Source: Massilia sp. UMI-21 (GTDB lineage: Bacteria > Pseudomonadota > Gammaproteobacteria > Burkholderiales > Burkholderiaceae_D). Taken from it: DNA of 64,000 nucleotides. The stretch's first letter is position 1. The number at the start of each line of letters is the position of its first letter. Made by a program: the position numbers and the translations under genes. The stretch is from positions 3,534,001-3,598,000 of the forward strand of contig CP063848.1 in NCBI GenBank assembly GCA_015277795.1, in the 5' to 3' direction. Under the pieces are notes generated by a model. It searched no databases. It saw nothing but the letters and a program-made list of their open reading frames with translations, and had not been told where the DNA came from. Shown here in pieces: positions 1 through 64,000 of this stretch.

Positions 1-40
1 CGAGCACGGAAAATGGTGTTCAAGCTTCGCCCAGTTAACA

Positions 41-1096
41 ATGCAGACCCGAAAGAGCCGAGCAGCTCTGCATTCCCTCATAAAAGAAAACAGCTCTGCT
101 TATATGCTTTATTTACGTTGCGAAGAATGCACAAACCCTATACATGTCACCAGTCGCACGGATTTTGAATCAGTGAAGCGAGTAGCAAAAAGAAATAGGC
201 ATTATCGCTGCGACAACTGCATTAATAGGCGAGCAGCAGGGCAAAACAAGCCGCCGGAGTTGCCCCCCGATCAGGTATCAGAAGCGCCTTCTCAAAACGT
301 TCGTACTGTCATTGATTATGATCAGCTAAATTACACTAACGCATTTCTTCTATACAGCCTCCTCTCGGCCGCTGGCGAGCAATGGAACAAGAATACGATA
401 GCTCCCATCAGTGCCCAAATCGGAACGCTAGCACCAACACCAAGTCTTACGACTGAAATATATCTCCACCTGCACAGCGAAAAAATAATCATCCCATCTC
501 CGTCAAGCTGTAATCGTCCGTTTCCTAATATCGGAGATAACAGCTATCTCACGTTTCTACCCAATGACGTAACATGGATACTGGCCCTTGACGAACGCAA
601 AATGACCCCGGCATCTTTAATGAACGCTCTCGAACTGATCATAGGAAAATTCGATCCTCCATCTGCTTCGGCCCTTTGGTACCTGATTGCAGAGGCGGAG
701 TGTGAACGCTACTTCGGTGAACTTTGTGACCGCTACAGATTTAAAAGGCAAATGCTATACACAGAGAAGGTAGCCGGAGCAATTAGATACTGTCTAGATC
801 GGCTTTCACTGCCTCAGGTATGGAATATTCTATGGTGCACAATGCGAACGGTTGCAGCATTAGTTCAGGAAGGAACTTATTCTCACCCCCATGTCTACAA
901 CATGATTTCAACAATAGTCATGCGTGATGTCGATCGCCGGATAGCAAATAGCCAACAAATTCGCCCGTGGGGCAGGCTACAACCACACAGAGAATCAGTA
1001 ATTACCAGCGTCCTTTTCGACAACGTCTTTCATACCGGCACGGCAGCTTTTGAACAAGTGAACGGTAAGAATTCATCTGTGTACCGGCGGCCGTAG
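41..1096 (+). CDS. Hypothetical protein with N-terminal CxxC...CxxC zinc-ribbon-like motif, AT-rich
   Basis: I do not recognise the family. From the ATG at 41 the protein is 351 residues. Near the N-terminus two Cys pairs (CEEC about residue 27, CDNC about residue 57) make a four-cysteine zinc-ribbon-like site. The rest is mixed helical and strand sequence with no motif I can name, no signal peptide and no membrane segment. The reading frame has no stop between base 2 and 40 and there is no Shine-Dalgarno before 41, so the true start may lie left of the window. Base composition and codon use (many A/T third positions) differ sharply from every gene after 1500, which suggests recent transfer. 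It ends about 380 bp before a truncated HD-hydrolase gene, fitting cargo at the edge of an island. Confidence 0.6.
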   Translation: MQTRKSRAALHSLIKENSSAYMLYLRCEECTNPIHVTSRTDFESVKRVAKRNRHYRCDNCINRRAAGQNKPPELPPDQVSEAPSQNVRTVIDYDQLNYTNAFLLYSLLSAAGEQWNKNTIAPISAQIGTLAPTPSLTTEIYLHLHSEKIIIPSPSSCNRPFPNIGDNSYLTFLPNDVTWILALDERKMTPASLMNALELIIGKFDPPSASALWYLIAEAECERYFGELCDRYRFKRQMLYTEKVAGAIRYCLDRLSLPQVWNILWCTMRTVAALVQEGTYSHPHVYNMISTIVMRDVDRRIANSQQIRPWGRLQPHRESVITSVLFDNVFHTGTAAFEQVNGKNSSVYRRP

Positions 1097-1480
1097 AGCG
1101 CCATCCCGAACTTAGCTAATTCTAATGTCGAGCCAAAAGCACTAAAAATAGATTCAGCGTCACCAATACTCGGCACGCTTGCGATACTTGCAACATTTAG
1201 ACCACGTTTCGGCAAGTGGCTTGTAGTTCATAACGGAGTTTGCTCAGTGCTGGCTCAAGCGTGACAATGCCCAGGAAGATCAAGCTGACGTGCCCTGGAA
1301 GATTTCAACCTACGCATATGCGCGCAATACGACCTTGTAGGTGTTGCGTTTTAACAACGCCAGTGCGGCGCGTGCTGCCAACGTGAAATGTTATACGAAA
1401 TATTAAACATAACAATTTTGGCACCCAGGTTCGCCATAGGAGGCCGCGCGATTTGTTATGGGGTTTGTGGGGGATATTAA
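1097..1480. other. Gene-free AT-rich stretch ending at a probable island junction
   Basis: No convincing gene is visible. A 61-codon antisense frame (1030-1215) overlaps the end of the preceding gene and has no supporting features. The right half is AT-rich and holds small inverted repeats: TGTTAT at 1389-1394 facing ATAACA at 1409-1414, CATAACAA at 1408-1415 facing TTGTTATG at 1453-1460, and the near-palindrome GGGATATTAAATCCC at 1471-1485. The last spans the point where homology to the HD hydrolase begins. These could be recombinase or transposase binding sites or chance; no target duplication can be checked because the other end is not in the window. Confidence 0.4.
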
Positions 1481-1963
1481 ATCCCGCTGTCGGTCGCCCA
1501 GCATTCGCTCACCGTCATGCTGCTGCGGCGCGCGCTCGCGCCCAGGCCCACGCCGGTACAGGAACTGCGCGAACTGCTGCACGACGCCGAGGAAGGCCTG
1601 CTCGGCTTCGACGCCATCTCGGTGATCAAGCCCTTCCTGGGCGAGGGTTTTCGCGCGCTGACCCGGCGACTGGAGCAGATGGTCTTCGTGCGCTACGGCC
1701 TGCCGGCATGGACCGAGAAGGAACACCGGCTGCACAAGCAGGCCGACCGGCTGGCGGCGGCGAGCGAGGCGGTGCACGTGACCGGCTGGACGCGCGAGGA
1801 AGTGCGGCGCACGCTGAAGATCCGCGCCCCGGTGCTGGACCAGGATCCCCTGGTCACCTGCTTCGGCTGCGCGCCGTGGGAGCCCTGGCCGCCCGGGCTG
1901 GCCGCGCAACGCTTCCTGGCCGAACTCGAACGGCTCAAGGCAGAGGCGGGACATGGCGCTTGA
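1481..1963 (+). pseudogene. HD-domain phosphohydrolase, 5'-truncated
   Basis: The frame opens just after a TAA at 1478-1480 and reads PLSVAQHS, then LLHDAEE, then KQADRLAAA. These carry the first His, the HD pair and the final Asp of an HD-family metal site. The C-terminus ends with a PWEPWPP stretch. Intact family members, as I recall them, have roughly 50 more residues before the first His. Here those residues are absent and are replaced by AT-rich foreign sequence. The first ATG (1517) lies after the first metal-ligand His, so a product started there could not form the site. I therefore call a remnant cut by an insertion or deletion. If translated from 1517 it would be 148 residues. Confidence 0.65.
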
Positions 1964-2060
1964 CACCGCGTCCCCTCCCGCACGCAGGCTTGCGTGGTTG
2001 AAATTGTTCTGGACATGGCCGCACTCATGGCGCTGCCCCTGCTGGCCCCAGCGTTAAACA

Positions 2061-2074
2061 TTGACACGCATCAA
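2061..2074. promoter_or_regulatory. Candidate FNR/ANR box without an obvious target gene
   Basis: TTGACACGCATCAA matches the FNR consensus TTGAT-N4-ATCAA except for C at position 5, a variant common in Anr/Fnr sites. It lies between the HD-hydrolase remnant and the DnaA-box element. No gene starts within 200 bases on either strand, so it is either a relic or controls an unannotated transcript. The window encodes an Fnr protein at 48763. Confidence 0.3.
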
Positions 2075-2114
2075 TCTCAACAGCTAAGCGATTGATTTCA
2101 TTGGATATTCCTCA

Positions 2115-2246
2115 ATATCCACAATAACTGTGGATAAAGATGTGGAAAAGCACTACTTGACAAGCCAAAAGTCCAGTAATGATGCGGGTTTCAACACATT
2201 GCCCGTTCCGCAGGCAAATTGAAAATCTCTACAAATCAAGGACTTA
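2115..2246 (+). repeat. DnaA-box-containing intergenic element, copy A
   Basis: This is a 132-bp element matched by copy B at 4614-4745 in the same orientation. It contains three DnaA-box-like 9-mers: ATATCCACA at 2115-2123, TGTGGATAA at 2129-2137 (perfect box on the minus strand) and TGTGGAAAA at 2141-2149. They are followed by TTGACA (2157), TTTCAACA (2189), a hairpin TTGCC-N9-GGCAA (2199-2217) and AAATCAAGGACTTA at the end. Box spacings (0, +14, +26) and hairpin offset (+84) are the same in both copies while the intervening bases differ, so the architecture appears to be under selection. The function is not known to me; DnaA binding is the natural reading. Confidence 0.7.
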
Positions 2247-2341
2247 GCGAAGCATCACTTTCCTATTGTGTGGGGGTGTGGGGCAAATTCCTACAAAAAG
2301 CCGGTGCGGGGGATAAGTCGCCAACATGGTCCGATCTCCCG

Positions 2342-4438
2342 TCATTTCCACGCGTTCCGGGCGCGCTCGCGCACCAGCATGCGCACGCTCTCCGGCACCG
2401 GCTTGCGCAGCTGCGGCGTGTCCGCGCTGAGCCAGGTCGTCTCTTCGAAATGCCTGAGCATGGCCGGCGTGATGAAGCGGCTACGCGAGGCGTACACGTG
2501 GCGATCGCCGGTCGCGGCCTGCTGCTTGATGAAGAAGCGGTTCGGCACCACCAGTTGCAGGTGCTCGCGGGCGCGCGTCATCGCCACGTAGAGCAGGCGC
2601 CGCTCCTCTTCGATATCGTCGTTGTTCCCGGTGCTCATGTCTGACGGGATGCAGCCGTCGACCACGTTCAGCACCGTCACCGACTTCCATTCCTGGCCCT
2701 TGCTCGAATGAATGGTCGACAGGATCACGTAGTCTTCGTCGAGCAGCGGCGCGCCGGCGCGGTCGCTGGTCGCCTCCGGCGGGTCGAGCGTGATCTCGGC
2801 CAGGAAGCTCTCGCGCGTCGCATGGCCGCCGGCAAGCAGCGCCAGTTGCTCGACGTCGGCGGCGCGCACCCCGGCGTCGTCGTACATGCGCTCCAGGTGC
2901 GGCAGGTACCACTGCTTGACCAGTTCGATATCGGCCGGCCAGCGCAGCCCGGGGGTGCGCAGGCGGCGGTACAGCGCACTGAACCCGTCCCAGTCCGCGC
3001 TGCTCCTGGGCGGCGCCGCGAAGGCCTCGACCGCGGCCGCCGGATCGCCGGCCTCGCCCACCGCATCCAGCAGGCGGGTGGCGGTGGCGGGGCCGATGCC
3101 CGGGATCAGCTGGGCCACGCGGAAACCCGCCATGCGCCCGTTCGGGTTCTGGGCAAAGCGCAGCACCGCCAGCACGTCCTTGATGTGGGCCGCCTCCAGG
3201 AACTTCAGGCCGCCGAACTTCACGAAGGGGATGTTGCGCCTCATCAGCTCCAGCTCCAGCGCCGCACTGTGGCTGGCGGCGCGGAACAGCACCGCCTGCG
3301 ATTTCAGGGCAATGCCGGCCTCGCGGTGCTCGAGGATGCGATTGCAGGCCCAGCGCGCCTGTTCGGCCTCGTCGGGAATCAGGACCAGCTGCGGCTTGAG
3401 GCTGGACGGCTTGTCGGTCCATAGAGTCTTGGCGTAACGTTCGCGCGCACCGGCGATGACGGCGTTGGAGGCATCCAGGATCGGCTGGGTCGAACGGTAG
3501 TTGCGCTCCAGGGCGATGACTTCGGCCGCTTGCGTGAACTGTTTCGGGAAGTCGAGGATGTTGCGCACCGTCGCGCCGCGGAAGGCATAGATCGACTGGG
3601 CATCGTCGCCGACCACCATCACGCCCTCGCCACCCGGCTTCATGCCGGTGATGATCGACGCCTGCAGCCGGTTGGTGTCCTGGTACTCGTCGACCAGCAC
3701 ATGGTCGAACAGCGCGCCCAGCTCCGGTCCCAGCTCGGGATCGGCCGCCATCTCGGCCCAGAACAGCAGCAGGTCGTCGTAGTCGAGCACGTTCTGCTCC
3801 TGCTTGGCGTCGACGTAGGCGCCGAACAGGGTCTTCAGTCGTTCTTCCCATTCGCTGCACCATGGGAAGGTCGACTGCAGCACTTCCTGCAGCGGCGCGC
3901 GCGTGTTGACCACTCGCGAGTAGATCGACAGGCAGGTGCCCTTCAGCGGAAACCGTTTTTCGAGCTGCGAGAGGCCGATCTCGTGGCGCACCAGGCCCAT
4001 CAGGTCTTCGGAATCGCCGCGGTCGTGGATGGTGAAGGAGTCGTCCAGGCCGATGCGGCCGGCGTACTCGCGCAGCAGGCGCGCGCCGATGGCGTGGAAG
4101 GTGCCGGCCCAGGGCAGCGCGGCCGGCGCCGCATGGCCGCCGCCGACCCCGCCCGTCCCGAGCAGGCGCTGCAGCACGCCGCCGGCGCGCCGGCCCATTT
4201 CCGCCGCCGCGCGCCGCGAAAAGGTCAGCAGCAGGATGCGCTGCGGATCGGCGCCGGACTGGATCAGGCGCGCCACCCGGTGCGCCAGCGTATTGGTCTT
4301 GCCCGATCCCGCTCCCGCCACCACCAGCAGCGGCCGCACTGTCGGGGCGCCCATGTCGTGCTCGACCGCGGCGCGCTGTTCGGCATTCAGGCCGGCAAAG
4401 GGATCGTCGGTGGCAGGCTGGTCGGGGACGGCGTTCAT
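2342..4438 (-). CDS. UvrD/Rep-family ATP-dependent DNA helicase
   Basis: Superfamily 1A 3'-5' DNA helicase, 698 residues. Seen in order: the Q-motif region LNAEQRAAVEH, Walker A GAGSGKT (42-48), DExx box VDEYQDT (249-255), GDDAQSIYAFRGA (motif III), ERNYRST (motif IV), TIHSSKGQEW (motif V) and LLYVAMTRAR (motif VI). It is somewhat longer than Rep and near the length of UvrD, and too short for RecB. The ATG at 4438 is preferred over the upstream in-frame ATG at 4465, whose ten extra residues look unlike the family. It stands alone and is bracketed by the two DnaA-box elements, which suggests a link to replication-fork repair or restart, though that is inference. It lacks an obvious UvrD C-terminal UvrB-binding tail, so I give no symbol. 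Confidence 0.93.
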   Translation of the reverse strand: MNAVPDQPATDDPFAGLNAEQRAAVEHDMGAPTVRPLLVVAGAGSGKTNTLAHRVARLIQSGADPQRILLLTFSRRAAAEMGRRAGGVLQRLLGTGGVGGGHAAPAALPWAGTFHAIGARLLREYAGRIGLDDSFTIHDRGDSEDLMGLVRHEIGLSQLEKRFPLKGTCLSIYSRVVNTRAPLQEVLQSTFPWCSEWEERLKTLFGAYVDAKQEQNVLDYDDLLLFWAEMAADPELGPELGALFDHVLVDEYQDTNRLQASIITGMKPGGEGVMVVGDDAQSIYAFRGATVRNILDFPKQFTQAAEVIALERNYRSTQPILDASNAVIAGARERYAKTLWTDKPSSLKPQLVLIPDEAEQARWACNRILEHREAGIALKSQAVLFRAASHSAALELELMRRNIPFVKFGGLKFLEAAHIKDVLAVLRFAQNPNGRMAGFRVAQLIPGIGPATATRLLDAVGEAGDPAAAVEAFAAPPRSSADWDGFSALYRRLRTPGLRWPADIELVKQWYLPHLERMYDDAGVRAADVEQLALLAGGHATRESFLAEITLDPPEATSDRAGAPLLDEDYVILSTIHSSKGQEWKSVTVLNVVDGCIPSDMSTGNNDDIEEERRLLYVAMTRAREHLQLVVPNRFFIKQQAATGDRHVYASRSRFITPAMLRHFEETTWLSADTPQLRKPVPESVRMLVRERARNAWK

Positions 4439-4613
4439 GGCTGGCAAAATCGGGAAATGCCACACTGTACATTTATCCAGTTATCTTGCGCAAGCGGGGA
4501 ATCCGGCGGACAAGCAGCCTGCGCCGGCAAGCGACGCCCGGCCTTCTCACGATCGGCTCATGGATTACCTGCAGATGAAGTGCTAAGTCTCTAATAATTA
4601 AAAAGTTTTCCGG

Positions 4614-4745
4614 ATATCCACAAAGTCTGTGAATAACTATGTGGAAAAGCGGGGGCTTGACACGCCGAATGCGGCCATCTGTGCGGCTTTCAACAATTTG
4701 CCTATTGGGAAGGCAATCGCGATAGGCCCGTAAATCAAGGGTTTA
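4614..4745 (+). repeat. DnaA-box-containing intergenic element, copy B
   Basis: This is the second 132-bp copy of the element at 2115-2246. The 9-mers are ATATCCACA at 4614-4622, TGTGAATAA at 4628-4636 (reverse complement TTATTCACA, which fits TTATNCACA) and TGTGGAAAA at 4640-4648. TTGACA follows at 4657, TTTCAACA at 4688, the TTGCC-N9-GGCAA hairpin at 4698-4716, and the element ends AAATCAAGGGTTTA. It lies about 175 bp upstream of the helicase start codon but points away from that gene, so it is unlikely to be the helicase leader. Confidence 0.7.
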
Positions 4746-4776
4746 CGCGCTCCTGTCGCGCGCATGCGAGGCGCAA

Positions 4777-4807
4777 GCACAAAATTATTCTTGAGAAACG
4801 TTTGTGC
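4777..4807. repeat. Inverted repeat GCACAAA / TTTGTGC
   Basis: Perfect 7-bp arms at 4777-4783 and 4801-4807 are separated by 17 bp, just right of copy B and before the stop of the small minus-strand gene at 4859. It could be an operator or a weak hairpin. There is no T-run, so it is not a typical intrinsic terminator. Confidence 0.3.
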
Positions 4808-4858
4808 ATAAGCCCGGCCTGCCTGACCCGCAAGCGTCCCTGCCGGCGTTCTGGCGAA

Positions 4859-5086
4859 TCAGGCCGCCGCCAGTCCGCGCCGCCGCGCGGGGTCGAGCAG
4901 CACGCGGGCGATGATGCGCCCTTCGACCGAGCGGGACTTGAGGTACTCGAGCGCGGACAGGGTGCCTGCGGTGCGCATCAGTGCGATGCCGTCGTCGACG
5001 ATGTCGCGCTGGCGCAGGTCGCGCCGGGAATCGGCGCCGGCGGCGCCGTCTGGCTTGTTGAGGGCGGTGCGAAGAGGATTCATCAT
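4859..5086 (-). CDS. Small conserved-looking hypothetical protein
   Basis: A 75-residue protein if started at the ATG at 5086; a second ATG follows directly at 5083. A GGAAAGG ribosome site lies about 10 bases upstream. The sequence is basic and hydrophilic, with the core DIVDDGIALMRTAGTLSALE followed by KSRSVEGRIIARVL and an RRR tail, and no membrane segment or cysteines. I do not recognise a named domain. The regular amphipathic helices and good ribosome site make it more likely real than a shadow frame. An upstream extension to 5146 is possible but its sequence looks non-coding. Confidence 0.55.
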   Translation of the reverse strand: MMNPLRTALNKPDGAAGADSRRDLRQRDIVDDGIALMRTAGTLSALEYLKSRSVEGRIIARVLLDPARRRGLAAA

Positions 5087-5279
5087 GCGCCTGGCCTTTC
5101 CGGATCGGGGTGTGTGAGGCTGCATCGAAGTATGGGTGAAGCGCAAACAATGTCAATGTCAGATACAAATCAAATTGCAGCTTTCGTTTTCGTGCTCGGG
5201 GCGTGGCGCCGGTCCAGCGTTGCGCCGCCTCCCGTGGCCGCCGCCTACAATGGGCCCAACCAAACCACGCGAGGACGCC

Positions 5280-5456
5280 ATGAGCATGCACCCCGATCCA
5301 GACCTGAACCCCGGCGACGACGCACAAGCCGGCACCCCCGGCACCGGCGAAGACGTGTGCGATGCCTGCGCCGGCACCGGCAAGCTGTCCGACGGTAAGC
5401 CCTGCCCGAACTGCGGCGGCACCGGCAAGGTGATCGAGGGTATCGGCGGCGGTTGA
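5280..5456 (+). CDS. Small DnaJ-like CxxCxGxG zinc-finger protein
   Basis: 58 residues. After an acidic, proline-rich N-terminal part it carries CDACAGTGKLSDGKPCPNCG followed by GTGK: two CxxCxGxG repeats as in the central zinc domain of DnaJ, enough for a single zinc site. There is no J domain or substrate domain. Such free-standing repeats are often annotated as molecular chaperone-like small proteins. Start chosen at ATG 5280, preceded by GAGG; the frame is open further upstream but that part is unlike a protein. Single-gene unit, divergent from the 75-residue gene at 4859. Confidence 0.75.
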   Translation: MSMHPDPDLNPGDDAQAGTPGTGEDVCDACAGTGKLSDGKPCPNCGGTGKVIEGIGGG

Positions 5457-5564
5457 GCACCGGGCCCGGCATCGGGTCCGGCGCGGCGCGCGCGAATGCG
5501 TCTGTCTGGCAAGCGCGCACGCCGCAAGGCATACTTGCGCAATCGTCCACTCATCCAGCACACC

Positions 5565-6407
5565 ATGCCAGAACTCCTCAGCGAGCACGCCTGTTTCGGC
5601 GGCCTCCAGCGCTTCTATCGTTTCGACTCGGCGGCCATCGGCCTGCCGATGCGTTTTTCGGTCTACCTGCCGCCCGGCGCCGAAGGCAAGCGCCTGCCTG
5701 TGCTGTTCTATCTCGCGGGCCTGACCTGCACCGAAGAGACCTTCATGACCAAGGCCGGCGCCCAGCGCGTGGCGGCGCAGGAAGGGCTGATCCTGGTCGC
5801 ACCCGACACCAGTCCGCGCGGGGCCGGAGTGCCCGGGGAAACCGAGAGCTGGGACTTCGGCGCCGGCGCCGGCTTCTATGTCGACGCCCTCGAAGCGCCA
5901 TGGTCGCGCCACTACCGCATGTACAGCCATATCCTTGAACTGCGCGAACTGGTGCCGGCGCTGCTGCCGGCCGACCCGGCCCGGGTCGGCATCTTCGGCC
6001 ACTCGATGGGCGGCCATGGCGCCCTCATGATGGCGCTGCGCAACCCGGAACTGTTCCGATCGGTATCGGCCTTTGCACCGATCGCCGCGCCGATGCGCTG
6101 CCCCTGGGGCCGGAAAGCCTTCAGCGGCTATCTCGGCCCTGACGAGGCGGCCTGGCGCCAGTACGATGCAAGCGCCTTGATGGCCGAGATGGACAGCGCG
6201 CCCTTCCCGGGCGGAATCCTGATCGACCAGGGCCTGGCCGACAAATTCCTGGCCGAGCAACTGTACCCGGACGCCTTCGAGGCAGCCTGCGCCCGCGCCG
6301 GCCAACCGCTGAGCTTGCGCCGCCACGAAGGCTACGACCACGGCTACTACTTCATCTCCAGCTTCGTCGAAGACCACCTGCGTTTCCATCGCCGCCTGCT
6401 CGGATGA
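5565..6407 (+). CDS. fghA: S-formylglutathione hydrolase
   Basis: Hydrolyses S-formylglutathione to formate and glutathione, the last step of glutathione-dependent formaldehyde detoxification. 280 residues, the family length. It shows the esterase D signature: LFYLAGLTCTEETF (48-61), nucleophile elbow GHSMGGHGA with Ser147, and catalytic His in HEGYDHGYYF near the C-terminus. The start at 5565 (MPELLSEH) matches the usual family start; upstream in-frame codons look non-coding. The formaldehyde dehydrogenase partner (adhC/frmA) is not adjacent. The formate made could feed the formate dehydrogenase at 34089-43913, though the two are 28 kb apart. Confidence 0.95.
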   Translation: MPELLSEHACFGGLQRFYRFDSAAIGLPMRFSVYLPPGAEGKRLPVLFYLAGLTCTEETFMTKAGAQRVAAQEGLILVAPDTSPRGAGVPGETESWDFGAGAGFYVDALEAPWSRHYRMYSHILELRELVPALLPADPARVGIFGHSMGGHGALMMALRNPELFRSVSAFAPIAAPMRCPWGRKAFSGYLGPDEAAWRQYDASALMAEMDSAPFPGGILIDQGLADKFLAEQLYPDAFEAACARAGQPLSLRRHEGYDHGYYFISSFVEDHLRFHRRLLG

Positions 6408-6737
6408 GCGGCAGCGGACGCGCCACCGCTCCCGGTGCGTCGACACCACCATCGAGGCGGAATGCCGCCCGACAAACGAACGCCGCGACCGGGAAACCGT
6501 GGTGTATGCTGAACGTACCGCACGAGGTTCATGCGCAGCTTCGCCCTGCCCACCGAGGTCGACGACGGTGCGGCACAGGCACGGCCCGAAGACGGCGTTC
6601 TGCAGTTGAGTCTGCCTAAAAAAGCAGGGCACTGAAGCACGCCGCCCGACCATCGGGCCGGCGCCCTGCCGCGGCGCGGCGCGGCCGCCTCACGTTCCAG
6701 GTTGTACGTTTTTACGTTCGCTATTCTTCGACGCACC
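6408..6737. other. Intergenic stretch holding an hsp20 remnant
   Basis: Apart from the Hsp20 C-terminal remnant at 6513-6635 nothing coding is visible. The segment 6700-6735 just before the phosphoribosyltransferase is locally AT-rich with a repeated ACGTT motif (6690, 6713) and may carry its promoter. Confidence 0.45.
6513..6635 (+). pseudogene. Remnant of a small heat-shock protein (Hsp20/alpha-crystallin) gene
   Basis: After a TGA at 6510-6512 the frame reads YRTRFMRSFALPTEVDD, then EDGVLQLSLPKK, then a stop at 6633. This is the end of an alpha-crystallin domain: the SFxLPxxVD strand and the GVLxLxLPK motif are diagnostic of Hsp20. The N-terminal arm and most of the domain are missing, so only about 40 codons survive. 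It lies about 100 bp upstream of a phosphoribosyltransferase and is probably a decayed gene of the same stress cluster. A start at the internal ATG (6531) would give 34 residues, unlikely to be functional. Confidence 0.65.
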
Positions 6738-7442
6738 ATGCAGGATACCGAAGGCTACAAGGACCGCACCCACGCCGGCCGGCAACTGGCGCACTGCTTG
6801 CGCCACTACGCGGGCCAGCCCGGGCTCGTCGTGCTCGGCCTGCCGCGCGGCGGCGTGCCGGTGGCCTTCGAGGTGGCGCGCGCACTCGGGGCCGAACTCG
6901 ATGTGCTGCTGGTGCGCAAGCTGGGCATGCCCTACAACGAGGAATATGCGATGGGGGCGATCGGCAGCGGCGGCGTGCGCGTGCTGCAGCCGGGCGTGCC
7001 CGGACTGATGGGTGTCACGCAGGAACAGCTCGACAGCATCACGGCGCGCGAGCTGGCCGAGCTCGAACGGCGCGAGCGCCGCTACCGGGGCGGACGGGCA
7101 CCGCCGCAGCTCGAAGGACGCTGCGTGATCCTGGTCGACGACGGCATCGCGACCGGCGCCAGCATGCTGGCGGCGATCCGGGTCGCGCGTCAACACCGCG
7201 TGGCGCGGCTGGTCGTGGCGGCGCCGGTGGGCGCGCCCGACACGATCGGGCGGCTCGAGAGGGAAGCCGACGAAGTCGTCTGCCCGCTGGCGCCGGAGCG
7301 CTTTCATGCGGTCGGACAGTACTACCGCAAGTTCGGACAGACCGAAGACGAAGAAGTGCAGGACCTGCTGGCGCAGGCATGGGCGACCATGCCGGATGGC
7401 GCGCAGCGGGGCAATCAGAACAACAGAAAGGAGCGGACATGA
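6738..7442 (+). CDS. Phosphoribosyltransferase-family protein
   Basis: 234 residues from ATG 6738 (MQDTEGYKDR). It carries the type I PRTase fold: an N-terminal VVLGLPRGGVPVAFEVA segment, LVRKLGMPYNEEYAMGA, and the PRPP loop VILVDDGIATGAS at about residue 131. Substrate is unknown. This subfamily lacks the recognisable base-binding hood of purine or pyrimidine salvage enzymes and is usually found beside stress genes or fused to erythromycin-esterase domains. The downstream gene starts inside its stop codon (ATGA) and the esterase follows, so all three probably form one transcript. No strong ribosome site is visible before the ATG. Confidence 0.85.
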   Translation: MQDTEGYKDRTHAGRQLAHCLRHYAGQPGLVVLGLPRGGVPVAFEVARALGAELDVLLVRKLGMPYNEEYAMGAIGSGGVRVLQPGVPGLMGVTQEQLDSITARELAELERRERRYRGGRAPPQLEGRCVILVDDGIATGASMLAAIRVARQHRVARLVVAAPVGAPDTIGRLEREADEVVCPLAPERFHAVGQYYRKFGQTEDEEVQDLLAQAWATMPDGAQRGNQNNRKERT

Positions 7443-8245
7443 AACCAATTCCAACCGAGACGGCAACCGATGTGGGCAGCGTGGGCAAGTGGCTGAGCGC
7501 GGCAGCGGCCGGTGCGCTGCTGATGTATCTGCTCGATCCCGAACGCGGCTCCGCGCGCCGTTCGCGCGCGGCATCCGCCCTGCGCACGGCCGGCGCACGC
7601 ACCGGGGCCACGGTCGACAACGCCCTGCACAGCGCCGGCGACCGCCTGGTCGACCTGAAGGACAGCGCCACCAACGCACTGTCGCGCGGCGCCGACCGCC
7701 TGCAGACGCAAACCGCACCGATGCTCGACCGCGCACGTCACGGCGTGCAGGAAGCCACCCGGCGCCTCGAGCACGGCGCCGGCCGCGCCAAGGCCCACGC
7801 CAAAGCGCACGGCGAGGAATACGCCAGCGAATACGCCACGAAGCGCGACAGCGACGACACCCGCAGCGGCGGCTCGCCGGCACGCTACAACAGCTACGAG
7901 TCCGATCGCTACTACGCGGCCAGTCGCGAAGGCGGCGGCCTGTCCGGATGGCTGCGCGGCCTCGCTGGCGGTTCCCGCAACGACCGTGCGGGTGCGGACG
8001 CGCCCCATCCGGCCCTGGTGGGCGGCGGCATGCTCGGCCTGCTCAGCCTGATGCGGCGTTCGCCCGGCGGCCTGCTGGTCGGCCTGGCCGGCCTGGCCCT
8101 GCTGCTGCAAAGCACGCGCGCCAAGACCTACCGGGTCACGGACAACATCGGCGATCCCATGCTGCATTCGAAGCATGCCGATGAAGGCAGCCAGGCGCCG
8201 CATCTTCCGCAGCCCGAGCAGTCCGGCAGCCGCTACCTGCACTGA
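7439..8245 (+). CDS. Unknown protein with two hydrophobic segments and an apolipoprotein-like middle
   Basis: 268 residues. The start overlaps the previous stop (ATGA at 7439-7442) and has an AAAGGAG ribosome site. A hydrophobic stretch (WLSAAAAGALLMYLLDP, about 14-30) resembles the N-terminus of YtxH-like stress proteins. Residues about 40-130 are Ala/Arg/Asp-rich and amphipathic, a likely long helix. A Gly/Tyr/Arg-rich linker follows, and the C-terminal region has two short hydrophobic runs (GGGMLGLLSLM and GLLVGLAGLALLLQ). Probably an inner-membrane stress or envelope protein; I know no function. The position between a PRTase and an erythromycin-esterase gene suggests a shared stress role. 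Confidence 0.75.
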   Translation: MKPIPTETATDVGSVGKWLSAAAAGALLMYLLDPERGSARRSRAASALRTAGARTGATVDNALHSAGDRLVDLKDSATNALSRGADRLQTQTAPMLDRARHGVQEATRRLEHGAGRAKAHAKAHGEEYASEYATKRDSDDTRSGGSPARYNSYESDRYYAASREGGGLSGWLRGLAGGSRNDRAGADAPHPALVGGGMLGLLSLMRRSPGGLLVGLAGLALLLQSTRAKTYRVTDNIGDPMLHSKHADEGSQAPHLPQPEQSGSRYLH

Positions 8246-8260
8246 TCCGACGATGGCGCC

Positions 8261-9598
8261 ATGGCGACCGTCACCGCCCACGACATCGGCGCGCTGCGTG
8301 CCGCGGCCCGGCCGCTGACCGGCGGCGTGTCCGACTACGACCCGCTGCTGGAGCTCGTCGGGGACGCGCGTTTCGTACTGCTGGGCGAGGCCACCCACGG
8401 CAGCGCCGAGTTCTACGACGAACGTGCGCGCATCACCCAGCGCCTGATCGACGAGAAGGGCTTCACGGCGGTCGCGGTCGAAGCCGACTGGCCCGACGCC
8501 TGGCGCGTCAACCGTTACGTGCGCGGGGAAGGCAGCGACCCCGATGGCCAGGCTGCGCTGTCCGGCTTCGCGCGCTTTCCAGCCTGGATGTGGCGCAACA
8601 CCTCGGTGCTGCAGTTCGTCGAGTGGCTGCGCAAACGTAACGCCGCTGCCGGGTCGAAGCGAGCGGGTTTCTACGGGCTCGACCTGTACAGCCTGTTCAC
8701 CTCGATCCAGGAAGTGTTGCGCTACCTGGAACAGGTCGACCCTGTCGCCGCCGAGAAAACCCGGCGCCGCTATGCCTGCTTCGACCATTACGACCAGGAC
8801 AGCCAGCAATACGGCTATGCCGCCAGCGTCGGCCTGTCCGAATCATGCCAGCAGGGCGTGAACGCGGCGCTGCAAGGCTTGCAGCAACGCGCGTTCGATT
8901 ACATGCAGGCCGACGGCGCCGACGCCGAGGACGCCTTCTTCTATGCCCAGCAGAACGCGCGGCTGGTGAAGAACGCCGAGGAATACTACCGCACCATGTT
9001 CCGCGGCCGCATCTCGTCCTGGAACCTGCGCGACAGCCACATGGCCGAGACCCTCGATGCCCTGGCGCGCCACCTGTCGCGCGCGGGCAAGCCGGCCAAG
9101 ATCGTGGTCTGGGAACACAACTCGCACATCGGCGACGCGCGCGCCACCGAGATCGGCCGCCAGGGCGAGTGGAATGTCGGCGAACTGGCGCGCAAGGCCT
9201 ATGGCCCGGATGCCTGCCTGATCGGCTTCTCCACCTACGACGGCCGGGTGACGGCCGCATCGGAGTGGGACGGTCCGGCCCGCCACAAGCACGTCCGGCC
9301 GGGCATGCCCGGCAGCTACGAACACCTGCTGCACAGCGTCGGCATGGCGCGTTTCTTCCTGCCGCTGCGCGAACCCGGCCCCGCCCGCGACGTGCTGATG
9401 GAAGAACGGCTGGAGCGGGCCATCGGCGTGCTCTACCTGCCGCGCAGCGAGCGCCACAGCCATTATTTCATGGCCCAGCTGGCGCGCCAGTTCGACGCGG
9501 TGATCCACATCGACCGCACCAGCGCGGTGACGCCGCTCGATGCGAGCAGCGGGTGGCATACCGGCGAAGCGCCGGAAACCTATCCGCAAGGATTGTAG
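8261..9598 (+). CDS. Erythromycin esterase family protein
   Basis: 445 residues, the normal length. Motifs seen: FVLLGEATHGSAEFYDERARIT near residue 37 (the conserved GExxHG), VAVEADWPDAWRVNRYV, FYGLDLYSL, and VVWEHNSHIGDAR around residue 285. These carry the Glu and His residues of the EreA/EreB/SucI fold. Family members include macrolide esterases, but most chromosomal members, particularly those linked to phosphoribosyltransferases, have no proven antibiotic role; this one should not be read as a resistance gene. It follows the membrane protein by 15 bp and is probably cotranscribed. Confidence 0.88.
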   Translation: MATVTAHDIGALRAAARPLTGGVSDYDPLLELVGDARFVLLGEATHGSAEFYDERARITQRLIDEKGFTAVAVEADWPDAWRVNRYVRGEGSDPDGQAALSGFARFPAWMWRNTSVLQFVEWLRKRNAAAGSKRAGFYGLDLYSLFTSIQEVLRYLEQVDPVAAEKTRRRYACFDHYDQDSQQYGYAASVGLSESCQQGVNAALQGLQQRAFDYMQADGADAEDAFFYAQQNARLVKNAEEYYRTMFRGRISSWNLRDSHMAETLDALARHLSRAGKPAKIVVWEHNSHIGDARATEIGRQGEWNVGELARKAYGPDACLIGFSTYDGRVTAASEWDGPARHKHVRPGMPGSYEHLLHSVGMARFFLPLREPGPARDVLMEERLERAIGVLYLPRSERHSHYFMAQLARQFDAVIHIDRTSAVTPLDASSGWHTGEAPETYPQGL

Positions 9599-9637
9599 TC
9601 GCGTCGTCGGCCGGGGCGTCCCTGCGGCCGCAGCCGC

Positions 9638-11623
9638 CTATCCGTCGAAGAAGGCATAGCCGTCCCTGCCCTTCCCTTTCGCCGCATACAGCGCGCTATC
9701 CGCTGCCGCCAGCAACTGCTCCTGGTCCTGGCGCGGCTGTGACAGGGCCAGGCCGACACTGGTGGACACCTGCACCGGTCCGGCGCTCGTGCGGAACGGC
9801 AAGCGCATGTTCTCGACGATTTTCGCCGCGATCCGCTCGGCTTCCAGGCGGGTGCCGATCTCTTCGAGGATGACCACGAATTCGTCGCCCGACAGGCGCG
9901 CCGGCGTGTCGGTGGCGCGCACGCCGACGGCCAGGAGGCGCGCAAATTCCTTCAGCACCTCGTCGCCGACCCCATGGCCATGGGTATCGTTGATCTTCTT
10001 GAAACGATCGATGTCGAGATAGGCCAGGGCCAGCGGCTTGCCGCTGCGGCGCGCACGTTCGAGTGCGTGCTGCAAGGCCTCGCCGAACATGCGGCGGTTG
10101 GCAATCCCGGTCAGGGTGTCGACCCGCGCCAGTTGCAGCAGTTGCTCCTCGACTTCCTTCACGTGGGTCATGTCGTGCACCAGCGCATACACGCCCGCCA
10201 CGCTGCCGTCGGGCTGGTGATCCGGGATATAGGTGGCCTGCAGGATGCGCGGGTCGCCGCGCACGGGAATGCGCACCTCGTGCGTGACCGAGCGACCGCT
10301 GAAGGCCTGCTCGAGATGCGGATAGATGTCGGCGGCCGTTTCCGACCCCATGAGCCTGGCCAGGGGCATCCCGACCAGCTCGTCGGGCGTGACGCCGAAC
10401 CATTTATCGAAGGTCGCGTTCCCGAAGCGGAAGCAATGGTCGCGGTCGATATAGGAGATCAAGACCGGCAGGTTGTCGGTGATCAGGCGCAGGCGCTTCT
10501 CGCTGGCGGCGCGATCGCGCTCGGCCCGCTCGCGCTCGTCCATCAGCGCATGGAAGGCGCTTGCCAGCTCGCCGATTTCGTCCCGGCGTCCATCGCGCAG
10601 CACATCGATGTCGGCGCCGTCCTCGCGGATCGCCGCGACGTTGTCGCGCAGGTCCTGCAGCGGCGACAGCAGCCGGAACACCAGCACCCAGGCCAGCAGG
10701 CCGGCCGCCAGCGCCAGTCCGCCGGCACTGAAGAAGGCGTTTTCGCGCATCGCGTCCATCGGCGCGAAGGCTTCCGCGCTGGGATAGCGCGCCGCCATGA
10801 TCCACCCGGTCGTGCGCAGGCGCTTGTAGGCATAGATCGAATCGGTACCGTCCTTGCTGCGTGCTTCCAGCCAGCCTTCGAAACCGGCCAGGGCGCGTTC
10901 GGTACCCGGGTTGTTGCCCGGGGTGGTGGCAACGTGCTGGAACAGGCGGGTCTGGTCGGGGTGGTCGATGACCACCCCATCGGCCGTCATCAGGAACAGG
11001 TAGCCGGTCTTGCCGGGCTTGAGCGTGCTGATCTGGCGCAGGAAGCCGGAGCGCCGCAGGTCCACGCTGGCGGTCAGGACCGCGGCCAGTTTCCCGTCTT
11101 CGCCGAATACCGGCGCGGCGAATATCACGATGTGGTTGCCGGTGAGCCGGCTGCGGATCGGCCGCGAAATCACGCCCTTGCGCGTGTCGAGCACCCGTTC
11201 GAAGTAATCGGTGCCGCGCGCATTCAGCGCGGCCGGCCCGGGCAGCTCACGCAGCGACAGCCGCATTTCCCCGGTGGCGTCGAACACGACCAGGTTCAGG
11301 TATTCGTCGCTGCCCCACAGGCGCATCCGCTCGGCCAGGAAAGCGCGCAGCCCGGTCCAGTCGGTGCGCAAGCGCGGCGGAACAACGGCGGCGAGCGCCT
11401 CGACCTGTCCGAGTCGCTCCGCCAGGCGGTCGTCCATGAAAGACGCGGCCCCCGACAACAGGGTGTATTGCTGGTCGCCGATCACGGCCTTCATGCCGCT
11501 TTCGGCAACCGACAGCGTCGACAGCGTTACCAGCAGGGTGGCGGCAAACACCAGCACGGCGGCCACCGAGGCCAGCCGCAGCTTGAGATTCGCCGACGTC
11601 AGGGGTCGACCCGGGTTGGTCAT
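9638..11623 (-). CDS. Membrane-bound diguanylate cyclase (dCache-HAMP-PAS-GGDEF)
   Basis: 661 residues. Order: TM1 (about 16-38), periplasmic double-Cache sensor (about 40-290), TM2 (about 295-320), HAMP (about 320-370), PAS (about 372-490) and GGDEF domain (about 495-655). The active-site loop is SGDEF (578-582) instead of GGDEF, a substitution tolerated in some active cyclases. The RxxD inhibitory site RATD (569-572) is intact, as is the YLDIDRFKKIND metal motif. It should make c-di-GMP in response to a periplasmic ligand and be product-inhibited. It is transcribed alone, divergent from the molybdenum hydroxylase genes. No EAL domain is present. Confidence 0.93.
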   Translation of the reverse strand: MTNPGRPLTSANLKLRLASVAAVLVFAATLLVTLSTLSVAESGMKAVIGDQQYTLLSGAASFMDDRLAERLGQVEALAAVVPPRLRTDWTGLRAFLAERMRLWGSDEYLNLVVFDATGEMRLSLRELPGPAALNARGTDYFERVLDTRKGVISRPIRSRLTGNHIVIFAAPVFGEDGKLAAVLTASVDLRRSGFLRQISTLKPGKTGYLFLMTADGVVIDHPDQTRLFQHVATTPGNNPGTERALAGFEGWLEARSKDGTDSIYAYKRLRTTGWIMAARYPSAEAFAPMDAMRENAFFSAGGLALAAGLLAWVLVFRLLSPLQDLRDNVAAIREDGADIDVLRDGRRDEIGELASAFHALMDERERAERDRAASEKRLRLITDNLPVLISYIDRDHCFRFGNATFDKWFGVTPDELVGMPLARLMGSETAADIYPHLEQAFSGRSVTHEVRIPVRGDPRILQATYIPDHQPDGSVAGVYALVHDMTHVKEVEEQLLQLARVDTLTGIANRRMFGEALQHALERARRSGKPLALAYLDIDRFKKINDTHGHGVGDEVLKEFARLLAVGVRATDTPARLSGDEFVVILEEIGTRLEAERIAAKIVENMRLPFRTSAGPVQVSTSVGLALSQPRQDQEQLLAAADSALYAAKGKGRDGYAFFDG

Positions 11624-11790
11624 GAGATGTCACGAAACTGATCAGCAGGATGACAAAGTATTACATACTCCGGGTAGCCAGACCGTCTCATTCCGCGAAG
11701 AAATTGTCAATATTGTTGCGGCCGATGGATTCGATTAGCATGTCGGATTCTCCGCATGCCGTATTTCTTCCGCTACCAAGAAGGGCCTTC

Positions 11791-12270
11791 ATGACTACCT
11801 ATACGCTGCACATCAACGGCAAGGCGCAGTCCGTCGACGTCGAACCCGACACGCCGCTGCTGTGGGCCCTGCGCGACACCCTCGGCCTGGTCGGCACCAA
11901 GTACGGCTGCGGACTCGGCCAGTGTGGCGCCTGCACCGTGCACATCGACGGCGCGCCCGCGCGCGCCTGCCTGACACCGGTGGCGAGCCTGGGCAAGCAG
12001 AAGATCACCACGATCGAGGGCTTGCACCCGCAGGCCCGGCACCCGCTGCAACTGGCCTGGCAGGAACTCGACGTGCCGCAGTGCGGTTACTGCCAGGCCG
12101 GCCAGATCATGAGCGCCTGCCATCTGCTGCAGCGGCATCCGACCCCGACCGACGCCCAGATCGACGAGGCCATGGCGGGCAACCTGTGCCGCTGCGCCAC
12201 TTACACCCGCATCCGGGCCGGCATCCACCGAGCGGCCGCCATCGCTTCCAGCGGAAAGGGCAAGCCATGA
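11791..12270 (+). CDS. iorA: [2Fe-2S] subunit of an isoquinoline 1-oxidoreductase-like molybdenum hydroxylase
   Basis: 159 residues from ATG 11791 ([10 protein letters not shown]), with an AAGAAGGG site upstream. The plant-type ferredoxin cluster ligands are in [17 protein letters not shown] with the fourth Cys in PARAC. The second cluster ligands are CGYCQAG and CRC. It passes electrons from the Mo-cofactor subunit to an acceptor. The next gene begins inside its stop codon. No FAD subunit is present, as in isoquinoline oxidoreductase and related aldehyde dehydrogenases that donate to a cytochrome or another external acceptor. Substrate cannot be told from sequence, so the symbol marks the family. 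Confidence 0.9.
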
Positions 12271-14516
12271 AGGCACCCGGCAACGCACCGCGCTCCTCGG
12301 CGCGCCGCAGCTTCCTGCGCGGCAGCGCGGCCGGCGCCGCCTTCATGCTCGGCATGTCCGCCGACGGCGCACTGGCGGCGGCCGCGCGCGCGGCCGGCGG
12401 CCCCGATTTCACCCCGAACGCCTTCATCCGCATCGGCCGCGACGGCCGCGTGAGCCTGATCTCGAAGCAGCCGGAGATCGGCCAGGGCATCAAGACCTCG
12501 CTGCCGATGGTGATCGCCGAGCAGCTCGAAGTGGATTGGAAGAACGTGCGCGTCGTCCAGGGCGACCTCGACACCGCCCGCTACGGGCCGCAAGGCGCCG
12601 GCGGCTCGACCTCGACCCCGACCAACTACGAGCACTTCCACCGCCTGGGTGCGACCGCGCGCACGATGCTGGTCCAGGCCGCGGCCGACGCCTGGGGCGT
12701 GCCGGCGTCCGACTGTGCGGCGCAAGACGGCGCCGTCATCCACGGCCCGAGCAAGCGCCGCCTCGGCTATGGCGCGCTGGTCGACGCTGCCTCCCGCCTG
12801 CCGCTACCGGACGCGGGTGCGGTGGCGCTGAAAGATCCGGCCACCTACAGGCTGCTCGGCACCCGCGTCGGCGGCGTGGACAACGCGGCCATCGTGAACG
12901 GCAGCCCCTTGTTCGGCATCGACGTGCGCCTGCCCGGCATGCTGTACGCGGTCTACGCCAAGTGCCCGGTGTTCGGCGGCAAGCCGCTCAGCGCCAACCT
13001 GGACGCGATCAAGGCCATGCCGGGCGTGAAAGATGCCTTCATCGTCGAGGGCACCCCCAACCTGAACGGCCTGCGCCCGGGCGTGGCGATCGTCGCCACC
13101 TCGACCTGGGCCGCCATGCGTGCGCGCCGCGAATTGCAGGTGGTGTGGGACGAAGGCGAAGGCGCCACCCACAGCTGGGCCGACTTCACGGCCCAGGCCC
13201 TGGCCGCCTCGAACAAGCCCGGCGCGCAGACCCTGCGCCAGGATGGCGACCTGCCGGCGGCACTCGGCAAGGCCGCCAGGGTGGTCGAAGCCGCCTACAG
13301 CTACCCCTTCATCTCGCACGCCAGCATGGAGCCGCAGAACTGCACCGCCTGGTTCAAGGAAGACGGCGCGCTGGAACTGTGGGCGCCGACCCAGAATCCG
13401 GGCGCCGGCCAGGCCCTGGTGGCCAGCACCTTCGGCATTCCGAAAGAAAGAATCAGCCTGCATATCCTGCGCAGCGGCGGCGGCTTCGGCCGGCGCCTGA
13501 GCTCGGACTTCATCGTGGAGGCGACCGCCATCGCGCACAAGCTGGCGGCGCCGGTCAAGCTGACCTGGACCCGCGAGGACGACCTGCAGCACGACCACTT
13601 CCGTCCGGGCGGCTTCCACTTCCTGCGCGGCGCGGTCGATGCCGCTGGCCGCGCGCTGGCCTGGCACAACCACTTCGTCACCTTCGCCAACCGCGTCGAG
13701 CAAGAGGGCAAGGGCAAGAGCGTGCTGCAGCCCGGCAGCGGCGGCAAGCTGTCCGCCGACGAGTTCCCCGCCCGCTGGATCAAGAACTGCCTGGTCGAGC
13801 AGACCATGCTGGAAACCCGGGTGCCGATGGGGCCGTGGCGGGCGCCTGGCAGCTGCGTGTTTTCCTGGGTGCTGCACAGTTTCATCGACGAGCTGGCGCA
13901 TGCCGCTGGACGCGATCCGCTGGCCTTCCGCCTCGAGCTGCTGGGCGACCAGGACCTGGTGCCGGCGAGCGTCGAACGCGGCCAGCCCTACGACGTCAAG
14001 CGCATGCGCCATGTGCTGCGCGAGGTGGCGCAGCGCGCCGGCTGGGGCAAGAAACGCTTCCCGCGCGGCCAGGGCCAGGGCATCGCCTTCCACTTCAGCC
14101 ACCGCAGCTATGTGGCGCAGGTGGCCGAGGTGACGGTGTCGCGCGAGGGCAAGCTGAAGGTGGACCGGGTGGTGGTGGCAGCCGACATCGGCGCGCAGAT
14201 CGTCAACCTGTCGGGCGCGGAAAACCAGGTGGAGGGGTCGGTGATCGACGGCTTGTCGACCCTGATGTTCCCGGAGCTGAACATCGAGGGGGGCCGCATC
14301 GTGCAGAGCAACTTCCACGACTACGGGTTGCTGCGCATGCCGGACGCACCGGCCAGGATCGGGACGCACTTCATCAAGACCGACAACCCGGTGACCGGCC
14401 TGGGTGAACCCGCCCTGCCCCCGCTGGCGCCGGCCGTGTGCAATGCCATCTTTGCCGCGACCGGCAAGCGGGTGCGTCAGCTGCCGCTGAGCAAAACCGA
14501 CCTCAGCTGGAGCTGA
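12267..14516 (+). CDS. iorB: Molybdopterin-binding subunit of an isoquinoline 1-oxidoreductase-like enzyme
   Basis: 749 residues, starting at the ATGA overlap (12267). An N-terminal twin-arginine signal ([19 protein letters not shown]) predicts export of the folded heterodimer to the periplasm, with the signal-less small subunit carried along. Xanthine-dehydrogenase-type large subunit motifs follow: [22 protein letters not shown], the Mo-binding SGGGFGRR region (about residue 404), MGPWRAPGS, and the terminal [17 protein letters not shown] with the conserved catalytic Glu. Single-Tat-subunit IorAB-type enzymes oxidise N-heterocycles or aldehydes. Accessory genes for MCD cofactor insertion (coxF/xdhC type) are not adjacent. 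Confidence 0.92.
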
Positions 14517-14552
14517 GCGCGGCGGCGGGTGGCACGGGCCGCCCGGGCCGCC

Positions 14553-14876
14553 TCAGTGGCGGTGTGCGGGGTCGTTATCCCTGGCGCCGTGGTATTCGAG
14601 GATCGAGGCCGCCTTGTCCAGCCGCGATTCGTCCGCGGTGATCGTGATGACGCACTTGCCGATCTCCAGACCCGGCGTGTACACATCCTTGTAGTCGGTG
14701 CCCCCCTTGACCGCGGGCGAATCGCCGACCGTGAAATTGGCTTCGGCAGGACCGGCTTCGTCGCCGGTATGGCTGATGTCGATCCCGTCCGGGTCGAAAC
14801 CGGCCTCCAGCAGCGCCTGGCGCGCGCGCTGGGCGGCCTCGACGTTTTCGATGACGCGTACGATCTGCTTGTTCAT
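14553..14876 (-). CDS. Small stress-type protein with YflT-like N-terminal motif
   Basis: 107 residues from ATG 14876, with a good GGAGG site; an in-frame ATG at 14906 is less likely. The start MNKQIVRVIENVEAAQRARQ followed by ALLEAGFDPDGIDISH resembles the first half of the general stress protein 17M/YflT domain (a short ferredoxin-like fold). The middle is acidic, and the end (VITITADESRLDKAASILEYHG) resembles the second half of the same fold. No signal or membrane segment. Convergent with the molybdenum hydroxylase operon; only 36 bp separate the two stop codons. Function is not established for the family. Confidence 0.7.
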   Translation of the reverse strand: MNKQIVRVIENVEAAQRARQALLEAGFDPDGIDISHTGDEAGPAEANFTVGDSPAVKGGTDYKDVYTPGLEIGKCVITITADESRLDKAASILEYHGARDNDPAHRH

Positions 14877-14991
14877 GGTGCCTCCGTCGATTGCAGTTGG
14901 CACCACCGTAGCAGAAACGGGTCGGGGCTGGCGCTCGCGCGGGCTGCCCGGACCCGGCCACCATCCTGGACATGCCCGCGCCGCTGCCGGC

Positions 14992-17832
14992 TTACTTCGC
15001 GATCAACACCGGCTCATCGAAGCCCAGCGCTTTCATGCGCGGCAGCTGGGTCTTCGCATCGCCCACCACCAGCCAGACCATCTTCGACGGATCCAGGTAC
15101 TTCTGCGACAGGGCCTGCACCTGCGGCAGCGTCATCGACTGCACGATGCGCTCGCGGTCCTTGACATAGTCGGCGCGCCATCCGTACTTGCTCATGTTGT
15201 CGAGCATGGCCAGTTTGGCGCCGGCCGTCTCGAACGCGCGCGCATTGCTCTTGACGAGGAAGTTCCTGGTGGTCTCCAGGTCGGCCGCCGAGTAGGTGGC
15301 CGGGTAGTCCTGCAGGATCTGCCTGACCAGTTGGGCCGACTCGAGCGTGACGTTGCTGCGCACCCCGCTGGCGATCACGAAGGGGCCGGCGCTCTTGCTG
15401 CCGGAGAAACTCGAGTTGATGCCGTAGGTGTAGCCCTTGCCTTCGCGCAGCTGCTGGGTCAGGCGCGAAGCGAAGCCGCCGCCGCCCAGGATGTAGTTGC
15501 TCACGGTGGCCGGGTAATAGTCCGGATCGGTCACCGCCAGCGCGCGATAGCCGACCTGCAGCACCGATTGCTTCGCATCCGGGACGTCGACGAAGTAGAC
15601 CCTGGCAGGCGCCGGGGCGCTCGCCGGCCTTGCCACGGCCGGCAGCGCCACCGGTTTCGCCTTCCACTCGCGGGCCAGTCCCGCCAGCGAGGCCGCGACC
15701 GCGGCCTTCGGCAAGGCGCCCACGACATGCATGCGCGCCACCGACGGCGATACGTTGGCCGCGTAATAGGCCTTCAGGTCGTCGATGCCGATCGCGTTGA
15801 CGCTCTCGGCCGTGCCGAGGATGTTGCGCGAACGCGGGTCGTCTTTCCCATAGATGAGCTTGGCAAAGTTCCTGCTGGCCAGCGCATTCGGCTCGGCGTC
15901 CTGCTGGCGGATCTGGCTCAGGACGCTTTGCTTGATGAGGGCAAATTCCTTCTCGTCCCAGCGCGGCTGCAACAGAATTTCCTGCACCAGTTCCATGGTC
16001 GGCTGGAAGTTGCGCGCCAGCGTGTTCACGCTGAGGCGTACTTCTTCTGTCCGCGCCGATACATTGATCGTCGCGCCCAGCTGCTGGATCGCTTCTTCCA
16101 GCTCTTGCGGGGTCTTGTTCGCCGTTCCTTGCGTGAGCATGCGCGCCATCAGGTTGGCCACGCCCACCTTGTCGGCCCCGTCGAGCAGCAGGCCGCCGTC
16201 GATCGCGATGTCGAACTGCACCAGCGGCACTTCGCGGTTATCGATGCCGACCACGCGCATGCCGTTGGACAGCCTGGTATCCCACACCTGCGGCACCTTC
16301 ACCGCCGGCGCAGCGCCGTAAGGCGGCTCCTTGCTGCGGTCGAAGCTGGACGGGGACCGGGTGTAGTCCGCGTTGGCGCTCGGGTCCACCGCGGCTTCCG
16401 CGCCCTGCACCACCTTCTCTTCGACCACGTCGGCCTTGGCCGAGCCGCTCAGGGCCAGCGCCAGCTTGCCCTTCGGGACGAAGCTGGTGGCGACATAGGG
16501 CTTGTCCTTGATATAGGTGTCGTACACGCGGCGCACGTCGGCCGGCGTCACCGCCAGGGTCTTCCTGATGCTCTCGGCAACGTGGCCCGGATTGCCGTTC
16601 AGGTAGTTGTACTCGGCCAGCAGCGCCGACTTGCCCAGCACGCTGGAGACCGCGGTGTAGAAGCGCGTCTCGAGGCCGGCCTTGATCCGGTTCAGGTCGC
16701 GCTCGGAAATGCCTTCCTTGTCGAATTTGGCGAAGGCCTTGTCGACTTCCAGCGCGACCGCGTCGAGCGGCTTGCCCTCGAAGGCGCGCACGCGCAGCAT
16801 GAACTGGCCGGCGATCTCGCCCGTCTGGTTGCCCATCTGGACGCTTGGCGCCACCTTGCTGTCTTCCACCAGCACCTGGTAGAAGGGCGCACGCTTGGTC
16901 TGGGACAGGTATTCGGCCAGCACTTCGAGCGCGTAGGCGTCCGGATGCAGCTCCTCGACGGTCGGCCAGGCCATGGTCAGCTCGGGCAGCTTGGCGAAAT
17001 TGTCTTCGTGGGCCAGCTTGACGGTCTGCTTCACCACGCCCGGGCGCTTGGCGATGGCCTCGATCGGCGCGCCGCGCTTGATTTCCGAGAAATACTTCTC
17101 GACCCATTTGCGCGCCTGCACCGGATCGAAGTCGCCCGCCAGCACCAGGGTCACGTTGTTCGGCACGTACCACAGGCGGAAGAATTCCTTGACGTCGTCG
17201 ACGGTCGCGTTCTGCAGGTCTTCCAGCGAGCCGATCACCTGCCAGTTGTACGGGTGATCGAGCGGGTACAGGGCCTTGTTGATGACGTAACGGGTGTGGC
17301 CGTAGGGGGCGTTGTCCACGCCCTGGCGCTTCTCGTTCTTGACGACCTGCTTTTCCTTGGCCAGCACCGGCTCGGTCACCGTGTTGATGAACCAGCCGAG
17401 CTTGTCCGCTTCGGCCCAGATCATCTTTTCCAGCGCGTCCTTGGGGACCGTCTGCAGGTAATTGGTGCGGTCCTGCGAGGTCGAGCCGTTGGCGCCGGAG
17501 CCGCCGATGCGCGCGGTCATCTTGTCGAGCCCGCCCTTGCCCAGGTTTTCCGATTCCAGGAACAGCAGGTGTTCGAACAGGTGGGCGAAGCCGGTACGCC
17601 CCGCCTTCTCGCGGGCCGAGCCGACGTGGGCGGTCAGGTTGACCGCCACGACCGGGTCGGAGCGGTCGATGTGGAAGATCACCTCGAGCCCGTTCGGCAG
17701 CGTGAACTTCTGGTAGTCCACTTTCAGCTGGGCCTTCGGGGCCGCGGCGGGCGGCTTGGCGGCCTGGGCCGGGACCAGCACGGTCGACGTGAAACAGGCG
17801 GCCAGCAACAGGGGCAAGGGAGACATCTTCAT
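14992..17832 (-). CDS. Exported M16-family zinc metallopeptidase, two-domain
   Basis: 946 residues. A signal peptide ends around VPAQA (residues 1-24). The inverted zinc motif HxxEH is HLFEH at residues 84-88 within TGFAHLFEHLLF, and the downstream Glu is in the KNEKRQGVDN region. The first half (40-480) is a complete catalytic M16 unit. The second half (500-930) is another M16 pair without a zinc motif, with the RxxxR/Y-type GKGYTYGI substrate-binding segment near residue 800. This is the usual fused arrangement of periplasmic pitrilysin/processing-peptidase-like enzymes. MKM offers starts at 17832 or 17826. Monocistronic as far as visible. Confidence 0.93.
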   Translation of the reverse strand: MKMSPLPLLLAACFTSTVLVPAQAAKPPAAAPKAQLKVDYQKFTLPNGLEVIFHIDRSDPVVAVNLTAHVGSAREKAGRTGFAHLFEHLLFLESENLGKGGLDKMTARIGGSGANGSTSQDRTNYLQTVPKDALEKMIWAEADKLGWFINTVTEPVLAKEKQVVKNEKRQGVDNAPYGHTRYVINKALYPLDHPYNWQVIGSLEDLQNATVDDVKEFFRLWYVPNNVTLVLAGDFDPVQARKWVEKYFSEIKRGAPIEAIAKRPGVVKQTVKLAHEDNFAKLPELTMAWPTVEELHPDAYALEVLAEYLSQTKRAPFYQVLVEDSKVAPSVQMGNQTGEIAGQFMLRVRAFEGKPLDAVALEVDKAFAKFDKEGISERDLNRIKAGLETRFYTAVSSVLGKSALLAEYNYLNGNPGHVAESIRKTLAVTPADVRRVYDTYIKDKPYVATSFVPKGKLALALSGSAKADVVEEKVVQGAEAAVDPSANADYTRSPSSFDRSKEPPYGAAPAVKVPQVWDTRLSNGMRVVGIDNREVPLVQFDIAIDGGLLLDGADKVGVANLMARMLTQGTANKTPQELEEAIQQLGATINVSARTEEVRLSVNTLARNFQPTMELVQEILLQPRWDEKEFALIKQSVLSQIRQQDAEPNALASRNFAKLIYGKDDPRSRNILGTAESVNAIGIDDLKAYYAANVSPSVARMHVVGALPKAAVAASLAGLAREWKAKPVALPAVARPASAPAPARVYFVDVPDAKQSVLQVGYRALAVTDPDYYPATVSNYILGGGGFASRLTQQLREGKGYTYGINSSFSGSKSAGPFVIASGVRSNVTLESAQLVRQILQDYPATYSAADLETTRNFLVKSNARAFETAGAKLAMLDNMSKYGWRADYVKDRERIVQSMTLPQVQALSQKYLDPSKMVWLVVGDAKTQLPRMKALGFDEPVLIAK

Positions 17833-17934
17833 GCAATCGGGTCCTTACAGGAGAACGGAAGCTCGGTGCGACGCACCGCAAGCTCCGGATGGTATTGCAA
17901 TTCCCCAATTGCTACAACGAAAAAGCGATCCTCC

Positions 17935-18330
17935 TCAGTCTGGTATCACCGCCGTCACTTCGATCTCGACCCGCGCCCGCGCTTCCATCAAGCCGGCCAC
18001 CTGGACCGCGCTCATGGCCGGGTAGTGGCGGCCGATGATCGCGCGGTAGGCCGCGCCGAGCGCCGCGCCGGCTTCCAGGTATTCGCGCCGGTCCAGCACA
18101 TACCAGGTCATGCGCACGATGTGTTCGGGGCCCGCGCCCGCCTCGCGCAGCACGGCGACCGCGTTCTCCAGCGCCTGGCGCGCCTGGCCGACGAAGTCGT
18201 CGGTGTGGAAGCGTCCTTCGGCATCCCAGCCGATCATGCCGCTCACATAGACCTGGCGGCCGCGCGCGGCGATGCCGTTGGCGTAGCCCTTCGGGCGCAC
18301 CCAGCCCGGCGGTTGCAGCGTCTCGATCAT
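17935..18330 (-). CDS. RidA-family enamine/imine deaminase-like protein
   Basis: 131 residues. [46 protein letters not shown] and the C-terminal [10 protein letters not shown] are typical of the RidA/YjgF trimer fold. The key Arg expected near the C-terminus of active RidA proteins (R105 in Salmonella) appears to fall in [10 protein letters not shown], which would favour deaminase activity. The start ATG overlaps the stop of the acyl-CoA dehydrogenase (ATGA), so it is the last gene of the aromatic acyl-CoA operon. If the operon handles 2-aminobenzoyl-CoA, the enamine product of the first enzyme is a plausible substrate (inference). Confidence 0.9.
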
Positions 18331-19517
18331 GGCGCCTCCCGTGCCAGCAGTTCGCGCGCGATGATGAGCAACTGGACCTCGCTCGCGCCTTCATAGATGC
18401 GCAGTGCGCGGATCTCGCGGTACAGGGTCTCGACGGTCTCGCCGCTGACCACGCCCTGCCCGCCGAACATCTGCACCGCCGCGTCGATCACCCCCTGCGC
18501 CGTCTCGGTCGCGCTGAGCTTGGCCATGGCGGCCTCCTTCGTGACGCGCTTGCCGCCATCGCGCATCCAGGCCGCGCGGTAGGTCAGCAAGGCGGCGGCG
18601 TCGATGCCGGTCGCCATCTGGGCCAGCTTGGCCTGGGTCAGCTGGAAGTCGGCCAGGGTCTTGCCGAACATCGCCCGTTCGCGCGCGCGCGCCAGCGCTT
18701 CGTCCAACGCCCGGCGGGCAAAGCCGAGGCTGGCCGCCGCCACCGAGGTGCGGAACACGTCCAGGGTGGCCATCGCCACCTTGAAGCCCTGCCCTTCCTC
18801 GCCGATGCGGTTGGCACGCGGCACCCGGCAGCCATCGAAACGCAGGCGCGCCAGCGGGTGCGGCGCGATCACGGCGATGCGCTCGGCGATCTGCAGGCCC
18901 GGCGCGCTGGCCTCCACGATGAAGGCGGAGATGCCGCGCGCACCGCGCCCACCGTCGCCGCCGCCGTCGGCGGTGCGCGCGAACACGACGTAGAAGTCGG
19001 CGATGCCGCCGTTCGAGATCCAGGTCTTCTCGCCGTCGAGCACGTAGCTGTCGCCCTCCAGCCGCGCGGCGCACTGCAGCGCGGCGACGTCGGAGCCTGC
19101 CTGCGGTTCCGACAGCGCGAAGGCGGCAATGGCCGCGCCGGAAGCCACGCGCGGCAGCCAGGCTTCCTGCTGCGCGGCGGTGCCGAACAGCGAAATCGCC
19201 CCGCTGCCCAGGCCTTGCATGGCAAAGGCGAAGTCGGCCAGGCCGGCATGCCGCGCCAGGGTCTCTCGGATCAGGCAGATGGCGCGGGTATCGATCGCCC
19301 GGCCGGCGCCGCCGACCGCATGACGCAGCCAGCCGCCGCCGCCGAGTTCCTTCACCAGCGCGCGGCAGGCGGCGTCGACATCGTGCGTTCCCTTCAGCTG
19401 CGCATCGCCGGGGTGCGCCTTCGCCAGGTGCGCGCCGGCCCAGGCGTCCAGCTCGAGCGCCAGCGTCCGGTGGCGCGGTTCCAGGAAGGGCCAGTCGAGG
19501 TAGTCGGGTTCAAGCAT
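18327..19517 (-). CDS. Acyl-CoA dehydrogenase
   Basis: 396 residues from ATG 19517 (MLEPDYLDW), one base after the stop of the enoyl-CoA hydratase gene. FAD-dependent family features: [15 protein letters not shown] and [25 protein letters not shown] for FAD contacts, and the C-terminal [17 protein letters not shown], where the Glu of YEGAS occupies the catalytic base position of short/medium-chain enzymes. Within the operon it presumably oxidises or acts on the ring-reduced or ring-opened CoA ester. Neighbours on both sides overlap or nearly touch, so coexpression is expected. An upstream ATG at 19571 would overlap the previous gene and looks non-coding. Confidence 0.93.
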
Positions 19518-19518
19518 C

Positions 19519-20373
19519 TCAATCCCCCTCGAAACGCGGCGTGTCCTTGGCCACGAAGGCGTGGTAGGCACGGTGGAAGTCGTTGGTGGCCATGCAGATC
19601 GCCTGGGCCTGGGCCTCGGCCTCGATGGCTTCGTCCACGCCCATGTTCCACTCCTGCTGCAGCATCTTCTTGGTCATGCCGTGCGCGAACGTGGGCCCGT
19701 TCGCCAGCAGCGCGGCGAAAGCCCGGGCCTCGCCCAGGAGGGCATCCGGCTCGCACAGGCGGTTGAAGAAGCCCCAGCGTTCGGCCTCTTCCCCTCGCAT
19801 CGCACGGCCGGTGTAGAGCAGCTCGGCCGCCCTGCCCTGGCCGATCACGCGCGGCAGCAGCGCGCAGGCGCCCATGTCGCAGCCGGCCAGGCCGACCCGG
19901 GTGAACAGGAAGGCCGTCTTGCTGCGCGCGGTGCCGTAGCGGATGTCGGAAGACAGCGCCAGGATCGCGCCGGCGCCGGCGCACACGCCGTCGACGCCGG
20001 CGACGATCGGCTGCGGGCAGGCGCGCATGGCCTTCACCAGGTCGCCCGTCATGCGGGTAAACGCCAGCAGGCCGGGCATGTCGAGCCTGGTGAGCGGCCC
20101 GATGATCTCGTGCACGTCCCCGCCCGAGCAAAAGTTCCCGCCGGCGCCGGCGATGACGACGGCCTTGACGTCGTCGGCATGGGCCAAGGCGCGAAACAGG
20201 TCGCGCAGCTCGGCGTAGGAGTCGAAAGTGAGCGGATTCTTGCGCTCCGGCCGGTTCAGGAGGATGGTGGCCACCCGGTCCTGCACGGCGTACTCGAAGT
20301 GGTTTGCCTGGTAGGCGGCAAGGCTGGCATGGCTGCCCGGCAGCCGGTGCGCTTCGCCCGGTAGATAATGCAT
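19519..20373 (-). CDS. Enoyl-CoA hydratase/isomerase family protein
   Basis: 284 residues. Crotonase fold: [22 protein letters not shown], the oxyanion-hole segment [16 protein letters not shown] (about residue 73), and [21 protein letters not shown] then [20 protein letters not shown]. An Asp-Met replaces the usual Glu-containing pattern near the second active-site position. The N-terminal extension of about 20 residues before the core is typical of members in aminobenzoyl/salicylyl-CoA clusters. It follows the oxygenase gene by 24 bp and precedes the acyl-CoA dehydrogenase by one base. The likely role is hydration or ring cleavage in beta-oxidation-like degradation of the aromatic CoA ester. 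Confidence 0.9.
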
Positions 20374-20397
20374 GGGGTGACTCCTGAAATGGTTGGT

Positions 20398-22782
20398 TCA
20401 GCCTTCGAGCAGGCGTGCGGCCAGCTGCTGCGCACTCAGGCCGCCGCCCGAGGCCTGCAGCTGGCGTTCGCGTTCGAGGTTGCGCTCGAGCTGCAGCTTG
20501 CCGGGGCGGTACTGGCGCGGCCAGCTGGCGCCGCGATAGCCGATGCGCGCGGCCTCGTTCAAGGTCCAGGCCGGATTCGCCAGGTGCGCCCTGGCCACGG
20601 CGCACAGGTCGGCGCGTCCGGCCGAGACGATGCCGTTCACGTGGTCGGCCTCGTAGATGGAACCGACCGCGATGGTCGGGATGCCGGCTTCGTTGCGAAT
20701 CCGGTCGGCGAACGGGGTCTGGAACATGCGCCCGTAGACCGGCTTTTCCTGCTTGCTGACCTGGCCCGAGGAGCAGTCGATCATGTCGGCACCGAGCGCC
20801 TTGAACAGGCGCGCGATCGCGACCGCGTCGTCGGGCGTAATGCCGCCCTCGACCCAGTCGTGGGCGGACAGGCGCACGCTGATCGGCTTGTCTTCGGGCC
20901 AGGCCGCCCGGACCGCCGCGAACACCTCGAGCGGATAGCGGCAGCGGTTTTCCAGGCTGCCGCCATAGGCGTCCTGGCGCCGGTTGGTCAGCGGCGAGAT
21001 GAAACTCGACAGCAGATAGCCGTGGGCGCAGTGCAGTTCGAGCCAGTCGAAGCCGGCCTGCGCGGCCGCCGCCGTGGCACGCACGAAGTCGCGCCTGATG
21101 CGTTCCAGGTCCGCCAGGCTGGCTTCGCGCGCAAGCTGCGACACGCCCGGCAGGTACTGCTGGGAAGACGCGGACACCAGCGGCCAGTTGCCGGCTTCGA
21201 GCGGCTGGTCGATGCCGTCCCACATCAGCCGGGTCGAGCCCTTGGCGCCGGCATGGCCGAGCTGCACGCCGATCTTCGCGTCCGAATTCGCATGCACGAA
21301 GTCGACGATGCGCTTCCAGGCAGCCGTATGTTCCGGCGTGTACAGGCCCGGGCAGCCTGGCGTGATGCGCGCGTCGGCGCTGACGCAGGTCATCTCGGCC
21401 ATGACCAGCGCCGCGCCGCCGAGCGCGCGGGCGCCCAGGTGGGCCAGGTGGAAGTCGCCCACCGCGCCGTCGAACGCCGAATACTGGGCCATCGGCGAGA
21501 CGATCACGCGGTTCTTCAGCAGCACGCCGCGCACTTTATAGGGCGTGAACATCGGCGGCGTCGGCGCCTCCGGCGCCGGCACCCCGGCCTGCGTCGCGGC
21601 GCGCCCGGCGAACCAGCGCTCGAAACCGGCGACGTAGTCCGGGTCGCGCAGGCGCAGGTTCTCGTGCGACAGGCGCTGGCTGCGGGTCAGCAGCGAATAC
21701 GCGAACTGTTCGGCCTCCATCGCCGTGTAGCGCCGGACGTTCTCGAACCATTCCATCGAATTGCGCGCGGCGCTCTGCAGCTTGAGCACTTCCACGCGGC
21801 GCGCTTCCTCGTAGGCGCTCAGCGCCTGTTCCATGGGCATGGCCGGATCGTCGAGACAGCGCGCCAGCTCGATCGCGTCTTCCAGGGCCAGCTTGGTGCC
21901 CGAGCCGATCGAGAAGTGCGCGGTGTGGGCGGCATCGCCCATCAGCACCACCGGCACGCGGCGGCCATCGATCTCCTGCCAATGCACCCAGCGCTCGCAG
22001 GCGATGCGCGGGAACCGGATCCACATGCCCGATCCGCGCTGGTGGGCGGCGTTGGCCATCAAGGGATGGCCGTCGAGGTAGCGCGCGAACAGGCGCTCGC
22101 AGAAGGCCAGCGCCTCCTGCTGGTCCATCGTTTCCAGGCCGGCGGCCCGCCAGGTTTCATCCAGCGTCTCGACGATGAAGGTCGAGGTGTCGCCATCGTA
22201 CTGGTAGGCGTGCGCCTGGAACCAGCCGTTTTCGGTCTCTTCGAAGGCAAAGGTGAAGGCATCGAACTTCTTGCGCGTGCCGAGCCAGACGAAACGGCAG
22301 TGACGGCTTTCCACCTCGGGCCGGAACACCTGCGCATGGCGCTTGCGCACGGCACTGTTGACGCCGTCGCAGGCCACGACCAGGTCGGCCTCGCAGGCGC
22401 GCACCAGTTCGGCCTCGTCGCGCACCTCGTGCTCGAACGCCAGGCGCACCCCGAGCGCCGCGCCGCGCTCCTGCAGGATGTTCAGCAGGCGCTTGCGGGC
22501 GATACCGCAAAAACCGTGACCGCCCGAGCTGACGCTGCGCCCCTTGAAGTGGACCGCGATATCGTCCCAGTGGTTGAAGGACTGCAGGATGGCGCGCGCG
22601 CTCTCCTCGTCGGCGCCGGCCAGGTTGCCCAGCGTCTGGTCGGAAAACACCACGCCCCAGCCGAAGGTGTCGGTGGCCCGGTTACGCTCGACCACCGTGA
22701 CCGCGTAGTCCGGATGGCGCTTCTTGATCAAGAGTCCGAAGTACAGGCCGGCCGGGCCGCCGCCCACGCACACGATGTTCAT
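20398..22782 (-). CDS. Bifunctional aminobenzoyl/salicylyl-CoA monooxygenase-oxidoreductase
   Basis: 794 residues with two enzymes in one chain. Residues 1-385 are a flavin monooxygenase: [18 protein letters not shown] at the N-terminus, [16 protein letters not shown], and [26 protein letters not shown]. Residues about 395-790 are an Old Yellow Enzyme domain: [33 protein letters not shown], and [20 protein letters not shown] with the His pair region. This architecture is known from 2-aminobenzoyl-CoA monooxygenase/reductase of Azoarcus evansii and from salicylyl-CoA 5-hydroxylases. It hydroxylates the CoA-activated ring at C5 and, in the first case, reduces it. First gene of a four-gene operon; no CoA ligase is adjacent. 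Divergent from a hybrid histidine kinase. Confidence 0.92.
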
Positions 22783-22920
22783 CCCCGCTCCCAGTCTGGT
22801 GATTCCCTATCTTACATGGACGAATGCTTTAGGTGTCAAGTAATGACGATCAGGCTTGACCCGCGGAATAAATATTCCTTGCGCATTAGCCCTCTACCTT
22901 TTAGTACAATAGGGAAACGC

Positions 22921-25206
22921 ATGCACCGATCTGGTGCACCGCCCAACGCGCCTTACGCCGAGATGTTGATGAATCCCTTGCTCCAGCGCCTACGCCTGAA
23001 CAGCCTGCGCAGCCGCCTGATGCTGCTGGTGGCGCTGGCAATTACCCCGATCGCCGTGATGACGGTGCTGGGAGGCATTCGCGAACGCGAGGCTGCCATT
23101 CGCGCCTCCGAGGAAAACCTGCAGCGCCTGACCAACCTGGCGGCCGCCAACGAGGCGCAGTCGCTCGAGCGCGCGCGCCAGATCCTGGTCGACCTGGTCA
23201 GTGTTCCCGCCCTGATGGGCCCTACCGACGGCTGCAATGCCCTGCTGGCCGACGTGCTGGACCGCAATGAAGGCTACGTCAACTTCGGCCTGATCCGCCT
23301 CGACGGCGAGGTCACCTGCAGCGCGGTGCCCCTGCTCCACCCGGTCAACCTGGGCGACCGGCGCCACTTCCGGCGCGCCATCGCCGAGCGCCGCTTCATC
23401 GCGGGAGACTATGTGTTCGGGCGCGTCATTCGCCGCCACACGATCAACCTCACCTATCCGGTCACCGACCGCAGCGGCCGCGTGGTCGCGGTGGTGTTCT
23501 CGGCCATGGACCTGGCCGGGCTCGACACCTTCGTCAACGACATCAACCTGCCGCTCGGCTCGATGCTGGAGACGGCCGACACCAACGGCCTCCTGATCTC
23601 GCGCCGCCCCGACCCCGAGCGCTGGTTCGGCAAGAAGATCAGTCCGGCCCTGCTGGCGGCGATGCGCGACCCGGCGCAGCATCCCTTGCTGTTGCGCGCC
23701 GAGGACGGCATCGAGCGCCTGCACGCCTTCGCACGGGTGGGCGGCCCCTCGCTGTCGGAATACACGGTGACGATCGGCGTTCCGGTCGAGACGATTACCG
23801 CGGCGGCACGCGAAGCCCAGCTGATGTCGCTGCTCGGCCTGGTCGTCACCACCATCCTGGCGCTGCTGGCGGCCTGGCTGGCCGGCGACATCCTGATCGT
23901 GCAGCGCGTGCGCAAGCTGATGGACACCGCGCGCCGCATCGCCGCCGGCAGCCTGGGAGCGCGTACCGGCATCACCTACGGCAACGAGGAAATCGGCCGG
24001 CTGGCGGCGGCCCTCGATGAAATGGCGGCCACGCTGCAGGCCAAGGAAGCGCAGCGCAGCCAGGCCGAACGCGAACTGCGCGCGGCAGACCAGCGCAAGG
24101 ACGAGTTCCTGGCGATGCTGGCCCACGAGCTGCGCAATCCGCTGGCGCCGATCAGCACCGGCGCCCACCTGCTCAAGCTCCTGCATTCGGACAACGCCCA
24201 GATCACCCAGACCTGCGCCATCATCGCGCGCCAGGTCGAACACATGACCAGCCTGGTGGACGACCTGCTGGACGTCTCGCGCGTGACGCGCGGCCTGGTC
24301 TCGATCTCGACCTCGGTGCTGGACCTGCGCACGGTGGTGGACGACGCCGCCGAACAGATCCGGCCCCTGATCGCCGCGCGCCGCCACCAGGTGGTGCTCG
24401 ACCTGCCCCCCTCGGCGGCCCAGGTCAAGGGCGACCACAAGCGCCTGGTGCAGGTGGTGTCCAACCTGCTGGGCAACGCCACCAAGTACACCCCCGAGGG
24501 CGGCCACATCCAGCTGCGCCTGGTGGAAGACGGCGACAGCTACGTGCTGGCCGTGTCGGACGACGGCATCGGCATGGATGCATCCCTGGTGGACCGGGTA
24601 TTCGACCTGTTCACCCAGGCCGAACGCACTCCGGACCGTTCGCAGGGCGGCCTCGGCCTGGGACTGGCGCTGGCGCGCAGCCTGGTGGAACTGCATGGGG
24701 GCAGCGTCGGCGCCACCAGCCCGGGCCTGGGCAAGGGCAGCACCTTTACCGTACGGCTGCCGCGCCTGGAACAGGACAGCGAGTCGCCGGTGGCCGAAGC
24801 GGTGCGCCACGCCGCCACCGCCGTGGCGCCGCTGCGCGTGCTGGTGGTGGACGACAACCTCGACGCCGCTCACACCCTCAACCTGTTCCTGAGCGCCTCC
24901 GGACACCGGGTCGAGGTCGCCCACAACGCCGTCGATGCCCTCGAGGTGGCCCGGGTGTTCTCGCCCCAGGTCTGCCTGCTCGACATCGGCCTGCCCGACC
25001 TGGACGGCAACGAACTGGCGCGCCGTCTGCGCCGCCTGCCGCAGACCGCCGGGGCCACCCTGATCGCCGCGACCGGCTACGGCCGCCAGCAAGACCGCGA
25101 AGCCGCGCACGCGGCCGGCTTCGATCACTACATGGTCAAGCCGGTCAATACGGTCCAGCTGAGCGAGCTGCTCGCGCAGCTGGGCGCGGCCCCGGCCCGC
25201 TCCTGA
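22921..25206 (+). CDS. Hybrid sensor histidine kinase (dCache-HAMP-HisKA-HATPase-REC)
   Basis: About 761 residues from ATG 22921, which has AGGGA five bases upstream; ATGs at 22963 and 22969 are alternatives and only shorten the cytoplasmic N-terminus. Order: TM1 (about 27-50), periplasmic Cache-type sensor, TM2 (about 300-320), HAMP, HisKA with phospho-His in FLAMLAHELRNPLAP, HATPase_c with DDGIGMD and GGLGLGLALARSLVELHGG, then a receiver domain (about 640-755) starting RVLVVDDNLDAA with phospho-Asp in CLLDIGLPDLDG and Lys in HYMVKP. A TACAAT hexamer at 22905-22910 may be a -10 but would leave almost no leader. The output partner is not adjacent. Confidence 0.92.
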   Translation: MHRSGAPPNAPYAEMLMNPLLQRLRLNSLRSRLMLLVALAITPIAVMTVLGGIREREAAIRASEENLQRLTNLAAANEAQSLERARQILVDLVSVPALMGPTDGCNALLADVLDRNEGYVNFGLIRLDGEVTCSAVPLLHPVNLGDRRHFRRAIAERRFIAGDYVFGRVIRRHTINLTYPVTDRSGRVVAVVFSAMDLAGLDTFVNDINLPLGSMLETADTNGLLISRRPDPERWFGKKISPALLAAMRDPAQHPLLLRAEDGIERLHAFARVGGPSLSEYTVTIGVPVETITAAAREAQLMSLLGLVVTTILALLAAWLAGDILIVQRVRKLMDTARRIAAGSLGARTGITYGNEEIGRLAAALDEMAATLQAKEAQRSQAERELRAADQRKDEFLAMLAHELRNPLAPISTGAHLLKLLHSDNAQITQTCAIIARQVEHMTSLVDDLLDVSRVTRGLVSISTSVLDLRTVVDDAAEQIRPLIAARRHQVVLDLPPSAAQVKGDHKRLVQVVSNLLGNATKYTPEGGHIQLRLVEDGDSYVLAVSDDGIGMDASLVDRVFDLFTQAERTPDRSQGGLGLGLALARSLVELHGGSVGATSPGLGKGSTFTVRLPRLEQDSESPVAEAVRHAATAVAPLRVLVVDDNLDAAHTLNLFLSASGHRVEVAHNAVDALEVARVFSPQVCLLDIGLPDLDGNELARRLRRLPQTAGATLIAATGYGRQQDREAAHAAGFDHYMVKPVNTVQLSELLAQLGAAPARS

Positions 25207-25391
25207 TCGGCCGCTCCGACCGCACGCGCGCACCGCCAGCCGGTCGCGCGGAAAACGCGCGCATGCGCTCCCGGCATCCCGGGCAGGGCTCGCCCGTGGC
25301 CGACACCGAGGCGGGCTTGCGTTAGTTTCCGAACGGCGCCCCTGCCCGGTTCGGCGTAGGATCGGGCGACCAGATTGGAGGGACGCCCTAC

Positions 25392-26606
25392 ATGCATAGC
25401 GAACAGAACGACACTGCCGACAAGCCGCCCAGCGATCCGCCCGCAGCCGCGAAGGCGGCCGGCCTGCGCTACGTCCACGACGACCGCCCCGGTATCCGGC
25501 GTGAGAAGGCCGGCGCCGCTTTTCGCTACCTCGACGCCGGCGGCGATCCGGTCACGGACGAGGCGACGCTGGGACGCATCAAGTCGCTGGTGATTCCGCC
25601 GGCCTGGACCGACGTCTGGATCTGCCCGCAAGCCAACGGCCACCTCCAGGCCACCGGGCGCGATGCCAGGGGCCGCAAGCAGTACCGCTACCACCCGAAG
25701 TGGCGCACTGCGCGCGATGAGGTCAAGTACGAGCGCATGCTCAGTTTCGGCCAGGCGCTCCCCGCGATCCGGCAGGAGGTCGACCGCGCCCTGTCCCTGC
25801 CCGGCATGCCGCGCCAGAAGATGCTGGCCACCATCGTCTACCTGCTCGAAGCGACCATGATGCGCGTCGGTAACGAGGAGTACGCCCGCACCAACAAGTC
25901 CTTTGGCCTGACGACCCTGCGCAACCGCCACGCCAAGGTGGACGGCAGCGATGTCGAGTTCCGCTTCCGTGGCAAGAGCGGGGTCTATCACAAGGTCCAG
26001 GTGCACGACCGCCGCGTGGCGCGCATCATCCGGCGCTCGCGCGACCTGCCCGGCCAGGAGCTGTTCCAGTACGTGGACGACGAGGGCGACACCCACACGA
26101 TCGACTCGAGCGACGTCAACGACTACCTGCGCGGCATTACCGGCGAGGACTACACCGCCAAGGACTTCCGCACCTGGTCGGGCACCGTGCTGGCTGCGCT
26201 GGCCCTGCAGGAATTCGAGAAGTTCGACTCCGAAGCCCAGGCCAAGAAGAACATCGTGCGCGCCATCGAGTCGGTGGCCGAAAAGCTCGGCAATACGCCC
26301 TCGGTCTGCCGCAAGTGCTACGTGCACCCGGTGGTGCTCGACGCCTACCTCGACGGCGCCGTGCTCGAGGGGCTGCGCGAACGCACCGAGCGGGAGCTGA
26401 CGGAAGAGCTGCATGCGCTGCAGCCGGAAGAAGCCGCGGTGCTGGCGCTGCTGCAGCAGCGGCTGCGCCAGGAGCAGGAGCGGGAACGGGAACGGCAAAA
26501 CAAGCGGGAACAGAAGCGTGCGGAAGCGCGCGGCTCCCCGACCAGCAAGGCCGCGCGCGCACCGCGCCGCCGGAACGCAGCACCATCCATGAGAGGAGCA
26601 GCATGA
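25392..26606 (+). CDS. Bacterial DNA topoisomerase IB
   Basis: 404 residues. Relaxes supercoils through a 3'-phosphotyrosyl intermediate. Seen: N-terminal DNA-binding part (YVHDDRPGIRREKAG to PPAWTDVWICPQANGHLQATG), catalytic-domain motifs RVGNEEYARTNKSFGLTTLRNRH, RFRGKSGVYHK and KDFRTWSGTVLAA, and nucleophile Tyr310 in SVCRKCYVHP. This is the poxvirus-type bacterial enzyme found in many proteobacteria. The tail after residue 345 is a charged Glu/Arg coiled coil and basic extension. Its stop overlaps the start of the next gene (ATGA), suggesting cotranscription with the MRJP-like gene. GGAGG lies about 10 bases before the start. Confidence 0.95.
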   Translation: MHSEQNDTADKPPSDPPAAAKAAGLRYVHDDRPGIRREKAGAAFRYLDAGGDPVTDEATLGRIKSLVIPPAWTDVWICPQANGHLQATGRDARGRKQYRYHPKWRTARDEVKYERMLSFGQALPAIRQEVDRALSLPGMPRQKMLATIVYLLEATMMRVGNEEYARTNKSFGLTTLRNRHAKVDGSDVEFRFRGKSGVYHKVQVHDRRVARIIRRSRDLPGQELFQYVDDEGDTHTIDSSDVNDYLRGITGEDYTAKDFRTWSGTVLAALALQEFEKFDSEAQAKKNIVRAIESVAEKLGNTPSVCRKCYVHPVVLDAYLDGAVLEGLRERTERELTEELHALQPEEAAVLALLQQRLRQEQERERERQNKREQKRAEARGSPTSKAARAPRRRNAAPSMRGAA

Positions 26607-27670
26607 GCAAGCCAGCAACGGCATGGACCATCGAACAGGTGGCCGCCTTCGAACACCAGGTTACCGGCGTGTCGGTCTCGGAAGACGGCCGCATTTTCGT
26701 CAACTTCCCGCGCTGGACCGAGGACAGCGCCGTATCGGTGGCCGAACTGGGCAGGGACGGCGCCCTGCGTCCCTACCCGGACCACGACTGGAACGCCTGG
26801 CGCAATGCCCGGAAAGATGAACTGCCGCCCGAGAAGCACTGGGTCTGCGTGCAAAGCATCGTCGCCGACGGACGCGGCAGCCTGTGGGTATTGGACCCGG
26901 CCGCTCCCGCCCAGGCGCACCTGGTGTCGGGCGGCGCCAAACTGGTGCAGGTCGACCTCGGCCAGGACAAGGTCGTGCGCAGCATCGTCTTCGACGAAGC
27001 CGCCGCCCCGCAAGGCTCCTACCTGAACGACGTGCGCTTCTCGAGCGACGGCAAATACGCCTTCATCACCGATTCGGGCGTGGTCGGCGCCATTCTGGTC
27101 GTCGACCTGGAGGCGGAAAAGACGGTACGCCTGCTCGACGGCCACCCATCCACCCAGATGCAAAAAGGCCTGAACGTGAAGGCCGACGGCAAGGAGCTGC
27201 GCCGCCCGGACGGGCGCGGCGTCGAATTCTCGGCCGACGGCATCGCCGTGTCCGATGACGGCCACTGGCTGTACTGGCAGGCGATCAAGGGCGACACCCT
27301 GTACCGCGTCGGCACGGCGCACCTGACCGGCAAGGGACTGCAGGGCCAGGATATTGGCGGCCAGGTCGAGGAATACGGAAAGAACGGCGTGTCGGACGGC
27401 CTGCTGATCCCGCGCGGCACCAACAAGATGCTGCTCTCCGCGGTCGAAGACGATGCGGTCAAGCTGCGCGATCTCGACGCCGGGCCGCAGGGCAAGCCGG
27501 AGATCCTGGTGCGCGACGACCGCCTGCGCTGGCCGGACACCTTCACCCAGGGGCCGGACGGCACGGTCTATGTGACCACCTCACACATCCAGGATTCGGC
27601 CTTCTTCAAACCGGACGCGCCCCCGGCCCTGCCGACTCAGCTGTGGAAGCTGGCGGGCGGACAATTCTAG
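26603..27670 (+). CDS. Major royal jelly/yellow-type beta-propeller protein (L-dopachrome tautomerase-related)
   Basis: 355 residues from ATG 26603, overlapping the topoisomerase stop, with an AGGAG site. Repeated propeller blades are visible: VTGVSVSEDGRIFVNFPRW, QSIVADGRGSLWVLDPA, YLNDVRFSSDGKYAFITDSG, GIAVSDDGHWLYWQ, and WPDTFTQGPDGTVYVTTSHI at the end. The pattern matches the MRJP/yellow family, annotated as L-dopachrome tautomerase-related in bacteria. No signal peptide is seen from this start, so it is probably cytoplasmic; some homologues are exported. Substrate unknown. Alternative reading: an SMP-30/gluconolactonase-like hydrolase, which shares the fold. Confidence 0.85.
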   Translation: MSKPATAWTIEQVAAFEHQVTGVSVSEDGRIFVNFPRWTEDSAVSVAELGRDGALRPYPDHDWNAWRNARKDELPPEKHWVCVQSIVADGRGSLWVLDPAAPAQAHLVSGGAKLVQVDLGQDKVVRSIVFDEAAAPQGSYLNDVRFSSDGKYAFITDSGVVGAILVVDLEAEKTVRLLDGHPSTQMQKGLNVKADGKELRRPDGRGVEFSADGIAVSDDGHWLYWQAIKGDTLYRVGTAHLTGKGLQGQDIGGQVEEYGKNGVSDGLLIPRGTNKMLLSAVEDDAVKLRDLDAGPQGKPEILVRDDRLRWPDTFTQGPDGTVYVTTSHIQDSAFFKPDAPPALPTQLWKLAGGQF

Positions 27671-27790
27671 CCAGGCAAGCGCGCCCGGCATGATCGTTTC
27701 CAGGTGGCCGTTCAGGAAGTGGACGGTGTACCTGGCCCCACGGCTGTACGCGGCCGATACTTCGTCGCTACGATCCGCGAAGCTCCCTGC

Positions 27791-28540
27791 TCAGGCCGCC
27801 TTGGCCTGGAATTCCGAAGAGGCGATATCGGCCAGGTCGCACAGCGCCTGCAGCTCGGCCGAGCGCAGGCGGCGCGGCTCGCGGTCGATCACGCACAGGG
27901 TTCCCATCGGCAAGCCGGAACGATCACGCAGCGGCACCCCGGCATAGAAGCGGATGTGGGGCTCGGCCAGCACCAGCGGATTCTCGCGGAAGCGCTCGTC
28001 GGTGGCCGCATCTTCGACCATGAAGGGCGCATCCTGCAGGATGGCGTGCGAGCAGAACGCCCACTCGCGCGGGGTTTCCTGCGGCCCCAGTCCGATACGC
28101 GCCTTGAACCACTGGCGGCGCGCGGTCAGCAGCGAGACCAGCGCGATGGGCGAGGCGGTGACCGTGGCAGCCAGGCGGACGATGCGGTTGAAGCGTTCTT
28201 CCTGCGGGCTGTCGACCAGGCCCGAGGCCGCCAGCGCGGCCAGTCGGCGCGCTTCTTCCGTGGTCACAGGGAAGCCTTCGCCGCCTTGCAGGATGAATTC
28301 GGGGTCGGTCGGGTCCTGCACCAACGTTTCGCCGGACAGGGCGCCCGACAGCGGGCCGGCGCGGTCCAGCATTGCCTGGATGGTGCTCCGGCGGGTGCGG
28401 CGGTGGCCACCCGGAGTTTTCCACGATGGAATAGCGCCACTTTCCATCCATAACTGTACGGTGCTGGTGGCAACCCCCAGCATGCGGGCTGCGGCACTGG
28501 TCGTGAGGATCGGGTCCTCTTCTATGAACTTGCTCTGCAT
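27791..28540 (-). CDS. Excisionase-type HTH plus GAF domain regulator
   Basis: 249 residues. The N-terminus (LTTSAAARMLGVATSTVQLWMESGAI then GGHRRTRRSTI, about 12-55) is a MerR/excisionase-like winged helix that binds DNA. The remainder from about residue 90 is a GAF domain with the VSLLTARRQWFKARIGL, FCSHAILQDAPFMVEDA and FYAGVPLRDRSGLPMGTLCVID signature used by many GAF sensor proteins. The combination suggests a single-protein sensor-repressor or activator rather than a phage excisionase. It is divergent from a chemoreceptor gene across a 206-bp AT-rich intergenic region and could regulate it or itself. Ligand unknown. Confidence 0.85.
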   Translation of the reverse strand: MQSKFIEEDPILTTSAAARMLGVATSTVQLWMESGAIPSWKTPGGHRRTRRSTIQAMLDRAGPLSGALSGETLVQDPTDPEFILQGGEGFPVTTEEARRLAALAASGLVDSPQEERFNRIVRLAATVTASPIALVSLLTARRQWFKARIGLGPQETPREWAFCSHAILQDAPFMVEDAATDERFRENPLVLAEPHIRFYAGVPLRDRSGLPMGTLCVIDREPRRLRSAELQALCDLADIASSEFQAKAA

Positions 28541-28746
28541 TTGCGGTCCTGGTTATGCCTCCAAGTATAGCCGAAATGACGAAATCCCTCATCCTAAAGC
28601 TGCCTTTGAAAGATAAGTTTACGATATAGACAAATAACACAATTTCAATTGCAATAAAGAAATCAAAAGTGCAGAATCGGACCCAAATTGCTTAAATAAA
28701 TTTGTTCAATTAATAACTTCCTGTTCATTTACCTCATAAGGCACCC

Positions 28747-30339
28747 ATGGCATCCTTCGAGCACGCGGGCATTGCAACCAGACTGTATGCGGCATTCGCC
28801 CTGATCCTGTCGGTCACCCTCATCCTGGCGGGCTTCTCGGTCTCGCGCGTGAACACCATCGAGCACGCCCTGCAAACGGCCGACACGGTGAGGAACAGCG
28901 AACTCGAACCGCTGTACGCCGCCCGCGAAGCGCTGGATCAGACCGGCATCGCCGCGCGCAATGCCTACATCTTCAAGGACGAATCCGCGGCCAGGCGCGA
29001 ACTCGACCTGGTCGATGCGCGCAAGGCCGACTACCTGGCCGCCCTCGCCCGCCTCGATCCGGTCCTGCGCGGCAATCCGCAATACGCCAAAGTGCGCGCA
29101 GGCATGCTGGCGATGGCGCGCGAGCTCGAACGGCCCCGCAACTACCGTGCCGCCGGCGACCTGGAGGGGTATGCCACGTTCCTGGTCGAGGAATGCAGCC
29201 CGCTGCGCCGCAGCATCGTGGCCGACATCGAGGTCCTGCTCCAGGAACTGCAGGCGCACACCACCGAGGCCGTACGCGCAGCCAACGCCGAGGCGGCGGG
29301 TACGCGCTACTGGATCACCGGCCTGAGCGCGCTGTCGGTGGTGCTGTGCGTGCTGGTGGCGCCGGTGCTGGTGCGCAGCCTGGTCGGCCAGCTCGGCGGC
29401 GAGCCGGCCTACGCCACCAGCGTGGCGCGCGCGATCGCCGGCGGCGAACTGCACCGGCCGGTCGACACGGACCGCGCCCGCCCGAACAGCCTGCTGTACG
29501 CCATGAGCGCCATGCGCGATGGACTGAGCGGCATCGTCGGCAAGGTGCGCGGCGGGACCGACGCGATCGCCTCGGCCTCTTCCCAGATCGCCAGCGGCAA
29601 CCTCGACCTGTCGAACCGCACCGAGACCCAGGCCGCCGCCCTGGCCCAGGTGGCGCACGCGATGAAACAGCTGATCGCGTCGGTGCGCCAGAATGCCGAC
29701 TACGCGGCGCAGGCCAGCGCGCTGGCCACCGCGGCCTCGCACATCTCGGTCAAGGGCGGCGCGGCGGTGGACCAGGTGGTCACCACGATGCAACTGATCG
29801 ACGCCTCCTCGAAGAAGATCGTCGACATCATCGCGGTCATCGACGGTATCGCCTTCCAGACCAACATCCTGGCGCTCAACGCGGCGGTCGAAGCCGCGCG
29901 CGCCGGCGAGCAGGGCCGCGGCTTTGCCGTGGTCGCCAGCGAAGTGCGCAACCTGGCGCAGCGCTCGGCCGCCGCGGCGAAGGAAATCAAGGTCCTGATC
30001 GAGGATTCGGTAAGCAAGGTCGGCGTAGGGGCCGCGCTGGTCGGCGAAGCCGGCGAAACGATCCGCCAGGTGGTCGAAGGCGTGCACAGCGTCACCGACA
30101 TCATGGGGCGGATCAGCAGCGCGACGGGCGCCCAGCGCGCCGACATCGAGCAGGTGGACCTGGCCATCGCGGACCTGGACGAGATGACGCTGCAGAACGC
30201 CGCGCTGGTCGAGGAAGCGGCCGCGGCGGCCCAATCCTTGCAGAACCAGGCGGCCGAACTGGCGGCGGTGGTAAATACCTTCCAGCTGGAAGAGCCTGCC
30301 CAGACCCGGCAGCGCGGGCTGATCGCCGCCAGGACCTGA
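28747..30339 (+). CDS. Methyl-accepting chemotaxis protein
   Basis: 530 residues. TM1 (about 9-33), periplasmic four-helix-bundle-like ligand domain (about 34-187), TM2 (about 190-212), HAMP, then a long signalling coiled coil whose tip is [48 protein letters not shown]. The tip binds CheA and CheW. No terminal NWETF-type pentapeptide is present, so it depends on other receptors for CheR/CheB tethering. AAGG precedes the ATG by about 5 bases. The upstream region is AT-rich and shared with the divergent HTH-GAF gene. No other che genes occur in the window. Confidence 0.94.
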
Positions 30340-30346
30340 GCCCCCC

Positions 30347-31540
30347 CTACCCCTCCCCGGGGTGCTGGAACACCTGCCGCAGATACGCCAGGAAGGTCTG
30401 GTCGGTACACATCGACTTGCCCGGCGTATCCGACAGCTTGGCCACCGGCTGCCCGTTGCAGTGGGTGAGCTTCATGACGATGTTCAGCGCCTGGTAGGGC
30501 GTGTCGTTGGTCAGCTTGGTGCCGATGCCGAAACCCAGCGTGGTGCGGTCGGCGAAGTGCCGGTACAGGGCGAGCGCCTTCGGCACCGTCAGCGCGTCGG
30601 AGAACACCAGGCGCTTGGTGCGCGCGTCGATGCGCAGCCGGGCGTAGTGCGCCAGCGCCTTTTCGCCCCATTCCACCGGATCGCCCGAGTCGTGGCGCAA
30701 GCCATCGAACAGCTTGGCGAAATACAGGTCGAAGTCGCGCAGGAAAGCATCCATGCCCACCACGTCGGTGAGCGCGGTGCCGAGGTCGCCCCGGTACTCC
30801 TGCACCCAGTCTTCCAGCGCCGCCTTCTGGAAGTCGCGCAGGCGCACGCCGAAGGCCTGGTAGGCCTGCAGGTATTCGTGCGCCATGGTCCCGATCGGCA
30901 CCAGCCCGTACTTGTGCGCCAGGTAGACGTTCGAGGTGCCCTTGAAGAACTGCGGCAGCTCGCGCGCCAAGGTCGCCACCACTTCGTCATGCCACTCGCC
31001 CGAGAAGCGCCGGCGCACGCCGAAGTCGAAGAATTCGAACGACGTGGCCAGCTTCGGCTCGCGTTCGAAGGCGCGCAGCTCGTCGATCTTCTGCTGCAGG
31101 CGTACGCGCGCTTCGGCAATCGCCGCCTGCTGGTCGAAGCGGCGGAAATACAGCTCGTTGACGATATAGAGCACGAAGATCTCGAAGCCCATCACGTGCA
31201 CCAGCGGCCCGGTGGCGCGGATGCGCAGGTGGGGGCCGTCGGTCTCGACCTGGATGAACTTGCGCTGGAAGCGAAACAGCGTGAGCAGGTCGGCGAAGTC
31301 GCTCTTGATGAAACGCAGACCGCGTAGATAGGCGATCTCGTGATCGAGGAACATCAGCGAACACAGGTGGTCGAGTTCGCACTCGACCTCGACCTTCAGC
31401 TCGGCGAGCGGGTAGGCCGGCGTGTTCCGGCACAGGAATTCGTATTCGCCGATCGCCCCCGGGTGGCTGTGCAGCAGCGCCTGCCACATCGTGAACTTGT
31501 ACAGGTCGGTTTCCAGCAGGCTGCGGACAACGGGCTTCAT
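30347..31540 (-). CDS. pncB: Nicotinate phosphoribosyltransferase
   Basis: 397 residues, the normal PncB length. Makes nicotinate mononucleotide from nicotinate and PRPP in the Preiss-Handler NAD salvage route. Recognised by the start [57 protein letters not shown] (containing the regulatory/catalytic His), [15 protein letters not shown] and [10 protein letters not shown]. The latter two form the phosphate-binding loops. Stop codon lies 7 bp from the convergent chemoreceptor stop. Followed upstream by the SET-domain gene on the same strand, 9 bp away, so the SET gene is probably first in a two-gene transcript... in transcription order pncB precedes the SET gene. Confidence 0.96.
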
Positions 31541-31549
31541 CGGCTTCCT

Positions 31550-32071
31550 TCAGGCGGTGGCGGTTTCGCTGCTGCGCTTGCCGGCGCCGCTCCGGCTGCG
31601 CTTTTTCGGCGCCAGCATGGTGCCGGTGCAGCCGGGCGTGCCGCAGCGGCAGGCGAACAGCTTCTTGAGCGCCGGCGTGTGGCGCTCGTCATAGATCAGC
31701 GCATAGTTGTAGTTCAGCTCTTCGCCGGCGTCGATGTCGCGCATCGCATGGATATAGACGCGGCCTTCGTCCTCGAAGGCTTCGCAGTTGGGCGAGCAGG
31801 CGTGGTTGATCCAGCGCGCGGCGTTCCCGCGGCTGCCGCCGTCGATCACGCGGCCATCGGCCAGGGTGAAGTAGAAGGTGTGGTTGATCGGGCCGCCGGC
31901 TTGTTCGGCGCGCCGGGTCGCTTCGTCCCAGCTGATGCGCTCACCCCGGTATTCGATGATGCGTTCGCCGGCGCCGATCGGCCTGAGGGCGAAGACGCCG
32001 TTGCCGTGGACGGGGGACTTCCTGACTTCATAAGCGGGTTCTGGCTGGGCGGAGCGTTTGGTGTTGGTCAT
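31550..32071 (-). CDS. SET-domain protein with post-SET cysteines (protein lysine methyltransferase-like)
   Basis: 173 residues from ATG 32071. SET motifs: EVRKSPVHGNGVFALRPIGAGERIIEY, the pseudoknot NHACSPNCEAF (NHxCxPN), and DIDAGEELNYNY (GEELxxxY). A post-SET cysteine cluster (FACRCGTPGCTGTM) follows, which in eukaryotic enzymes binds zinc with a Cys of the NHxC motif. This predicts an S-adenosylmethionine-dependent lysine methyltransferase; the target in bacteria is unknown. No Shine-Dalgarno is visible before the chosen start, so leaderless translation or a slightly different start is possible. It lies 9 bp upstream of pncB on the minus strand and is likely cotranscribed with it, being the first gene. 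Confidence 0.88.
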   Translation of the reverse strand: MTNTKRSAQPEPAYEVRKSPVHGNGVFALRPIGAGERIIEYRGERISWDEATRRAEQAGGPINHTFYFTLADGRVIDGGSRGNAARWINHACSPNCEAFEDEGRVYIHAMRDIDAGEELNYNYALIYDERHTPALKKLFACRCGTPGCTGTMLAPKKRSRSGAGKRSSETATA

Positions 32072-32199
32072 CGAAGCGTGGGCGGTGAAGCCGGCGAGGT
32101 CGGAACGCGCGGCGCGCGCGAGCGTGTTGTTGGGTTGACCACCATTATGGCGGCAATCGCGCGCGGCCCGCCGCACACTTCGCCGGTGCGCGGCAGGCT

Positions 32200-33894
32200 T
32201 CAGCCGGCAAAGTCTTCTTCGCGGTACTCGGCGCCCTGCCCTGCGGCGTCGTCGGCGCGGCCGGCTTCTTCCCTGCGCAGTTCGACGCGCCGGATCTTGC
32301 CCGAGATGGTCTTGGGCAGCTCGCGAAACTCGATGCGGCGGATGCGCTTGTACGGCGCCAGCCGCGCGCGCGCGAAGGCGAACAGCGCGGCCGCCACCTC
32401 GCGGCTCGGGGCCACGCCCTGGCGCAGGGTGACGAAGGCCTTCGGCACCGACAGGCGCAGCGGGTCCGGGCTCGGCACGATCGCCGCCTCCAGTACGTCC
32501 TCGTGCTCGATCAACACGCTCTCCAGCTCGAAGGGGCTGATGCGGTAGTCCGAGGACTTGAACACGTCGTCGTTGCGGCCGACGTAGAAGTAATAGCCTT
32601 CCTGGTCGACGGTGGCGGTGTCGCCGGTGTGGTAGTGGCCGGCGCGCATGACGGCGGCGGTCTTCTCGTCGTCGCCCTCGTAGCACATCATGAGCCCCTG
32701 CGGCGCCGGGTCGAGCGCGAGCGCGATCTCGCCTTCCGGCGCGGGCCGGTCGTCGATGTCGAGCAATGTCACCCGATAGCCCGGCAGCGGCCGGCCCATC
32801 GAGCCGGGCTTGATCGGCTGGCCCGGCGGGTTGCCGATCTGGCAGGTGCTTTCCGACTGGCCGAAGCCGTCGCGGATGCGGATGCCCCAGGCCCTTTCCA
32901 CCTGCTCGATCACTTCCGGATTGAGCGGTTCGCCGGCGCCGACCAGTTCGCGCAGCGGTGGCTTCCAGGCGCTCAGGTCTTCCTTGATCATCATGCGCCA
33001 GACCGTCGGCGGCGCGCACAGCGAGGTGACGCCGCAGCGCTGGACCGTGTCGAGCGCCGCCCTGGCCGAGAAGCGCTCGTAGTTGTAGACGAAGATGGTG
33101 GCGCCGGCATTCCAGGGCGCGAAGAAGCAGCTCCACGCGTGCTTGGCCCAGCCCGGCGACGAGATGTTCCAGTGGACGTCGCCAGGCTGCAGGCCGATCC
33201 AGTACATGGTCGACAGGTGGCCCACCGGATAGCTCTGGTGGCTATGCAACACCAGCTTGGGCTTGGCCGTGGTGCCCGAGGTGAAGTACAGCAGCAAGGG
33301 ATCGGTGGCGCGGGTCTCGCCCTCGGGATCGAACACCGACACCACGTCGCGACAAGCCTCGAAGTCGTGCCAGCCGTCCGGTTTTTTTGCCTCGTTGCCG
33401 CCGACGGCGATGCGGGTGAAACTGCCCGCCATGCCGTCGAACTTGTGCGCTTCGGAGGCCTGGGCGATCACGTGCCTGACGCGCCCGCGTTCGAGCCGGT
33501 CCTGCAGGTCGGCGCCGGAGACCAGCATGGTGGTCGGCACCAGCACGGCGCCGAGCTTGATCCCGGCCAGCATGATTTCCCACAGCTCGACCCGGTTCGG
33601 CAGCATCAGCAAGACCCGGTCGCCGCGCTTGACGCCGCACAGGCGCAGGTACTCGGCCACCTGGCAGGAGCGCGAGGCCATGTCGGCGAAGCTGATCTTT
33701 TGCTCCGAGCCGTCCTCTTCCACCACCCAGAGCGCCGGCGCGTGATTATTTTTTGCCATCTGGTCAAAATAATCCAGCCCCCAGTTGAACGCGTCGAGCT
33801 GGGGCGCCCGGTAGTCGCGGTAGGCGGTGGCATAGTCGAGCCGGTGCTGGAGCAGAAAGTCGCGCGCCTGGATGAAGCGCTGGGTTGGCGTCAT
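32200..33894 (-). CDS. AMP-dependent acyl-CoA synthetase (medium-chain/aromatic type)
   Basis: 564 residues from ATG 33894, with a GGAGA site. ANL-family motifs: P-loop LLYFTSGTTAKPKLVLHSH (A3), YERFSARAALDTVQ region, GFGQSES (A5), GHYHTGDTA (A7), VGRNDDVFKSSDYRISPFELE (A8) and the catalytic Lys in PKTISGKIRRVELR (A10). It resembles the ACSM/medium-chain acyl-CoA synthetases, and could activate medium-chain, branched or aromatic acids. Being 10 kb from the aromatic acyl-CoA operon at 17935-22782, it is a candidate, not a demonstrated, ligase for it. Monocistronic. Confidence 0.92.
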   Translation of the reverse strand: MTPTQRFIQARDFLLQHRLDYATAYRDYRAPQLDAFNWGLDYFDQMAKNNHAPALWVVEEDGSEQKISFADMASRSCQVAEYLRLCGVKRGDRVLLMLPNRVELWEIMLAGIKLGAVLVPTTMLVSGADLQDRLERGRVRHVIAQASEAHKFDGMAGSFTRIAVGGNEAKKPDGWHDFEACRDVVSVFDPEGETRATDPLLLYFTSGTTAKPKLVLHSHQSYPVGHLSTMYWIGLQPGDVHWNISSPGWAKHAWSCFFAPWNAGATIFVYNYERFSARAALDTVQRCGVTSLCAPPTVWRMMIKEDLSAWKPPLRELVGAGEPLNPEVIEQVERAWGIRIRDGFGQSESTCQIGNPPGQPIKPGSMGRPLPGYRVTLLDIDDRPAPEGEIALALDPAPQGLMMCYEGDDEKTAAVMRAGHYHTGDTATVDQEGYYFYVGRNDDVFKSSDYRISPFELESVLIEHEDVLEAAIVPSPDPLRLSVPKAFVTLRQGVAPSREVAAALFAFARARLAPYKRIRRIEFRELPKTISGKIRRVELRREEAGRADDAAGQGAEYREEDFAG

Positions 33895-34088
33895 GGTGTC
33901 TCCTGTTTGCTGGGTGTCATGCCTGGTGTGACCATTCTGCCATGTTTGCAGGCGTCGATGTAGGGTGGTGCGGGGCGCGTGGCCGGCTTGCCGAGCGCGC
34001 GTCGCACTTGCGGATGCGCCGTGTGAGCGCGTGCCTGCGTCGAACGCGCGGTCGGCCGAGCCGCCTTGCGCGGCCCGGAGCACCCCGT

Positions 34089-35756
34089 TCAGCTACGCTT
34101 GAGGCTGGTGACCCGCATCTCGTCGCGCGGCTCCATCATGTCGATGACGCGGCAGTCGCCGCACATGCGCAAGCGGTCGAGGTGGCCGCTGAAGGCCGGG
34201 TGCGAGGCCAGGCGGCCGAGCATGTTCTCGACCATCTGCAGGGTGCCGAAGGGCTTGTCGCAGCGGATGCAGTGGAAGGGCCGGGACTCGTTGAGCACCA
34301 CCGCCTGGCCGCGCGTCTCGGCGAAGGACAGGCGCGGCGCCAGGCTGATGGCGTTCTCCGGGCAGGTGCTGGCGCACAGGCCGCACTGGACGCAGTTCTT
34401 CTCGATGAAGCGCAGCAGCGGCGCACCCTGCCCGTCCTGCAGCGCGCCCGCCGGGCAGGCACCGACGCAGGACATGCACAGGCTGCAGGCGCCGCGGTTC
34501 ACCTCGACCGCGCCGAACGGAGCGCCCGGCGGCAGCGTCACCGCCTCCGGCTTGAGCGGCGCATGGCGGTGCAGGTGCTCGAGCGCGTAGTCGAGCGTGT
34601 TGCGCTTGTCGTTCGCCAGGTGGAACACGGCCGGCTCGGATGGCACCCGGCCGCGCGGCGCGTGGCGCAGGGCCACGGCCAGCTCTTCGGGCGCGCCGGC
34701 CTGCAGCAACTGGAAATGCGGGCCGTCATAACCGAGGCCATCGAGCACCGCTTGCCCGATCGTCATCTGCTGGTCGAGGGCGGCGAGGTACTGGGGCGCT
34801 TCGTTGCCGGTCGTCAGGATCGCGATGCCGGCTGCCCCGTAGGCCACCGCGCCGAACCAGACGTCGATGCCGGTCGAGGCGGTGTGCTGCAACGCCAGCG
34901 GAATCACCCGGCCGGGAACCGCGTCGCCCAGCGCAGCCAGCAGCTCCGCGCCATGCTCGGGATCGTGCAGCAGGAACACCGGGTCTTCGCCGCCCGCTTC
35001 GCGGTAGCAACGCAGGGCCGCCTGCATGCGCTTGCCGGTGAGCGCGGCCGGCGGGAAGGCGTAGCTGATGGCGCCGGTCGGGCAGACCGTGGAGCAGGCG
35101 CCGCAACCGGCGCACAGGTAGGGGTTGACCTTGATCCGGTCGCCGTCGTCGGCGATCGCCTGGGCCGAGCAGATCTCGATGCAGGCGCTGCAGCCTTTCT
35201 GGCCGTTGCGGCCGTGGGCGCAGCTGCGCTCCTTGTAGGCGAAATACTTGGGCTTTTCGAAGTCGCCGACCATGTCGAGCATGGCCTCGCCCGCGGCGAG
35301 GCGGGCCGCTTCCCCGTCGCCGGGCGCGTAGTAGCCGTGCGGGCGCTGGTGGCTGGGGATCAGGCGGCTCGGACAGAGGTCGAGCACCAGGTCGAAGCGG
35401 CCCTGTCCGACCGCCTGGCCGGGCGCCTGCCAGCGCGCCTCGAAGGCGCCCAGCCAGCCGGCGACCGCCACGGTGCGGGCCTGGTGCACCGGATACGGGC
35501 GCAGCGGGAACTCGTCCTGGCTGTCGAGCAGCAGGACGGTGACCGGCAGCACGCCTGCGATCCGGTCGGCCAATGGCAGGGCGTGCGCGGCCGAGCCGAC
35601 CACCAGGCTGCGGCCGGCCGAGCGGTAATCCACCGTGACGGCGGGCTCGAACACCGGAATGGCGTCGGCGGCCTGGATCGCGGCGCGCCGGGCCTGCGCG
35701 TCGCGGCCTTCCCGTACCGGATCGATCGGCGGATTGTCGGTAAAGCGGATGTTCAT
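34089..35756 (-). CDS. Multi-cluster 4Fe-4S ferredoxin-type protein of the formate dehydrogenase operon
   Basis: 555 residues. The cluster-binding motifs are CSACIEICSAQAI, CAGCGACSTVCPTGAI, CSLCMSCVGACPAGAL and CVQCGLCASTCPENAI, plus a C-terminal CxxC pair (CIRC) and CGDC. An N-terminal Rossmann-like part has no obvious nucleotide loop. No signal peptide or membrane segment, so it is cytoplasmic. Homologues occur at the end of DUF3305/DUF3306 formate dehydrogenase operons in beta- and gammaproteobacteria; a role in electron supply for maturation of the enzyme is plausible but unproven. Its start overlaps the stop of the DUF3306 gene by an ATGA. Last gene of the operon. Confidence 0.88.
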   Translation of the reverse strand: MNIRFTDNPPIDPVREGRDAQARRAAIQAADAIPVFEPAVTVDYRSAGRSLVVGSAAHALPLADRIAGVLPVTVLLLDSQDEFPLRPYPVHQARTVAVAGWLGAFEARWQAPGQAVGQGRFDLVLDLCPSRLIPSHQRPHGYYAPGDGEAARLAAGEAMLDMVGDFEKPKYFAYKERSCAHGRNGQKGCSACIEICSAQAIADDGDRIKVNPYLCAGCGACSTVCPTGAISYAFPPAALTGKRMQAALRCYREAGGEDPVFLLHDPEHGAELLAALGDAVPGRVIPLALQHTASTGIDVWFGAVAYGAAGIAILTTGNEAPQYLAALDQQMTIGQAVLDGLGYDGPHFQLLQAGAPEELAVALRHAPRGRVPSEPAVFHLANDKRNTLDYALEHLHRHAPLKPEAVTLPPGAPFGAVEVNRGACSLCMSCVGACPAGALQDGQGAPLLRFIEKNCVQCGLCASTCPENAISLAPRLSFAETRGQAVVLNESRPFHCIRCDKPFGTLQMVENMLGRLASHPAFSGHLDRLRMCGDCRVIDMMEPRDEMRVTSLKRS

Positions 35757-36325
35757 GCGTTCCCTTGTTGTGTGGACGTCGGTATCGTGTAGTGTTCCTG
35801 CTCCTGCTCCTGCTCCTGCTCCGGTCCGGCTTGCGGCCCCGGCGCATCTTCCAGCGCCAGCGCGTCGGCCGGCCCGGCCTCGGCCTCCTGCCGGTCGCCC
35901 AGCAGCCGGTCCAGGACGCCTGGCGCATGCTTGAGCGAAGCCAGCATGTCCGGCGTGAGCGGCGAGGCCTGGTTGTAGTCGCGCATGTAGATGTCGAGAC
36001 CGTCGATCGCATTGAAATGCGGATCGCTGAACAGTTTCTTGAGTGCCAGACGCTGCACCGACTTGTCGACACCCCTTGCCACGAAGGCGGAGAAATCGGC
36101 GTCCGGGGTGAGCCGGGCGACGTCTTCCAGCGTCGGCAAGGGTGGCTGCGGCGGCGGCGCGCCGTCCTGACGGCGAGCGTCAGGCGGTTCGGGCTGCAGG
36201 GCGGGTGCAGGGGCGGCGGCAGGGGCATGGAGCGGCGCGGTCACCGGCTCGGCGTCGCCGCCGCTCGACTTCAGCCGCGACCAGCGCCGCAAGAATCCTT
36301 CATTCGGCATCGCGTCTCCAGTCAT
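35753..36325 (-). CDS. DUF3306 domain protein
   Basis: 190 residues from ATG 36325, which overlaps the stop of the DUF3305 gene; a start at 36310 (MPNEGF) is an alternative. The start GFLRRWSRLK and the later DADFSAFVARGVDKSVQRLALKKLFSDPHFNAIDGLDIYMRDY are the family signature. The middle is Pro/Ala-rich, and the C-terminus ends in an EQEQEQEQE run coded by a 6-bp microsatellite. No signal peptide. DUF3306 genes always seem to travel with DUF3305 and formate dehydrogenase; a maturation role is inferred. Confidence 0.88.
   Translation of the reverse strand: MTGDAMPNEGFLRRWSRLKSSGGDAEPVTAPLHAPAAAPAPALQPEPPDARRQDGAPPPQPPLPTLEDVARLTPDADFSAFVARGVDKSVQRLALKKLFSDPHFNAIDGLDIYMRDYNQASPLTPDMLASLKHAPGVLDRLLGDRQEAEAGPADALALEDAPGPQAGPEQEQEQEQEHYTIPTSTQQGNA
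35796..35819. repeat. 6-bp microsatellite, four units of TCCTGC
   Basis: Four perfect hexamers inside the DUF3306 gene encode the Glu-Gln run near its C-terminus. Unit changes keep the reading frame. Confidence 0.8.
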
Positions 36326-36768
36326 CCGTGCTCGCGGCCCCGGCGCGACCGCGGTTTCGGCTGGTAGTGCTCGCGCAGGTAGCCGGCTACCCAGGCATAG
36401 ATTTCTGCCGGCATCGCGACGCCATCGGCCTGCTCGCCGGAATCGAACATGCGGGTGCCCTCCACGTAGCTGACCGAGGCGCGCACCGGCATGGCCCTGC
36501 CCTCTTCCATGCGCCACAGCACGAATACCTTCGATTCGGGCGCCATGCAGTTTTCGTAGTAGCCGTCGTTCTCGTCGGTGTAGAGCTCGAGCTCGAGGCC
36601 GGAGACCAGGTAATAGTCGCGCTCGGAACTCGTGCTGAGCACCTGCATGCGCGGCAGTTCGCCGCGGTCGGGCACCACGCCGACCGCCTCCCAGGCTTCG
36701 TCGGCCCAAGGGTGCGCAAGGCTGCGGCGCTGCATGATCACCGCGATCGGCAGGCTTCCCATTTTCAT
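36322..36768 (-). CDS. DUF3305 domain protein
   Basis: 148 residues. Family features: an N-terminal strand then MQRRSLAHPWADEAWEAVGV, ELELYTDENDGYYENCMAPESKVFVLWRME and PAEIYAWVAGYLREHYQPKPR. No signal peptide; soluble. It is translationally linked on both sides (its start overlaps the stop of the preceding periplasmic-protein gene and its stop overlaps the DUF3306 start), so stoichiometric production is likely. A formate dehydrogenase assembly function is inferred from constant genomic association only. Confidence 0.88.
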   Translation of the reverse strand: MKMGSLPIAVIMQRRSLAHPWADEAWEAVGVVPDRGELPRMQVLSTSSERDYYLVSGLELELYTDENDGYYENCMAPESKVFVLWRMEEGRAMPVRASVSYVEGTRMFDSGEQADGVAMPAEIYAWVAGYLREHYQPKPRSRRGREHG

Positions 36769-37448
36769 TGCTTGTTCGCCGTCTCGGGACTGTGCTCTTT
36801 TTGAACCGCCGGGGCGGTCCCTCTTGGCAGCGACGGCGTCTGGCGTGTCTTGACGTCTTCGCTGGGCGGCGCGGTGCCCAGCTTCTCGCTCTTGATGGGC
36901 GTCCTGGCCGCGTTCAGCGCCTGCGGGCTGCGCGGCGCGGCGCCGGTGGCCGGCGCGGTGGCGGCGCCCCCGGCCGCATGGGCCGGCGCGGCGGCCGGCA
37001 TGCCGGCTCCCGGCGGCGTCACGCCCGGCGGCACCATGCCTGCGTCGGCGGCATCGCGGACCGCGCCGGGTGGCAAGTCGCCCAAGGCGGTCGCCGGCGG
37101 CAGGGCCGCGGTCGCCGGTGGCGGCTGGATGCGCCAGCCTTTGGCGGCCGCCTGTGAGCGCCAGCGGTCGGACAGCCGGTCCATCGCCGCCGCCAGCTGC
37201 TCTTTTTCCTTGGCCGCCTTGGCGTCGGCCGCGGCCTTCTTGGCGGCGGCCTCCTGCTGGGCCGGGGTCAGCTGCGCTTGCTGCCGGGCTTGCTCGACAG
37301 TCTGCGTTGGCTGCGGCTGCTGCAGCGCTTGTGTCTGCTGTGTCTGCTGTGTCTGCTGTGTCTGCTGTGGCTGCTGCTGTGCGGCCCAGCTCGCGCCGGA
37401 CAGCAGCCAGGCCGCCAGCAAGCAGCGCGATGCGCGTAATGTGTTCAT
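36765..37448 (-). CDS. Exported Gln/Ala-rich protein of the formate dehydrogenase operon
   Basis: 227 residues. A signal peptide ends about residue 23 (LLSGASWAAQ). Residues 24-55 are a Gln-Thr-Pro low-complexity run (QQTQQTQQTQ) made by a 9-bp microsatellite. Residues about 60-95 form a charged Ala/Lys/Glu helix, likely a coiled coil, and the rest is Pro/Ala-rich with no cysteines. I recognise no domain. It lies between the lipoprotein gene and DUF3305, overlapping both by ATGA. The predicted location is the periplasm, where the formate dehydrogenase active site faces. Confidence 0.7.
   Translation of the reverse strand: MNTLRASRCLLAAWLLSGASWAAQQQPQQTQQTQQTQQTQALQQPQPTQTVEQARQQAQLTPAQQEAAAKKAAADAKAAKEKEQLAAAMDRLSDRWRSQAAAKGWRIQPPPATAALPPATALGDLPPGAVRDAADAGMVPPGVTPPGAGMPAAAPAHAAGGAATAPATGAAPRSPQALNAARTPIKSEKLGTAPPSEDVKTRQTPSLPRGTAPAVQKEHSPETANKQ
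37330..37374. repeat. 9-bp tandem repeat, four perfect TGTGTCTGC units plus one variant
   Basis: Perfect units at 37330-37365 and a TGTGGCTGC variant at 37366-37374, within the exported Gln-rich gene. The unit is three codons, so copy-number change alters the length of the QQT run without frameshift. Confidence 0.85.
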
Positions 37449-37915
37449 TGCTTGCCCAAGTCTTTCCCCGCTGCCGGCGGATTCGGCGCGACGTTGGTCG
37501 CGGATGGCGCCTCGGCTTCTCCCGGCGCGGGCCGCGCCGGCTTGCCGTAGTCCGGCATCTGCCCCTGGGTGCCGGGCTGGACGCCGGTCGGATTGCTCAC
37601 GCCGCGCGCCGGTCCCTGGCCGGTTTCGCGGGTACTGCCGCCGACCTCCGCCCCTGCGGTATTGCCGCCGGAACCGCCCGCGATACCCGGCGTGCCACCG
37701 GCATAGACGGCGTCGGTGGTCGGCCTGGCGGTCTGGGCGAGGATCGTGCCGCTGGTCGCGCCGCCCGCCGTGACCTGGCCGGGATACTTGGTCTGGACGA
37801 TGCCGTCGACGCGTTGCTCGCGGCCGCGGTCGCAGCCTGAGACCAGCGCAGCCGACAGCAGCATCAGGAGCACGGGCGCCAGCGGCAAGCCGCTTGCGGG
37901 TGTGGATGGTGTCAT
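37445..37915 (-). CDS. Lipoprotein of the formate dehydrogenase operon
   Basis: 156 residues. The signal peptide carries a lipobox (LVSGC, Cys about 28), followed by Asp, which could favour retention at the inner membrane. The mature part (DRGREQRVDGIVQTKYPGQVTAGG onward) is Gly/Pro/Thr-rich, low in structure and without cysteines or known motifs. It starts 15 bp after the cytochrome b subunit gene and overlaps the next gene by ATGA. Function unknown; I infer a scaffold or envelope role linked to the dehydrogenase. Confidence 0.72.
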   Translation of the reverse strand: MTPSTPASGLPLAPVLLMLLSAALVSGCDRGREQRVDGIVQTKYPGQVTAGGATSGTILAQTARPTTDAVYAGGTPGIAGGSGGNTAGAEVGGSTRETGQGPARGVSNPTGVQPGTQGQMPDYGKPARPAPGEAEAPSATNVAPNPPAAGKDLGKQ

Positions 37916-37930
37916 GACATTCCTCGCTGT

Positions 37931-39070
37931 TCAGTGGGCCGGTCCCGGGCGCGGCGCCGGGCCGCGCGGCACGCCGCCGTCCGGCTGCGTGCCCGGGGCC
38001 GTCCCGTTCTTGACCTGTTCGTACCAGATTCCATGGTGGGCCTGGGCCCAGGATTCGTCGACCGTGCCTTCACGCATGGCCTGGTAGGCGCCCGGGGTGC
38101 CCCAGGTGCCGATGTAGATGTGTCCCATGGCGGCGGCTATGTAGAGCGTGGCGCCCGCCACGTGCAGGTAGTTGGCAATTTGCATGATGTAGCGGGTCTG
38201 GCCGAAATTGCCGAAGTCCAGCACCAGGCCGGTAATCGACATGACCAGGCCCAGCAAGGTCACGCCGAGCCAGAACCAGGCCTTCTCGCCCGCATTGAAG
38301 AACCCGGCCGGCACGTGCTTGTGCGACACCAGGCCGCCGCCCTGCTTGACCCACTGCCAGTCCTGGCGATTGAAGAAATTACGGCGCAAGAAGGTGATGA
38401 ACATCAGCACCGAGCAGACGATGAACAGCGGCCCGACGAAGTTGTGCAGGTATTTCGAGATGAGCGCCACCCACGAGAACACCGTATGCCCCATCCACGG
38501 CAGCATGATCGCTTTCCCGTACATGATGACGATGCCGGTGATGGCCAGCGCGATGAAGCTGTAGGCCGTGGCCCAGTGCACCTGGCGCTCCCAGGCGCTG
38601 AAGCGTTTGATCCGTCGTCCCGTGGCCGGCTCTTCGCGGGCCGGGCCGATGGCGCGGTAGAACACGAAGATCAGGAGCGGCACCGCCAGCAGGATGATGC
38701 CGGCGATGGTCGCGATCGGTCCGTTGCGCAGGTGGCGCCAGGTATTGCCGCCGCGCTGCAGGATGACGTTCAGCTCGCCCTTTGCACCGTAGTCGCCGAG
38801 ATAGTTGCGGTCCATGTGCACCCGGCCGGAGGCGGCGTCGAGCAAGCCTGGTTCGGGCACCACGGAATCGTGCTCGATCTGCATGACCGTCTGCTCTTCG
38901 GCATACGCGGGCTTGGCCTTCTCGTTCGGTACCCCGGCCGAGGCCGGCGACATCATCGCTAGCGCGAACGCCAGCAGCGCCAGCAGCGCCGGCAGAAGCG
39001 GCAAAAGCGGCAGCCGGGACAGCAGCGGCCGTGCCGGTACGGCGCGCAGGGCGGACAGATTGGCTCGCAT
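37931..39070 (-). CDS. fdhC: Formate dehydrogenase gamma subunit (cytochrome b556)
   Basis: 379 residues. Takes electrons from the FeS subunit through two b hemes to quinone in the inner membrane. An N-terminal signal/anchor and a periplasmic stretch (about 45-115) precede TM1 (NGPIATIAGIILLAVPLLIFVFY). Then come the FdnI-like membrane core RFSAWERQVHWATAYSFIALAITGIVIMYG (heme His in QVHW), KYLHNFVGPLFIVCSVLMFITF, WFWLGVTLLGLVMSITGLVLD and NYLHVAGATLYIAAAMGHIYIG with further His ligands. The extended N-terminus is usual for operons of this type. A short Pro-rich tail ends the protein. Symbol by role; naming varies among species. Confidence 0.92.
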   Translation of the reverse strand: MRANLSALRAVPARPLLSRLPLLPLLPALLALLAFALAMMSPASAGVPNEKAKPAYAEEQTVMQIEHDSVVPEPGLLDAASGRVHMDRNYLGDYGAKGELNVILQRGGNTWRHLRNGPIATIAGIILLAVPLLIFVFYRAIGPAREEPATGRRIKRFSAWERQVHWATAYSFIALAITGIVIMYGKAIMLPWMGHTVFSWVALISKYLHNFVGPLFIVCSVLMFITFLRRNFFNRQDWQWVKQGGGLVSHKHVPAGFFNAGEKAWFWLGVTLLGLVMSITGLVLDFGNFGQTRYIMQIANYLHVAGATLYIAAAMGHIYIGTWGTPGAYQAMREGTVDESWAQAHHGIWYEQVKNGTAPGTQPDGGVPRGPAPRPGPAH

Positions 39071-39080
39071 GCTCGGCTCC

Positions 39081-39296
39081 TCAGGGGTTGGCGCGGTTGT
39101 ACTCGTTCTGCTTCAGGCCGCGGTTCAGGATGCTGGCCGACCAGGCCAGCCGGTCACCGTGGAAGCGCGTCTGGTAGTGGCGGTCGTCCGGCTTGCCGGC
39201 GTACTCGCCGTGCAGCCAGCCGGGGAACTGGTCGACCTCGAGGCAGCCGCTCAGCGCCAGCGGCAGCGCGAGGACCAGGTAGCGTAGCTTGTTCAT
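39081..39296 (-). CDS. Small lipoprotein between fdh beta and gamma genes
   Basis: 71 residues from ATG 39296, overlapping the stop of the beta-subunit gene. A signal peptide with lipobox LALSGC puts the lipidated Cys at residue 18. The mature part contains FPGWLHGEYAGKPDDRHYQTRFHGDRLAWSASILNRG, with many aromatic and His residues. It ends 10 bp before the gamma gene. The overlap and position argue strongly that it is a real operon member and perhaps an accessory subunit of the periplasmic dehydrogenase. I recognise no named family. Confidence 0.75.
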   Translation of the reverse strand: MNKLRYLVLALPLALSGCLEVDQFPGWLHGEYAGKPDDRHYQTRFHGDRLAWSASILNRGLKQNEYNRANP

Positions 39297-39976
39297 TGCG
39301 GGAACCTCCCCGGATCGTTCTGGGTGTCGCCCAGCAGCTGGTTTTCGCGCGGATAGTCGCCCTGGACCTTGATCTGGCCGCCGCGCTTGGGCCGGCCGTA
39401 GGCGATCTTCCAGCCCCATAGTTCCGGGCCATAGCCGCGGGTCTCGACCCGCTGGCGGTAGATGTCGGCGATCTGGTTGGCTTCGCCGCCCAGCAGGGCC
39501 TTGGTGCCGCACTGCTCGGCGCAGGCCGGCAGCTTGCCCTCGGCGATGCGGTTGCGGCCATACTTCTCGAATTCGGCCTGCGAGGTGTCCGGTTCCGGGC
39601 CGCCGGCGCAGAAGGTGCACTTGTCCATCTTGCCGCGGTGGTTGAAGACGCTGCTTTCCGGGAATTGCGGGGCGCCGAAGGGACAGGCGTAGAAGCAGTA
39701 GCCGCATCCGATGCACTGGTCCTTGCTGTGCAGGACGATGCCGTCCTCGGTGTGGTAGATGCAGTTGGTGGGACACACCGCCAGGCAGGGCGCGTCGGTG
39801 CAGTGCATGCAGGCCACCGACACCGAGCGCTCGCCGGGGATGCCGTCGTTGATCGTCACCACGCGGCGCCGGTTGATGCCCCACGCGAGCTCATGCTCGT
39901 TCTTGCAGGCCGTCACACAGCCGTTGCAATCGATACAGCGCTCTGTGTCGCAAATAAATTTCATCCTCGCCGCCAT
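39293..39976 (-). CDS. fdhB: Formate dehydrogenase beta subunit (4Fe-4S)
   Basis: 227 residues from ATG 39976, with a strong GAGGAGG site; an upstream ATG at 40003 is less likely. Four cluster motifs are seen: CIDCNGCVTACKNEH, CMHCTDAPCLAVCPTNCI, CIGCGYCFYACPFGAPQFP and CTFCAG...CAEQC. This resembles FdnH/FdhB but lacks the C-terminal membrane helix of FdnH, like FDH3-type enzymes. No signal of its own, so it would be exported bound to the Tat-bearing catalytic subunit. It transfers electrons to the cytochrome b subunit. The next gene overlaps its stop. Confidence 0.94.
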   Translation of the reverse strand: MAARMKFICDTERCIDCNGCVTACKNEHELAWGINRRRVVTINDGIPGERSVSVACMHCTDAPCLAVCPTNCIYHTEDGIVLHSKDQCIGCGYCFYACPFGAPQFPESSVFNHRGKMDKCTFCAGGPEPDTSQAEFEKYGRNRIAEGKLPACAEQCGTKALLGGEANQIADIYRQRVETRGYGPELWGWKIAYGRPKRGGQIKVQGDYPRENQLLGDTQNDPGRFPQ

Positions 39977-40015
39977 CACTGCCTCCTCTGCTCTGCGGTT
40001 CACGTTCCGGTTGCG

Positions 40016-42838
40016 CTAGGCGCGCAGCACCCGGCACAGCGATACTTTGGTTTCCTGCATCATCGTCACGGTGTCGTAGCCGTAGGTCCAGCCCGTGTTG
40101 CAGGCTTCGCCGCGCACGGTCGGCGCGGCGCCTTCCGGATAGTGGCGCTCCAGGTCCTCGCCCATCCACCAGCCGCCGAAGTGGAAAGGCATCCACACCA
40201 GTCCGATCGGCACCCTTTCGGTGACCATCGCCATCATCTTCAGGCGCGCCCCGGTCGGGGTCTCGACCCACACATACTCGCCGGTAAGGGCGCCGATCTG
40301 GGCCGCATCGCGCGGATTGAGCTCGATGAACATGTTCTGCTGGAGCTCGGCCAGCCAGGGATTGGAGCGGGTCTCCTCGCCGCCGCCTTCGTACTCGACC
40401 AGGCGACCGGAGGTCATGATCAGGGGGAATTCCTTGGAGTAGTCGACCGCCTGCACCGATTTGTACAAGGTCGGCAGGCGCCAGAAGTTGGCCTTGTCGT
40501 CGTAGGTCGGGTAGGTGGCGACCAGGTCGCGGCGCGGCGTCGCCAGCGGCTCGCGGTGGACCGGGATCGGATCGGGGAAGTTCCACACGTTGCAGCGCGC
40601 GCGGGCATTGCCGAAAGGTGCGCAGCCGTGCGCGATGACGACCCGGATGATGCCCCCGGACAGGTCGGTCTTCCAGTTCTTGCCCTCGGCCATCGCCTGC
40701 TCGGCCGGGGTGAGCTCCGCCCACCAGCCGAGCTTTTTCAGGAACACATGGTCGAATTCGGGGTAGCCGGTATCGAGCTGGCTGTCCTTGGTGGCGCTGC
40801 CGTCGGCCGCCAGCAGCGACTCGCCGTCGTGCTCGACGCCCCAGTTGGCGCGGAACGGCAGGCCGCCTTCGGCCACCGATTTGTTGGTGTCGTACAGGAT
40901 GGGCGTGCCCGGGTGCTTCATTTCCGGCGTGCCCCAGCACGGCCACGGCAGTCCGTAGTAGTCGCCCTTGCAGGGTCCATCGTCGGCCCGCATGGTGGTC
41001 GGGTTGAAGGTGTGCTTGTTCTCCATGTGCAGCTTGAGGCGCTCGGGCGAGCAGCCCGTGTAGCCGATGGTCCAGCACGAGCGGTTGATCTCGCGCAGGA
41101 CGTCCTCGATTACCGGCTCGTTCAGCACGACCTTGATGTTCTTGCACAGTTCGTTGTGGAAGCCCAGCTTCTTGGCGAACAGGTACATGATCTCGTGATC
41201 GGTCTTGCATTCGAACAGCGGCATGATGACGCGCTCGCGCCACTGAATGCTGCGGTTGGAGGCGGTGCAGGAACCCGAGGTCTCGAACTGGGAGGCGGCC
41301 GGCAGCAGGTAGACCCCGTCGGTGCGCCCGTGCATCGACGCGGTCATGCTCGGATAGGGGTCGATCACTACCAGCATGTCGAGCTTTTGCATGGCCGCCT
41401 TCATGTCCGGCAGGCGGGTCTGGCTGTTCGGCGCGTGGCCCCAGTAGAACACGGCCCGCAGGTTGCTCGGCTGGTCGACGTATTCCGGCTTCTCGTTGAC
41501 CGCGTCGAACCAGCGCGACACCGTGATGCCCGGCTTTTCCATCAGCTCCTTGGAGCCGAAGCGCGATTTGATCCATTCGTAGTCGACGCCCCAGACCGCG
41601 GCGAAGTGCTTCCAGGCGCCTTCGGCGATGCCGTAGTAGCCCGGCAGCGAGTCGCCGTTCGGACCGACGTCGGTGGCGCCCTGCACGTTGTCGTGGCCGC
41701 GGTAGATGTTGGCGCCGCCGCCCGGCTTGCCGATGTTACCAAGTGCTAATTGCAGGATGGACAGGGCACGCACATTGGCGGTGCCGACGTGGTGCTGGGT
41801 GATGCCCATGCACCAGACCACCGACGAGGGCCGGTTGGTGGCAAGCATTTCGGCGGCGATGCGCACCGTGGCTTCGGGCACGCCGGTGACGTCCGAGACC
41901 TTGTCGGGCGTCCATTTGGCGACTTCCTTGCGCACGTCTTCCATGCCGTAGGTACGGTTCGCGATGAACTCCTTGTCTTCCCAGCCGTTCTGGAAGATAT
42001 GCCAGAGTATGCCCCACACCAGCGGAATGTCGGTGCCCGGCCGCACCCGCACGTAGTGGTGGGCGAAGCGCGCGGTGCGGGTGAAGCGCGGGTCGATGAC
42101 GATCATCTTCGCACCCAGTTCCTTGGCGTGCAGGAAGTGCAGCATCGAGATCGGATGCGCCTCGGCCGGGTTCGAACCGATGAACAGCACCGCCTTGCTG
42201 TGGTGCAGGTCATTGAACGAGTTGGTCATGGCCCCGTAACCGAAGGTCTGGGCCACGCCCGCCACCGTGGTCGAGTGGCAGATGCGCGCCTGGTGGTCGC
42301 AGTTGTTGGAGCCCCAGAATGCGGCCCACTTGCGCAGCAGGTAGGATTGTTCGTTGTTGTGCTTGGAGCTGCCGATCAACATCAGCGCGTCGGGCCCGGC
42401 GTTCTGGCGCAGTTCGATGAGCTTGTCGCCGATCTCGTTGATGGCCTGGTCCCAGGAAATGCGCTGATACTTGCCGTTGACCAGCTTCATCGGGTAGCGC
42501 AGGCGGTGCTCGCCGAAGGCGTGCTCGCGCACCGAGGCCCCTTTGGCGCAGTGCGCGCCCATGTTGATCGGCGAATCGAAGGCGGCTTCCTGGCGCACCC
42601 AGACGCCGTTGGCGACCACCGCGTCGACCGAGCAGCCCACCGAGCAGTGGCTGCAGATGGTGCGCTTGATCTCGGTGGGCACCGGGGCGCCGGGCACCTC
42701 CTGCTCGGCCCTGGCCGGTTCGATCACGTTCAGCGGCAGCTGACGGGCCAGGGCCCCGGCCCCGGCGGCAACGCCGGCCCCCACCAGGAAGCGGCGCCGT
42801 TTGAGTCCGCTGTCGCGGACGGATTTTACTAAGGACAT
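40016..42838 (-). CDS. fdhA: Formate dehydrogenase catalytic subunit (molybdopterin, Cys-type)
   Basis: 940 residues. A twin-arginine signal (GLKRRRFLVGAGVAAG, 11-26) targets the folded enzyme to the periplasm. The N-terminal 4Fe-4S ligands are Cys62, Cys65, Cys69 and Cys97. The residue that ligates Mo/W is Cys187 in DHQARICHSTTVAG, where E. coli FdnG has selenocysteine; His188 follows as in active formate dehydrogenases. The remaining bis-MGD domains include GSNPAEAHPISM, VVWCMGITQHHVGT, GGGANIYRGHDNVQGATDVG and a C-terminal LNPRDAAQIGALTGEYVWV. It catalyses formate to CO2. The gene follows fdhX by 30 bp and precedes fdhB by 39 bp. Confidence 0.96.
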   Translation of the reverse strand: MSLVKSVRDSGLKRRRFLVGAGVAAGAGALARQLPLNVIEPARAEQEVPGAPVPTEIKRTICSHCSVGCSVDAVVANGVWVRQEAAFDSPINMGAHCAKGASVREHAFGEHRLRYPMKLVNGKYQRISWDQAINEIGDKLIELRQNAGPDALMLIGSSKHNNEQSYLLRKWAAFWGSNNCDHQARICHSTTVAGVAQTFGYGAMTNSFNDLHHSKAVLFIGSNPAEAHPISMLHFLHAKELGAKMIVIDPRFTRTARFAHHYVRVRPGTDIPLVWGILWHIFQNGWEDKEFIANRTYGMEDVRKEVAKWTPDKVSDVTGVPEATVRIAAEMLATNRPSSVVWCMGITQHHVGTANVRALSILQLALGNIGKPGGGANIYRGHDNVQGATDVGPNGDSLPGYYGIAEGAWKHFAAVWGVDYEWIKSRFGSKELMEKPGITVSRWFDAVNEKPEYVDQPSNLRAVFYWGHAPNSQTRLPDMKAAMQKLDMLVVIDPYPSMTASMHGRTDGVYLLPAASQFETSGSCTASNRSIQWRERVIMPLFECKTDHEIMYLFAKKLGFHNELCKNIKVVLNEPVIEDVLREINRSCWTIGYTGCSPERLKLHMENKHTFNPTTMRADDGPCKGDYYGLPWPCWGTPEMKHPGTPILYDTNKSVAEGGLPFRANWGVEHDGESLLAADGSATKDSQLDTGYPEFDHVFLKKLGWWAELTPAEQAMAEGKNWKTDLSGGIIRVVIAHGCAPFGNARARCNVWNFPDPIPVHREPLATPRRDLVATYPTYDDKANFWRLPTLYKSVQAVDYSKEFPLIMTSGRLVEYEGGGEETRSNPWLAELQQNMFIELNPRDAAQIGALTGEYVWVETPTGARLKMMAMVTERVPIGLVWMPFHFGGWWMGEDLERHYPEGAAPTVRGEACNTGWTYGYDTVTMMQETKVSLCRVLRA

Positions 42839-42868
42839 GCTGGCTCTCCGGTTGCGCCCACGCTGGTG

Positions 42869-43120
42869 TCACCAGTAGGCGGCGGTCTCGTAGTAACGGC
42901 GAATGTGCGCGGTTTCGTGGTAGCCGCGCTTGACCGCGGGCGCCGCCGCCGCCGGCGCGGCCGGCGCTTCGTCCGCGCCGGCGCTGCCTGCCACCACGGC
43001 CAGTGCGCCCAGCGGCGCGGCCTTCAGGAAGTTGCGGCGGGTCGGGTCCGGCGCGCCGGGGCCGCTCCCTGCCGGCGTGCCGTCTTGCCCGGTTTCCTGT
43101 GCTTGCGGATGCTGTTCCAT
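42869..43120 (-). CDS. Small Tat-signal protein of formate dehydrogenase operons (FdhX-type)
   Basis: 83 residues. After a hydrophilic N-terminus comes a twin-arginine signal (DPTRRNFLKAAPLGALAVVAG, about 26-47 in total), then a short mature part ending KRGYHETAHIRRYYETAAYW. The HIRxYYxxAxxW ending is diagnostic of the small formate dehydrogenase region Tat protein that precedes fdhA in many proteobacteria. It may escort or stabilise the exported complex; this is inferred from conservation. Located directly upstream of fdhA. Confidence 0.88.
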   Translation of the reverse strand: MEQHPQAQETGQDGTPAGSGPGAPDPTRRNFLKAAPLGALAVVAGSAGADEAPAAPAAAAPAVKRGYHETAHIRRYYETAAYW

Positions 43121-43148
43121 GCCTGTGCCTCGTATTGGCTGATGTTGG

Positions 43149-43913
43149 TCAAATTACCGGATCCAGGGCCGATGCTTCCGGGGACGCCGCCCCGACCGCG
43201 AAGGCCTCCGCTTCGATGGCGAGGAAGGCGGCGGCCAGCCGTGCCACCAGCCGATAGTAGTTGGCGCCGTCGGCGCCCGCGATGTCGTCCAGGCAGCGCG
43301 CATACCAGGGCGCGAGGTGCGCCTCGAAGAAGGCCTGCTGGCGTTCGACCGGCTGGCGCGCGATCGTGCCGGACTGCGCGGGTGCGCCGGCGATCAGCAC
43401 GCGCATCGTCTCGCACAGGGCGCCCAGGTGGTCTTCGAATTCGCCGGCGTCGCGCACCCGCCCGATGCCGAGGCGCGCCAGGTCGGCGCGCAGGGCCGCC
43501 AGCGGCGCGTCGTTCAGGTAGCCGGACAGGTAGCGCGAGCCGTAGGGGTTCAGCGGCGGCATGCCGACGCTGACGAAGAGGGCATCGAATTCTTCGGAGA
43601 CGGCGTCCGGGTCCATGACGCCGGAGGCGAGCGTCAGCGCCTCCCAGGCCTGCTCGAGCGCCGGATCGCCCCCGGCCGACAGGATGGGGTCGGCGTGCGC
43701 GAGCGCCTCCAGCAGGCGGGCGCCCGGCGCCGCCAGCAGCAGGCGCGACAGCAGCGCGTACAGGTCGGCACGCGCCTGGTCTTCACCGGACAGCGGCATG
43801 GCGACGGCAGTGAATACAGCAGGGTCGGCAGCAGGGTCGGCAGCAGGGTCGGCAGCAGGGCCGACGGCAGGGCCGGCGGGACGGTCGATCGGCGGCGCGT
43901 CGGAAAGGGACAC
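43149..43913 (-). CDS. TorD/DmsD-family chaperone for the formate dehydrogenase
   Basis: 254 residues. The core from about residue 45 (DQARADLYALLSRLLLAAPGARLL, then EFDALFVSVGMPPLNPYGSRYLSGYLND and HLAPWYARCLDDIAGADGANYYRLVARLAAAFL) is the all-helical TorD fold that binds Tat leaders and helps molybdenum cofactor insertion. The N-terminal 35 residues are a low-complexity Pro-Ala-Asp run encoded by a 12-bp tandem repeat. First gene of the operon; no FNR box is visible in the 100 bp upstream. Confidence 0.88.
   Translation of the reverse strand: MSLSDAPPIDRPAGPAVGPAADPAADPAADPAVFTAVAMPLSGEDQARADLYALLSRLLLAAPGARLLEALAHADPILSAGGDPALEQAWEALTLASGVMDPDAVSEEFDALFVSVGMPPLNPYGSRYLSGYLNDAPLAALRADLARLGIGRVRDAGEFEDHLGALCETMRVLIAGAPAQSGTIARQPVERQQAFFEAHLAPWYARCLDDIAGADGANYYRLVARLAAAFLAIEAEAFAVGAASPEASALDPVI
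43818..43865. repeat. 12-bp tandem repeat, three perfect units plus one variant
   Basis: AGCAGGGTCGGC at 43818-43829, 43830-43841 and 43842-43853, with a diverged unit at 43854-43865, encode the PAAD run in the TorD-family protein. Four codons per unit, so copy changes stay in frame. Confidence 0.85.
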
Positions 43914-44014
43914 GGTGCGGCACTCCTGTTAGCAAAGCGTTACGAAGAGTGTAGTCCTCCCTTGCGGCAGGCCGCGCACGGTTGGCCGGCGCGTTTCGCC
44001 AGGCGTATGCCGCG

Positions 44015-44173
44015 CTAGCGCATGCCGAGCGCATGCATGAACACCCGGATCACATAGGCGACCGCCCCCAGCGTCAACACGCCGCCGAGCCAGAGCGCCA
44101 CCAGCCAGGCCAGCCGCCGCATCCATTCGCGGCGGGGCACGCCCGGGCGCGTCCGCCGGTGCGGCCGGTCCAT
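44015..44173 (-). CDS. DUF2474-type small membrane protein of the cydAB operon
   Basis: 52 residues. A basic N-terminus (RPHRRTRPGVPRREWMRR) is followed by one transmembrane helix (LAWLVALWLGGVLTLGAVAYVIRVFMHAL). The start overlaps the cydB stop (TGATG), so it is translationally coupled. Small single-helix proteins after cydB (CydX in E. coli, DUF2474 in cyanide-insensitive-type operons) stabilise the bd oxidase; by position this is the equivalent. Too short for length-based gene finders. Confidence 0.8.
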   Translation of the reverse strand: MDRPHRRTRPGVPRREWMRRLAWLVALWLGGVLTLGAVAYVIRVFMHALGMR

Positions 44174-45192
44174 CAGTGGTACCCCGCGTCGGCCTTGACC
44201 TTGCCCCGGAATACCCAGTAGGACCAGGCCGTGTACATCAGGATGATGGGCAGGATGAACAGCGTGCCGACCAGCGCGAAGCCCTGGCTGCTCGGCGGCG
44301 AGGCGGCTTCCCAGATCGAGATCGCGGGCGGCACGATGTGCGGCCAGATGCTGATCGCCATGCCGCTGTAGCCGAGGAAGATCAGGGCCAGCGCGGCCAC
44401 GAAGGGCACCCGGTGCGGCAAGTTGTCGCCCTGTCCCGCCAGCGCGCGCAGCAGCAGCACGATGAAGACCAGCACCAGCACCGGCACCGGCGCCAGGAAC
44501 AGGATGTTCGGGAAGCTGAACCAGCGCGCGGCCACCGCCGGATCGCGCCACGGGGTCCAGATGCTGATCACCACGATGGCCGCCAGCAGCAGCAGCGCGA
44601 GCGGCCGCGCCACCTGCACCATGCGGGCATGCAGCTCGCCCTCGGTCTTCATGACCAGCCAGGTGGCGCCCAGCAGGGTATAGGCGATCATCACCCCCAG
44701 CCCTGCCAGCAGCGGGAAGGGCGCGATCCAGTCGAGCGGCCCGCCCGCATAGCTGCGCCCCGACACCGTGATGCCGTCCAGGAAGGCGCCCAGCGCCACG
44801 CCCTGGAAGAACGAGGCCACCACCGAGCCGCCGATGAAGGCCTTGTCCCACAGGTGGCGCTCGTGTTCCTTGGCCTTGAAGCGGAATTCGAAGGCCACGC
44901 CGCGGAACACCAGGCCGACCAGCATGAAGATCAGCGGCAGGTACAGCCCCGACAGGATGATCGAATAGGCCACCGGGAAGGCCGCCAGCAGCCCTTCCCC
45001 GCCCAGCACCAGCCAGGTCTCGTTGCCGTCCCAGACCGGCGCCACCGTGTTCATCATGGTGTCGCGGTCGTTCTTTTTGGGCGTGAAGGGAAACAGCAGG
45101 CCGATGCCCAGGTCGAAGCCGTCCAGCAGCACGTACATGAAGACGGCGAAGAAGATGATGACCGCCCAGATGACGGTGGTGTCGATGCCCAT
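44173..45192 (-). CDS. cydB: Cytochrome bd-type quinol oxidase subunit II
   Basis: 339 residues from ATG 45192, two bases after the subunit I stop. The start MGIDTTVIWAVIIFFAVFMYVLLDGFDLGIGLLFPF and PVWDGNETWLVLGGEGLLAAFPVAYS are the subunit II signature, followed by repeated membrane helices and a final helix FALVGTLFILPIILMYTAWSYWVF. With subunit I it reduces O2 to water using quinol without pumping protons. Cyanide-insensitive (CioB) type by similarity to Pseudomonas. Flanked by cydA and the DUF2474 gene. Confidence 0.95.
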   Translation of the reverse strand: MGIDTTVIWAVIIFFAVFMYVLLDGFDLGIGLLFPFTPKKNDRDTMMNTVAPVWDGNETWLVLGGEGLLAAFPVAYSIILSGLYLPLIFMLVGLVFRGVAFEFRFKAKEHERHLWDKAFIGGSVVASFFQGVALGAFLDGITVSGRSYAGGPLDWIAPFPLLAGLGVMIAYTLLGATWLVMKTEGELHARMVQVARPLALLLLAAIVVISIWTPWRDPAVAARWFSFPNILFLAPVPVLVLVFIVLLLRALAGQGDNLPHRVPFVAALALIFLGYSGMAISIWPHIVPPAISIWEAASPPSSQGFALVGTLFILPIILMYTAWSYWVFRGKVKADAGYH

Positions 45193-45194
45193 GC

Positions 45195-46652
45195 CTAGCC
45201 CCCGTGCTGGTCGTTGGATGGCGCCGCGCCGTCCGGTGCGGCATCGTCGTCGTTGCCGACATCCGCCGCCGAGAGCGGGCGCATCGGCGTGCGTTGTTCG
45301 CCCGGACCGCCCTGCGGCGGCCGGTGCAGCTCGAAGCGCTGCGGCCCCTTGCGCATCATGCGCAGCAGGTAGACCGTGCCGGTGCCGAATACGAACAGGT
45401 AGGCCACCACGAACAGCGCCAGCGTCAGGGCCAGCGAGCCGGCGCCGTGCGGCGAGACGGCGTCGGCCGTGCGCAGCACGCCGTACACCACCCAGGGCTG
45501 GCGCCCGACCTCGGTGGTGGTCCAACCGGCCAGGATCGCGACCAGGCCCGCCGGCCCCATCCACAGGGCGAAGCGCAGGAAGGGGCGTTTCGTCCATAGC
45601 CGCCCGCCCCTGCGCAGCCACAGGCTCCATGCGCCCAGGGCGATCATGAGCAGCCCCAGGCCCACCATCAGGCGGAAGCTCCAGAACACGATCAGTGAAT
45701 TCGGCCGGTCTTCGCGGGGAAACTCCTTCAGGCCCGGGATCTGGCCGCTCCAGGAGTGCGTCAGGATGATGCTGCCCAGGTACGGGATGCCGACCGCGAA
45801 CTTCGTCCTTTCCTGTTCCATGTCGGGTATGCCGAACAGCAGCAGCGGAATCGCCTTGTCCCCTTCGTTCTCCCAGTGCCCTTCCATCGCCGCCAGCTTG
45901 GCCGGCTGGTGCTCCAGCGTATTGAGCCCGTGGAAGTCTCCCACCACGGCCTGGATGGGAGCGACGATCAGGACCATCCACATCGCCATCGACAGCATCT
46001 TGCGCACCGCCGGGTTGTCGCGTCGCTTCAGGAGCTGCCAGGCGCCGGAGGCGCCGACGATCAGCGCCGTGGTGAGATAGGCCGCGATCACCATGTGCAG
46101 CAGGCGGTAGGGAAAGGAGGGATTGAAGACGATCGCCAGCCAGTCGCTTGGGACCATGCGCCCGCCCTCGATCGCATAGCCGCGCGGGGTCTGCATCCAG
46201 CTGTTGGCGGCCAGGATCCAGGTCGACGAGATCAGAGTGCCGACCGCGACCGCGCAGGTGGCGGCGAAGTGCAGGCCGGGACCGACCCGGGTCCAGCCGA
46301 ACAGCATCACGCCGAGGAAGCCGGCCTCGAGGAAGAAGGCGGTCAGCACCTCGTAGGACAGGATCGGGCCCATGATGCTGCCGGCGAACTCGGACAGGTA
46401 GCTCCAGTTGGTGCCGATCTGGTAGGCCATGACGATGCCGGAGACCACGCCCATGCCGAAGGTGACGGCGAAGATCTTGAGCCAGTAGTGGTAGAGGTCG
46501 ACGTAGACCTGGCGCTTGCTGCGCAGCCAGCACAGTTCGAGCACGACCAGGTAGCTGGCCATGCCGATCGTGATTGCCGGAAACAGGATATGGAAGGACA
46601 TCGTGAACGCGAATTGCACGCGTGCAAGATCCAAGGCGGCCAGGCCGAACAT
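45195..46652 (-). CDS. cydA: Cytochrome bd-type quinol oxidase subunit I (cyanide-insensitive type)
   Basis: 485 residues. The N-terminal LDLARVQFAFTMSFHILFPAITIGMA carries the high-spin heme His (His21). GRQPWVVYGVLRTADAVSP is the conserved quinol-side segment. The periplasmic Q-loop is short, which marks the CioA subtype rather than E. coli CydA. The C-terminal 50 residues are hydrophilic. First gene of a three-gene operon. The 329-bp region upstream contains a tandem 13-mer and a degenerate FNR-like site (CTGATCCATATTAA, 46831-46844), compatible with low-oxygen control but weak. Confidence 0.95.
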   Translation of the reverse strand: MFGLAALDLARVQFAFTMSFHILFPAITIGMASYLVVLELCWLRSKRQVYVDLYHYWLKIFAVTFGMGVVSGIVMAYQIGTNWSYLSEFAGSIMGPILSYEVLTAFFLEAGFLGVMLFGWTRVGPGLHFAATCAVAVGTLISSTWILAANSWMQTPRGYAIEGGRMVPSDWLAIVFNPSFPYRLLHMVIAAYLTTALIVGASGAWQLLKRRDNPAVRKMLSMAMWMVLIVAPIQAVVGDFHGLNTLEHQPAKLAAMEGHWENEGDKAIPLLLFGIPDMEQERTKFAVGIPYLGSIILTHSWSGQIPGLKEFPREDRPNSLIVFWSFRLMVGLGLLMIALGAWSLWLRRGGRLWTKRPFLRFALWMGPAGLVAILAGWTTTEVGRQPWVVYGVLRTADAVSPHGAGSLALTLALFVVAYLFVFGTGTVYLLRMMRKGPQRFELHRPPQGGPGEQRTPMRPLSAADVGNDDDAAPDGAAPSNDQHGG

Positions 46653-46981
46653 GCAGACTCCTTTGCTCGTCGTATTCCGTTGGTGTGACCAGAATCTAGC
46701 ATGCAGGATGGGCCCGCACGCTTGCTGAACCCGAATTGATGCGTCGACGCGTCGTGATGGCCGCGTTGCGTGTGCCGGGCTCCCCGATTTTTCTCACCAT
46801 CAAAAACCTGGAAGCCACTGATCCATGCCACTGATCCATATTAATGACGCGGCAGATCGGCCATGCGCAGCCGGAACACTCGTCTATATTGACTGTCGAT
46901 TCGGGCCCGGCAGCATCACGCGGGCTGAGGATCGGGCCCGATCTTCGGTCCCGATCCGCCAACGCACACAAGGAGAGCAGC
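46653..46981. other. Divergent regulatory region between cydA and the metzincin-like gene
   Basis: No gene. It contains the tandem 13-mer (46814-46839), the degenerate FNR-like sequence overlapping its second copy, and a TATATT hexamer at 46885-46890 that could be a -10 for the rightward gene. A strong AAGGAGAG ribosome site (about 46970-46977) serves the gene at 46982. Confidence 0.45.
46814..46839. repeat. Perfect tandem duplication of GCCACTGATCCAT
   Basis: Two adjacent 13-bp copies at 46814-46826 and 46827-46839. Each contains CTGATCCAT; the second runs into ATTAA, giving CTGAT-N4-ATTAA, two mismatches from the FNR consensus. Confidence 0.75.
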
Positions 46982-48652
46982 ATGTCGCCAAACGACCGTC
47001 TCGACCGGGACGCAGCCCTGCAACTCGCGCGCCCCTTTGCGCCGGGAGAGCCGGCCGGCACCCCGGCCTACCAGCCCCCCTACGGCGAGGCCGAAGCCGA
47101 AGTCCCGACCGGGCCGCAGGCCGGCGCAGCCGGGCCGCAACCCGCGCTCGCCGGCACCGGCTTCACCTACCGCCACGACTGGGGCCAGCGGCGCGGCCAA
47201 TGGGTGCTGCGCCTCGGCTGGGACGCCGTCACGCCCCGCTCCCAGGTGTTCGTGGCCATCGGCGAAGGCGCGCCCGGCGGGCCGGACGCCGGCAAGCTCA
47301 TCGGCTCGGCCCGTTACACCCTGCACAATGTCGCCCCGCGCGCCGGCGGGGTCGACATCTGGGTCGACATCGAATCGAGCGCGGACACCCCGCTGTATGC
47401 CGACTACCTGATCGTCAATCCGGATGCGGGCGGGCCGCGCACGGTCTCGGTCACCGTGCACCGCCACGGCAGCGTGGCCCTGAGCGACGCCGAGGCCGAC
47501 CGGATCCTGGCCGACATGGGCGCCATCCTCGAGAACGACGATTCCGGCCCGGACCTCGCGACGCCGGTCCGTTTCGTGCGCAACGGCGCGGTACGGGTGC
47601 TGCCGACGACGGTCCCCGGAACCATCCAGACCGCGGCCGACCTGAACGCGCTGCTGAGCGCCGGAAGCGGGATCAAGATCGTGCAGGCCATCCGCTGGTG
47701 CGGCGGCCCCGGCGACAGCATCATCGGCTGCGCCCCGGTCGGCAGCGCCTCGGTCAACGTGGCGGCGGTGCGTTTCACCCCCGACCAGGAAGGCCTGATC
47801 TGGGTGCACGAGTATGGCCACAACTGCGGCCTCGGCCATCGCACCGACGACCTGCGCGCGGTCATGTACCCGTCCGTCGGGGTCGACCACAACGTCGTCA
47901 ACGACGCGGAGTCGGCGGCCTATCTTGCAGGCCCGCTCAACGTCACCGGCACGCTCATGCCCGCCGGCGGCTGCGCGTGCGACGCGGGCGGGCTGCAGGC
48001 GCCAGGCGACGTGCGCGACTTCGTGTCGCAGCACTGGATCGAAGGCGTGCCCTGGGAGCTGGCGTCGCAGTTCGTGGAAGCGGACGCCCGCCTGCTGCTG
48101 GACTGGCTGGTGAACGAACCCGAGCAGCACGAGGAGTTCCTGACGCAGATCGTGGCCACCCTCGGCTACATCGGCAGCGAGATCGCGGTGGGGCCGCTGA
48201 TCGACTTCGTGCAGGGCCCGCGCGCCGGGCGTGCGGTGTTCAACGCCAAGAACACGGCCCTGATCCGGCTCGGCGACCTGGCCAACCGGACCGGCAGCCG
48301 GGCCGCGCTCGACTTCCTGGCGCGGGTCGCGGGCGACATGGGCACGGCGCGCGCGCTGGCGACGCCCCAGGCCACGGTGGAGGCGGCGGCGGCAGCCAAG
48401 GCGGGCCCGGACGTGGTGGCGCCGACCCTCGACACCCTGGGCGCCGAACTGGCGGTAGCGGCCACCTTCGGGCTGGCGCTGGCCGGCACGGCGCAGTCGC
48501 AACAGGCGGTCGAGGCCCTCAGGGCGGATCCGAATGCCTTTGCCACCGTGAACCAGGCGGCGCAGGAGGCGGCGCAGATCGCCGCGACCGTGCGCGCCAA
48601 GGGCCGCCAGGCCTATTACCGGATGAAGGCCGAACACCGGCATCACCTGTAG
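46982..48652 (+). CDS. Metzincin-like metalloprotease with HEAT-like C-terminal region, no signal peptide
   Basis: 556 residues from ATG 46982 (MSPNDRLDRD), with AAGGAGAG nine bases upstream. Residues about 50-140 look like a beta-sandwich. The zinc site is HEYGHNCGLGH (His276, Glu277, His280, His286), a full HExxHxxGxxH, with a Met-turn candidate VMYPSV at Met295. Residues about 360-470 contain helical pairs (LVNEPEQHEEFLTQIVATLG, NTALIRLGDLANRTG) resembling HEAT repeats, followed by an Ala-rich helical tail. There is no Sec or Tat signal, unusual for metzincins. Alone between cydA and fnr. Substrate unknown. Confidence 0.8.
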   Translation: MSPNDRLDRDAALQLARPFAPGEPAGTPAYQPPYGEAEAEVPTGPQAGAAGPQPALAGTGFTYRHDWGQRRGQWVLRLGWDAVTPRSQVFVAIGEGAPGGPDAGKLIGSARYTLHNVAPRAGGVDIWVDIESSADTPLYADYLIVNPDAGGPRTVSVTVHRHGSVALSDAEADRILADMGAILENDDSGPDLATPVRFVRNGAVRVLPTTVPGTIQTAADLNALLSAGSGIKIVQAIRWCGGPGDSIIGCAPVGSASVNVAAVRFTPDQEGLIWVHEYGHNCGLGHRTDDLRAVMYPSVGVDHNVVNDAESAAYLAGPLNVTGTLMPAGGCACDAGGLQAPGDVRDFVSQHWIEGVPWELASQFVEADARLLLDWLVNEPEQHEEFLTQIVATLGYIGSEIAVGPLIDFVQGPRAGRAVFNAKNTALIRLGDLANRTGSRAALDFLARVAGDMGTARALATPQATVEAAAAAKAGPDVVAPTLDTLGAELAVAATFGLALAGTAQSQQAVEALRADPNAFATVNQAAQEAAQIAATVRAKGRQAYYRMKAEHRHHL

Positions 48653-48661
48653 CGCAATGCC

Positions 48662-48712
48662 GCAGGGTGGCGGCAGCCACCCTGCTTGCTCCCGGAAAAT
48701 GAAACCCGGGAG
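48662..48712 (+). terminator. Two adjacent hairpins after the metzincin-like gene
   Basis: The first hairpin has a 9-bp perfect stem (GCAGGGTGG 48662-48670 with CCACCCTGC 48677-48685) and a 6-nt loop, then TTGCT. The second has 7-bp arms (CTCCCGG 48689-48695, CCGGGAG 48706-48712). Neither has a strong T-run, so termination efficiency is uncertain, but position and stability suit a terminator. Confidence 0.55.
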
Positions 48713-48725
48713 CCCGTCAGCCGTC

Positions 48726-48731
48726 TATAAT
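48726..48731 (+). promoter_or_regulatory. Candidate -10 hexamer for fnr
   Basis: A perfect TATAAT lies 32 bp upstream of the fnr ATG, immediately after the hairpins. No good -35 is visible at 16-18 bp, so an activator or alternative recognition may be needed. No FNR box is seen here. Confidence 0.45.
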
Positions 48732-48762
48732 GGCTGCGTCCGCATTCCGACTTTTCCCCGCC

Positions 48763-49527
48763 ATGAGCCACCCCATTTCGCTTCCAGGCGAAGCACCGAT
48801 CAGCATCCAGGCCATCAAGACCAGCTGCAGCGCCTGCAGCATGCACCAGCTATGCCTGCCGATGGGACTCGAGGATGCCGACATCACCCGCCTCGACCAG
48901 ATCATCGGCCGCCGCCGGCGCCTGGTGCGCGACGAGCGCCTGTACGCCATGGGCGAGCCGTTCCGCAACCTGTACGCGGTACGCTTCGGCCATTTCAAGA
49001 CCTACCAGGTGAACGCGGCCGGCGAGGCCCAGATCACCGGCTTCCAGATGGCCGGCGAACTGCTCGGCATGGACGCGATCAGCGGCACCCACCACTGCGA
49101 CGCCGTGGCCCTGGAAGACAGCGAGGTATGCGAGATCCCGTTCTCGCGCCTGGAAGAGCTGTTCGGGCATGTGCCGGCCCTGCTGCGCCATTTTCACCGC
49201 ATCATGAGCCAGGAAATCACGCGCGAACAGAACGTTATGTTGTTACTTGGCAACATGCGCGCGGAGCAGCGCTTTGCGGTGTTCCTGGTGAACCTGTCGG
49301 CGCGCTATGCCGCGCGCGGTTATTCGCCGAACAGTTTCCAGTTGCGCATGTCGCGCGAGGACATCGGCAACTACCTCGGGCTGACCATCGAAAGCATCAG
49401 CCGCCTGCTGTCGCGCTTCAAGAAGCAAGGCTGGCTGCAGGTGGACAAGCGCGAAGTCACCCTGCTCGACCCGGCCAGGCTCAAGGCCATGGCCGCCGGC
49501 ACCGAGGTGTGCAGCCCGATGGGCTGA
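48763..49527 (+). CDS. fnr: Fnr/Anr-type oxygen-sensing transcription regulator
   Basis: 254 residues from ATG 48763. The [4Fe-4S] ligands are Cys22, Cys25 and Cys31 (SCSACSMHQLC) plus Cys112 (THHCDAVA), the complete set needed for oxygen sensing. A cyclic-nucleotide-binding-like domain is followed by a dimer helix and an HTH (MSREDIGNYLGLTIESISRLLSRF). The HTH carries ExxSR, which in FNR reads TTGAT half-sites. It activates low-oxygen genes when the cluster is intact. Likely targets in the window are ccoN (perfect box at 60654), and perhaps cydA and the orphan site at 2061. Confidence 0.96.
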   Translation: MSHPISLPGEAPISIQAIKTSCSACSMHQLCLPMGLEDADITRLDQIIGRRRRLVRDERLYAMGEPFRNLYAVRFGHFKTYQVNAAGEAQITGFQMAGELLGMDAISGTHHCDAVALEDSEVCEIPFSRLEELFGHVPALLRHFHRIMSQEITREQNVMLLLGNMRAEQRFAVFLVNLSARYAARGYSPNSFQLRMSREDIGNYLGLTIESISRLLSRFKKQGWLQVDKREVTLLDPARLKAMAAGTEVCSPMG

Positions 49528-49580
49528 CGGCGGCGCAGCGGCGCTGCTGCGAAGAACACGGTCCGCAACCGGTCGCTTGA

Positions 49581-51578
49581 TCAGCGTTTCCTCGATGGCT
49601 GCCCGGCAGCCGCCGCGGCGGATGCGTCCTGCTCCGGCGCCAGGAACCGGGTCGAGGGCCGGCCGTCGGCGTCGTGCTGCACGATGCGCAGCGGCCGCCC
49701 ATGCGGATCGAGCCATACCTGGCCGATGCCGGCGCCGTTCCAGACCCGCTCGCCCTGCCGGCGCCACTCGGGCAGGCGCGGCGTGATGGCGAGATCGCGG
49801 CGCTGGGTGAACCAGTTCAGCGGCGAGCGCGGCGAATACAACCAGCGATTGAGGCGATCGAGCCAGTCGAGCAGGCGGCGCGGGAATTCGTTCTTGATGC
49901 CGCTGCTGGTGATCTGCCAGACGTGCGGGCTGCGGTCCGGAACATCCGCCTCGGGCAGCTCGCGCACCTTGATATCGTAGACGAACGAGTAGTGCACATC
50001 GCCCGACAGCACCACGTAATTGGCCGGGGTGCGGGAATGGCGGAAGATATTGAGCATGCTGCTGGCCGCGCCGCGGTGCGCCATCCAGTTCTCGGCGTCG
50101 ACGCTCAGGGCCAGGCCGGCGAAGGTCGCGAGCCTTTGCACCACCTCGATCAGCTTGACCCCGAACATGGGCGCCGGCGAGACGATGACGGCCGCGGTTT
50201 CGTCCAGCAGTTCGTGCTGCAGCTCGGTGAGCGACTCCCAATCCATCAGGCCAGACGGATGCCCGGGCCGGCGCCGGTTGCGCCAGCGCCGGGTGCGGGT
50301 ATCGAGCACGATGACCGTGGGCGCGCTCCGGACCACGAAACCCCACTGGCGGAACGACAGCAGGCGGGTGATCAGCGCATCTTGCGCCGTGGCGTCCAGC
50401 CGCTGGTCGGCAGCGCCGGTGGCGGCCAGCGCCGCCATCTCGTCCAGCGCCGGCCCGAACACCTCCGGGCGGTTGCCCCAGCCCTGGCACAGCAGGTAGG
50501 CGATCAGCGCATTGCCCACGATGCGGCGCGAGAACGGATGTGCGTAGACGGTGGTCTCCCACCTGGCCGACAGGTTCCAGTCGTCGGTGATGTCGTGGTC
50601 GTCGAAGATCATCAGGGTCTGCACGTGCGCCAGCAGCCGCGCCGACCTGGGCAGGTCGCGGCAAAAGCCCGCCAGCGCCGCCGACTCGCGGCGCCAACGG
50701 TCGGCAAACCGCGGGTCCAGGGCGGGCGCCGGCGCGTCCGCCACCAGCCGCCATGGCACGGGCGACCAGACCAGCAGGTACATGGCCATCACCTCGGCCA
50801 GGCCGACCAGGTGGTTGTGCGCATTGGCGGTGGTGAAGATCGGCTTTTCCTTGCCGCCGAAGAAGCGGTCGCGCAAGGCCTCGTTGGACCTGAACGCAGG
50901 CAGCAATTCTTCACGCCGGTAGTAACTGGCCGGATGGCGGTACAGCGCCTCGCTGTCGGCGACCACTGCGCCGTCCAGGGATTCGCCGTACAGGCCGAGG
51001 CGCCGGATCAGCGCATGGATCGCCGCCAGCATCGGCCCCGCCACATCGTCGGCATATACCTGGTCACCGCACAGCATGAGCATGGCGGGCCGCTCGCCCG
51101 GCCGCTCGACATGATCGGCCACCAGGGCGTCGGCGCGCGCCAGACCGTCACGCGCGGGATGGTGCGGCTTGCGGCACGAGCCAAACAGGATATTGTCGCT
51201 GCGGCTGCGCAGCACCATGTCCGGCCGCGTCGCGCCCGCATGCAGCAGGTGCGGCGCCCACTGCGCGATGCCGGCCTCGCTGCCATCGTCCCGGGTGACG
51301 AGCAGGTCGTACGCGATGATCGTGTCTTGCGGGAGCGGCTCGGGCAGTGCCACATCGATCAGGTGGATGCAGGCGTGGCGGCCGACGCGGATGACCCGGC
51401 AATGGCGCGCATCCAGCGCCAGGCGCCGGGGTGGCCCGGAATCCGGCGCCAGCACCAGGCTCAGGTCGAGCGGCGCGCTGCCGACCAGCCATAGCACCAG
51501 ACGGTCGGACGCGAGGCGGCGCAGGATGGGACCGGCCAGCACGGGCGGCAGGTCATCTGGGGCAGGAAGCTGGGTCAA
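49581..51578 (-). CDS. PhoD-like metallophosphatase family protein
   Basis: 665 residues. PhoD-type motifs: ILFGSCRKPHHP, AMLMLCGDQVYADDV (metal-binding Asp), LMIFDDHDITDDWNLS and VVLSGDVHYSFVYDIKV (metal-binding His). There is no Tat or Sec signal, whereas true secreted PhoD alkaline phosphatases carry a Tat signal, so this is probably a cytoplasmic member of unknown substrate. The N-terminal 110 residues are a beta-rich domain. Convergent with fnr (53 bp between stops) and about 70 bp downstream of the metallophosphoesterase gene on the same strand. Confidence 0.85.
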   Translation of the reverse strand: MTQLPAPDDLPPVLAGPILRRLASDRLVLWLVGSAPLDLSLVLAPDSGPPRRLALDARHCRVIRVGRHACIHLIDVALPEPLPQDTIIAYDLLVTRDDGSEAGIAQWAPHLLHAGATRPDMVLRSRSDNILFGSCRKPHHPARDGLARADALVADHVERPGERPAMLMLCGDQVYADDVAGPMLAAIHALIRRLGLYGESLDGAVVADSEALYRHPASYYRREELLPAFRSNEALRDRFFGGKEKPIFTTANAHNHLVGLAEVMAMYLLVWSPVPWRLVADAPAPALDPRFADRWRRESAALAGFCRDLPRSARLLAHVQTLMIFDDHDITDDWNLSARWETTVYAHPFSRRIVGNALIAYLLCQGWGNRPEVFGPALDEMAALAATGAADQRLDATAQDALITRLLSFRQWGFVVRSAPTVIVLDTRTRRWRNRRRPGHPSGLMDWESLTELQHELLDETAAVIVSPAPMFGVKLIEVVQRLATFAGLALSVDAENWMAHRGAASSMLNIFRHSRTPANYVVLSGDVHYSFVYDIKVRELPEADVPDRSPHVWQITSSGIKNEFPRRLLDWLDRLNRWLYSPRSPLNWFTQRRDLAITPRLPEWRRQGERVWNGAGIGQVWLDPHGRPLRIVQHDADGRPSTRFLAPEQDASAAAAAGQPSRKR

Positions 51579-51650
51579 TCGGGTGCGCGATGCTGGTTCG
51601 ATGAGTCGGCCAGTGTAGCAGACCGGCCGGAAGGCCCGAGCGCGCGGCCG

Positions 51651-52493
51651 CTAGAGCGCGATGACGAGATCGGGACGGAAGGCGTCCTGCTCGCCCTTGC
51701 TCAGGTAGCCGAGCGGATTGGCCACCACGCGGCAGGCCCAGGGCCGGCCGCCCTCCTCGCCGCGCACCACATAGTCGTTGGCGCAGTGCAGGTGGCCGTG
51801 GATCCAGACATCGGCCTGGGGAAACAGCGCATCCATCGCATTGCAGAAGCCGGCGGTGCCGGGCGTCAGGCCGTAGCGCGGGTCGGCGCTCTCCAGGCTG
51901 GGCGCGAAATGGGTCACCACCACGGTGCTGCCCTCGAAAGGGGTGGCCAGGGCGCCGCGCAGCCAGTCCTGGCAATCGAGCGACATGGCGCGCAGGCCCT
52001 CGGCCAGCACTTTTTCGCCGTTCTTCAGGGTGGTGTTCTTCGACAGGTAGTAATTCGCGGCGCGGAAGGCCTTTTCGCGCCGCTGCAGCTGCTTCGCGAG
52101 ATCCGGCTCCTGGCCCGCCAGCGCGTCGAAGTCGCTCCACAGGGTGGTGCCGACGAAGCGCACCGCGCCGATGACGAGGGTCTCGCGGTCCAGCCATTCG
52201 ATGCCCAGGCGCGCGCAGCTGGCGCGCAGGCGCAGGTAGGCCTCGTCGTAGTCGAGGCCGTCGAACTCGTGGTTGCCGGGGATGTACAGGACCCGCGCCC
52301 GCGGGGCGCCGGGGCGCAGCGGAGAAAACCGCGCCAGGCCGAAGTCGATGTCGCCATGGTCGATCAGGCGCGAGCCGGACTGGTAGGAGCCGATGTCGCC
52401 GGCCAGGACGACGACGTCGGTGTCGTCATGGATCCGGGGCAGGAAATGCGGGTAGCGTTCGAGGTGCAGGTCGGAGAAAAGCTGGATGCGCAT
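51651..52493 (-). CDS. Calcineurin-like metallophosphoesterase
   Basis: 280 residues. All five family metal motifs are seen: FSDLHLE (Asp8, His10), LAGDIGSY, YIPGNHEFD, VVTHFAPS and WIHGHLH. Soluble, no signal. Substrate could be a nucleotide, cyclic nucleotide or phosphoprotein and cannot be told. It lies upstream of the PhoD-like gene on the same strand with a 72-bp gap; two phosphoesterases in tandem suggest a common phosphorus or nucleotide-related role, but this is conjecture. Confidence 0.92.
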   Translation of the reverse strand: MRIQLFSDLHLERYPHFLPRIHDDTDVVVLAGDIGSYQSGSRLIDHGDIDFGLARFSPLRPGAPRARVLYIPGNHEFDGLDYDEAYLRLRASCARLGIEWLDRETLVIGAVRFVGTTLWSDFDALAGQEPDLAKQLQRREKAFRAANYYLSKNTTLKNGEKVLAEGLRAMSLDCQDWLRGALATPFEGSTVVVTHFAPSLESADPRYGLTPGTAGFCNAMDALFPQADVWIHGHLHCANDYVVRGEEGGRPWACRVVANPLGYLSKGEQDAFRPDLVIAL

Positions 52494-52544
52494 CGAGGCA
52501 GTATAGCGCGGTTTTCTTCGGCCCTCCGCCGCGGTCGAGCCGCG

Positions 52545-54377
52545 TCAGGCCTGCTTCTGCTTCGCGATCCAGCCGTCCACCAGTTCGCCCAGCACGTCCA
52601 GCGGCACCGAGCCGGCGCCCAGCACCAGGTCGTGGAAGCCCGGCAGCGAGAACTTGTCGCCCAGTTCCTGCTTCGCCTTGTCGCGCAGCTCGAGGATGCG
52701 CAGCATGCCGATCATGTAGGCGTTGGCCTGGCCCGGCCAGGCCACGTAGCGCTCGACCTCCTGCGCGCCGATGCCGTAGTCGATCGCCTGCTGGCGGGTC
52801 CAGCCCTTGGTGTGCAGGCCGGTATCGACCACCAGGCGGCGCGCGCGGAACAGCTCGGAGCCAAGGGCGCCCAGCAGGCCGGGCACGTCGCCTTCATACC
52901 AGCCCTGCTCGGCCGCCAGGCGCTCGGCATACAGGGCCCAGCCCTCGGAATGGGCGCTGCCGCCGCTGAAGATGCGCTGGCTGCGGTATTTCGGGATGCC
53001 GGTCAGTTCCTGCTGGATCGCCAGCTGGAAGTGGTGGCCGGGCACCGCCTCGTGGTACGAGAGGCTGCGCATGCGGATCATGTCGAAGCTCGGCCCGCGC
53101 AGCGGCACCCAGAAGATGCCCGGGCGGGTGCCGTCCGGCGCCGGCAGCGTGTAGTGGGCGGCGGCCGAGGGTTCGGTCAGCGGCGGTTCGCGGCGCACGT
53201 CGACCGGCGCGCGCGGCTTCAGGTTGAACAGCGCGGCGCTCCTGCGCTCGGCGTCCTTCACCATCTCGGCGTAGCTGGCCAGGATGGCCGGTCGCGGATC
53301 GCCCTCGCCTTTCGGCTGGAAGCGCGCGTCCAGCTGCTTCATGCGGGTTTCGATATTGCCTTCGGTCAGGCCGAGCGAACGAAGATGGCGGTCCATCTCG
53401 CCTTCGATGCGCGCCACTTCGCGCAGGCCGATCTCGTGGATCTGGTTCGGGGTGAGCTTGGTACTGGTGAAGTTCTCGACCGCGCGCGCATAGGCTTGCG
53501 CGCCGTTCGGCAGGCGCGAGATGCCGGCCACGTCGCCGGTGCGCGGATGGAGTTCGGCCATGAATTCCTGTACCCGCTGGTAGGACGGGCGGATGCGCGC
53601 CTCGACGATGCGGGCGGCGCGCGCCAGCGCGGCGCTGCGCGCTTCCGGCGTCAAGCCGTCCATGTTCGCGGTGCGCTGGGCCAGCGAGGTGACCAGCACG
53701 TTCTCGTCGGCCGCCGGCTTGAGGAAGGTCTCGACCTGGTACTGGGCGCGCTCGAGGATGAAGCGCGGCGGGATGAGTTGCTTGGCCGCCGCCGCGCGGG
53801 CGCGCACCAGCGCCTCGTCCATGCGGGCGCCGACCTGCTCCAGGCGCGCCAGGTAGCTGTCCACGTCTTGCGGGTTGCGCAGCGGATGGGTGGTGGTCAT
53901 GAAGTTGACCAGCCCGACCTGCACCCCGCTGAACTGCGAGAAGATGAAATTATGGTCATCGAAGGGTTCGTTGGCGACCGCGTTCTGCAAGGACCAGCGC
54001 ATGACGGCGCCCGATACGCGCTGGTTTTCGGCGAGCGGGCCGGCCATCCACTTGTCCAGGCGTGCCAGCCCGGTGCGGGCCAGCGCCTGCATCTTCTGGC
54101 GCTGCGCGCGCGTCAGGGGCGTCAGCTCGCGGTCCAGCCTGGCCTGCTCGGCGCCGCTGAAGTACTGGGTCGCGGTGGCCAGTTGCGGGTTCATGCGGAC
54201 CCAGTCTTCGGCGAACTGCTCGGCCCAGGTGTCGAACGCCTTGTTCGGCTTGGCGGCGACGGCATGCGCGGCCGGCGCCGCGACGGCCACGGTCGGCATG
54301 GCGGCGACGGCAATCGCCGCCGGAATGAACAATGCGCCGATGACGGCGCGCAGGCTGCGCTGGTGGAAGCTTGGCAT
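52545..54377 (-). CDS. Exported DUF885 protein (putative metallopeptidase-like)
   Basis: 610 residues. A signal peptide of about 33 residues (LRAVIGALFIPAAIAVAAMPTVAVAAPA). The DUF885 core has the HEAVPGHH motif (in RSLSYHEAVPGHHFQLAI, about residue 445) and GGSAHSEGWALYAERLAAEQGWY with a His and Glu suited to zinc binding, as in gluzincin-like carboxypeptidases. Length is typical. Periplasmic or cell-surface. Stands alone; divergent from the ThuA gene. Enzymatic activity is predicted from the motif only. Confidence 0.9.
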   Translation of the reverse strand: MPSFHQRSLRAVIGALFIPAAIAVAAMPTVAVAAPAAHAVAAKPNKAFDTWAEQFAEDWVRMNPQLATATQYFSGAEQARLDRELTPLTRAQRQKMQALARTGLARLDKWMAGPLAENQRVSGAVMRWSLQNAVANEPFDDHNFIFSQFSGVQVGLVNFMTTTHPLRNPQDVDSYLARLEQVGARMDEALVRARAAAAKQLIPPRFILERAQYQVETFLKPAADENVLVTSLAQRTANMDGLTPEARSAALARAARIVEARIRPSYQRVQEFMAELHPRTGDVAGISRLPNGAQAYARAVENFTSTKLTPNQIHEIGLREVARIEGEMDRHLRSLGLTEGNIETRMKQLDARFQPKGEGDPRPAILASYAEMVKDAERRSAALFNLKPRAPVDVRREPPLTEPSAAAHYTLPAPDGTRPGIFWVPLRGPSFDMIRMRSLSYHEAVPGHHFQLAIQQELTGIPKYRSQRIFSGGSAHSEGWALYAERLAAEQGWYEGDVPGLLGALGSELFRARRLVVDTGLHTKGWTRQQAIDYGIGAQEVERYVAWPGQANAYMIGMLRILELRDKAKQELGDKFSLPGFHDLVLGAGSVPLDVLGELVDGWIAKQKQA

Positions 54378-54562
54378 CTTGGTCTGGTGTCCTTGGTCGT
54401 TGTCGTAGTGACGAAGCCGGCGCCGGGCGCCGAGCTTGCCGGCGAGGAATCTAACATGGATGAGCGCAAACGAACAATGCGCGCACGCCTCAGCCGTCTA
54501 AGTACGCCATCTTTGCTAGACTGCAAGACACCGGCTGGTTGCGGCGCACAGCATTCCAGGGC

Positions 54563-54610
54563 ATGAAATATTCTTTCATCGAGGCGAACAAAATGAAATT
54601 TCCTTTCATC
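54563..54610. repeat. Pair of near-identical 18-mers with palindromic ATGAAA...TTTCAT arms
   Basis: ATGAAATATTCTTTCATC (54563-54580) and ATGAAATTTCCTTTCATC (54593-54610) differ at two positions and start exactly 30 bp apart. Each has inverted arms ATGAAA/TTTCAT around a 5-bp centre. The second copy includes the start codon of the ThuA gene. Either a tandem operator or an ancient start-region duplication. Confidence 0.6.
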
Positions 54611-55372
54611 CTGCGACCCCTGTTGCTGGCCTCGGTGTTTGCCGTCCTGCCGGCCCATGCCCAGCAGTTCAAGGTCTTGCTGTTCACCAAGACCGCAGGC
54701 TGGCACCACGATGCGGTGCATGCGGGCGTCGGCGCCGTGCAGGAACTGGGCAAGCTGCACGATTTCGAGGTCTTCTGGACCGCCGATGCGAAGCGCGTGA
54801 TGAACGATGCCGAGCTGGCCAAGTACCAGGCCGTGGTGTTCCTGCTGACCACCGGCGACATCCTCGACGACGCCCAGCAGGCCGCCTTCGAGCGCTACAT
54901 CCGCAAGGGCGGCGGCTTCGTGGGCGTGCACAGCGCGGCGGACACCGAGTACGGCTGGCCGTGGTACACCCGGATGGTCGGACACATGTTCCGCGTGCAC
55001 CCGGCGGTGCAGACCGCGGTGCTGCAGGTGCGCGAACGCAATTTTCCGGGCATGGAGCGCTTCGCGCCGCGCAGCCTGTTCACCGACGAGTGGTACGAGT
55101 TCGGCCCCGCCACGTCCAGCACGCTGCGCTACCTGCTCACGGTCGACGAGTCGAGCTACCGGCCGGAGACGACCTGGCCCGACCGCAAGGGCACGGGCAT
55201 GGGCATGGGCAGCTTCCACCCGATCAGCTGGTACCAGCCCTACGAGGGCGGGCGCGCCTTCTACACCGCGCTGGGCCACATCGCGGCCACGTACCGCGAC
55301 CCGGTCTTCCTGCACCACCTGTATGGCGGCATCTATTGGGCGGCGACGGGACGGGGCTTCCGGGCCGACTGA
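54593..55372 (+). CDS. Exported ThuA-domain protein
   Basis: 259 residues from ATG 54593, with GAGG nine bases upstream. A signal peptide (KFPFILRPLLLASVFAVLPAHAQ) is followed by a class I glutamine amidotransferase-like ThuA fold: FKVLLFTKTAGWHHDAVHAGV, VVFLLTTGDILDDAQQAAFERYI, GGGFVGVHSAADTEYGWPWYTRMVGHMF and ALGHIAATYRDPVFLHHLYGGIYWA. ThuA proteins are linked to trehalose or other sugar use and some have lyase/hydrolase activity; substrate here is unknown. Upstream in-frame ATGs at 54539 and 54563 would lengthen the N-terminus beyond a clean signal peptide. Confidence 0.9.
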   Translation: MKFPFILRPLLLASVFAVLPAHAQQFKVLLFTKTAGWHHDAVHAGVGAVQELGKLHDFEVFWTADAKRVMNDAELAKYQAVVFLLTTGDILDDAQQAAFERYIRKGGGFVGVHSAADTEYGWPWYTRMVGHMFRVHPAVQTAVLQVRERNFPGMERFAPRSLFTDEWYEFGPATSSTLRYLLTVDESSYRPETTWPDRKGTGMGMGSFHPISWYQPYEGGRAFYTALGHIAATYRDPVFLHHLYGGIYWAATGRGFRAD

Positions 55373-55445
55373 GGCGACGCAAGTAGCCCGGCAACCGGGC
55401 AAAGCGCGCTAGGCCACCGCTGCGCGGGTGCTCACGGCGCCCGGC

Positions 55446-55970
55446 TCACTGCACGTCCGCGTGGATCAGCAGGCGCGCCTGCCTGGCAGGGCTCCAGCTG
55501 CCGGCCAGGCGCCAGGCCTCGGTCCCGGCCCCGCCTTCGACGACCACCTGCCAGTGCGTCGGCTCCAGCGCCGGCGCGGCTGCCGCGAAACGTCCCTGCC
55601 CGTCCGGCAGTGCTTCCAGCACGCGGTCGCGCCCAGGCTGGGTCGGGTGCGCCAGGCGGATGTGGAACGGCGCCCGCACCGGCGCGCCATGGCTGCGCAG
55701 GCTTCCCGTGATCCGGCCCGCGGCGGCATCGTAGCCGGCATCGAAGCTCAGGCCGAGCCGGGTCGCCACGCGGTCGCGGCGCAGTTCCTGGTTGATGGCC
55801 TTGCCCTGCTTGTAGTAGTCGCCGACCACCATCGCATCCGGGCGGCTGGTCGCCAGCCACATCATGACGACGCCGCCGACCAGCACCAGCACCGGGCCGA
55901 TCATCAGGAACCAGGGCCAGCGGTGCCGGTACCAGGGCGTGGCCGGTCCCAGGCGCAGATTGGCTTGCAT
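55446..55970 (-). CDS. ccoH: FixH/CcoH-family cbb3 oxidase assembly protein
   Basis: 174 residues from ATG 55970, preceded by AAGGAG; an earlier ATG at 55988 overlaps the ccoG stop and is an alternative. One N-terminal membrane helix (WPWFLMIGPVLVLVGGVVMMWLA) follows the typical PWYRHRWPW segment; DAMVVGDYYKQGKAINQ comes next, then a periplasmic beta domain. FixH assists maturation of cytochrome cbb3, working with the copper ATPase CcoI. Last gene of the cco operon. Confidence 0.92.
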   Translation of the reverse strand: MQANLRLGPATPWYRHRWPWFLMIGPVLVLVGGVVMMWLATSRPDAMVVGDYYKQGKAINQELRRDRVATRLGLSFDAGYDAAAGRITGSLRSHGAPVRAPFHIRLAHPTQPGRDRVLEALPDGQGRFAAAAPALEPTHWQVVVEGGAGTEAWRLAGSWSPARQARLLIHADVQ

Positions 55971-55984
55971 GTCGTTCTCCTTCT

Positions 55985-57376
55985 TCATTTCGGAATGATG
56001 AATGCGGCTTCTTCGGTCACCCGCAATGCGGCGCTCTGGTCGGACGCCAGGGTGAAGGCGATCCGGTTCGAGCCCGGCTTGCCCTCGCCCCCTGGAATGC
56101 GCACCCGCACCGGCACCGCGCGCGTGGTCGCGGCGTCGATGTCGATGAGGTCCCCGTCCACCACCTGCGCCGAGGCGATCCCCTCCACCGTGATGCGCAG
56201 GCGCTGCGGCTGTTCGAGCGTGTTCATCACCTGCAGCCGGTAGACGTTCTCGATCATGCCGTCGTCCACTTCGCGCCCCATCGAGCCGCGGTCGCGGATC
56301 ACGTCCAGCTTGAGCGGATTGCGCAGCGCGAGCGAGCTCGCCATGGCGGCGCCCAGGATCGCCAGCACGGCGCTATAGATCAGCACGCGCGGACGCAGCA
56401 GTCGCCGGCGCACCTGCGCCAGGCTCAAGCCCGCGGCCAGCGCGTTCTCGGTCGCGTAGCGGATCAGGCCGCGCGGACGGTTCACCTTGTCCATCACGCC
56501 GTTGCAGGCATCCACGCAGGCGGCGCAGCCGATGCACTCGTATTGCAGGCCCTTGCGGATGTCGATCCCGGTCGGGCAGACCTGCACGCACATGCTGCAG
56601 TCGATGCAGTCGCCGCTGCCGGGCGCACCCTGGCGCGCGCTGCGTGGTTCGCCGCGCGCCGCGTCGTAGGTGACGATCAGGGTGTCCTTGTCGAACATCG
56701 CGCTCTGGAAGCGCGCATACGGGCACATGTACTTGCAGACCTGCTCGCGCATCCAGCCGGCATTGCCGTAGGTGGCGAAGCCATAGAACAGCACCCAGAA
56801 CGTCTCCCACGGCCCCAGGCCGAAGGAGGCGATGTCGAAACTCAGTTCGCGCACCGGCGTGAAATAGCCCACGAAGGTGAAGCCGGTCCACAGCGCCACC
56901 AGCCCCCAGGCGGCATGCTTGCCGCCCTTGCGCGCGATCTTCCCGAGCGTCCAGGGCTGGCGGTCGAGGCGGATCCTGGCGCTGCGTGCGCCCTCGAACC
57001 TGCGCTCGATCCAGAGGAAGATCTCGGTATAGACGGTCTGCGGGCAGGCGAAGCCGCACCATACCCGGCCCGCCACCGCCGTCACCAAAAACAGCCCGTA
57101 GGCGCAGATGATCAGCAGCGCGGCCAGGTAGATGAAATCCTGCGGCCACAGCACCAGGCCGAACAGGTAGAACTTGCGGCTGGCCAGGTCGAACAGCACC
57201 GCCTGGCGGCCGTGCATCTGGATCCAGGGCAGGCCGTAGAACAGCAGCTGCGTGAGCCAGACGCAGGCCCAGCGCAGCGAGGCGTAGCGGCCCTTGATCT
57301 CGCGCGGGTAGATGTCTTCGCGCGCCGCGTACATGCGGATGACCGCTTCGCGCGGCGCCTGGTCGGGGGCATTCAT
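55985..57376 (-). CDS. ccoG: CcoG/RdxA: polyferredoxin of cbb3 oxidase maturation
   Basis: 463 residues. Membrane helices alternate with ferredoxin motifs: CGFACPQTVYTEIFLWIE, CKYMCPYARFQSAMFDKDTL, then CIDCSMCVQVCPTGIDIRKGLQYECIGCAACVDACN with two 4Fe-4S sites, and a C-terminal periplasmic Ig-like domain. CcoG is reported to act as a copper reductase for cbb3 assembly. The start overlaps the ccoP stop (ATGA) and the stop overlaps an in-frame ATG of ccoH, so the operon is tightly coupled. Confidence 0.96.
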   Translation of the reverse strand: MNAPDQAPREAVIRMYAAREDIYPREIKGRYASLRWACVWLTQLLFYGLPWIQMHGRQAVLFDLASRKFYLFGLVLWPQDFIYLAALLIICAYGLFLVTAVAGRVWCGFACPQTVYTEIFLWIERRFEGARSARIRLDRQPWTLGKIARKGGKHAAWGLVALWTGFTFVGYFTPVRELSFDIASFGLGPWETFWVLFYGFATYGNAGWMREQVCKYMCPYARFQSAMFDKDTLIVTYDAARGEPRSARQGAPGSGDCIDCSMCVQVCPTGIDIRKGLQYECIGCAACVDACNGVMDKVNRPRGLIRYATENALAAGLSLAQVRRRLLRPRVLIYSAVLAILGAAMASSLALRNPLKLDVIRDRGSMGREVDDGMIENVYRLQVMNTLEQPQRLRITVEGIASAQVVDGDLIDIDAATTRAVPVRVRIPGGEGKPGSNRIAFTLASDQSAALRVTEEAAFIIPK

Positions 57377-58320
57377 TTTGCTTGCGCCGTGACGATGGGT
57401 TGCTGGGCGGGCGCGTTCGACAGGCTCCAGACATAGGCCGCCAGCACGTGCACCTTTTCTTCGCCGAGGAACTCGCCGAAGGCCGGCATGGTGTTGGTGC
57501 GGCCCTTGCGGATGGTTTCCATCACGGTTTCCGCGCTGCCGCCGTACAGCCAGGTCTTGTCGGCCAGGTTGGGCGCGCCCAGGGCCGGGTTGCCCTTGCC
57601 CTCGGCGCCGTGGCAGGCCGCGCAGGCGGCGAACTTGGGCTTGCCGAAGGAGACCTTGATCGGGTCGGCCGTCAGGCCCGACAGGCTGCGCACGTAATGC
57701 GCCACGCTCTCGATGTCCTTGTCGGTGCCGAGCGCCGCGCCCATCGGCGGCATGTTGCCGACCCGCCCGTGCAGGATGGTCTGCTTGATCGCGGCCGGCT
57801 CGCCGCCGTGCAGCCAGTCGCGATCCTGCAGGTTCGGGAAGCCCTTGCTGCCGCGCGCATCCGAACCGTGGCACTGGGCGCAATAGTTCAGGAACAGGCG
57901 CTCGCCGATGGCGTGGGCCTGCGGGTCGGCAGCCACCACCTTCAGGTCCTGGCCGGCGTATTTTGCGAACACCGGACCGAAGTCGAGCCGGGCCTGCTTC
58001 AGCTCGGCCTGGTACTCGCCGGTGGAATGCCATCCCAGCCTGCCGGCGTAGCTGCCCAGGCCCGGATACAGGGCCAGGTAGCCGAAGCCGAACACGATGG
58101 TGAGCCAGAACAGCACGATCCACCAGCGCGGCATCGGGGTATTCAACTCGGTCAGGTCCTCGTCCCAGACGTGCCCGGTGGTCTGCTCGGGCGTGCCGTC
58201 GGCGCGCAGCTTGACGCGGTAGCTCGACTGCGACCACAGCAGGATGCCGCAGCCCAGGATCGACAGCACCGTGATGACGGCCACGTACCAGTGCCAGAAC
58301 TCGTTGAAGAAATCAGCCAC
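57373..58320 (-). CDS. ccoP: cbb3 oxidase diheme cytochrome c subunit
   Basis: 315 residues. An N-terminal membrane helix pair (HWYVAVITVLSILGCGILLW, PRWWIVLFWLTIVFGFGYLAL) is followed by two cytochrome c domains with heme sites CAQCH (Cys147, Cys150, His151) and CAACH (Cys233, Cys236, His237), and distal Met in NMPPMG and TMPAFG. It accepts electrons from soluble or membrane cytochromes c and passes them to CcoN via CcoO. The start lies inside the end of ccoQ (8-base overlap). Confidence 0.97.
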   Translation of the reverse strand: MADFFNEFWHWYVAVITVLSILGCGILLWSQSSYRVKLRADGTPEQTTGHVWDEDLTELNTPMPRWWIVLFWLTIVFGFGYLALYPGLGSYAGRLGWHSTGEYQAELKQARLDFGPVFAKYAGQDLKVVAADPQAHAIGERLFLNYCAQCHGSDARGSKGFPNLQDRDWLHGGEPAAIKQTILHGRVGNMPPMGAALGTDKDIESVAHYVRSLSGLTADPIKVSFGKPKFAACAACHGAEGKGNPALGAPNLADKTWLYGGSAETVMETIRKGRTNTMPAFGEFLGEEKVHVLAAYVWSLSNAPAQQPIVTAQAK

Positions 58321-58492
58321 GGTCGCTCTCCCCTGCCGCGTCGTTCTCGTCTGCGAACGGCAGACGCGCCGCGGCGTCGAAATCGCTGCCCTTGCGCAGC
58401 ACGTAAGTCCAGCCGACGATGCCCAGGAAGGTCGTGAAGCTGATGACGGTCATGACGCTGCTCGCGTCGTCAAAGATCTGTTGGAGTGCCAT
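58313..58492 (-). CDS. ccoQ: cbb3 oxidase small subunit CcoQ/FixQ
   Basis: 59 residues from ATG 58492, two bases after the ccoO stop. One transmembrane helix (VMTVISFTTFLGIVGWTYVL) is followed by the conserved Arg-Lys and an acidic C-terminal tail (FDAAARLPFADEND). CcoQ stabilises the assembled oxidase. Short and easily missed; the order ccoN-O-Q-P and overlap with ccoP support it. Confidence 0.92.
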   Translation of the reverse strand: MALQQIFDDASSVMTVISFTTFLGIVGWTYVLRKGSDFDAAARLPFADENDAAGESDRG

Positions 58493-58494
58493 TC

Positions 58495-59109
58495 TTAGTT
58501 CCTCGTCTTGATCTGGGTGCCCAGGCCCTGCAGGTAGGCGATCAGCGCGTCCTGCTCGCTCCTGCCGGCCACCTCGCTCGGTGCGGCCGCGATCTCGGCC
58601 TCGCTGTACGGCACGCCGATGCGGCGCATGGCGCGCATCTTGGGGATGATGTCTTCCGGGTTCAGCTTGGCCTTGGCCAGCCACGGATAACCCGGCATGT
58701 TCGATTCCGGCACCACGTCGCGCGGATTGTCGAGGTGGGTGCGGTGCCATTCGTCGCTGTAGCGCCCGCCCACGCGGGCCAGGTCCGGCCCGGTGCGCTT
58801 CGAGCCCCACTGGAACGGGTGGTCGTAGACGAATTCGCCCGCCACCGAGTAGTGGCCGTAGCGCTCGGTCTCGGCGCGGAACGGCCGGATCATCTGCGAG
58901 TGGCAGTTGTAGCAGCCTTCGCGGATGTAGACGTCTCGGCCGGCCAGGCGCAGCGGCGAATAGGGCTTCAGGCCCGCCACCGGTTCGGTGGTCGACTTCT
59001 GGAAGAACAGCGGCACGATCTCGACCAGGCCGCCGAAGGAAATCACGAGCAGCACCAGGCCAATCAGCAGCCAGGGGTTCTTCTCGATCCATTCATGCGT
59101 GAATTTCAT
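58495..59109 (-). CDS. ccoO: cbb3 oxidase monoheme cytochrome c subunit
   Basis: 204 residues, the family length. N-terminal membrane anchor ([26 protein letters not shown]), heme site CYNCH (Cys66, Cys69, His70) in [15 protein letters not shown], then [27 protein letters not shown] and the distal Met in SNMPGYPWL. Passes electrons from CcoP to CcoN. It begins 16 bp after the ccoN stop and ends 2 bp before ccoQ. Confidence 0.97.
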
Positions 59110-59125
59110 ATTGTGCTCCGGAGGT

Positions 59126-60586
59126 TCAGGCGTGCGCAGCTTCTGGCTGGGCGTGGTTCAGGTGCGGCCTGGCCGGGCCGGTCGGGATGGTCGCGTCCAC
59201 GCTGCGGGTACCGCTCAGCGTCTTCCAGGTATTGAAGGCCATCAGCAGCATGCCCGACAGGTACAGGAAGCCGCCGGTGAAGCGGATCACGTAGTAGGGA
59301 TAGGTGGCCTTGACGCTTTCGGCGAAGGTGTAGGTCAGGGTGCCGTCCGGGTTCACCGCGCGCCACATCAGGCCCTGCATCACGCCGGCGATCCACATCG
59401 AGGCGATGTACAGGACGATGCCGATGGTGGCGACCCAAAAGTGGGTCTCGACCAGTTGCATGCTCCACATCTGCTTTTTACCGGCCAGGCGCGGGATCAG
59501 GTAGTAGATCGAGCCCATGGTGATGAAGCCGACCCAGCCCAGGGCGCCGGCGTGCACGTGGGCGACGGTCCAGTCGGTGTAGTGCGACAGCGAGTTGATG
59601 GTCTTGATCGACATCATCGGGCCCTCGAAGGTGGCCATGCCGTAGAACGACAGCGAGACGATCAGGAACTTCAGGATCGGGTCCGAGCGCAGCTTGTGCC
59701 AGGCGCCCGACAGGGTCATGATGCCGTTGATCATGCCGCCCCACGACGGCGCCAGCAGGATCAGCGAGAACACCATGCCGATCGACTGGGTCCAGTCGGG
59801 CAGCGCGGTGTAGTGCAGGTGGTGCGGGCCGGCCCACATGTAGGTGAAGATCAGGGCCCAGAAGTGCACGATCGACAGGCGATACGAATACACCGGGCGC
59901 TCGGCCTGTTTCGGGATGAAGTAATAGACCATGCCGAGGTAGCCGGCGGTCAGGATGAAGCCCACCGCGTTATGGCCGTACCACCACTGGATCATCGCGT
60001 CCTGCACGCCGGCGTACACGGAATACGACTTCATCGCGGACACCGGCACCACCGCGCCGTTGACCACGTGCAGGACCGCGACCGCCAGGATGTAGGCACC
60101 GAAGAACCAGTTGGCCACGTAGATGTGCTTGACGCGGCGCTTGACCAGGGTACCGAAGAACACCACCGCATAGGCCACCCAGACGACCGTGATCAGGAGC
60201 GCGATCGGCCATTCCAGCTCGGCGTATTCCTTGCCGCGGGTGAAGCCCATCGGCAGCGAGATCGCGGCCGAGACCAGCACCGCCTGCCAGCCCCAGAAGG
60301 TGAAGCTGGCCAACCTGTCGGAGAACAGGCGCACCTGGCAGGTGCGCTGCACCACGTAGTACGAGGTGGCGAACAGGCCGCAGATGCCGAAGGCGAAAAT
60401 GACCGCGTTGGTGTGCAGCGGGCGCAGTCGGCCGTAGCTCAGCCAGGGGATGTCGAAATTGAGCGCGGGCCAGGCCAGCTGCGCCGCGATGAAGACGCCG
60501 GCAGCCATGCCGATCACGCCCCAGACGACGGTCGCGATGGCAAACTGGCGCACGATCTTGTAGTTATAGTTTAGACTGGTGTCCAA
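59126..60586 (-). CDS. ccoN: cbb3 oxidase catalytic subunit I
   Basis: 486 residues. Heme-copper oxidase of the C family: His ligands in [15 protein letters not shown] and [55 protein letters not shown] with the copper/heme His residues, and [15 protein letters not shown]. It pumps protons and reduces O2 with high affinity. I choose the TTG at 60586 (reading [14 protein letters not shown] next), since AGGAGAG lies six bases upstream and family members begin [10 protein letters not shown]; ATGs further upstream run through the FNR box region. A perfect FNR box sits about 75 bp upstream. Confidence 0.95.
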
Positions 60587-60861
60587 GATGCTCTCCTGAA
60601 AATACCTTGATGAATGACAATCAGGAGTGTCGTTTTTTGCGTTGCAAAAATCCTTGATGTGAATCAAATTGTTCAGCATCGGACGAGCTACGTGAACGAT
60701 GTGTTGTGGCCGCGTGCGCAGCTGGTCGTTCCGGGAAATCAACGATGCGACTGTGAGACGAAACAAGGTTCACGACAGACGGCCCGCCTCACTCGGAAGG
60801 GCTTTTCCTTCATCGCCCCCAGCCCAGGCGGCTTGGGCGGCACCTCACCAGGAAAAACGCT
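60587..60861. other. Divergent control region of ccoN and the DksA-like gene
   Basis: No gene. It contains the FNR box at 60654-60667 and a looser half-site pair TTGAT-N7-AATCA at 60607-60623 close to the ccoN start. The right half (60700-60860) shows no distinct promoter for the DksA-like gene. Confidence 0.5.
60654..60667 (-). promoter_or_regulatory. Perfect FNR box upstream of ccoN
   Basis: TTGATGTGAATCAA matches TTGAT-N4-ATCAA at all ten specified positions. Its centre is about 75 bp from the TTG start of ccoN. If Fnr acts from -41.5, transcription would begin near 60619, giving a leader of about 33 nt. The Fnr protein with matching recognition residues is encoded at 48763. Confidence 0.85.
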
Positions 60862-61260
60862 ATGCCGCCTCTATCGCACTCCGTATCCGAACAACTGAGC
60901 CAGCGCCTGCACCAGACGCGCAAGGACCTGCTCGACGCGGTCCGCGCCCGCACCGGTGCGCCGGATGACGAAGCCCCGAGCATTGCCCCGCTCGCCCACC
61001 AGGGCCAGAGCGACGACGCGCCGCAGTCCGAAATGATCAGCCACAACGAGCAGCACCTGGCCGAGCACGAATCCGCCCTGCTGCACGAGATCGACGTCGC
61101 CATCGGCAAGCTGGAGTCGGGCGGCGCCGGCATCTGCGAATCCTGCGGCCGCGACATCGCCGAGGCACGCCTGCTGGCCACCCCGACCGTCCGCCTGTGC
61201 ATCGAATGCCAGCAGCAGCTCGAGAAAGACCAGCACACCGGGCGCGGCCCGTCGATGTAG
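60862..61260 (+). CDS. TraR/DksA-family C4 zinc-finger protein
   Basis: 132 residues. The C-terminal zinc finger is CESCGRDIAEARLLATPTVRLCIECQ (CxxC-N17-CxxC), preceded by a long helical region (SEQLSQRLHQTRKDLLDAVRAR; NEQHLAEHESALLHEIDVAIGKLESG). The coiled-coil tip lacks an obvious DxxDxA motif required for full DksA action on RNA polymerase, so it may be a specialised relative. Transcribed divergently from ccoN and convergently with ccoS. Confidence 0.88.
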   Translation: MPPLSHSVSEQLSQRLHQTRKDLLDAVRARTGAPDDEAPSIAPLAHQGQSDDAPQSEMISHNEQHLAEHESALLHEIDVAIGKLESGGAGICESCGRDIAEARLLATPTVRLCIECQQQLEKDQHTGRGPSM

Positions 61261-61271
61261 TTTCCAGTCCC

Positions 61272-61295
61272 GCGGGGTGGACGGTTCCACCCCGC
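61272..61295. terminator. Hairpin between convergent DksA-like and ccoS genes
   Basis: A perfect 10-bp stem (GCGGGGTGGA 61272-61281 with TCCACCCCGC 61286-61295) and a CGGT tetraloop, located between the stops at 61260 and 61302. GC-rich and symmetrical, so usable from both sides, but no T-run follows on either strand. Confidence 0.6.
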
Positions 61296-61301
61296 ACCGG
61301 T

Positions 61302-61514
61302 CTAGACGGCGCCGGGCGCGCCGTCCGCGCGTTCAGGGCCGGCCGGCTGCGCCGGGCCGCATGCAAGCTCCCCCCGGTCGTCATCGACCAGGATCCGCAT
61401 CCCCGGTCCTTCCAGGTCCTCGAACTGGCCGCTCTCCGCCGCGCCAAAGAATATCCACACCGCCAGCGCGACCAGCATCACGCTGAGTGGAACGAGCAGA
61501 TACAGCGCTTCCAT
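61302..61514 (-). CDS. ccoS: cbb3 oxidase maturation protein CcoS
   Basis: 70 residues. N-terminal membrane helix LYLLVPLSVMLVALAVWIFFGAAESGQFEDLEGPG: the ESGQFDDLEGPAxRIL-type motif is the CcoS signature, followed by a short variable tail (DDDRGELACGPAQPAG). CcoS is needed for heme and copper insertion into cbb3. It begins one base after the ccoI stop and is cotranscribed with it. Confidence 0.93.
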   Translation of the reverse strand: MEALYLLVPLSVMLVALAVWIFFGAAESGQFEDLEGPGMRILVDDDRGELACGPAQPAGPERADGAPGAV

Positions 61515-61515
61515 G

Positions 61516-63966
61516 TCATTCCTTTCGCAAGCGGAGCGCGTTCAGCACCACGATTGCCGAGCTGGCCGCCATGCCGATGCCGGACAGCCAGGGGCTGAGC
61601 AGCCCGGTCGCCGCCGCCGGGATCGCAGCCAGGTTATAGACCGAGGCCCAGACCAGGTTCTGGCGGATGATGGCCATGGTGCGGCGCGCGGTGTCGGCAG
61701 CGTCGGCCAGCGGCAGCAGGCTGTCGCCCAGCAGCACGCCGTCGGCATGCACCTGGGCCAGTTCGGTGCCGCGCCCCATCGCGAACGACACGTCGGCGCC
61801 GCGCAGGACGGCGGCATCGTTGCTGCCGTCGCCCACCACCGCCACCACCGCGCCCTCCTGCTGCAGTTCGCGCACGAAGGCCAGCTTCTCGGCCGGCAGC
61901 CGGTCGCCGAAAGCGTTGGCGATGCCGAGCTGGCGCGCCACCGCGCTGGCCGCGGCCTGGTCGTCGCCGCTGAGCAGGATCACGGTCTTGCCGGCGCGCT
62001 GGAAGCGCCGCACCACCTCGGAGGCTTCCGGGCGCAGGCCGTCGGCCAGGTCGAAGCGCGCCAGCCAGTGGCCCTCGCAGGCCAGCCAGGCGGTGCTGGT
62101 GCCGGTCGGCGCCGCGCAGCGCACCATGCCGCCGGCCAGTTCCTGCGCGAATTCGGCGGTGCCGATCCGGTACACGACGCCGTCGATCGTGCCTTCGAAA
62201 CCGCGCCCGATCTCGGCGCGCAGCTTGCCCGCCACCAGGCCATGCCCCGGCATCGCCGCACGGACCGCGATCCCGACCGGATGGGAGTTCTCGGCCTGCA
62301 GCGCCGAGCCGATGCGCAGGCACAGGTCGCTGTCGAGCGAACCGACCGGCACCACCTGGCGCAGCACCACGCGGCCCAGGGTCAGCGTGCCGGTCTTGTC
62401 GAACACGACGTGGGTGGCACGCTCGAAGGTTTCCAGCGTGTGCGGCGCGACCGCCAGCACGCCGCGCCCCAGCAGCCGGTCGGTGGCCGCCGCCAGCGCG
62501 GTCGGGGTGGCCAGCGACAGCGCACAGGGACAGGACACCACCAGCACCGCCACCGCGGCATGCCAGGCGCGCGCCGGATCGACGCTGCTCCAGACCAGGT
62601 ACACCGCCACGGTGAGCAGCAGCAGGCCGAGCACGAACCAGGCGGCGACCCGGTCGGCCCACAAGGCCATGGCCGGCTTGCCGAGGCCGGCCCGTTCGAC
62701 CAGGCGCACCAGCATCGCCAGCGTGCTGTCGCGCGCCACCGAGGTGACGCGCACCACCACCGCCTGGCCGGCATTCACGGCGCCACCCGGCAGCGTGTCG
62801 CCGGGACCCATGCGGCGCGAGCGGCTTTCGCCGGTCAGCAGGGAAAAATCGAGATCGGTCTCGCCCTCCACCACGACGCCGTCCGTGGGGACCGCCTTGG
62901 CCGGCGTGACCAGCACCAGGTCGCCGACCGCCAGGGTCGACGCCGGCACCAGTTCGGTATCGCGCGCGCCGGGGTCGCCGCGCAGGCGCAAGGCCGACGC
63001 CGGCAGTCCGCGGCGCAGCGCGTCGAGCGCCTGCGAGGCGCGGCGGCGCGCCCCCAGCTCCAGGTAGCGGCTGCCGAGCAGCAGGAAGACGAACATCGTG
63101 ATCGAGTCGAAATAGACGTCGCCCCTGCCGGACACCAGGCTGACGCAGCTGCCGGCGAAGGCGGCCGCGATGCCCAGCGCCACCGGCACGTCCATGCCCG
63201 GCACGCCGCGCTTCAGGTCGCGCCAGGCGCCCTCGAAAAACGGCAGTGCCGAATAGAACACGGCCGGCAGGGTCAGCGCGAACGAGGCCCAGCCCATCAG
63301 CGCGCGCATGTCGGCATCCATGCTGCCGTCCTCGGCCAGGTAGACCGGCACCGCATACATCATCACCTGCATCATCGCCAGGCCGGCCACGAACAGCTGG
63401 CGGAACAGGCGGCGGCGAGCGCGCTCGATTCCCTGGTCGTGGCGCTGCACATCATACGGGGCCGCGCTGTAGCCGATCGCGCGCAGCGCGCGCACGATGC
63501 CGCTGACGCGGCAAAGCTGCGGATCCCAGCGCACGAACACGCGCCCCAGGGCGACGTTGAGCGAGACTTCCCGCACGCCGGCCAGCTGGCCGAGGCGGCG
63601 CTCGACCAGCCAGACGCAGGCGCCGCAGCGCACCCCCTCGATCGAGAAGCTGCCCTCGCCATCCATGCCCTGCTGGTCGAACAGCGCCAGCTCGGGTTCG
63701 TCCGCCGCATCCGCGACCGGGGCGGCGTATTCGGTGCGCGCGTGGTAGTAGTCGGCGAAACCGCCGGCGACGATGGCTTCGGCGGCGGCGGCGCAGCCGG
63801 GGCAGCACATGCTGCGCGCCGCACCGTCGATCCGGGCCTGCCAGCTGCTGCCGTTCGGCACCGGCGCGCCGCAATGGAAGCAGCCGGCGCCCGACCTTGC
63901 CCGCCCCTCGGGCGCGCCCCGGCCGATGCCGGCCGGCGCCGCGATCTCCGCCAGCACCGCGCTCAT
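61516..63966 (-). CDS. ccoI: Copper-translocating P-type ATPase for cbb3 assembly
   Basis: 816 residues from ATG 63966, overlapping the stop of an upstream frame. The N-terminus has the CFHCGAPVP and CCPGC cysteine pairs typical of FixI/CcoI, then a heavy-metal-associated domain with GVRCGACVWLVE. Eight membrane helices include the metal-transport motif CPC (VVSCPCALSLATP). The phosphorylation site is DKTGTLT, with TGES and GDGSNDAAVL also present. It exports copper to the periplasm for CcoN maturation. Encoded as a two-gene unit with ccoS, separated from ccoNOQPGH by the DksA-like gene. Confidence 0.95.
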   Translation of the reverse strand: MSAVLAEIAAPAGIGRGAPEGRARSGAGCFHCGAPVPNGSSWQARIDGAARSMCCPGCAAAAEAIVAGGFADYYHARTEYAAPVADAADEPELALFDQQGMDGEGSFSIEGVRCGACVWLVERRLGQLAGVREVSLNVALGRVFVRWDPQLCRVSGIVRALRAIGYSAAPYDVQRHDQGIERARRRLFRQLFVAGLAMMQVMMYAVPVYLAEDGSMDADMRALMGWASFALTLPAVFYSALPFFEGAWRDLKRGVPGMDVPVALGIAAAFAGSCVSLVSGRGDVYFDSITMFVFLLLGSRYLELGARRRASQALDALRRGLPASALRLRGDPGARDTELVPASTLAVGDLVLVTPAKAVPTDGVVVEGETDLDFSLLTGESRSRRMGPGDTLPGGAVNAGQAVVVRVTSVARDSTLAMLVRLVERAGLGKPAMALWADRVAAWFVLGLLLLTVAVYLVWSSVDPARAWHAAVAVLVVSCPCALSLATPTALAAATDRLLGRGVLAVAPHTLETFERATHVVFDKTGTLTLGRVVLRQVVPVGSLDSDLCLRIGSALQAENSHPVGIAVRAAMPGHGLVAGKLRAEIGRGFEGTIDGVVYRIGTAEFAQELAGGMVRCAAPTGTSTAWLACEGHWLARFDLADGLRPEASEVVRRFQRAGKTVILLSGDDQAAASAVARQLGIANAFGDRLPAEKLAFVRELQQEGAVVAVVGDGSNDAAVLRGADVSFAMGRGTELAQVHADGVLLGDSLLPLADAADTARRTMAIIRQNLVWASVYNLAAIPAAATGLLSPWLSGIGMAASSAIVVLNALRLRKE

Positions 63967-64000
63967 GCCCCGGCTCCCGGCGCGAGGCACAGCACGCCGA
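63963..64000 (-). CDS. 3' end of an upstream gene, cut by the window edge
   Basis: On the minus strand the last bases of the window read GVLCLAPGAGA then TGA, with the stop overlapping the ccoI start (ATGA). This suggests the end of a cotranscribed upstream gene. In related genomes a TauE/SafE-like membrane protein often precedes ccoI, but eleven codons are too few to identify it. Confidence 0.35.
   Translation of the reverse strand, partial: GVLCLAPGAGA

Follow-up and report, generated by a model that had tools for sequence, protein, structure and literature searches.

Two 132-bp intergenic elements in the chromosome of Massilia sp. UMI-21, each combining a triple of DnaA boxes with a consensus IHF site at a fixed distance, are proposed here to be tandem IHF-dependent DARS-type sites that probably help to regenerate ATP-DnaA, and they are probably sites of replication timing. 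Detailed knowledge of DARS and datA comes from Escherichia coli. What appears to be new, judging from the open-licence literature, is that DARS-type sites are paired in tandem and IHF-phased while lacking recognisable Fis sites. The elements lie in a 64-kb stretch of DNA (positions 3,534,001-3,598,000 of the single 5,302,561-bp contig CP063848.1), which was analysed as a whole and is termed the window.

The length of 132 bp is counted from DnaA box I through the end of the IHF-type site, and the two elements of exactly this length given in a preliminary description of this DNA were confirmed, both on the plus strand (Table 1). In an ungapped alignment, 80 of the 132 positions are identical. 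Three DnaA boxes were seen in both copies at the offsets that had been described, 0 (forward), +14 (reverse) and +26 (reverse), and TTGACA, TTTCAACA and the TTGCC-N9-GGCAA dyad at +84 were likewise present in both. The assertion that each copy holds one perfect minus-strand box was right for box II and too modest overall, as box III also fits TTWTNCACA perfectly, while the closing AAATCAAGG-type sequence does exist and proved to open a 13-bp IHF consensus at +119. All five perfect TTWTNCACA boxes and all three perfect WATCAANNNNTTR (IHF) sites of the 64-kb window are located in or beside the elements, and the genome carries an IHF-alpha gene scoring over the cut-off. Both elements are intergenic in the sense that no conserved gene overlaps them, the list of open reading frames being a mechanical one. 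The conserved TTGACA was considered as a promoter element and put aside as improbable; inspection by eye found no -10 hexamer at the usual distance.

Table 1. Features of the two elements and of the gene between them (positions in the window)
Feature	Positions	Strand	Remarks
Element copy 1	2115..2246	+	132 bp, from the DnaA box triple through the IHF-type site; on downstream side of helicase gene; R1 102.0 bits
Copy 1 IHF consensus, second, reversed	2085..2097	-	perfect; offset -30
Copy 1 DnaA box I, ATATCCACA	2115..2123	+	1 mismatch to TTWTNCACA
Copy 1 DnaA box II, TTATCCACA	2129..2137	-	perfect
Copy 1 DnaA box III, TTTTCCACA	2141..2149	-	perfect to TTWTNCACA
Copy 1 conserved TTGACA	2157..2162	+	offset +42
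Copy 1 conserved TTTCAACA	2189..2196	+	offset +74; begins an IHF-like 13-mer with 1 mismatch
Copy 1 TTGCC-N9-GGCAA dyad	2199..2217	.	offset +84
Copy 1 IHF consensus, AATCAAGGACTTA	2234..2246	+	perfect; +119 from box I
UvrD/PcrA-like helicase gene	2342..4438	-	698 aa; between the copies
Element copy 2	4614..4745	+	132 bp; on upstream side of helicase gene; R1 101.5 bits
Copy 2 DnaA box I, ATATCCACA	4614..4622	+	1 mismatch
Copy 2 DnaA box II, TTATTCACA	4628..4636	-	perfect
Copy 2 DnaA box III, TTTTCCACA	4640..4648	-	perfect
Copy 2 conserved TTGACA	4657..4662	+	offset +43
Copy 2 conserved TTTCAACA	4688..4695	+	offset +74
Copy 2 TTGCC-N9-GGCAA dyad	4698..4716	.	offset +84
Copy 2 IHF consensus, AATCAAGGGTTTA	4733..4745	+	perfect; +119 from box I
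Extra DnaA box, TTATGCACA	4803..4811	-	perfect; +189 of copy 2

The two elements are the sole close matches to their own architecture in the 5.3-Mb genome. The pattern ATGTGGAAAAGCN{3,9}TTGACA gave two matches in the window versus none in 100 shuffles, which upholds the earlier view that the resemblance is not due to chance, and a shortened pattern matched exactly twice in the 5,302,561-bp genome, at both elements. When up to three mismatches were allowed, the box-triple pattern was found at five places of the genome, two of them the elements (each with one mismatch) and the other three within a single further locus, versus none for the reversed control. The outcome that the preliminary description had named as refuting, random copies by the hundred with no constant spacing, was not observed; close copies are few and their spacing is strongly conserved.

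A short exact pattern was detected in 40 of 101 genomes, comprising the genome itself, a further 37 from the genus and two from elsewhere, and one of the outsider matches (G063, L003) is unlike the element. Regions were retrieved from 34 of the 37 same-genus genomes, which together with the window constitute 35 regions chosen by exact match, and every one of them contains two copies in the same orientation. The exact pattern is absent from 23 of the 61 genus genomes; R1, a sequence-only profile built from 66 copies, was applied to one of these (G045) and gave two matches. Among the 70 copies, the box triple deviates by one mismatch in 66, by two in three and by three in one. At +118 to +120, 57 copies carry a perfect IHF site and eight more carry one with a single mismatch; the five copies lacking it are all copy 2 (5/35). 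The two copies differ in their accessory sites. A reversed IHF site at -30 (at most one mismatch) accompanies 35/35 copy-1 sequences versus 5/35 copy-2 sequences, while a perfect reversed DnaA box at about +180 to +209 belongs to 24/35 copy-2 versus 0/35 copy-1 sequences. In a midpoint-rooted tree computed without the most divergent region (L065), copy 2 formed a clade (34/34, support 0.909) and copy 1 did not, which indicated that copy 2 is a separate lineage of long standing.

The bioD-uvrB and rppH-mutH regions of E. coli K-12, which we take to hold DARS1 (the bioD-uvrB intergenic region) and DARS2 (the rppH-mutH interval), were retrieved and scanned for DnaA boxes. The boxes of DARS1 start at 2108 (forward), 2122 (reverse) and 2134 (reverse) of L071, and those of DARS2 at 1136 (forward), 1150 (reverse) and 1162 (reverse) of L072, so that the offsets 0/+14/+26 are identical in all four sites. 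DARS2 shares with the elements not only the orientation of this triple but also a same-strand IHF-type site some 110-120 bp from box I and further DnaA boxes downstream. Its IHF sites, each with one mismatch, lie forward at +109 and reversed at +93, and we infer that they are the published IBS1-2. The position +109 in DARS2 and +119 in the elements are one helical turn apart. DARS2 further differs in requiring Fis, whereas no Fis consensus at a common offset was found in the 35 + 35 copies; the elements come as two copies about 2.5 kb apart, and they add the TTGACA and TTTCAACA blocks, which are absent from most matches in other families. R1 matched the DARS2 core only partially and on the opposite strand (E 0.87). 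Since Fis consensus sites at a common offset, the counterpart of FBS2-3 next to the IHF sites of DARS2, are lacking, the elements are not classed as DARS2 proper, and with their core and IHF site they are proposed to be of an IHF-dependent, Fis-independent DARS type. DARS1 has the identical box triple and an R1 match at E 1.6e-5, which hinted at similarity beyond the boxes, but nothing was left after the boxes had been masked, and DARS1, unlike the elements, has no IHF consensus within one mismatch.

The elements have the box geometry, the intergenic setting and the low copy number per genome of DARS, and, within one mismatch in 65 of 70 copies, the IHF consensus at a fixed distance of DARS2. 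They do not belong to oriC, as they lie outside the dnaA region, where the dnaA domain occupies 391-870 of the contig; there (L069, L070), no box triple was found within five mismatches and R1 gave no match up to E 10.

A datA-like role, in which IHF-bound DnaA assemblies would speed ATP hydrolysis by DnaA and switch initiation off, is unlikely. datA likewise consists of DnaA boxes and an IHF site, according to passages of PMC8682772, and strong boxes such as these could hold either nucleotide form of DnaA. However, the E. coli datA region (L135) fits the triple only with five mismatches, and its perfect IHF site (3810) is situated between separated boxes (3745 and 3907); the head-to-head arrangement of boxes I and II is described as a hallmark of DARS in PMC10380432. 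datA is moreover proximal to oriC, as stated in the same passages of PMC8682772, whereas the elements are 1.77 Mb from dnaA in the 5.30-Mb genome, about two thirds of the way to the far point. Of the likeness to datA and DARS that had been put forward at the outset, the part concerning DARS is retained through the core geometry, and that concerning datA is unlikely, given its different spacing and location. Passive titration, by which the sites would merely soak up DnaA, is quite improbable as well: the boxes are strong and clustered and the 64-kb window contains no other perfect box, but the fixed 14/26 spacing and the IHF site in fixed phase are not needed for titration and are conserved nonetheless.

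This conservation extends far beyond the genus. The profile scan across the family that the preliminary description had advised found R1 in 140 of 145 genomes and in 44 of 44 genera (E <= 0.001), with close pairs 0.4 to 3.4 kb apart among the matches listed, for example in G145, G196, G222, G233, G147 and G168. In the order, R1 matched 203 of 300 genomes and 103 of 134 genera, mostly with weak scores and, owing to a shortened calibration, with rough E-values. The box geometry alone, with at most two mismatches, was found in 202 of 274 genomes of the class (167 of 222 genera), among which origin loci may be included, while neither the reversed pattern (0/274) nor a +16/+30 spacing (0/274) was found. 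IHF matches in the sets selected with R1 are not independent evidence, because R1 includes the IHF site; the 28 loci outside the order that were returned had been selected by boxes alone, and these fall into 19 families and so are not all independent. A forward IHF site (at most one mismatch) at +117 to +122 was present in 14 of the 28 loci and 10 of the 19 families versus 0.17 expected, and one at +108 to +111 (+109/+110) in two of the 28. A reversed perfect IHF site at exactly +52 was observed in three loci from three families, versus 0.003 expected.

The suggestion made at the outset that the elements couple the intervening helicase gene to DnaA, as regulatory sites of that gene, found no support and is very improbable. 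The encoded protein matches Pfam UvrD-helicase with 200.8 bits and scores below the cut-offs of all the listed NCBIfam models. In favour of such a coupling, the gene lies between the two copies in 34 of the 35 regions and also in G168, a genome of another genus arranged like the window, and in the window copy 2 is located upstream of the gene start; copy 1, however, lies downstream of the gene. In two regions (L049 and L065), the positions of the copies imply about 1 kb of additional DNA. G016 retains both elements with no helicase between them, the copy starts being 529 bp apart, and an apparent scar of the 3' end of the helicase gene was recognised there by eye; in G048, the copies are 346 bp apart. 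Of the 12 genomes searched, four have a close orthologue (71-100%). The eight that lack one are G016, G048 and six genomes from other genera, and each of these eight possesses the element. In G145 the helicase is on a different contig from the element pair. The helicase is an incidental neighbour and not part of the site, and the elements probably have little to do with it.

That the elements are a structured RNA or else a dispersed repeat is scarcely credible. The TTGCC-N9-GGCAA dyad could fold, and among five measures of covariation there was one, pairs changed on both sides, that no more than 23 of 500 shuffles attained. The other four were not rarely attained (the covariation score by 83/500, the percentage paired by 282/500), three of the five pairs are invariant, and an Rfam search gave no match; the transcript envisaged for the hairpin is not supported. 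Two close copies in the genome, with copy 2 of the genus in one clade (34/34), are unlike a mobile repeat.

A conserved relative distance from oriC has been reported for the E. coli DARS in the available text of PMC4585315. The elements of the genus lie at 0.64-0.70 of the half chromosome in five of six genomes and at 0.26 in one; positions determined by hand are about 0.68 in G027 and about 0.48 in G007. In 15 genomes of other genera, the positions, again by hand, spread from about 0.01 to 0.90, and a fixed distance from dnaA across the family is not supported.

The one further locus found by the triple pattern (L134) is an intergenic array, whose flanks look like xseA and exbB/tolQ, names that we presume from the translations. 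It resembles the elements in its triple geometry and in an IHF site whose position is fixed, but groups about seven units within a single intergenic region, with two to five mismatches in the triple, and its IHF site is reversed at +52 (six of seven units, three perfect and three with one mismatch) instead of forward at +119. The array unit pattern, an IHF site followed by a TTNTCCACA box, gave two to six exact matches in each of the 61 genus genomes versus one of 40 genomes outside the genus and none for the reversed control; most of the matches listed form clusters, and G019 and G029 show lone matches away from them. In five of the six genomes with both loci on one large contig, the elements and the array are on opposite arms at nearly equal distances from dnaA (1.767/1.794, 2.004/1.951, 1.924/1.932, 1.950/1.859 and 2.007/2.006 Mb), and in the sixth (G043) they share one arm, at 0.797 and 0.469 Mb. 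Three of the six (G012, G033 and G052) consist of two or three contigs, and all six are related, so the opposite-arm placement may be a single inherited arrangement.

A bolder picture may be sketched, which we regard as speculative and on the whole doubtful. The box triple with fixed-phase IHF might represent an ancient nucleotide-switch module for DnaA of the class Gammaproteobacteria (beta included) that occurs in two forms defined by the IHF position, forward at about +119/+110 or reversed at +52. Massilia would then have both, the tandem pair on one arm and the array on the other at nearly equal distance from oriC, and the two could act as an on/off pair whose copy numbers are balanced as the two forks pass together.

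For the DARS-type function preferred here for the two elements, a mechanism can be outlined by analogy. In E. coli, according to PMC10380432, PMC8682772 and PMC4245941, ADP-DnaA molecules on boxes I and II contact each other head-to-head through their AAA+ domains and box III is stimulatory, and at DARS2 IHF and Fis complete the complex, upon which ADP leaves and apo-DnaA takes up ATP. In Massilia, DnaA would bind boxes I and II face to face and box III beside box II, and IHF would bind at a distance of 119 bp, on a constant face of the helix, and bend the DNA. The bend may complete a complex in which ADP is stripped from DnaA, and the DnaA would rebind ATP and become able to start replication. 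A role for phase is favoured by the passages of PMC4245941 on shifted DARS2 IHF sites, in which moderate activity was left after a shift of 10 bp away from the core, but this evidence is soft, because shifts of 5 bp away and of 5 or 10 bp towards the core all left partial activity.

The DARS-type reading draws on the observed box geometry, the IHF consensus and its phase, the conservation, the copy number and the IHF-alpha gene. Against it stand the want of a common-offset Fis consensus, of DARS1 similarity outside the boxes and of a strong R1 match to DARS2, the half of the 28 class loci without IHF at +117 to +122 together with the 5/35 second copies without their site, the distance from dnaA, which is not conserved across the family, and the array, whose triples share the geometry while their IHF site sits elsewhere, so that the box spacing by itself may not determine reactivation.

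Statements on the distribution of such sites vary among the sources. The DARS2 core is called specific to E. coli-related gamma-proteobacteria in PMC4245941, whereas similar DARS sequences are said in the review PMC10380432 to be present in many proteobacterial species. The passages of PMC3937223 and PMC6090056, the latter of which mention uvrB and mutH, treat the sites of E. coli as well as sequences resembling DARS in Vibrio cholerae and name none in beta-proteobacteria, and those of PMC13220808 name only the E. coli sites and state that B. subtilis lacks such sites. No report of DARS in beta-proteobacteria was found in the open-licence literature, and a further search there listed nothing on such sites away from oriC. 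A family-wide, IHF-phased and tandem version without recognisable Fis sites would offer an uncomplicated system for testing which parts of a DARS matter, and the box geometry combined with the IHF phase may serve as a sequence rule for seeking such sites in many species.

A second locus of the Massilia sp. UMI-21 genome (G000), contained in the fetched region L134, harbors an array of IHF-DnaA units in a single intergenic region. Three of its IHF sites are perfect, and each of these precedes a DnaA box by 42 bp. A pattern search found matches to the array-type unit in all 61 genomes of the genus that were searched. Outside the order, among 28 loci of the class picked by their boxes alone, three (L146, L148 and L164, from three other families) carry a perfect, reversed IHF consensus exactly +52 from box I, the first of the DnaA box triple, which is the identical place to that of the reversed IHF site in the Massilia array units.

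Seven frames of G000 match Bac_DnaA weakly and with equal score; an insertion element that recurs in the genome is their probable source, with ATP-binding proteins as the likely products.

Around the pair of putative DARS-type elements flanking the UvrD/PcrA-like helicase gene, most copy-1 regions share a conserved stretch past copy 1, ATTCCTACAAAA followed by GGGGGAT, which is absent from L037 and L065 among the regions compared. By-eye comparison with the window also revealed an apparent helicase 3'-end scar in genome G016, where both flanking elements are intact.

Coordinates of the features described
Feature	Location	Detail
Array	L134 6281-7340 (G000:C1 ~1,794,280-1,795,340)	~7 IHF-DnaA units
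265-aa Bac_DnaA-like frames	G000:C1 156439, 796501, 1327195, 2772190, 2844956, 3343394, 4116851	39.6 bits each
Stretch past copy 1	window ~2287-2314	
Apparent helicase scar	L037 4850-5650	G016

The element pair and the array are located on opposite chromosomal arms at near-equal distances from dnaA in five of the six genomes placed (G000, G012, G033, G052 and G059), G043 being the exception. The array is possibly a datA-like counterpart.
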